A DNA stretch of 34,267 bases, from the NCBI GenBank assembly GCA_028693285.1, contig JAQUVQ010000031.1:1-34267 (forward strand), written 5' to 3'. Within the stretch, counting starts at the first letter, position 1. Each line of letters opens with the position of its first letter. The notes below the pieces were generated by a model. That model saw only the letters and a program-made list of their open reading frames with translations, made no database searches and was not told where the DNA came from. Source of the stretch: Smithellaceae bacterium. GTDB taxonomy: Bacteria > Desulfobacterota > Syntrophia > Syntrophales > Smithellaceae. The position numbers and the translations under genes are program-made. This document shows positions 1 to 34,267 of this stretch, piece by piece.

Positions 1-1
1 T

Positions 2-925
2 TATCTGCAATGGATCAAACGTTTTCTCGAATACTTGCAGCAAACCTCGAAAAAGGATGCTTTCGCAGAAGTTGACGCCGCCGATTGCAAAAATTTTCTC
101 AGCCATCTGGCTTTAAATGAGAAAGTTGCCGCATCAACGCAGAATCAGGCGTTCAATGCCCTGCTTTTTCTCTTTCGCAATGTGCTTTGCAAAGAGGTGG
201 GTGGCCTTGCTCAAACTGTCCGGGCAAAGCGCGGGCAAAAACTGCCCGTTGTCTTTTCAATGGAAGAGGTCAAACGATTGCTGGCCTGTTTAAGCGGCAG
301 GGATTTGCTCATTGCAGGATTAATCTATGGCGCGGGTCTAAGGCTGATGGAATTGGCCCGCCTGCGAGTGAAAGACATCGATATGGATTTAAATACATTG
401 ACGGTGCGCAGTGGCAAGGGTGACAAAGACAGAACAACCATCCTGCCTGCAACGGTCAAGAATCAGTTAAATAATCATCTGGTCGAAGTGAAAAAAATGT
501 ATGAAAATGATCTGGCCCGAGGATATGGCGAAGCCCATCTTCCCGATGCGCTGTCCAGAAAATATCCTAACGCCGGCAAGGAATGGGCATGGCAATATGT
601 TTTCCCGGCGAATCATCTCGCAGTTGATCCGCGCTCAGGGAAAGTGCGCCGCCATCACATCAGCGATACGGCCATTCAAGATGTCATAAAAAAAGCAATC
701 CGCAAGGCCGGGATTCCCAAATTTGCTACCGTCCATACCCTTCGTCATAGTTTTGCGACGCATTTATTGATGAATGGCGTGAATATCCGTGAAGTGCAGG
801 AATTACTCGGACACAAGAATGTAGAAACAACGATGATTTATACCCATGTCATAAGAGATATGTCTCACGCGCCGCAAAGCCCGCTTGATACATTGCTGGC
901 TGGGACGAAAAATCAGACGGGATGA
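2..925 (+). CDS. intI: Integron integrase, 5' end outside window
   Basis: Tyrosine recombinase of the IntI family, which inserts and excises gene cassettes at attI and attC sites. The reading frame is open to the first base of the window, and the residues before the first in-window TTG (position 35) still read like an IntI N-terminal domain (YLQWIKRFLEYL). The gene is therefore cut by the window edge and does not start at 35. The catalytic set is visible: Arg in GAGLRLMELARL, Lys in SGKGDKDR, the HTLRHSF box, His in LLGHKN and the Tyr nucleophile in MIYTHV. The IntI-specific insert that separates integron integrases from XerC/D is present (LPDALSRKYPNAGKEWAW followed by DPRSGKVRRHHI). The gene looks more AT-rich than its neighbours, which fits acquisition by transfer. 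Its 5' end faces left, so attI and any cassettes would normally lie outside the window. I saw no attC-like site to its right. Confidence 0.93.
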   Translation, partial: YLQWIKRFLEYLQQTSKKDAFAEVDAADCKNFLSHLALNEKVAASTQNQAFNALLFLFRNVLCKEVGGLAQTVRAKRGQKLPVVFSMEEVKRLLACLSGRDLLIAGLIYGAGLRLMELARLRVKDIDMDLNTLTVRSGKGDKDRTTILPATVKNQLNNHLVEVKKMYENDLARGYGEAHLPDALSRKYPNAGKEWAWQYVFPANHLAVDPRSGKVRRHHISDTAIQDVIKKAIRKAGIPKFATVHTLRHSFATHLLMNGVNIREVQELLGHKNVETTMIYTHVIRDMSHAPQSPLDTLLAGTKNQTG

Positions 926-1032
926 ACAGCTTTATCGCAAGCATAATTCAAATTGATCTTGGCGTTTAGGTATTAAATTTGCTAGTAGCAATGTTATGAA
1001 TGCGTTAATATTTTTCGAGGACATTAAGCAGA

Positions 1033-1659
1033 ATGATTGCAATTATCGAATATAATGCCGGAAACATTACCAGTGTGGCGCGTGCGCTGCATTCTATAGG
1101 ACAGGATTTTGTCATTACGGATGATACAAAAATGCTCAATGCTGCATCCCATGCTATTTTTCCGGGGGTCGGCGCGGCGGGCGAGGCGATGGCTTACCTC
1201 AAGGACAAAAAGCTGGATGTGTGGCTCAAACAGTGTTTCCGATCCGGAAAGCCGATCTTGGGCATTTGCCTGGGCACGCAGATTATTCTGGACGCCTCCG
1301 AAGAAAACGACGCGGCGTGCATCGGCCTGGTCGGCGGGACCACCCGGCGTTTTCCGGAAAGCCTGACCGCGGCCGGCCGGGCTCTGAAAATACCCCACAT
1401 GGGATGGAACAGCGTAGCCTTCCGGCGTCCGCATCCGGTGTTTGCCGGAGTGCCGGAAGAGGCGGAATATTACTTTGTTCATTCCTATTATCCGTCGCCG
1501 GAAAGCGAAGAGGCGGTTTTGGGGACGACGGAATACGGCATGACCTTCTGCTCGGTGCTGGCGGTGAGAAACCTGATTGCCATGCAGTTCCATCCGGAAA
1601 AAAGCGGCCGGCCGGGCCTGCAAATTCTGAAAAATTTCTGCGCGTGGGAGGGAAAATGA
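1033..1659 (+). CDS. hisH: Imidazole glycerol phosphate synthase, glutaminase subunit HisH
   Basis: Class I glutamine amidotransferase that hydrolyses glutamine and passes ammonia to HisF in histidine biosynthesis. It has 208 residues, normal for HisH. The nucleophile is Cys79 in GICLGTQ, the oxyanion region is [10 protein letters not shown] near residue 44, and the catalytic His/Glu pair is in QFHPEKSG near the C-terminus. The ATG at 1033 follows a GAGG about 12 bases upstream. Its stop overlaps the hisF start (ATGA at 1656-1659), so the two subunits are translationally coupled. No other his genes lie in the window: only the glutamine-using enzyme and its partner synthase are here. This matches the pattern of the whole locus. 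Confidence 0.96.
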
Positions 1660-2435
1660 TCTCGAAAAGAATCATTCCCTGCCTGGACGTGCGTGACGGG
1701 AAGCTCACCAAAGGCATTAAATTTAAAGGCAATGTTGATATCGGCGATCCGGTGGAGGCGGCGCGAGAATACTACGAGCAGGGCGCGGATGAAATTGTCT
1801 TTTATGACATCACGGCTTCATCCGATAAGCGCGATATCATGATCGATGTCGTGCGGCGAGTGGCCGAAACCATTTTTATTCCCTTTTCCGTGGGAGGCGG
1901 CATTCGAAATCTGGATGATATGCGCAAGGTCATCGGAGCCGGAGCGGAAAAAGTCAGCGTGAATTCGGCGGCGGTGCTCGAACCCCGGATCATCTCTCAA
2001 GGCGCAAGAGCGTTTGGAAGCCAGTGCGTTGTGCTGGGGATGGATGTGAAAAAGGCGGACGTTTCCGGACAAACTCCCTCCGGATACGAAATCGTCATTG
2101 AAGGAGGAAGAAAACACACCGGCATCGACGCGCTTGAGTGGGCCAAAGAGGCGGAAAGACTGGGCGCGGGAGAGATCTGCCTCAATTCCATTGACGCCGA
2201 CGGGATGCAGGATGGCTACGAAATCAATTTAACCGCGCTTATTTCGGAAAATGTTCATATTCCGGTGATTGCCTCCGGCGGCGCGGGCAAACCCGAGCAT
2301 CTGGCGGACGTTCTGACCGCGGGCAGGGCCGACGCGGCGCTCGTCGCCTCCATGGTTCACTACCGGACTTATTCCATTTTGCAGATTAAAAAATATCTGA
2401 GCGATCGTCATATCAAGACCCGGATGCTCTGGTAA
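1656..2435 (+). CDS. hisF: Imidazole glycerol phosphate synthase, cyclase subunit HisF
   Basis: TIM-barrel subunit that uses ammonia from HisH to convert PRFAR into imidazole glycerol phosphate and AICAR, so it links histidine and purine synthesis. The 259-residue length is typical. The first catalytic aspartate is Asp11 in CLDVRDG, and the second lies in the GMDVKK strand near residue 130. Phosphate-binding loops FSVGGGI and IASGGAG are intact. An open frame extends upstream to 1221 inside hisH. The ATG at 1656 is chosen because it gives the canonical N-terminus [12 protein letters not shown] and a four-base overlap with hisH. Confidence 0.97.
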
Positions 2436-2556
2436 CCGCCAATTATTATACTTGACGAAATTCCATTTGTATTCTTAATAGCCAATGATTAAATTATTTT
2501 AAATTTTTGTGAACCCAAAAGAGGATATTTTTAGAAAGTCAGGAGGCGAATAAAAA

Positions 2557-3438
<882 letters not shown>

Positions 3439-3447
3439 GTATTTGTT

Positions 3448-4125
3448 ATGTCAGTGCGTTTAGTGGGCGATGAACCGGGAATCATCGGTGTTCTGGATTT
3501 GCAGGGCGGTGTTCACGAGCACCTGGAACATCTGGAAAGATTGGGACTTCCCTATAAGCGAGTCAAACAGGCGTCGGATTTTGCCGATCTTGCAGGATTG
3601 ATTATTCCCGGCGGCGAAAGCACCTGTCTGGCGCGGCTTCTGACCATCTTTGACCTGAAAGACGTTATTCTCCAGCATCACAGCCGCGGCATGAAGATCT
3701 GGGGCACATGCGCCGGCGCCATTCTGCTGGCGACGGAAGTGACCGGCGAAAAACCATGCCTGGGCCTGATCGACATGGAAATCGAACGCAACGGCTTCGG
3801 CAGCCAGCTTGACAGCTTTAAAAGTGAAGCGTTTATTGGAGCTGTATCCGAGGAGCCGGTTCCTTTAACCTTCATCCGCGCGCCGAAAATTCTCCACGCG
3901 GGAGAAGATGTTCACGTTCTGCTCCGAATGGACGATTATATCGCCGCAGTGGAAAATGAGCATATTTTAGTTACGGTTTTTCATCCCGAGTTAACCGGCT
4001 CGCTGGCCTTTCACCGGTATTTTGCTTTGAAATGCGGCCTGAACCCCGCCGCCGAAAAATCTTCCGCCGCCGATTCCGGCTGGAAAAACGTAAGCTGGAT
4101 GAAACTGGCGCGCATTGCCTCGTAA
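3448..4125 (+). CDS. pdxT: Pyridoxal 5'-phosphate synthase glutaminase subunit PdxT (Pdx2)
   Basis: Class I-type glutaminase that feeds ammonia to PdxS. Family landmarks are GVLDLQGGVHEH at residues 14-25, IIPGGEST at 52-59, the nucleophile Cys88 in GTCAGAILL, the RNGFGSQ segment, and the catalytic His/Glu in FHPELT. At 225 residues it is longer than the roughly 190-200 usual for PdxT. The extra length is a ten-residue N-terminal extension and a polar C-terminal tail of about 25 residues after the last domain helix. The ATG at 3448 is nine bases after pdxS, so the pair is co-transcribed and produces a matched synthase and glutaminase. Confidence 0.96.
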   Translation: MSVRLVGDEPGIIGVLDLQGGVHEHLEHLERLGLPYKRVKQASDFADLAGLIIPGGESTCLARLLTIFDLKDVILQHHSRGMKIWGTCAGAILLATEVTGEKPCLGLIDMEIERNGFGSQLDSFKSEAFIGAVSEEPVPLTFIRAPKILHAGEDVHVLLRMDDYIAAVENEHILVTVFHPELTGSLAFHRYFALKCGLNPAAEKSSAADSGWKNVSWMKLARIAS

Positions 4126-4129
4126 GCCC

Positions 4130-4909
4130 ATGTCTTATGTCCGCATCATTGAAGATACTTTTTTTGCCGTCTGCCGCTATTGGGGCGGCCTTCAAAACGC
4201 CTTTGACGTTTTTGGTCCGGTCCGGGCGATGCAGACGGGGATCGCCTCGGCCGATCTGAACATGGTCTGGAGCGAAGCGCCCCTGACGCGGGAAGACGCG
4301 CCATGGGTCCGGCAGGTTGAAAAATATTATGAAACGGCGTCTCTGCCCTACTGGTGGTGGATATTTCCCCGCGCCAAAACCGCGGAAACGATCCGGTTGC
4401 TCAAAGACACAGGCCACGTGCATCTGCTGAACATGCCGTGCCTGCTGGCGGACCTCAGCGCATTGCCGAAGGCAAAATCCTGCGGGCCGCCCGCAACGAT
4501 CCGCGAAGTCGGCAATCAGGAAGATCTGGCGCTGTGGCAAGAGGTGACCTTTGCCGGTTTTGATTTTTCACAAGGCGACCGGACTTCTTATGATCGCTTT
4601 GCCGGTGCCTTTTCTCTCGATCCCGGTTCTCCCCAAAAAGCCTTTCTGGCGTTTGACGGCGGCAGACCCGTGGCTGCCTCCCTGCTTTTTCTGGCAGGTA
4701 ATGCCGCGGGCCTCTACTTCATCACGACGCTTGGCGAGTATCGCCGTCGGGGCATTGGTCGAAAGCTGGTCCTGGCGACGATGCATCATGCCCGGGCGGC
4801 GGGGGCCCGTTATGCATCGCTTCAATCCTCGCCGGATGGTTTGACCGTCTATGAGCAGGCCGGATTTAAAGAGTTCTGCCGCGTGGACATTTACGGCCGG
4901 AAGGGGTGA
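4130..4909 (+). CDS. GNAT-family N-acetyltransferase
   Basis: Predicted acetyl-CoA-dependent acetyltransferase of 259 residues, substrate unknown. The C-terminal half carries the GNAT fold. The acetyl-CoA pyrophosphate loop is RRRGIGRKL, followed by a helix (ATMHHARAAGA), the strand YASLQSS and the usual closing YEQAGFKEF. The N-terminal half (about residues 1-120, rich in Trp and Tyr, with YWWWIFPRA) is a separate region I cannot assign. I start at ATG 4130, four bases after the pdxT stop, rather than the in-frame TTG at 4115 that would overlap pdxT. The spacing suggests it is the last gene of the pdxST unit, but nothing in the sequence ties it to vitamin B6. Confidence 0.85.
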   Translation: MSYVRIIEDTFFAVCRYWGGLQNAFDVFGPVRAMQTGIASADLNMVWSEAPLTREDAPWVRQVEKYYETASLPYWWWIFPRAKTAETIRLLKDTGHVHLLNMPCLLADLSALPKAKSCGPPATIREVGNQEDLALWQEVTFAGFDFSQGDRTSYDRFAGAFSLDPGSPQKAFLAFDGGRPVAASLLFLAGNAAGLYFITTLGEYRRRGIGRKLVLATMHHARAAGARYASLQSSPDGLTVYEQAGFKEFCRVDIYGRKG

Positions 4910-4966
4910 GAGGCAAAAGCGTTTGTTTCAGGCGCTGCGTTCCGTGGCGCCCGTCCCAAGTTTACA

Positions 4967-5548
4967 TCAGGGGCTTTTCGTCCCGACTTTGTTTTTTTTC
5001 AGAAAAAATCGGATCACTTTTCTTGCGGCCCACACGCAGAAGATCAGCATAAGCACAATACAGACAAGAGGCAGCAGAATGGCCAGGATCGCCGTGACCA
5101 CCGCGCTCACATTTTCCATCGTGGAGAAGAGGGGATTGGCTGCCCCGCCGGTTGCCAGGGAAGATTTTGCACGCAAAAAGACTGTCGAAGCCTGAATCAG
5201 GCCTGCCGTGCCGCCGCCCGCAATCAGAGCCGCTGTCCATTTGAAAAACGGTGAAACGTCCGTCAGGAAGGCGGCCGTGGTCAGGGTTCCCGCCGCAATC
5301 GCCGCGGGTGTCGCAATCGTGTCCAGCACATGATCGAACCAGGGAACATAGTAGCCGATGACTTCGGCCGCGGTCGCGACGGAAAAACCAACCGTCGCGT
5401 AATGGCTTCCCATCCAGGCAAAGCCGGAAGGCAGGGTCAGCGCTCCGCCGAGCGTCGCCAGATTGAGGATAAGCAGAGGGACGAAGACTCGAAAACCGCA
5501 GGCCGCGGCCAGCCCGATTCCCACCGCGATGGAGAGAATAGTTTCCAT
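4967..5548 (-). CDS. DUF4126-like integral membrane protein
   Basis: A 193-residue hydrophobic protein resembling the uncharacterised DUF4126 family. Visible membrane segments include about residues 3-32 (IAVGIGLAAACGFRVFVPLL), 50-72, 80-100, 103-122 and a long C-terminal segment at about 148-180 (VTAILAILLPLVCIVLMLIF). It ends in a basic cytosolic tail (RKVIRFFLKKNKVG). AACGFRVFVP and the PWFDHVLDTIATPAA segment look like the conserved family core. It lies on the minus strand downstream of purF, 75 bases away and behind a hairpin, so read-through from the large minus-strand run is possible but not certain. No function is known to me. Confidence 0.75.
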   Translation of the reverse strand: METILSIAVGIGLAAACGFRVFVPLLILNLATLGGALTLPSGFAWMGSHYATVGFSVATAAEVIGYYVPWFDHVLDTIATPAAIAAGTLTTAAFLTDVSPFFKWTAALIAGGGTAGLIQASTVFLRAKSSLATGGAANPLFSTMENVSAVVTAILAILLPLVCIVLMLIFCVWAARKVIRFFLKKNKVGTKSP

Positions 5549-5590
5549 GCCTGGCTTTTTACACCCCGTGGCGGAAAAAGGGAAGCCGAA

Positions 5591-5616
5591 TTCGGGAGAG
5601 CTTGAAGCCTCCCGAA
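5591..5616 (-). terminator. Hairpin just downstream of purF, possible terminator
   Basis: TTCGGGAG at 5591-5598 pairs perfectly with CTCCCGAA at 5609-5616, leaving a ten-base loop. It begins eight bases past the purF stop. On the minus strand a T-run (TTTTT, the complement of 5574-5580) follows only after about ten further bases, so it is a weak intrinsic terminator or an mRNA 3'-end stabiliser. Confidence 0.4.
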
Positions 5617-5623
5617 GAAAAAG

Positions 5624-7051
5624 TCACTTTAATTCCATGCAGTACTTGTCGATTTTCACGGGCGGGGCGATGGGGTAGTCGCCGGTGTAGCAGGCCAGGC
5701 AGAAGCAGTCTTTGGACAGGCCGGTGGCCCGGACCATGCCGTCCACGGTCAGATAGTGCAGCGAATCCAGGCCGATGAATTCAGCAATCGCCTGTTCGGT
5801 TTCCTTTTTGGCGGCGATCAGTTCCCCCTTGGAGGAAAAGTCAATCCCGTAGGGACAGGGGAAAAGCGTCGGCGGACAACTGATGACCATGTGCAGTTCC
5901 TTCACGCCGATTTCCCGCAGGTTTTTCACGCGATTGCGGCTCGTGGTGCCGCGAATGACGGAATCCTCGACGATCATGACTTTTCGGCCGGCCAGAAGCG
6001 GCTTGACTGGATTGAGTTTGACGCGCACGCCAAAATCGCGCATGGGCTGCGTCGGCTGAATGAACGTGCGCCCCACGTAATGATTGCGGATCATTCCCAT
6101 TTCAAAGGGAATGCCGCTTTCCTCCGCGTAGCCGATGGCGGCGTAGTTTCCGGAATCCGGAAAAGGCATGACCAGATCGACGTCCGGCCGGTATTCCCTG
6201 GCCAGTTCGTGGCCCAGCCGCTTGCGGCAGAGATACACGTTCTGGCCGAAGATCTGGCTGTCGGGACGGGAAAAATAAATCAACTCGAAAATGCAGTGGC
6301 AGGGCTTCACCGGCGCGAAGGGTTTCAGGCTCTTGCACCCGTCGGCATCAATGATCAGGATTTCCCCCGGTTCAACGTCGCGGATATATTCAGCGCCCAC
6401 CAGATCGAAGGCGCAGGTTTCGGAAGCCACCACCCAGCCGCCGTTCAGTTTTCCCAGCGCCAGAGGGCGAAAACCGCGCGGGTCGCGGGCGGCGACGATC
6501 CGGTTTCGGGTCAGCATCACCAGAGAATAGGCGCCTTCAACCTGCTGAAGCGCGATGCAAAGCGCCTTTTCCAATCCCCTTTTCAGATGCGGCGCCATCA
6601 GGTGAACAATGACTTCACTGTCCATCGTGGATTGGAAAATGGAGCCCCGGCCTTCCAGTTCGGACCGCAGGGACTGGGCGTTCACGATGTTGCCGTTGTG
6701 CCCCAGCGCGTAGTATTCGTCGCCCACATGCACCAGAAACGGCTGCGCGTTGGAAAGGGTGGAGGAACCGGTCGTGGAGTAGCGAACATGGCCGATGGCC
6801 AGAGAGCCGGTCAGTTTTTGCAGAATATTCTCATTGAAGACGGTGGAGGCAAGGCCCATTCCCTTGTGTTCGAAAACGCTGCATCCGTTGGAGACGACGA
6901 CGCCGGCGGATTCCTGGCCGCGATGCTGCAGGGCAAAAAGGCCGAAGTACGTTACGCGGGCGGCATCCTCATTGCCGTAAATGGCGAAAAGGCCGCACGC
7001 CTCGCGGGGCCGGCCGGGATCATTTTGTTCGCCTTCAACAAAGGGAAGCAT
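5624..7051 (-). CDS. purF: Amidophosphoribosyltransferase PurF
   Basis: First committed enzyme of purine synthesis: it converts PRPP and glutamine into 5-phosphoribosylamine. The class II glutaminase nucleophile is Cys19 (REACGLFAIYG), so an 18-residue propeptide must be removed, as in the Bacillus subtilis-type enzyme. LQHRGQESAG and GHVRYST mark the glutaminase domain. VMIVEDSVIRGTT is the PRPP-binding motif. Cysteines in CHCIFE, PCPYGID and CFCLACYTGDYP match the ligands of the structural [4Fe-4S] cluster of the oxygen-sensitive subclass. It has 475 residues, a normal length. The ATG at 7051 is preceded by GGAG. It lies 138 bases downstream of carB across a palindromic repeat cluster, and is the last amidotransferase of the minus-strand run. 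Confidence 0.97.
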   Translation of the reverse strand: MLPFVEGEQNDPGRPREACGLFAIYGNEDAARVTYFGLFALQHRGQESAGVVVSNGCSVFEHKGMGLASTVFNENILQKLTGSLAIGHVRYSTTGSSTLSNAQPFLVHVGDEYYALGHNGNIVNAQSLRSELEGRGSIFQSTMDSEVIVHLMAPHLKRGLEKALCIALQQVEGAYSLVMLTRNRIVAARDPRGFRPLALGKLNGGWVVASETCAFDLVGAEYIRDVEPGEILIIDADGCKSLKPFAPVKPCHCIFELIYFSRPDSQIFGQNVYLCRKRLGHELAREYRPDVDLVMPFPDSGNYAAIGYAEESGIPFEMGMIRNHYVGRTFIQPTQPMRDFGVRVKLNPVKPLLAGRKVMIVEDSVIRGTTSRNRVKNLREIGVKELHMVISCPPTLFPCPYGIDFSSKGELIAAKKETEQAIAEFIGLDSLHYLTVDGMVRATGLSKDCFCLACYTGDYPIAPPVKIDKYCMELK

Positions 7052-7189
7052 TTTGTTTCTCCATATTTTCCCTCCCCTTGTGGGAGGGGATGAAGGGGAG
7101 GGGGCGTTTCACCCTCCCTCAATCCCTCCCATCAAGGGAGGGAAGAAAAGGTTCTGATTGCGTCCAAACATTCAACCTCTTGGTGAACC

Positions 7190-10453
<3,264 letters not shown>

Positions 10454-10456
10454 GGG

Positions 10457-15466
<5,010 letters not shown>

Positions 15467-15495
15467 GTCTTTTTTATCCTTAGCTAAAAAGTTTT

Positions 15496-17835
15496 TTATT
15501 CCAAAGGCTTGTTTTCCGAAAGTTCCCAGACTCCCGTCGGACAGGCGCCCGCGCAAAAACCGCAGCCGATGCAGCTCTCGCCGTCGACGGCATATTCAAA
15601 TCCGCCGTCCGGCAGTGTTTTGCGAAAGATCGCGTTTTGCGGGCATATTTCCTCGCACAGGCCGCAGTCGCGGCATGCCCCGCAGGAGGCGCAGTTCGTC
15701 GCGCAGGAAGCCGTGTCGGCAAACGCGCGAATCCGCGGGTCGAAATACTGCAGTTTAACGCGTTCCTGGCCGATCGGCGGCAGCTTGTCGTAGGTCTCGG
15801 CGGCCCCCCGCAGCCGGTCGTCGATCGACCGGGCGGCAATGCGTCCGGCGCCGATGGCGTCGGTCAGCAGCCCGGGACGGACCGCGTCGCCGATGGCGTA
15901 AACCTGCGGATCGCTCGTGGCGTATGTTTTATCCACCACGACAAACCCCTTTTCCGTCGCGATGCTCTGCGGCAGAAAGGACAAATCCGGAAGGTCCCCG
16001 ACGGCGACGATGACGGTTTCCGCCGGCAACATCTCGCCGCCGGTCAATTCGATGCCCTGGTCCGTGATGGCCCTGGTGAAGCGCGGCCAGAGAAATTTTG
16101 CGCCTGCGGCTTCGGCCTGTTTTCTCTCCGCGCCGAAGGAGGCCGGTTCCTGGACGTCAATCAGAATGACGCTTTTGGCGCCCAGGCGAAAGGCTTCCGA
16201 CGCCGCATCGCAGCCCACATTGCCCGCGCCGATAATCACGACTTTTTCACCGACCTTGGCGCAGTCCAGTTTGCTTCGCCGCAAAAACTCCAGCGCGCTT
16301 ACGGATTTTTCCACGCCGGGAATGTTGAGGACGCGCGGCCGCGACGCGCCCGTGGCAATCACGACAAAATCATGTTCGCTTTTGAACCTGGCGAACTGCT
16401 CTTTCGTCAAAGGCTTGCCCAGGCGAACCTTGTGAATACTTTTGGCCAGCCGCCCGATTTCATGCTCCACCACGTCGGAAGGAATGCGGCTTTGCGGAAT
16501 GGCATCCGCTATTTTCCCTCCCAGCCGCTTTTGGCTCTCAATAATGACGGTTTCATGGCCTTTCAGCCAGAGCTGCCAGGCGACGGAAAGGCCCGCCGCT
16601 CCGCCGCCGACCACCGCCACTTTTTTTCCGGTCTGCGGGCGGGGCCGGGGTTCCTTCGCTTCCAGAGACGCTTTTCCCAGCAGGGTAACGTCAACCGGCT
16701 CCAGATGGACCAGGCTGCGCGTGCAGTTCTGCATACAGAGGTTCGGACACAGATAGCCGCAGACGGCCGCGGGAAAGGGGGTGTACTCCAGCGCCAGATT
16801 CACGGCTTCCTCCAGGTGGCCCTTGCGGATCAGTTCCCATCGTTTTTGAACGGGAATGCCGGTCGGGCAGGCCGCCTGGCAGGGCGGCGAATATTTTCCG
16901 TTTTCCCAGGAAGGGACGTAACGCCGCAGCACACCGGTGGCAATCACGTCGATCGGAGAGCGGTCCAGACTCGACAAATCGCCGATCAGCCCTCCTGCGC
17001 CCAGTTCATTTTCCCAGACCTCCCGGCGAAATTTTGCCATCGGGCGAACGGTCCGCGCCGTTTTTTCGGACGGTTTTCGGGCGATCAAAAGCTGCCAGTC
17101 TTCGCGTTTTTCCGAGAGCTGCTCAAACAGATACTGCTTGCCGATGGCCTCCAGAAATGTTTTGAGGTTTTGCTTCAGCCACTCCCACTCAAAGTCCGGA
17201 AGGTCGGCCACCAGGCGGGCATCCTGCGTGCTGTAGGCTTCCTGCTTTCCGCGGAAGAATATTTTGCCGCCGACCATGCCGACGCAGGGCCGGTATCCCA
17301 GCACGTTTCTTTCTTCTTCCGCGCCCGCGCCGCAGACCACGGCGATGCCGCCCGCCATGAATTCCGCGAAAGAATCCCCCACTTTGCCGAAGACCCAGAG
17401 TTCGGGTGGTTCAAAGCGCGGGTTGAATTTGGTCATGGTCATGCCGCGCGCGCCGATGTCGCCGCCGATGTAAACCCGGCCCTGAGCCATGGCGTTTGCC
17501 GTTCCGTTGGTGGCATTTCCGTGCACGATGATTTGCGCGCCTGCGTTGAGCCAGCCGACGTCGTCGGAGGCCGGGCCGAAGACTTCAATCGTGGTGTTCG
17601 CGAATCCCATGGATCCCAGGCGCTGGCCGGATGTGCCCAGGACATCCACTTTTACCGGCGCGTTTTGCGCGCGCCAGAGGCGGCCTCCGATGCCGTGCTG
17701 CCCCAGCGCCGTGACTTCAATGTGACGGCAGCCGTCGGCCACGGCCTTCTGCATGCGTTCTTCCAGAATCCGCGAATCCACGCGAATTTGGTTTTCAACG
17801 CCGGAGATTTTGATGGTGTCTTTTTTGGTCATCAT
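15496..17835 (-). CDS. gltD: GXGXG domain - GltD - ferredoxin fusion subunit of glutamate synthase
   Basis: A 779-residue fusion. Residues from about 40 to 210 form the GXGXG repeat domain that ends GltB in classical enzymes (GTSGQRLGSMG, GGDIGARGM, MVGGKIFFRG). From about 320 comes the GltD-type Fe-S domain (CQAACPTGIP, CGYLCPNLCMQNC). Next are the FAD Rossmann motif VAVVGGGAAGLSVAWQL and the NAD(P) motif VVIIGAGNVGCDAASEA, with YAIGDAVRPGLLTDAIGAG closing the FAD site. The last 80 residues add a ferredoxin module with CGACRDCGLCEEICP and CIGCGFCAGACP. It carries electrons to the FMN subunit encoded upstream. A second ATG at 17832 is equally possible. The gene is separated from the FMN subunit by a palindromic element and followed closely by glutamine synthetase. 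Confidence 0.92.
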   Translation of the reverse strand: MMTKKDTIKISGVENQIRVDSRILEERMQKAVADGCRHIEVTALGQHGIGGRLWRAQNAPVKVDVLGTSGQRLGSMGFANTTIEVFGPASDDVGWLNAGAQIIVHGNATNGTANAMAQGRVYIGGDIGARGMTMTKFNPRFEPPELWVFGKVGDSFAEFMAGGIAVVCGAGAEEERNVLGYRPCVGMVGGKIFFRGKQEAYSTQDARLVADLPDFEWEWLKQNLKTFLEAIGKQYLFEQLSEKREDWQLLIARKPSEKTARTVRPMAKFRREVWENELGAGGLIGDLSSLDRSPIDVIATGVLRRYVPSWENGKYSPPCQAACPTGIPVQKRWELIRKGHLEEAVNLALEYTPFPAAVCGYLCPNLCMQNCTRSLVHLEPVDVTLLGKASLEAKEPRPRPQTGKKVAVVGGGAAGLSVAWQLWLKGHETVIIESQKRLGGKIADAIPQSRIPSDVVEHEIGRLAKSIHKVRLGKPLTKEQFARFKSEHDFVVIATGASRPRVLNIPGVEKSVSALEFLRRSKLDCAKVGEKVVIIGAGNVGCDAASEAFRLGAKSVILIDVQEPASFGAERKQAEAAGAKFLWPRFTRAITDQGIELTGGEMLPAETVIVAVGDLPDLSFLPQSIATEKGFVVVDKTYATSDPQVYAIGDAVRPGLLTDAIGAGRIAARSIDDRLRGAAETYDKLPPIGQERVKLQYFDPRIRAFADTASCATNCASCGACRDCGLCEEICPQNAIFRKTLPDGGFEYAVDGESCIGCGFCAGACPTGVWELSENKPLE

Positions 17836-17860
17836 CTTGCCTGTTTAATTCCTTCTTTGG

Positions 17861-17901
17861 GGGAACGGCTGGAACCACCCTGCGGGCGGCAAGCCGTTCC
17901 C
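17861..17901. repeat. Palindromic element between two glutamate synthase genes
   Basis: GGGAACGGCT (17861-17870) is matched by AGCCGTTCCC (17892-17901) in a ten-base-pair perfect stem, with a GC-rich middle containing a small inner stem. It fills most of the 65-base gap, and its right end overlaps the stop codon of the FMN subunit gene. It resembles a dispersed REP-like unit distinct from the GGGAGGG type at 7070-7240. Confidence 0.65.
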
Positions 17902-19535
17902 TACAAAACATATTGAATATTCAACCTTTGCGCCGCATCCGCATTGCTGATGCCCAGTGCGTCCGACATGCCGATCGGAAGCGATGTCGATCGTCCCAGC
18001 GGCGCCACGATTTTTTTCAGTTCCGTGTCAAATGTTAAATAGACATCCACCAGCCTTCGGGCGACCTTTTCCGGATCCAGGCGCCGATCCAGCCGCGGGT
18101 CCTGCGAGGTGATGCCTTTGGGGCAAACCCCGATATTGCAGACATTGCAGCGGTCTCCTTCAGATCCCAGACAACCGGCGGCCGCCTGGAGGATGTATTT
18201 GCCCGTCTGCACGCCGCTGGCGCCCAGCATGATCAGGGCGGCGGCATTGGCGGCCAGATTGCCGTTTTTCCCGATGCCGCCGCCGGCAAAGAGAGGAAGC
18301 TCGTTTTGTTTGCCCAGCTTCACCAGCGTCATGTAGGCGTCGCGCAGGTTGCTGGCGATGGGGTGTCCCATGTGGTCCATCGAAACATTATAGGCCGCGC
18401 CCGTGCCCCCGTCCTCTCCGTCGATGGCGAGCCCGGCCGCATATGGATTGCGGGTCAGGTTGTTGAGGACGGCCTGCGTGGTGCTCGTGGCCGAGATTTT
18501 CGGATACACCGGCACGCGGAATCCCCACGCCATGGACATGGACTGGATCATCTTGGCCACGGCTTCCTCGATGGAGTACTTGGTCTGATGCGTGGGCGGG
18601 CTGGGCAGGCTGATGCCCTGCGGCACGCCGCGGATCGCGGCGATCAGTTTGTTGACCTTGTACCACATGAGCAGTCCGCCGTCGCCGGGCTTCGCGCCCT
18701 GGCCGTACTTGATTTCGATGGCGCAGGGATCTTCCTTCATTTTGGGCAGGGCGTGGATGATTTCATCCCAGCCGAAATAGCCGCTGGCGATCTGCAAAAT
18801 GACGTATTTCAGAAAGCGGGACTGAAGGAGCCGGGGCGGGCAGCCGCCTTCGCCGGTGCAGATGCGGACCGGCATGCCCATTTCCTCGTTCAGGTGGGCC
18901 ACGCCCATCTGCAGGCCCTCCCACATGTTCGGGGACAGGGCGCCGAACGACATGCCGCCGATGATCAGCGGATAGATTTCGCGGACGGGCGGCGTCCAGC
19001 CGTTGTCGCGTTCGGCAGCGAGCATCCGTTCGGGCGGCAGGATTCGGCCCAGCAGCGTGTGCAGCTCGAATTCATGGCGTCCGGCGTCCAGCGCCGGGTC
19101 GGTCAGCATCGATATGCGGACAAACTTGATCCGGTCGAGTACGCTTTTCGAATCGTTTCTTCGGCCGCCCCTTCTGCGGGCTTCGCCGCCCTGGTTGACG
19201 TGAAAGCGCAGGCGGTCGGATTCATCCGTGCGCGCGGGAACGATGGCGCCGTTGGGGCAGACCAGCGTGCACATGCCGCAGCCCACGCAGGCGTGCGCCG
19301 GATCGGTGCGCTGATCGATGCCGTGATACACGGAAAACAGATTGGCGGGCCGCTCTTCCAGTCCGGGCGGTATGGTAAGGGCCCGTTTGCGGTGGACGCC
19401 CAGTTCGATGGCGCGCACCGGACAGACGGAGGTGCACCGGCCGCACAGGGTGCAGCGGTCCTTCCTCCAGAGAATCTGCCAGGGCAGGTCTTTGGCGCTT
19501 AATGTAGAGGGGGTAATGCGTTCCACTGGTTCCAT
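17901..19535 (-). CDS. gltB: Glutamate synthase FMN subunit with N-terminal ferredoxin domain
   Basis: Catalytic synthase subunit that reductively aminates 2-oxoglutarate to glutamate, 544 residues, of the archaeal-type stand-alone class. The N-terminus has two [4Fe-4S] motifs, CTLCGRCTSVCP and CVGCGMCTLVCP. The FMN-binding TIM barrel follows from IIGGMSFGALSPN through CTGEGG, EIKYGQGAKPGDGG, AIDGEDGGTGAA and FAGGGIG. The [3Fe-4S] ligands are CNVCNIGVCPKGI. Classical GltB also has an N-terminal glutaminase and a C-terminal GXGXG domain; both are missing here and are encoded by the flanking genes. Its start overlaps the glutaminase gene by 37 bases and has AGGAGA upstream of ATG 19535. One Arg/Gly-rich linker (EARRRGGRRNDSK) separates the ferredoxin and FMN parts. 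Confidence 0.95.
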   Translation of the reverse strand: MEPVERITPSTLSAKDLPWQILWRKDRCTLCGRCTSVCPVRAIELGVHRKRALTIPPGLEERPANLFSVYHGIDQRTDPAHACVGCGMCTLVCPNGAIVPARTDESDRLRFHVNQGGEARRRGGRRNDSKSVLDRIKFVRISMLTDPALDAGRHEFELHTLLGRILPPERMLAAERDNGWTPPVREIYPLIIGGMSFGALSPNMWEGLQMGVAHLNEEMGMPVRICTGEGGCPPRLLQSRFLKYVILQIASGYFGWDEIIHALPKMKEDPCAIEIKYGQGAKPGDGGLLMWYKVNKLIAAIRGVPQGISLPSPPTHQTKYSIEEAVAKMIQSMSMAWGFRVPVYPKISATSTTQAVLNNLTRNPYAAGLAIDGEDGGTGAAYNVSMDHMGHPIASNLRDAYMTLVKLGKQNELPLFAGGGIGKNGNLAANAAALIMLGASGVQTGKYILQAAAGCLGSEGDRCNVCNIGVCPKGITSQDPRLDRRLDPEKVARRLVDVYLTFDTELKKIVAPLGRSTSLPIGMSDALGISNADAAQRLNIQYVL

Positions 19536-20629
19536 TTTTCCATCTCCTGCCGCTCGCGGCGGACCAGAACGGTTTCATATCTCATCGGCTGATGGTCCAG
19601 ATTGATGTCCCGTTCGGGAATGGACGCGTCCAGACCGCACATTTCCGAGGAAAACGCGAAGATGCCGGGACGCCCGCCCACCACGCCGGGGCGCAGCTTC
19701 TTGGAATCCTGCACCATGAACATCGACTTGTCCGGCAGACAGCCGATGACGCAGTTGGGCCCGTCGATGATCAGCGGACGGCAGCTCTGCTTCAGGCTGC
19801 GCAGCATCCCCCCGTCGGGATGACGCGCAAGCTCTCCGTCTTTGAGCGGCGTGATGATGTGCTTGTACATTTCCATGCCCAGCCCGAGCCGGTTGCGCAT
19901 GTAGTGCAGGATGTGCGTGAACACTTCCGAGTCGGAATAATAGCCGCTGTAGCCGGGAAAATCGCGCGACATCAGAAATTCCCGAATCGGCACAAAGGCG
20001 GTGTTCTCGCCGTTGGTCATCGTCGCCATGCCCTGGATGAAAAACGGGTGGCAGGCGTAAATGTTGATGGAGTAGTTGGTGTTCTGGCGCCCCTGGCACA
20101 GGATCACCCGGGCGGTGAGATCCCTGCGGTCCAGACCCAGATACTCGGCGACGGCCAGCGGATCTCCCACTTCCTTGATCATGATCACGTCCGGCCAGAA
20201 GCTGAAGATCAGCATGGATTGATCTTTTTCGCCGATCTGCCGAAGCTGGAGCTGAACCATCATCAGGCGGTATTCGATTTCCTCCCGGCTTAAGTTTTCC
20301 CATTCGGCCGGGTATTCGTAAACCCGAATGACGTAGTTGTCTCTCTTCGGCGTTCCCGAAGGCGCCGGTTTGGTCGGCCGAAGGGACAGCTTGTATTTGA
20401 CCATGAAATCCTGATCGATCATGAAGTGGTCCAGGGCCTTGATGCCTTCATTGGAAAAGATGCCGGACAGGATCGGCTCGTTTTTGAATTTTTCGAACTC
20501 GCCGCCCAGATCGGTCAGAAAGAGCCCCACGCCGGAGCCGTCATGCCCTTCTTTCATGACATTGAGCGCGTTGATGGCCATCACCGGCGATTGCGGCTGA
20601 CTGGATGTTACGGCAAATAAACGGCACAT
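19499..20629 (-). CDS. Glutamate synthase glutaminase subunit (class II amidotransferase)
   Basis: Stand-alone class II glutaminase that releases ammonia from glutamine for the FMN subunit. The start is ATG 20629, because the protein must begin Met-Cys (MCRLFAVTSSQPQSPV) to expose the nucleophile Cys2, and AAAGGAGA precedes it. The frame stays open to 20665, but that stretch covers the leader. EGHDGSGVGLF, TNGENTAF and YSDSEVFTHIL match the amidotransferase core of GltB and PurF. It has 376 residues. It is the first gene after the sigma-54 promoter and overlaps the FMN subunit gene. The three-gene split (glutaminase, FMN, GXGXG-GltD) resembles archaeal and Thermotoga-type glutamate synthases. 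Confidence 0.92.
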   Translation of the reverse strand: MCRLFAVTSSQPQSPVMAINALNVMKEGHDGSGVGLFLTDLGGEFEKFKNEPILSGIFSNEGIKALDHFMIDQDFMVKYKLSLRPTKPAPSGTPKRDNYVIRVYEYPAEWENLSREEIEYRLMMVQLQLRQIGEKDQSMLIFSFWPDVIMIKEVGDPLAVAEYLGLDRRDLTARVILCQGRQNTNYSINIYACHPFFIQGMATMTNGENTAFVPIREFLMSRDFPGYSGYYSDSEVFTHILHYMRNRLGLGMEMYKHIITPLKDGELARHPDGGMLRSLKQSCRPLIIDGPNCVIGCLPDKSMFMVQDSKKLRPGVVGGRPGIFAFSSEMCGLDASIPERDINLDHQPMRYETVLVRRERQEMEKWNQWNALPPLH

Positions 20630-20666
20630 AGTCTCTCCTTTGAACCTTTCAACCCGAGGGCTCAAC

Positions 20667-20682
20667 TGCCAGAGTCGTGCCA
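20667..20682 (-). promoter_or_regulatory. Sigma-54 (-24/-12) promoter of the glutamate synthase run
   Basis: Read on the minus strand, this is TGGCAC-GACTC-TGGCA: a perfect -24 box, GG-N10-GC spacing kept, and one mismatch from TTGCA in the -12 box. The predicted start of transcription is near 20656, leaving a leader of about 27 bases with a ribosome site before ATG 20629. Paired ACA-N3-TTGT motifs lie 89 and 118 bases further upstream. Confidence 0.85.
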
Positions 20683-20770
20683 GTGCCGATCAAATGAAAA
20701 ACAAACAAAAATTATAATGGATTATATAGGCTTGCCGCGGAAGACGCCGCGGGATGCGGGATAAAAATCA

Positions 20771-20809
20771 ACAAATTTGTGCTTTTGCGAAATGGCGTGA
20801 CATTATTGT
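20771..20809. promoter_or_regulatory. Candidate paired activator sites upstream of the glt promoter
   Basis: ACAAATTTGT (20771-20780, a perfect palindrome) and ACATTATTGT (20800-20809) have centres 29 bases apart, close to three helical turns. They lie about 120 and 149 bases upstream of the predicted start, the usual range for sigma-54 enhancer sites. The same motif with the same spacing occurs upstream of the 23094-23109 promoter. The rest of the 221-base gap (20630-20850) holds a CCGCGG inverted repeat at about 20735-20752 that may end the regulator transcript. Confidence 0.55.
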
Positions 20810-20850
20810 TCCATGGATGAATTTCCGGCGCGCGGAAAGCCGCAAAAGCC

Positions 20851-22389
20851 CTATGGCTTCAAGGCGGCGTCTCTTGTGTTTTTGCGGAATTTTCCGGGAT
20901 CGATGCCCATTTTCGATATTTTATACTGGATCACGCGCTTCGTGGTTCCCAGGATTTTGGCCGCCTTGGTCTGGTTGCCGCCCGTTTCCCTGAGCGCGTC
21001 GATAATCAGCGCTCTCTCCTGCGCCTCGACGACGGACGACAGCTTGCTGTGGTCCCTGCGCTCCGGCGATCTTTCCCCGGCATGGAGGGAAGGCGGCAGA
21101 TGCAGGCAGTCCACGGTGTCCGTTTTGGTCAGGAGCACCGCCCGCTCGATGCAGTTTTCCAGTTCGCGGACATTGCCCGGCCACTTGTGGGACAGAAACG
21201 CTTCAATGGCGGCCGTGGAGATCTTTTTGACGTTCTTCCCCATTTCCTTGCTGTACTTGAGCAGAAAATGATCGGCCAGCAGGATGACGTCGCTGCCGCG
21301 TTCCCGAAGCGGCGGCAGATAAACGGGGAAAACATTGAGGCGGTAAAACAGGTCCGCCCGGAAACGGTCGGCGAGAATATCCTGCTCCAGGATGCGGTTC
21401 GTGGCGGCGATGATCCTCACGTTGACGTTCACCACCCTCGACGAGCCCAGCGGCTGAAATCGTTTTTCCTGCAGAACGCGCAGAAGCTTTACCTGCGCGG
21501 CGGCGGACAGTTCGCCCACTTCGTCCAGAAAGATCGTGCCGCCATTGGCTTCTTCGAAGCGTCCGCGGCGCGTCTGCAGCGCGCCGGTGAACGCGCCTTT
21601 CTCATGTCCGAACAGTTCGCTTTCAATGAGCGTGTCGGGAATCGCCGCGCAGTTGACCTGCACCAGCGGCCCGTTTTTGCGCGGAGAGTTGTTGTGAATC
21701 GCCCGGGCAATCAACTCTTTGCCCGTGCCTGTTTCGCCGGTGATCAGCACTGTCGTGTTGGAATCGGAAACCTGCGCCACCAGGCCGAAGACTTCCTGGA
21801 TGGCCTTGGAATGGCCGATAATATCCGTGGAAGGCGCGTGCTGCTGTCCGACAATTTTGCGCAAGCGGCGGTTTTCCTCTTCCAGGGCGCGGATGTGAAC
21901 GGCCTTGGCCATCAGTTCGGCCACCGAGCCCATCATGGCCAGTTCCTTTTCCAAGTCCTCGACCTGCTTGGCCACCTTGTCGGCGGATAAAACCCCGACC
22001 ACGCGCTCGTCATAGATAATGGGAACGCATAAAAAGGAAAGCTCGGCGCGGTTCAAATGACGTCTTGCTCCCGTGCGGTCCAGAAAGTGGGTTTCCTGCC
22101 CCAGATTCGCCACGGCCATCGGGCGGCCGGTCTCCGCTACCTGGCCGGTGATTCCTTCTCCCGGTTTGTACGTCACTTCCATGCCGTCAATATTGACGTC
22201 ATGCGCGATGTCGAGCCACGCTTCCTTTTCCTCGTGATCCAGAAGGGAGATCATGCCGCGCTGCATTCCGAGGCGCAAACTCATTTCATGGAGGATTTTT
22301 TCCAGTTGATCTCTCAAATCCATCGGCTGCGCCAGGATTTTTGATATGGCGTGCAGGGCCGCTAATTCTTCATAACTGTGGATGCTCAC
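20851..22389 (-). CDS. Sigma-54-dependent activator, GAF-AAA+-Fis (NifA-like architecture)
   Basis: Enhancer-binding protein of 512 residues. It has an N-terminal GAF sensor (about residues 15-165, ending [20 protein letters not shown]) and a coiled linker ([15 protein letters not shown]). The AAA+ domain has Walker A GETGTGKE, the sigma-54 contact loop GAFTGA, Walker [13 protein letters not shown] and the arginine-finger region [15 protein letters not shown]. It ends with a Fis-type helix-turn-helix ([20 protein letters not shown]). There is no phospho-receiver domain, so it is built like NifA rather than NtrC, yet no nif genes are in view. It starts at GTG 22389, preceded by GGGGGAG. It lies directly upstream of the glt promoter and beside PII genes, and is the obvious candidate activator of the three sigma-54 promoters. 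Confidence 0.93.
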
Positions 22390-22447
22390 GTCGTCTTTCT
22401 CCCCCGGGCTTTTACCGGCGCTTCACGGCCGGATTTTCACGGCCCGT

Positions 22448-22476
22448 AGAATGTAACAAAATTGTACGAATATCAA
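22448..22476 (-). promoter_or_regulatory. Candidate sigma-70 promoter of the activator with embedded operator
   Basis: On the minus strand TTGATA (22471-22476) and CATTCT (22448-22453) are 17 bases apart: a good -35 and a weak -10. The spacer contains ACAAAATTGT (22456-22465), the same ACA-N3-TTGT motif found upstream of the sigma-54 promoters, so binding there would block polymerase and allow autorepression. It lies about 60 bases before the GTG start. The rest of the 191-base gap (22390-22580) shows nothing else I can name. Confidence 0.4.
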
Positions 22477-22580
22477 CCGGAATTTCATTCGTCCGCGTAC
22501 GGTAATGCAAAGAGAAAACCATTATGTCCGTTTGATGCAATTAAAAAGAAAATGTTATTTTGCGGGGATTTCGTAAAGAT

Positions 22581-22922
22581 TTATCCGATGGCCAGCCGGC
22601 CGGTTTCTCCCGTGCGGATTCGAACACATTCCTCCAGGGGAACGATGAAAATTTTACCGTCGCCGATGCTGCCGGTGCGCGCTCCCCGAATGACGGCTTC
22701 CAGCGTGGGCTTGACGTAGTCGTCGTTCACGGCAATTTCAAAGCGCACCCGGTCGAGGAGGTCTCCGTTGGTAATGACTCCGTCGCGCGTGTCGGTTTTC
22801 CCGACCTGCGCGCCGCAGCCGACTACGGTGGAAACGGTAATTTTGCCCACGTTTACGTCGCGCAACGCCTGTTTGACGTCTTTGAGCTTGTCGGATTGCA
22901 CGATGGCGATGATCAGTTTCAT
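22581..22922 (-). CDS. PII signal protein without the uridylylation tyrosine
   Basis: A 113-residue PII family protein, which senses ATP/ADP and 2-oxoglutarate as a trimer and controls partners through its T-loop. The fold markers are MKLIIAIVQSDKLKDVKQAL at the start, and TGSIGDGKIF (B-loop) and RIRTGE near the end. In the T-loop (GCGAQVGKTDTRDGVITNGD) the residue aligned with Tyr51 of E. coli GlnB is Thr, so it cannot be uridylylated there. I choose ATG 22922, nine bases after AAAGG, over ATG 22928 or the longer frame from 22979, which would run into the tRNA. It is the second gene behind the 23094-23109 promoter, after tRNA-Gln. Confidence 0.92.
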   Translation of the reverse strand: MKLIIAIVQSDKLKDVKQALRDVNVGKITVSTVVGCGAQVGKTDTRDGVITNGDLLDRVRFEIAVNDDYVKPTLEAVIRGARTGSIGDGKIFIVPLEECVRIRTGETGRLAIG

Positions 22923-22950
22923 CAGCATTGGCCTTTCAAAATGGAGCCGA

Positions 22951-23024
22951 TGGCTGAGGGGCAAGGACTCGAACCTCAATTTTCAGGGCCAGAACCTGGC
23001 GTCCTGCCGTTAGACGACCCCTCA
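22951..23024 (-). tRNA. tRNA-Gln (anticodon CTG)
   Basis: Minus-strand cloverleaf of 74 bases including an encoded CCA. The acceptor is TGAGGGG (complement of 23018-23024) paired with CCCCTCA (complement of 22955-22961), followed by G and CCA. The D arm contains GTCTAACGGCAGGAC. The anticodon loop is TTCTGGC with anticodon CTG (complement of 22990-22992), reading CAG. The T arm contains GGTTCGAGTCC. One C-A pair at the base of the anticodon stem is imperfect. The gene lies 29 bases upstream of the PII gene and about 60 bases downstream of the start predicted for the sigma-54 promoter. I see no convincing sigma-70 promoter between that promoter and the tRNA. Confidence 0.92.
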
Positions 23025-23093
23025 GTGAAAAAACGAAACCAGCGTAAGCTGATAAGCGCTTCCTTTCCCGACGGATAACACCAATGAGCCGAG

Positions 23094-23109
23094 AGCAATG
23101 GCCGTGCCA
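23094..23109 (-). promoter_or_regulatory. Sigma-54 promoter upstream of tRNA-Gln and PII gene
   Basis: On the minus strand this reads TGGCAC-GGCCA-TTGCT, matching both consensus boxes with exact GG-N10-GC spacing. Transcription would start near 23083, about 60 bases before the tRNA-Gln. Two ACA-N3-TTGT motifs lie 68 and 97 bases upstream. Confidence 0.85.
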
Positions 23110-23176
23110 GCAGAAGAATTTAAAATTGTTTTATGCATTCAATAGGTTGAGCAACTCTGTTGATTTTCAAAAGAAT

Positions 23177-23215
23177 ACACGTTTGTCCGTTTTGAACACA
23201 GACAGACATAATTGT
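23177..23215. promoter_or_regulatory. Candidate paired activator sites between divergent PII genes
   Basis: ACACGTTTGT (23177-23186) and ACATAATTGT (23206-23215) have centres 29 bases apart, exactly as in the pair at 20771-20809. They are about 98 and 127 bases from the predicted start of the minus-strand tRNA-Gln transcript, and 36 to 74 bases before the plus-strand PII gene at 23251, so they could affect both directions. Confidence 0.5.
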
Positions 23216-23250
23216 ATCCGCTATGCGTTTTCAGGAAAGACGCAGACTGA

Positions 23251-23634
23251 ATGAATCAGTTGAAAAAAATCGAAGCGATCATTCGCGAAGATAAAGTAAA
23301 CGATGTTATCGACGCCCTCAAAGAAATTGGAATTGTGGGCATGAACACGTTTGAAGTGCGGGGACATGGCCGGCAGGGCGGCGTTCAACTGGTCGGACGC
23401 GCCGGAACCTATCAGGTCAATATGCTTCCAAAAATACAAATCAACATCGTTTTAAACACGCGCAATCTGGACGCCGCGCTGGAGGCGATCCTCTGCTCGG
23501 CTTACACGGGCGAGACGGGCGACGGCATTATTTTTGTGACACCTGTCGAAGATGTCATTCGGGTTCGGACACGCGAGCGTGGTCCGGGCGCCATGATGTA
23601 TCCCGGGGACATTGATGAACGCAGAAGTAAATAA
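23251..23634 (+). CDS. glnB: PII signal protein GlnB-like, with the T-loop tyrosine
   Basis: A second PII paralogue of 127 residues. It begins MNQLKKIEAIIREDKVNDVI and has the T-loop GRQGGVQLVGRAGTYQVN, in which the Tyr aligns with Tyr51, the residue uridylylated by GlnD. The B-loop is TGETGDGIIF. It is about 15 residues longer than usual because of a polar C-terminal tail (PGAMMYPGDIDERRSK). It is the only PII here that keeps the modifiable tyrosine and the only one on the plus strand. AGGAAA lies upstream of ATG 23251. Its stop codon directly abuts that of the convergent amidotransferase gene. The promoter is not obvious. Confidence 0.92.
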   Translation: MNQLKKIEAIIREDKVNDVIDALKEIGIVGMNTFEVRGHGRQGGVQLVGRAGTYQVNMLPKIQINIVLNTRNLDAALEAILCSAYTGETGDGIIFVTPVEDVIRVRTRERGPGAMMYPGDIDERRSK

Positions 23635-24327
23635 TCAAGCGGTTCGCGCCAGGAAATTCAGGATCTTGTCCATCAGACGATTAATGGATTGATATTGTGC
23701 CGGCTTGGCGGACAAAATTTCCGTCTCGGTCTGTATATAGGGCGCGCCGATAAGTTCATCCCGGCAATGCGCAACCAGGTCTTGCGCGGACTGCGGCGTG
23801 GTTTCCAGATGAAACTGCAGGCCGATAACCGATTGGCCCAGCTGAAACGCCTGATTTTCGCATCCATCGCTTTTCGCGATGCGCGTTGCTCCCGCCGGCA
23901 GATCAAATGTTTCTCCGTGCCAATGGAAAGCCTGCACCGATTGCGGAAAGCGAAAGACGGATCTGCCGCCGGACGAAACGCCATGGACGGGAAACCAGCC
24001 GATTTCTTTTACACCATTAGGATACACCTTTGCCCCCATCGCGCCGGCGATAAGCTGCGCGCCCAGGCAGATGCCCAAAACCGGCTTGCCGGAAATAATC
24101 ATTCGACGGATAAACTGTTTCTCCGGAACAAGCCACGGATATCTCTTTTCGTCATTGACGCTCATCGGCCCGCCCATCACAATCAGCAGGTCAATTTCCT
24201 CCAAAGCGGGCAGGTTTGCCGATTGAAAAAACGGCGTGCAGGTGATGGTGTAGCCGGCCGTCGTAAGCCACGAACGGATGCTGCCGATATCTTCAAAGGG
24301 CGCGTGTTTGAAATAACGGGCAATCAT
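23635..24327 (-). CDS. Class I glutamine amidotransferase of unknown substrate
   Basis: A 230-residue stand-alone GATase1 protein similar to the GMP synthase-type glutaminase fold. VMGGPMSVND is the oxyanion strand, the nucleophile Cys is in VLGICLGAQLIAGAMG, and the catalytic His/Glu in LQFHLETT. The segment FHWHGETFDLPAGA resembles the HGD region of GuaA-like enzymes. No synthase partner is adjacent, so its acceptor is unknown. It could hydrolyse a gamma-glutamyl compound rather than donate ammonia. It is the last gene of the amt operon, and its ATG overlaps the stop of a PII remnant (TGATG), which indicates translational coupling. Confidence 0.88.
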   Translation of the reverse strand: MIARYFKHAPFEDIGSIRSWLTTAGYTITCTPFFQSANLPALEEIDLLIVMGGPMSVNDEKRYPWLVPEKQFIRRMIISGKPVLGICLGAQLIAGAMGAKVYPNGVKEIGWFPVHGVSSGGRSVFRFPQSVQAFHWHGETFDLPAGATRIAKSDGCENQAFQLGQSVIGLQFHLETTPQSAQDLVAHCRDELIGAPYIQTETEILSAKPAQYQSINRLMDKILNFLARTA

Positions 24328-24425
24328 CAGATGGTCTCCTTGATTTTACCTGCATTGACGTTGCGTAAGGCCTGTATGACGTCTTTGAGCTTGTCGGACT
24401 GTGCTATGGCGATGACCAGTTTCAT
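24327..24425 (-). pseudogene. PII gene remnant: 32-codon N-terminal fragment
   Basis: Translates as MKLVIAIAQSDKLKDVIQAL, then RNVNAGKIKETI and a stop. It matches the start of the PII protein at 22581-22922. Over the first 28 codons 69 of 84 bases agree with that gene. Homology then stops before the T-loop, and a GGAG ribosome site plus the ATG of the amidotransferase follow at once. A good ribosome site (GGGAGAG) precedes it, and an alternative ATG lies at 24428. It is either a deletion remnant of a fourth PII gene or a small coupled leader peptide. Confidence 0.85.
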
Positions 24426-24436
24426 CATGGCTCTCC

Positions 24437-25312
24437 CTAGAATGTCAAACTTAATGTTACGCCGCCATAAACGTAGTAACTGTCCCGGTCGGATGGATTG
24501 GCCGTGCCCTTCAGGCCCCGCGCCCTCATCTCATATTTCGCATCTTCGGAAAGCGGAAACACACAGGAGGCGGTCGGCGTAATGGTCAGATTCCCGGTCA
24601 CGGCAACCGGCAGGGAAATGGTTGCGACTCCGTCATGGAAATTGTTGAAATTGTCCGTGGTGGCCGCTGAGTTGCTGTCAAATTTCGGATAGGTTGTCTC
24701 ATCTTCACTTTTCAGGTAGCTGGCCTGCGCCGCCAGTTTCAAGCCGACCCTTTCATGCAGGGCAAAGGTATGAGAAACGCCCAGCGTCGCGTACCATTGA
24801 TGGTAATGATCGATTTCCTTGTAGACGGTCAGCGTAGGCGCCAAAATCGTGTTGAGACCCAGCGAAACAAAAAGCTCCTGGGCATCCAGCAGGTCCACTC
24901 CCAGCGGCGTCATTCCGGCCAGACCGTAATAAATGTATCCCGCGCCCGCCTTCACGATGCCGAATTCATGCGCATAGGAAAGGATGAAATCCGTTTCAGA
25001 CCAGGTGGATGAATGTTTGCCGTCCCCGGCCGCATAGGGGCGGGTATCCAGATTTCCCCAGAGAACGGCGGTAAAACCTTTGTAGTTTGCTGTAAACGAC
25101 GGCTCGATTGCCACGCTGTCGCGCGTCATTTCCTGGCCGCGCCAGATGTAGGCGCTCAAAACACTGGCGGCAATCTCGCCGGTCAATTTATCTTCCTGCT
25201 GTTTTGGTCCGGCGGATTGGGGTTCTTCCCCCGCACCCGCCGCCATCGGCATGGACGTCAGCATCAACGCCAGCAGAGCGATCATCATGATTCTTTTGAT
25301 GTTTTTTTTCAT
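24437..25312 (-). CDS. Outer-membrane beta-barrel protein, TorF-like putative porin
   Basis: A 291-residue exported protein. A signal peptide is clear (MKKNIKRIMMIALLALMLTS, with likely cleavage after AAGAG). It is followed by a charged linker and then alternating amphipathic strands rich in Tyr and Trp (SVLSAYIWRGQEMTRDS, YAHEFGIVKAGAGYIYYGLA). The last residues are GGVTLSLTF, ending in the Phe typical of barrel-assembly substrates. YIWRGQ near the mature N-terminus recalls the TorF/TIGR02001 putative porin family. It lies inside the amt operon between glnK and the PII remnant, so it may be an outer-membrane channel for ammonium or another small nitrogen source. That role is inferred only from context. 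Confidence 0.8.
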   Translation of the reverse strand: MKKNIKRIMMIALLALMLTSMPMAAGAGEEPQSAGPKQQEDKLTGEIAASVLSAYIWRGQEMTRDSVAIEPSFTANYKGFTAVLWGNLDTRPYAAGDGKHSSTWSETDFILSYAHEFGIVKAGAGYIYYGLAGMTPLGVDLLDAQELFVSLGLNTILAPTLTVYKEIDHYHQWYATLGVSHTFALHERVGLKLAAQASYLKSEDETTYPKFDSNSAATTDNFNNFHDGVATISLPVAVTGNLTITPTASCVFPLSEDAKYEMRARGLKGTANPSDRDSYYVYGGVTLSLTF

Positions 25313-25358
25313 GGGTCACTGTTCTCCTCATGATTTATATTGTTTCCTTAAAATGCCC

Positions 25359-25700
25359 TCACCCGATGGCAACGCCGCCCCGCTCGCCGGAGCTGATCCG
25401 GACGCATTCGGCCAGCTCCACAACGAAAATCTTGCCGTCGCCGACCGAGCCGGTGTGCGCGCCGCGGGTGACGGCGTCGATGGTCGGCTCGACAAACGCT
25501 TCGTTCACCGCAATATCGAGGCGGACTTTATTGAGCAGGCCGCCCGCTTCCTTCGCGCCGCGATAGACTTCCGTGACGCCTTTCTGCCTTCCCTGGCCAA
25601 CAACATTCGTGACCGTCATTAAATTTACGTCCACGGCTTCCAGCTCTCTTTTGACAGCCTCCAGTTTGTGCGGCTGTATGATGGCAATGACTAATTTCAT
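25359..25700 (-). CDS. glnK: PII signal protein GlnK, partner of the adjacent Amt
   Basis: A 113-residue PII protein encoded 12 bases after amt, the standard amt-glnK pairing in which GlnK plugs the channel when nitrogen is sufficient. It begins MKLVIAIIQPHKLEAVKREL. The T-loop is GQGRQKGVTEVYRGAKEAGG, and TGSVGDGKIF is the B-loop. Tyr46 of the T-loop is kept, but the position matching Tyr51 is Glu, so uridylylation by GlnD is not expected. Regulation presumably relies on ATP, ADP and 2-oxoglutarate binding alone. It differs in the T-loop from both other PII proteins of the window, implying separate targets. Confidence 0.95.
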   Translation of the reverse strand: MKLVIAIIQPHKLEAVKRELEAVDVNLMTVTNVVGQGRQKGVTEVYRGAKEAGGLLNKVRLDIAVNEAFVEPTIDAVTRGAHTGSVGDGKIFVVELAECVRISSGERGGVAIG

Positions 25701-25712
25701 GGCCAGTTCCTC

Positions 25713-26945
25713 CTATTCAATCACGGTGTAAGCCGCTTCGCTTTGCTGGGTCAGATCCAGGCCGATGATTTCGTTGTTCTCTTCGACCCGCATGCCGATT
25801 GCCGCGTCCACAATTTTGAAGATGATGAAGGTCATGATCGCGGCAAAGGCGATGGTCACCACGAGCATCAGGCATTGAACCCCGAACTGGTGCAGGTTCC
25901 CGAACAGCAGGCCGTCCGCGCCCGCCGCATTGACCGCTTTTTCCGCGAATAATCCCGTGGCGATCGTTCCGACCGTCCCGCCCACGCCGTGCACGCCGAA
26001 GGCGTCCAGAGAATCATCGTAACCCAGTTTGCCTTTAATGACGGCAACGGCGGTGTAGCAGACCAGGGCGACGATGATGCCGATGAAGATGGCATTCATC
26101 GGGTTGACGAACCCGCAGGCCGGGGTGACCGCAACCAGACCGGCGACGGCGCCGGTGGCCACGCCCAGAATCGTCGGAGTTCCATTGTGCCACCATTCAA
26201 TCAGGGCCCATGTCAAACCGGCGGCGGCTGTCGCCGTATTCGTAGTCACAAAGGCGTTGGCCGCCAGGCCGTCGGCCGCCAGAGCGCTTCCCGCGTTAAA
26301 CCCGAACCAGCCGAACCACAAAAGCGCCGCGCCTAAAACGGTGAACGGCAGGTTATGCGGACGAATGGGTTTGTGGTTGTAGCCGACTCTCTTTCCCAGC
26401 AGAAGCGCCAGCACCAGGGCCGAAATTCCCGAGCTCACATGCACGACGATGCCGCCGGCGAAATCCAGCCCGCCCAAAGACTTGAGCCAGCCGCCCGCGC
26501 CCCAGACCCAATGCGCCAGCGGATCATAAACGAAGGTCGCCCACAAGAGCGTAAAGAGCAGAAAGGCCGGGAATTTCACGCGCTCGGCATACGCGCCGAT
26601 GATGAGCGCCGGCGTGATGATGGCGAACATCGCCTGAAAGATCATAAAGACGCTGTGCGGAATGGTCGCCGCGTAATTGCTGTTGGGAGCGGCGCCGACA
26701 CCGGCCAGTCCCGCCCACTCCAGCGTTCCGATGATGCCGTGAAAATCCGGACCGAAGGCCAGCGAATAGCCGAAGAGCACCCACTGCAGGGAAATGACGC
26801 AGACGATGATGAAGCACTGCATTAAAATGGAAAGAACATTTTTGCGCCGGACAAGACCTCCGTAAAAAAATGCCAGCCCTGGAATGGTCATTAAAAGAAC
26901 CAGGGCGCCGGCGGTTAACACCCACGCTGTATCTCCGGAATTCAT
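25713..26945 (-). CDS. amt: Ammonium channel/transporter Amt
   Basis: Inner-membrane trimeric ammonium channel of 410 residues with about eleven membrane spans, starting with TAGALVLLMTIPGLAFFYGG. The twin pore histidines are visible in DFAGGIVVHVSSG and DAFGVHGVGGTVG, and the family signature with the aromatic gate region is intact (AYAERVKFPAFLLF). The C-terminal cytosolic tail, which mediates gating and GlnK docking, contains GMRVEENNEIIGLDLTQQSE. ATG 26945 is preceded by AGGAGG. It heads an operon with glnK, a porin, a PII remnant and an amidotransferase. The operon lies behind the strong sigma-54 promoter at 26988-27003. Confidence 0.97.
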   Translation of the reverse strand: MNSGDTAWVLTAGALVLLMTIPGLAFFYGGLVRRKNVLSILMQCFIIVCVISLQWVLFGYSLAFGPDFHGIIGTLEWAGLAGVGAAPNSNYAATIPHSVFMIFQAMFAIITPALIIGAYAERVKFPAFLLFTLLWATFVYDPLAHWVWGAGGWLKSLGGLDFAGGIVVHVSSGISALVLALLLGKRVGYNHKPIRPHNLPFTVLGAALLWFGWFGFNAGSALAADGLAANAFVTTNTATAAAGLTWALIEWWHNGTPTILGVATGAVAGLVAVTPACGFVNPMNAIFIGIIVALVCYTAVAVIKGKLGYDDSLDAFGVHGVGGTVGTIATGLFAEKAVNAAGADGLLFGNLHQFGVQCLMLVVTIAFAAIMTFIIFKIVDAAIGMRVEENNEIIGLDLTQQSEAAYTVIE

Positions 26946-26987
26946 GATGGTGGACCTCCTGTAAGAATTTTTTCATTTTTTGACTTG

Positions 26988-27003
26988 AGCAAGGATGGTG
27001 CCA
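26988..27003 (-). promoter_or_regulatory. Sigma-54 promoter of the amt-glnK operon
   Basis: Minus strand TGGCAC-CATCC-TTGCT, a full consensus match with GG-N10-GC spacing. Transcription would start near 26977, leaving a leader of about 30 bases containing AGGAGG before ATG 26945. It lies in the 331-base divergent gap 26946-27276. That gap otherwise holds one ACA-N3-TTGT motif and a weak plus-strand promoter candidate. Confidence 0.9.
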
Positions 27004-27073
27004 TCAGGATTGTCAACTTCTTGAATATTGAAATCACAGATAATTTATCGATCAATGGCCGTTTCAAATAAGA

Positions 27074-27083
27074 ACAATATTGT
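27074..27083. promoter_or_regulatory. Candidate activator site upstream of amt
   Basis: ACAATATTGT, a perfect ten-base palindrome, lies 71 bases upstream of the amt -24 box, about 101 bases from the predicted start. A degenerate partner (ATCAAAATGT, 27104-27113) sits 30 bases further. It is the same motif as at 20771, 20800, 23177, 23206 and 22456. Confidence 0.45.
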
Positions 27084-27208
27084 GTGATTTATCAAGAATC
27101 AGAATCAAAATGTGTACGTGGCGTCTTGCCGGAATGGCTGGAAATTTGTTCAAAAATGTTCGGCAAATGACCCGTAAAAAAGACGAAGGATATGCGCCCG
27201 AACGCCGG

Positions 27209-27224
27209 TGGCATAAAAATTGAA
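27209..27224 (+). promoter_or_regulatory. Weak sigma-54-like promoter for the PEP-binding protein gene
   Basis: TGGCAT-AAAAA-TTGAA keeps most of the -24 box and the spacing but has GA where the -12 box needs the invariant GC. It lies 53 bases before ATG 27277. It is listed because the gene otherwise lacks a visible promoter and the site faces the same activator motif at 27074. Confidence 0.2.
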
Positions 27225-27276
27225 GACCGTTTGAAAGAGACGTTTAAGATTTGCAAAGAAAAGGAAGCAGAATGTT

Positions 27277-29880
27277 ATGATCCCTTATGCGCGCGTCAGT
27301 TCCGGCATCAGCGGTCTGGATAAAATCCTCAACTATCTGCAGATGGGCGACAATGTCGTCTGGCAGGTGGACCATATCGAGGACTATAAAAAATTTGTCG
27401 ATCCCTATGTCGAGCAGGCCCTGGCCGATCGTCAGCGCCTCGTTTACATGCGTTTTGCCAACCACCCCGCCCTTCTGGAGGCGCGCCCCGGAATCAAAAT
27501 CTGTCAACTCAACGCAAATTCAGGATTTGAATCCTTTTCCACAGAGGTCCACAACATCATCCGCGACGAAGGCCGCGACGTGTTTTACGTTTTTGACTGT
27601 CTGTCCGATCTGCTGCAGGCCTGGGCCACCGACCTGATGATCGGCAACTTCTTCGTCATCACCTGCCCTTACCTATTTGAGCTCAACACGGTCGCGTATT
27701 TCGCCATCCTGCGCAGCCGCCATTCTTTCAAAACCGTCGCCCGTATCCGCGAAACGACGCAGGTTCTGCTGGATATCTGCAACCGCGAAGGAAGACTCTG
27801 CGTCCATCCGCTCAAGGCCTGGAAGCGCTACACGCCCACCATGTTTCTGCCGCACATCATGGAAGACCAGGCCTGCGTTCCGATTTTAAACAGCGCGGAC
27901 GCCGCGAGCTTTCTGTCCTGCCTGACGGACAGGAATGCCACCGGCCCCGAGCGCAATCTCGATTACTGGGACCGCATCTTTCTGAAAGCCGGCAACCTTC
28001 TGGAAAATCCCGACGCGGCCCCGGAAAAGCAGGACATGGTGGAAATTCTTTCCCGCGTGATGATCGGCAGGGAGCAGCGGATCCTGTCGCTGGTGCGGGA
28101 ATACTTCGACCTGGAAGACCTGGTGGAAATCAAGAAGCGCCTTATCGGCACGGGGTTTATCGGCGGGAAATCCGTCGGCATGCTGCTGGCGCGCAACATT
28201 CTGCGCAAGGATCCGTCCTTTGACTGGAACGCCGTTCTGGAAATCCACGATTCCTTCTATGTCGGCTCGGACATTTTCTATTCCTACATGGTGCAGAACG
28301 GCTGGTGGAAGCTGCTGATGGCGCAGAAAACCGACGAAGGATATTTTGATGTCGCGCGCGAGCTCAAAAACAAGATGCTGCACGGCGTGTTTCCCGACGA
28401 AATCAAGGAGCAGTTCCAGCTCATGCTGGAATATTTCGGCCAGGCGCCGATCATCGTCCGGTCCAGTTCGCTTCTGGAAGACGCCTTCGGCAACGCCTTT
28501 GCCGGAAAATACGAAAGCTATTTCTGCGTCAACCAGGGAACGCCGGAAGAGCGCTACCGGCATTTCGAGGAGGCCGTCCGCAGAATCTTCGCCTCCACGA
28601 TGAACGAGGACGCGCTCACCTACCGCCTGCAGCGCGGAATGGCCCAACAGGATGAACAGATGGCGCTTCTGGTGCAGCGCGTTTCCGGCTCCCACCGCGG
28701 CAGCTACTTCTTTCCCGGCCTGGCGGGCGTCGGCCTGTCCTACAATACGTTTGTCTGGCAGAAGGGCATGGATCCGAAAGCCGGCATGCTGAGGATCGTT
28801 TTCGGCCTGGGTACGCGCGCCGTCAACCGCGTGGAAAATGACTACCCGCGCATCGTCGCGCTGGACGCGCCCACCGTCAAACCCTACACGAAGCCCGAGG
28901 ACATCAAGCGGTTTTCCCAGCACGAAGCGGATGTGCTGAATCTGCGCGACAATGAATTTCAGACGCTGCCGACCGCCGAACTGCTCCGCGAAGACCTGGT
29001 GGCGAACCTGAACTGGATCGTGGAGGAAGACACGGAAGCGGCCGACTATCTGAGGGCCGCGGGGCGCGATGCGAGTCAGGCCTGGATCATCACGTTTGAC
29101 GAACTGCTCTCGGCGACGCCGTTTGCGAAAACCATGTCCAAAATGTTAAAAACGCTGGAGCAGATTTACCGCTACCCGGTGGACATTGAGTTTACCGTCA
29201 ATTTCAACGCGGCGGGCGATCCGCGGATCAACCTGCTGCAGTGCCGTCCCTTTCAGACCAAGGGCCACTACCGCCGGGTGGAGCTGCCGGAAAACATCAG
29301 CCGGTCCAGAACACTGATCCGGCAGGACGCCAACTTCATGGGCGGCAGCGTTTACCAAACTATCTCCCGCCTGATCTGCATCGACCCCCGGGCGTATACC
29401 CGGCTCACGCTTTCGGAGAAGCACGAGGTTGCCAGGCTCACCGGCAAGCTCAACCGGCAGATCGGACGCCGCGAGGCCATGCCGACGATTCTGCTGGGCC
29501 CGGGGCGATGGGGAACGACCACGCCCGCGATGGGCGTTCCGGTCACGTTTTCGGAAATCAACAACATTACCGCCATCGGCGAGATCGCTTACCAGGACGG
29601 CGCGCTCATCCCCGATCTGTCCTTTGGAACGCATTTTTTCCAGGATATGGTGGAAATGGACATCTTTTACATGGCCATTTATCCCGAAAAGGAAGGCGTG
29701 GTCTTCAATGCGGCATGGATCAAAAAACAGCCCAACATTCTTGCGGACCTGATGCCGAACGATGCGCGGTTTGCGGGCGTCGTCCGCGTATGCGACGTCC
29801 GGGCGAAGGACGTGCGCCTGATGTCGGACATCGTCACCCAGAAGATGATCTGTTTTCTGGGGGATGCCTGCAGCCCTTGA
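27277..29880 (+). CDS. PEP/pyruvate-binding (PPDK N-terminal ATP-grasp) domain protein with KaiC-like N-terminus
   Basis: An 867-residue protein in four parts. Residues 1 to about 250 resemble a KaiC/RecA-like domain (SSGISGLDKILNYLQMGDNV), but the Walker A loop is absent. The ATP-grasp domain of PEP synthase and pyruvate phosphate dikinase runs from about 285 to 660, with GFIGGKSVGMLLA near 290, IIVRSSSLLEDAFGNAFAGK near 392 and the closing LLQCRPFQTKG near 653. A C-terminal domain of unknown role contains LLGPGRWGTTTP near 739. The phosphohistidine domain and the PEP-binding barrel are missing, so it cannot be a complete PEP synthase. It starts at ATG 27277 after AAAGGAAG. Its position between amt-glnK and glutamine synthetase suggests a regulatory or energy-sensing role in ammonia assimilation, which is inference. 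Confidence 0.85.
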   Translation: MIPYARVSSGISGLDKILNYLQMGDNVVWQVDHIEDYKKFVDPYVEQALADRQRLVYMRFANHPALLEARPGIKICQLNANSGFESFSTEVHNIIRDEGRDVFYVFDCLSDLLQAWATDLMIGNFFVITCPYLFELNTVAYFAILRSRHSFKTVARIRETTQVLLDICNREGRLCVHPLKAWKRYTPTMFLPHIMEDQACVPILNSADAASFLSCLTDRNATGPERNLDYWDRIFLKAGNLLENPDAAPEKQDMVEILSRVMIGREQRILSLVREYFDLEDLVEIKKRLIGTGFIGGKSVGMLLARNILRKDPSFDWNAVLEIHDSFYVGSDIFYSYMVQNGWWKLLMAQKTDEGYFDVARELKNKMLHGVFPDEIKEQFQLMLEYFGQAPIIVRSSSLLEDAFGNAFAGKYESYFCVNQGTPEERYRHFEEAVRRIFASTMNEDALTYRLQRGMAQQDEQMALLVQRVSGSHRGSYFFPGLAGVGLSYNTFVWQKGMDPKAGMLRIVFGLGTRAVNRVENDYPRIVALDAPTVKPYTKPEDIKRFSQHEADVLNLRDNEFQTLPTAELLREDLVANLNWIVEEDTEAADYLRAAGRDASQAWIITFDELLSATPFAKTMSKMLKTLEQIYRYPVDIEFTVNFNAAGDPRINLLQCRPFQTKGHYRRVELPENISRSRTLIRQDANFMGGSVYQTISRLICIDPRAYTRLTLSEKHEVARLTGKLNRQIGRREAMPTILLGPGRWGTTTPAMGVPVTFSEINNITAIGEIAYQDGALIPDLSFGTHFFQDMVEMDIFYMAIYPEKEGVVFNAAWIKKQPNILADLMPNDARFAGVVRVCDVRAKDVRLMSDIVTQKMICFLGDACSP

Positions 29881-29982
29881 AATTTTCGGGGGGAAGGAAA
29901 AAGCCGGAAAGAAGCTGGGTGCTTGCGCAAATTCCGCTATTGGAGTAAAGAGGAGCATCTCTCGCAAAAGGACGGCAAAGCC

Positions 29983-32154
29983 ATGAAAAAGATGCAACCC
30001 ACGCTCGCGGCGGAAAGGCAATACGCGGTCGAAAAGGAAAAGTTTGTTCCCGTATCGCAGTATTTTGGCGAGGACACCTTCAGCCATGCGGTCATTAAAG
30101 AGAAGCTTCCCAAAGATGTTTTCAAAAAATTGATGCAGGCGATGACTGAAAACAAGTCGCTGGACGAAGAGACCGCCAATGTCGTCGCGCACGCCATGAA
30201 GGAGTGGGCGCTGGAAAAGGGCGCGACCCACTTTGCGCACTGGTTCCAGCCGATGACCGGGACCACCGCCGAGAAACACGACGCCTTTGCCGATCCCTGC
30301 GGCCCCGGCGCGGTGATCGAGCGGTTTTCCGGCAAGCAGCTGGTGCAGGGGGAGCCGGACGCATCGAGTTTCCCCTCCGGCGGCATTCGGGCGACCTTTG
30401 AGGCCCGCGGCTACACGGCGTGGGACATGTCTTCGCCCGCCTTCATCAAGCGCAACGGAATCTCCACGACGCTTTGCATTCCGACGGTTTTTATTTCCTA
30501 TACGGGCCAGGTGCTGGACAAGAAAACGCCGCTTCTGCGGTCGCTGCGCGCGCTGAATCAAAGCGCGCTTCGCATGCTGAAACTGCTGGGGGCAAAAAGC
30601 GTGAAAAAAGTCCAGGTCAATCTGGGCATCGAGCAGGAGTATTTTCTGATCGACATGGACTACTACTACAAGCGCCAGGACCTGGTGCTGGCCGGCCGGA
30701 CGGTGGTCGGCGCGCCGCCGCCCAAGGGACAGGAGCTGGAAGACCAGTATTTCGGCAGCATCAAGGAACGGATTTCGTCCTTCATGCACGACGTGGAGGA
30801 AGAGCTCTACAAGCTTGGCATTCCGGCCAAGACCAGGCACAACGAGGTTGCGCCCAGCCAGTATGAAATCGCGCCCGTGTTTGAGGAAGCCAATCTGGCC
30901 ACGGACCACAACCAGATGATCATGGAGACGCTGAAGCACGTCGCGAAAAAGCATCGCCTTTCCGCGCTTCTGCATGAAAAGCCGTTTGCCAAAATCAACG
31001 GCTCCGGCAAGCATGTAAACTGGTCGCTTTCCGATGACCGCGGCAACAATCTGCTCAACCCCGGCAAAACACCGCAGGACAATATCTCTTTTCTGGTGTT
31101 TCTCATCGCCGCGGTCCGCGCCGTTTACCGGCACGGAGATTTTCTGCGCGCCACGGTCGCATCCTGCGGCAATGACCACCGTCTGGGCGCCAACGAAGCG
31201 CCGCCGGCCATCCTCTCCGTGTTCCTGGGCGAACAGTTGACGCAGATCCTGGACAATATCGAAAAAGGCATCGTGCACAAAGCGACCAACGCGGAAATCA
31301 TCGATCTGGGCATTTCCTCTCTGTCTCAGGTCAGCAAGGATTACACGGACCGCAACAGGACCTCTCCTTTTGCCTTTACCGGCAACAAGTTCGAATTCCG
31401 CGCGGTGGGCTCGTCTCAGTCCGTTGCCTGCCCCGCCTACGCCATCAATACGATCGTGGCGGAAAGCCTGGACGAACTGGCCGAAAAGATCAAGGCCAAA
31501 GGATCCAAGAACATCAACCAAGCGGTTTTTGACGTCCTGAAAAACGAGATCGCGCAGCTTCGGCCGATTCTGTTCAACGGGGACAACTATTCAAAGGAAT
31601 GGGCGGCCCAAGCGAAGAAGCTCGGCCTGCCCAATGAAAAAACAACACCCGGCGCGCTCAAAGCCCTGGTGACCGACCGGGCGCTTCGTCTTTTTGAAAA
31701 ATATCGGGTGCTTTCCAACGAGGAGCTGAGAGCCCGCTACCTGATCCACACCGAGCGCTACATCAAGGATCTGGAAATCGAGGTCAACTGCCTCATCAAC
31801 ATCTGTCTGACGCAGGTGATCCCGGCGGCCGCGGCCTATCAGCAAAAACTGGCGCGGGCGATTCTTGACGCCAAAGAAGTCCTCGGGTCCGCCGCGGTGA
31901 TTTCCTCCCAGGCGGAGCTTTTGAAGAAAATTCTGGATTTGATCAACGACATATACGCGGCGTGCAGGGAAATCACGGCCGGAATGCAGGCCGCCAAGGC
32001 GATGGACGGCGAGCAGAAAAAAGCGGAGGCGCTTTGCGCCAGGGTCAAACCGAAAATGGACGAGCTTCGCGAATATGTGGACGCTCTTGAAAATATCGTG
32101 GATGATGAAATCTGGCCGCTCCCCAAATTCTGGGAAATGCTCTTTATCTGCTGA
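29983..32154 (+). CDS. glnN: Glutamine synthetase type III, copy 2
   Basis: A second full-length type III enzyme, 723 residues, closely similar to the product of 13298-15466 from N-terminus (ERQYAVEKEKFVPVSQYFGE) to C-terminus ([13 protein letters not shown]). All family motifs are intact: EQEYFLIDMDYYYKR, EVAPSQYEIAPVFEEANLA, INGSGKHVNWSLSDD and RNRTSPFAFTGNKFEFRAVG. ATG 29983 has AAAGGA upstream; the frame opens earlier at 29923, but that stretch is not conserved. It follows the PEP-binding protein gene by about 100 bases and is followed by guaA after 18 bases, so copy 2 probably feeds a plus-strand transcript separate from the sigma-54-headed copy 1. Divergence is concentrated at the ends, with near-identity in the core. 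Confidence 0.96.
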   Translation: MKKMQPTLAAERQYAVEKEKFVPVSQYFGEDTFSHAVIKEKLPKDVFKKLMQAMTENKSLDEETANVVAHAMKEWALEKGATHFAHWFQPMTGTTAEKHDAFADPCGPGAVIERFSGKQLVQGEPDASSFPSGGIRATFEARGYTAWDMSSPAFIKRNGISTTLCIPTVFISYTGQVLDKKTPLLRSLRALNQSALRMLKLLGAKSVKKVQVNLGIEQEYFLIDMDYYYKRQDLVLAGRTVVGAPPPKGQELEDQYFGSIKERISSFMHDVEEELYKLGIPAKTRHNEVAPSQYEIAPVFEEANLATDHNQMIMETLKHVAKKHRLSALLHEKPFAKINGSGKHVNWSLSDDRGNNLLNPGKTPQDNISFLVFLIAAVRAVYRHGDFLRATVASCGNDHRLGANEAPPAILSVFLGEQLTQILDNIEKGIVHKATNAEIIDLGISSLSQVSKDYTDRNRTSPFAFTGNKFEFRAVGSSQSVACPAYAINTIVAESLDELAEKIKAKGSKNINQAVFDVLKNEIAQLRPILFNGDNYSKEWAAQAKKLGLPNEKTTPGALKALVTDRALRLFEKYRVLSNEELRARYLIHTERYIKDLEIEVNCLINICLTQVIPAAAAYQQKLARAILDAKEVLGSAAVISSQAELLKKILDLINDIYAACREITAGMQAAKAMDGEQKKAEALCARVKPKMDELREYVDALENIVDDEIWPLPKFWEMLFIC
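30313..30419 (+). repeat. 107-base identical inverted repeat, copy in glnN 2
   Basis: Exact reverse complement of 15030-15136. Being inside two inverted genes about 15 kb apart, the pair could recombine and invert everything between them, or has recently exchanged sequence by gene conversion. Confidence 0.9.
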
Positions 32155-32172
32155 GAAGACAGGAACCCCCTC

Positions 32173-33702
32173 ATGATTCTGATTATTGATTTCGGCTCGC
32201 AGTACAACCAGCTCATCGCGCGGCGGGTTCGCGAAAACCAGGTGTATTGCCGGATCGAGCCGCCCGAACTTCCCCTTTCCGCCATTCGGGCGATGGCGCC
32301 GGAAGGCATCATTCTGTCCGGCGGCCCGGCCAGCATTTACGCCGCCGGCGCGCCGCGCGCACAGAGCGGCATCTTTGAGCTGGGGATTCCGGTGCTGGGA
32401 ATCTGCTACGGCCTGCAGTTCATGGTGGACGCCCTGGGCGGGCGGGTCATCGGCTCGGCCAAACGGGAATACGGTTTCGCCGAACTCACCATCAAAAAAC
32501 AAAAAGGCCTCTTTTCCGGCGTGAAGCCGAAAACGACCTGCTGGATGAGCCACGGCGACTCCATCGGAGAACTGCCGCGGGGCTTTTCCGTCACGGCTTC
32601 CACGGCCAACACGAAGGTCGCGGCCGCCGAGGACGCCCGAAGGCGCTTTTACGGCCTGCAATTCCATCCCGAGGTGGTTCACACCCGCGAGGGCGGGAAA
32701 ATGCTGGCCAATTTTCTTTTCGGGGTCTGCAACTGCGCCAGGACCTGGTCGATGCGGTCTTTTGTCGCCGAGGCCGTGGAGGACATTCGCCGGCAGGTGG
32801 GAAAGGAAAAGGTCATTCTCGGGCTTTCCGGCGGCGTCGATTCGTCGGTCGCGGCGGCGCTCCTGCACCGGGCGATCGGCAAACAGCTCACCTGCGTTTT
32901 TGTGGACAACGGCGTTCTGCGCGAAGGAGAAGCAAAGCGCGTCATCGACATGTTCAAGAAGCACCTGCGCATCAACCTGCGGTTTGTCCGGGCGGGAAGA
33001 ATATTCCTTCAAAGGCTCAAAGGGGTGACGGATCCCGAAAGGAAGCGCAAGATCATCGGCCGGACGTTTATTGAAGTGTTCGACGCGGAAGCGCGCAAAC
33101 TGAAAGATGTCCGGTTTCTGGCGCAGGGAACGCTGTACCCCGATCTGATTGAATCGCGGTCCGCTTTCGGCGGCCCCAGCGCGGTGATCAAGTCGCACCA
33201 CAATGTCGGCGGTTTGCCCAAAACCATGAAATTGAAGCTGGTGGAGCCGCTGAGGCATCTGTTCAAGGATGAAGTGCGGCTCCTGGGAAAGGAATTGGGG
33301 CTGGCGGACGACGTGGTTTGGCGGCAGCCTTTTCCCGGACCGGGCCTGGCCATCCGCATCATCGGGGAAGTGACGGTTCCGCGCCTGTCCCTTCTGAAGC
33401 GGGCGGACCGGATACTGCATCAGGAAATCCGCGACGCCAATCTCTACGGCAAATTGTGGCAGTCGTTTACGATTTTACTTCCGCTGAAAAGCGTGGGCAT
33501 TATGGGCGACCAGCGAACGTATGAAAACATCGTGGCGATCCGGGCCGTCACCAGCGACGACGCCATGACCGCCGACTGGGCCCGCCTGCCGCATGACCTG
33601 CTCGCGCGTATTTCCACCCGCATCATCAACGAGGTGCGCGGCATCAACCGCGTCGTGTACGACATCAGCTCCAAGCCCCCCGGCACGATCGAGTGGGAAT
33701 AA
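32173..33702 (+). CDS. guaA: GMP synthase (glutamine-hydrolysing)
   Basis: Converts XMP, ATP and glutamine to GMP. The N-terminal class I glutaminase domain begins [19 protein letters not shown] and has LSGGPASIY, the nucleophile Cys in [16 protein letters not shown] and QFHPEVVHT. The central ATP-pyrophosphatase domain has the PP-loop [15 protein letters not shown]. The C-terminal dimerisation domain ends with the XMP-binding stretch [14 protein letters not shown]. The 509-residue length is slightly under the usual 515-525. It is 18 bases after glutamine synthetase copy 2 and followed by a terminator, closing the plus-strand transcript. No guaB is present: again only the glutamine-using step is kept here. 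Confidence 0.97.
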
Positions 33703-33733
33703 GCGAATTACATTTTATTCCGTCATACAACTT

Positions 33734-33774
33734 GTTGGCAACTTTTATAATGGGTTTTCAGAAAAGTTGTCAAC
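33734..33774. repeat. Near-perfect inverted repeat downstream of guaA
   Basis: GTTGGCAACTTTT (33734-33746) pairs with AAAAGTTGTCAAC (33762-33774) with one G-T wobble, a 13-base-pair stem around a 15-base loop. No T-run follows. It could be a 3'-end stabilising stem or the trace of a small mobile repeat. Confidence 0.55.
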
Positions 33775-33817
33775 CAATCATTGAAGAGTCTGACGCCGCC
33801 GCAGGCCGGTGAGAAGA

Positions 33818-33867
33818 GGGGATCATGGCGCACGCATCGCGTCTCGCCGTGATACCCCCTTTTTTTT
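33818..33867 (+). terminator. Rho-independent terminator after guaA
   Basis: GGGGATCATGGCG (33818-33830) pairs with CGCCGTGATACCCC (33845-33858, one bulge), and eight T residues follow at 33860-33867. The T-run ends two bases short of the acyl-CoA dehydrogenase stop codon. It would stop plus-strand transcription before it runs antisense into that gene. Confidence 0.85.
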
Positions 33868-33868
33868 G

Positions 33869-34267
33869 TTATTCGTAAATGATTTCGTCCGCGGCTTCCG
33901 CTTCCGCGGCATCCAGTTCGCAGTCGCGGGTCAGGCCCGCCGCCTTGGCTATGAAATATTCCCGGTACCATTCATGGGCGGTGATCATGGACATGACCTC
34001 GCTCGTTCCGGTCCAGATGGAGGCCAGCCGCACATCGCGGTGAATGCGCTCGATCGGCAGAATGTTCGTGTAGCCGATTCCGCCGCAGACCTGCATGGAA
34101 TTGTGAACGACTTTCTGGCAGGACTCGGTGATGAATTTTTTGGATTCCGACACCATGCGCCGAATGCGGTTCATGTCAACACCGCTGTCCACCGCGCGCG
34201 CCGTCACATAGGCCATCGCACGGGCCGCGTCCAGGAGCATCACCGCCTCGGCCACCTGAAAACTGAC
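33869..34267 (-). CDS. Acyl-CoA dehydrogenase, C-terminal part (5' end outside window)
   Basis: The frame is open to the right edge, so only the last 132 codons are visible. They form the C-terminal helical domain of an FAD-dependent acyl-CoA dehydrogenase: VAEAVMLLDAARAMAY, then the flavin-contact segment QVCGGIGYTNILPIERIHRD, and VRLASIWTGTSEVM, where the family signature normally reads I.G(T/A)(T/S)E. An Ala/Glu-rich C-terminal tail follows (DAAEAEAADEIIYE). The apparent start at 34255 is an internal GTG codon, not a real start. This is fatty acid or aromatic acid degradation and marks the end of the glutamine-related locus. Confidence 0.9.
   Translation of the reverse strand, partial: VSFQVAEAVMLLDAARAMAYVTARAVDSGVDMNRIRRMVSESKKFITESCQKVVHNSMQVCGGIGYTNILPIERIHRDVRLASIWTGTSEVMSMITAHEWYREYFIAKAAGLTRDCELDAAEAEAADEIIYE

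Follow-up and report, generated by a model that had tools for sequence, protein, structure and literature searches.

The stretch of DNA analysed here (the window, 34,267 nucleotides) is an entire 34 kb contig from a Smithellaceae bacterium whose genome comprises 2.68 Mb and is 99% complete. Its single tRNA gene, as called by ARAGORN, is a tRNA-Gln(CUG), which is preceded by a leader, a -24/-12 promoter and a palindrome, and is followed on the same strand by a PII gene (PIIa) and by the gene of a NifA-like activator; glutamate synthase (GOGAT) genes and an amtB-PIIc pair have -24/-12 sites of their own (Table 1). The PII gene that had been predicted behind the tRNA is confirmed by its Pfam match; it follows after a gap of only 28 nt, in which no terminator was found. 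As regards the PII proteins themselves, PIIa and PIIb (23251-23634) are atypical and lack the T-loop YRG tyrosine, which PIIc keeps.

Table 1. Positions of the features at and around the tRNA-Gln locus
Feature	Positions	Strand	Basis and remarks
-24/-12 site (1 mismatch) before glutamate synthase genes	20667..20682	-	Palindrome at 20800-20809
NifA-like activator, candidate palindrome binder	20851..22389	-	GAF, sigma-54 AAA+ and Fis-type HTH domains; palindrome 22456 upstream
PII gene (PIIa), presumably on the tRNA transcript	22581..22922	-	Pfam P-II; 28 nt downstream of tRNA; same order in L153, L154
Auxiliary tRNA-Gln(CUG), Gln2 type (G37, A3-U70), CCA encoded	22951..23024	-	ARAGORN and Rfam RF00005
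59-nt leader; 23053-23038, shortly before the tRNA, form a weak stem with T run	23025..23083	-	Fold; terminator-like at chance level
-24/-12 promoter TGGCACGGCCATTGCT; transcription predicted to start at about 23083	23094..23109	-	0 mismatches; conserved in relatives
Enhancer-like palindrome ACAATTATGT (ACAATNNTGT), 106 nt upstream of -24	23206..23215	-	One of 4 window copies
PIIa remnant (about 33 codons) from a second copy, flanked by the porin and amidotransferase genes	24329..24428	-	23/28 identical to PIIa
-24/-12 site of amtB-PIIc	26988..27003	-	Palindrome at 27074-27083

The identity of the tRNA, given as tRNA-Gln(CTG) in the original prediction, holds: besides the ARAGORN call, the Rfam RF00005 score (48.8 bits) exceeds the gathering threshold, and cloverleaf, CUG anticodon and CCA end are all present. 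Of the 45 tRNA matches of the genome it scores lowest, and it contains a C27-A43 mismatch. An ordinary tRNA-Gln(CUG) gene (Gln1), with a TTGACA/TATATA-like promoter upstream, lies at C55:35630-35703, which settles the question of whether the genome has another such gene: the window tRNA is auxiliary and not the only CUG supply. There is also a tRNA-Gln(UUG) gene at C42, and among the 40 anticodons read in this genome Met and Gln-CUG alone are served by two or more different genes. Gln2 and Gln1 are identical at 53 of 74 positions; U1-A72 and G73 are common to both, with A37 and G3-C70 in Gln1 at the positions where Gln2 has G37 and A3-U70. In 22 Gln2 sequences the cloverleaf is kept, with 98.5% of cells paired and four pairs in which both partners have changed. 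A similar G37-type gene, whether or not it is the sole CUG gene there, has sigma-70-like promoters upstream in other classes of the phylum, so that Gln2 has the look of a true isotype of glutamine tRNA, although its charging with glutamine is inferred.

The -24/-12 promoter and its upstream palindrome

What is expected of a sigma-54 promoter, namely GG at -24, GC at -12, a 10-nt spacing and a near-consensus sequence, is all found in TGGCACGGCCATTGCT, which matches TGGCACG-N4-TTGCW, the consensus used for counting mismatches, at every position and lies 69 nt upstream of the start of the tRNA. The full-consensus promoter claimed originally is therefore real as a sequence, and it recurs at homologous tRNAs. 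An exact site alone is weak evidence, since TGGCAC-N5-TTGCW occurs five times in the 2.68 Mb genome, as against three for a reversed-pattern control; two of the five sites are inside the window, upstream of the tRNA and of amtB. Exact sites also occur at G000:C49:1525, before a porin-like gene, at G000:C54:334, before the gene that precedes an ATP synthase beta-like gene, and, probably by chance, at G000:C3:8826-8841 (L233 2827-2842), on the same strand as gatC-gatA-gatB. Control of gatCAB by sigma-54 was considered and dropped, because this site falls within the gene ahead of gatC and because exact sites appear at about the chance rate.

DNA searches for Gln2 in 51 genomes of the family and 155 of the order yielded 28 distinct Gln2 loci from seven families. 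A direct -24/-12 site (within 200 nt upstream, with GG and GC required and a match to no fewer than 9 of the 11 consensus bases) precedes 12 of the 28, against 0.45 expected in dinucleotide shuffles, and the sites are perfect at six, against 0.000 expected. By the same test, no site was found at 12 ordinary tRNA-Gln(CUG) genes or at 42 other tRNAs of the genome under study. Moreover, the upstream contexts in which the site recurs fall into about nine unrelated kinds: alignment over much of the length is possible for only three pairs among the 12 regions, and those of the window, L132 and L134 are alike only in the 19-20 nt of the promoter. At two loci with a direct site, L134 and L174, the gene that follows is convergent, and the promoter there therefore serves the tRNA itself. 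Eleven further Gln2 loci are found in operons headed by -24/-12 sites, mostly of the order amtB-PII-tRNA, in which the tRNA ends the operon or lies within it; one of these cases (L161) is weak, with a terminator-like repeat between the operon-head site and the tRNA. At L173, L175, L176, L188 and L189 neither a direct site of 9/11 nor a clear sigma-54 operon head was detected. With respect to leader structure, three loci of family f19 (L180, L188, L189) show a strong GC-rich hairpin with a T run about 10 nt 5' of the tRNA and more inverted repeats upstream of it, possibly an attenuator-like leader.

The absence of a convincing sigma-70 promoter, also part of the original prediction, stands only in a limited sense. 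No sigma-70-like pair scoring 9/12 was found on the tRNA strand between 22500 and 23300, but this negative is weak, because many housekeeping tRNAs of the genome likewise fail a similar test and are not separated by sigma-70 scoring within 90 nt. A weak sigma-70 promoter for the window tRNA cannot be excluded.

In the window, ACAATNNTGT occurs only four times, at 20800, 22456, 23206 and 27074, that is, upstream of GOGAT, the NifA-like gene, the tRNA and amtB, respectively; the tRNA promoter has a further, imperfect copy, ACAAACGTGT, whose start lies 77 nt upstream of -24. Nine of the 12 direct promoters of Gln2 have the palindrome upstream, 75-79 or 105-107 nt away from the -24 element, two spacings that differ by about three helical turns; at the 16 other Gln2 loci it is absent within 450 nt. 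Three loci with good -24/-12 sites (L132, L142, L143) have no palindrome even with one mismatch allowed. Since the palindrome was found by reading Gln2 promoters, its frequency among them is partly built in; a more independent test is the count across whole genomes of the module (palindrome plus -24/-12 site, gap 65-95). This module was matched 40 times in the 51 genomes and never by the reversed control, and 32 of the 33 matches read precede amtB, amtB2, PII or tRNA-Gln. The module gap of the window tRNA (97) falls outside the range searched. The tRNA thus has the same promoter and palindrome module as the amtB and PII genes, as would be required of a member of a nitrogen regulon, and ACAATNNTGT, common to the tRNA, amtB and GOGAT promoters, has the place of an upstream activator site, no protein-binding data being available. 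The classical NifA site is TGT-N10-ACA; we take it that ACAATNNTGT matches neither this nor the NtrC site.

Gln2 among the nitrogen genes of related genomes

Twenty of the 28 Gln2 loci adjoin amtB, PII, amidotransferase, NifA-like or GOGAT genes, as against none of 12 ordinary CUG genes (hypergeometric 2e-5, a value that is only indicative, related sequences not being independent). The tRNA stands before PIIa (window, L153, L154), before the NifA-like gene (L157, L158), before the amidotransferase gene (L161-L164), after amtB2-PIIb (L156, L166, L177-L181) or after another PII gene (L159, L160, L165). The conservation beside PII genes that was to be looked for in relatives has consequently been met in part: the tRNA is kept in the nitrogen cluster at those 20 loci, but not always next to PII. 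In 8 of 20 genomes of the same genus, some of them incomplete assemblies, no Gln2 match was obtained, which indicates that the tRNA is dispensable.

The tRNA, its predicted promoter, the putative activator palindrome and their joint conservation are legible in the DNA. The about nine contexts, the phased palindrome and the two promoters that serve only a tRNA lend comparative support to the original idea of a tRNA transcribed from a sigma-54 promoter together with a PII gene, in the absence of expression data. We consider it probable (about 0.8) that the auxiliary tRNA-Gln(CUG) belongs to the sigma-54 nitrogen-assimilation regulon.

Alternative explanations

Among the other explanations, the one that survives best, unlikely as it is, makes the tRNA a regulatory element, whose charging or amount reports glutamine status to the nitrogen system or whose chief task is to control the gene behind it. 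Its persistence among nitrogen genes at changing positions would fit, as would the yeast tRNA-Gln(CUG) mutants that trigger a nitrogen-starvation response (PMC3664417). Nevertheless, Rfam searches of the window and of the tRNA flanks in relatives returned the tRNA only, with no T-box or other element; the tRNA precedes PII genes at some loci and follows them at others; and the similar isotype elsewhere in the phylum resembles an ordinary CUG tRNA.

It is a good deal harder to accept that the promoter is that of the PII gene and that the tRNA is a passenger which landed in its leader. PII genes are classic sigma-54 targets, PIIa follows at a short distance, and in two relatives (L286, L287) the palindrome and -24/-12 site directly precede a PIIa homologue. 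However, in other relatives the tRNA keeps its -24/-12 site before a NifA-like, an amidotransferase or a convergent gene. The history of the locus also points the other way. In the L040/L158 lineage an intact PIIa lies between the porin and amidotransferase (GATase) genes, and the tRNA, with its own promoter, precedes the NifA-like gene; the 33-codon remnant in the window occupies that relative's PIIa place, which suggests a copying of PIIa to the site behind the tRNA promoter, with PIIa as the newcomer and not the tRNA.

No greater weight can be given to the view that Gln2 is a redundant tRNA without benefit, decaying towards a pseudogene. The low score and the C27-A43 mismatch are in its favour, and so are decayed copies in four relatives: in G010 and G011 the anticodon loop is altered, and in G033 and G036 the 5' end has been deleted along with the promoter. 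At L149 and L148 (G010 and G011, respectively) the loop reads TTCTTGT (CUU) instead of TTCTGGC. Against it stand the compensatory changes and the 98.5% pairing across seven families; furthermore, none of the four decayed copies examined has its own -24/-12 site, whereas the copies with a site are intact.

There is little ground, too, for regarding the tRNA not as extra supply but as a nitrogen-starvation device, a poor substrate of GlnRS that is charged with Glu and, through its amidation state or through partial decoding of CAG as Glu, links glutamine status with the proteome or with PII signalling. G37 and A3-U70 are the reason for supposing poor GlnRS recognition, and Glu charging is conceivable because the genome encodes two GluRS and GatCAB, besides GlnRS. 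A sensing or recoding role of Gln2 is not excluded. A second GatB-like protein is encoded at G000:C4 (L234 4997-6499), between GlnRS and AspRS-like genes.

Finally, an ordinary sigma-70 tRNA gene with a coincidental -24/-12 site and coincidental nitrogen neighbours can scarcely be maintained, for although exact sites are about as frequent as the reversed control and TATAAT-like hexamers lie upstream of a few Gln2 copies (L132, L135), the recurrence in independent contexts, the phased palindrome and the control count of zero for the module speak against chance.

Proposed mechanism and significance

Under the sigma-54 regulon reading, a shortage of nitrogen or glutamine would bring into action an enhancer-binding protein, whose identity is inferred and which would most likely be the adjacent NifA-like activator. 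Bound to ACAATNNTGT about 106 bp upstream, it would open the -24/-12 promoter; the two proteins needed, RpoN (PF04552, 1.2e-63) and an AAA+ activator, in the form of the NifA-like protein, are encoded in the genome. Transcription, also inferred, would give a single transcript of tRNA and PIIa, from which RNase P and 3' processing would free the tRNA. Charged, it is assumed, by GlnRS, the extra tRNA could sustain CAG decoding while ammonium-scavenging proteins are made at low glutamine. Induction by nitrogen stress, the effect on translation and the benefit itself are likewise inferences. CAG is the main Gln codon, with 244 occurrences against 69 of CAA in 21 window genes. No codon or Gln enrichment was found in the cluster genes relative to other genes, which gives no sign of a special need in translation, and the benefit may be general.

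Transcription of tRNA genes is normally under growth-rate control via the housekeeping sigma factor, and surveys of sigma-54 regulons usually consider protein genes. No precedent for a sigma-54-driven tRNA was found in the literature, as far as open-access papers go. Four surveys assign no sigma-54 promoter to tRNA-Gln (PMC2725144, PMC6615313, PMC8743547, PMC12316311), and in that of E. coli there are sites in spacers with a tRNA as divergent neighbour (nac/asnV). With glnA, glnK-amtB and the glnB-glnA of Geobacter sulfurreducens (PMC2725144) the window locus shares the -24/-12 promoter, an activator site about 75-107 nt upstream and the PII, amtB or GOGAT genes; it differs in that the first product is a tRNA, and tRNA goes unmentioned in PMC2725144. 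By analogy, the closest known ideas are the trn operon of Anabaena PCC 7120 and the yeast SUP70. The former also adds conditionally expressed tRNA genes to the housekeeping set, but it consists of 26 genes on a megaplasmid, is repressed by TrcR and is induced by translational stress (PMC10272220), whereas here there is one tRNA, an activated promoter and a predicted nitrogen signal. SUP70 encodes a CAG-decoding tRNA-Gln(CUG) tied to nitrogen status (PMC3664417, citing Murray 1998); the link of this single-copy eukaryotic gene comes from tRNA mutants and not from the tRNA promoter. A known sigma-54 operon with non-coding RNAs, whose predicted signal is tRNA fragments, is comparable as well, but it has Y-RNA-like RNAs and no tRNA gene, and responds to RNA damage.

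For surveys of sigma-54 regulons, the upstream regions of tRNA genes would be worth scanning too. If true, the proposed control would tie nitrogen signalling directly to the machinery that decodes glutamine codons, and would recur in seven families of this group of anaerobic bacteria.
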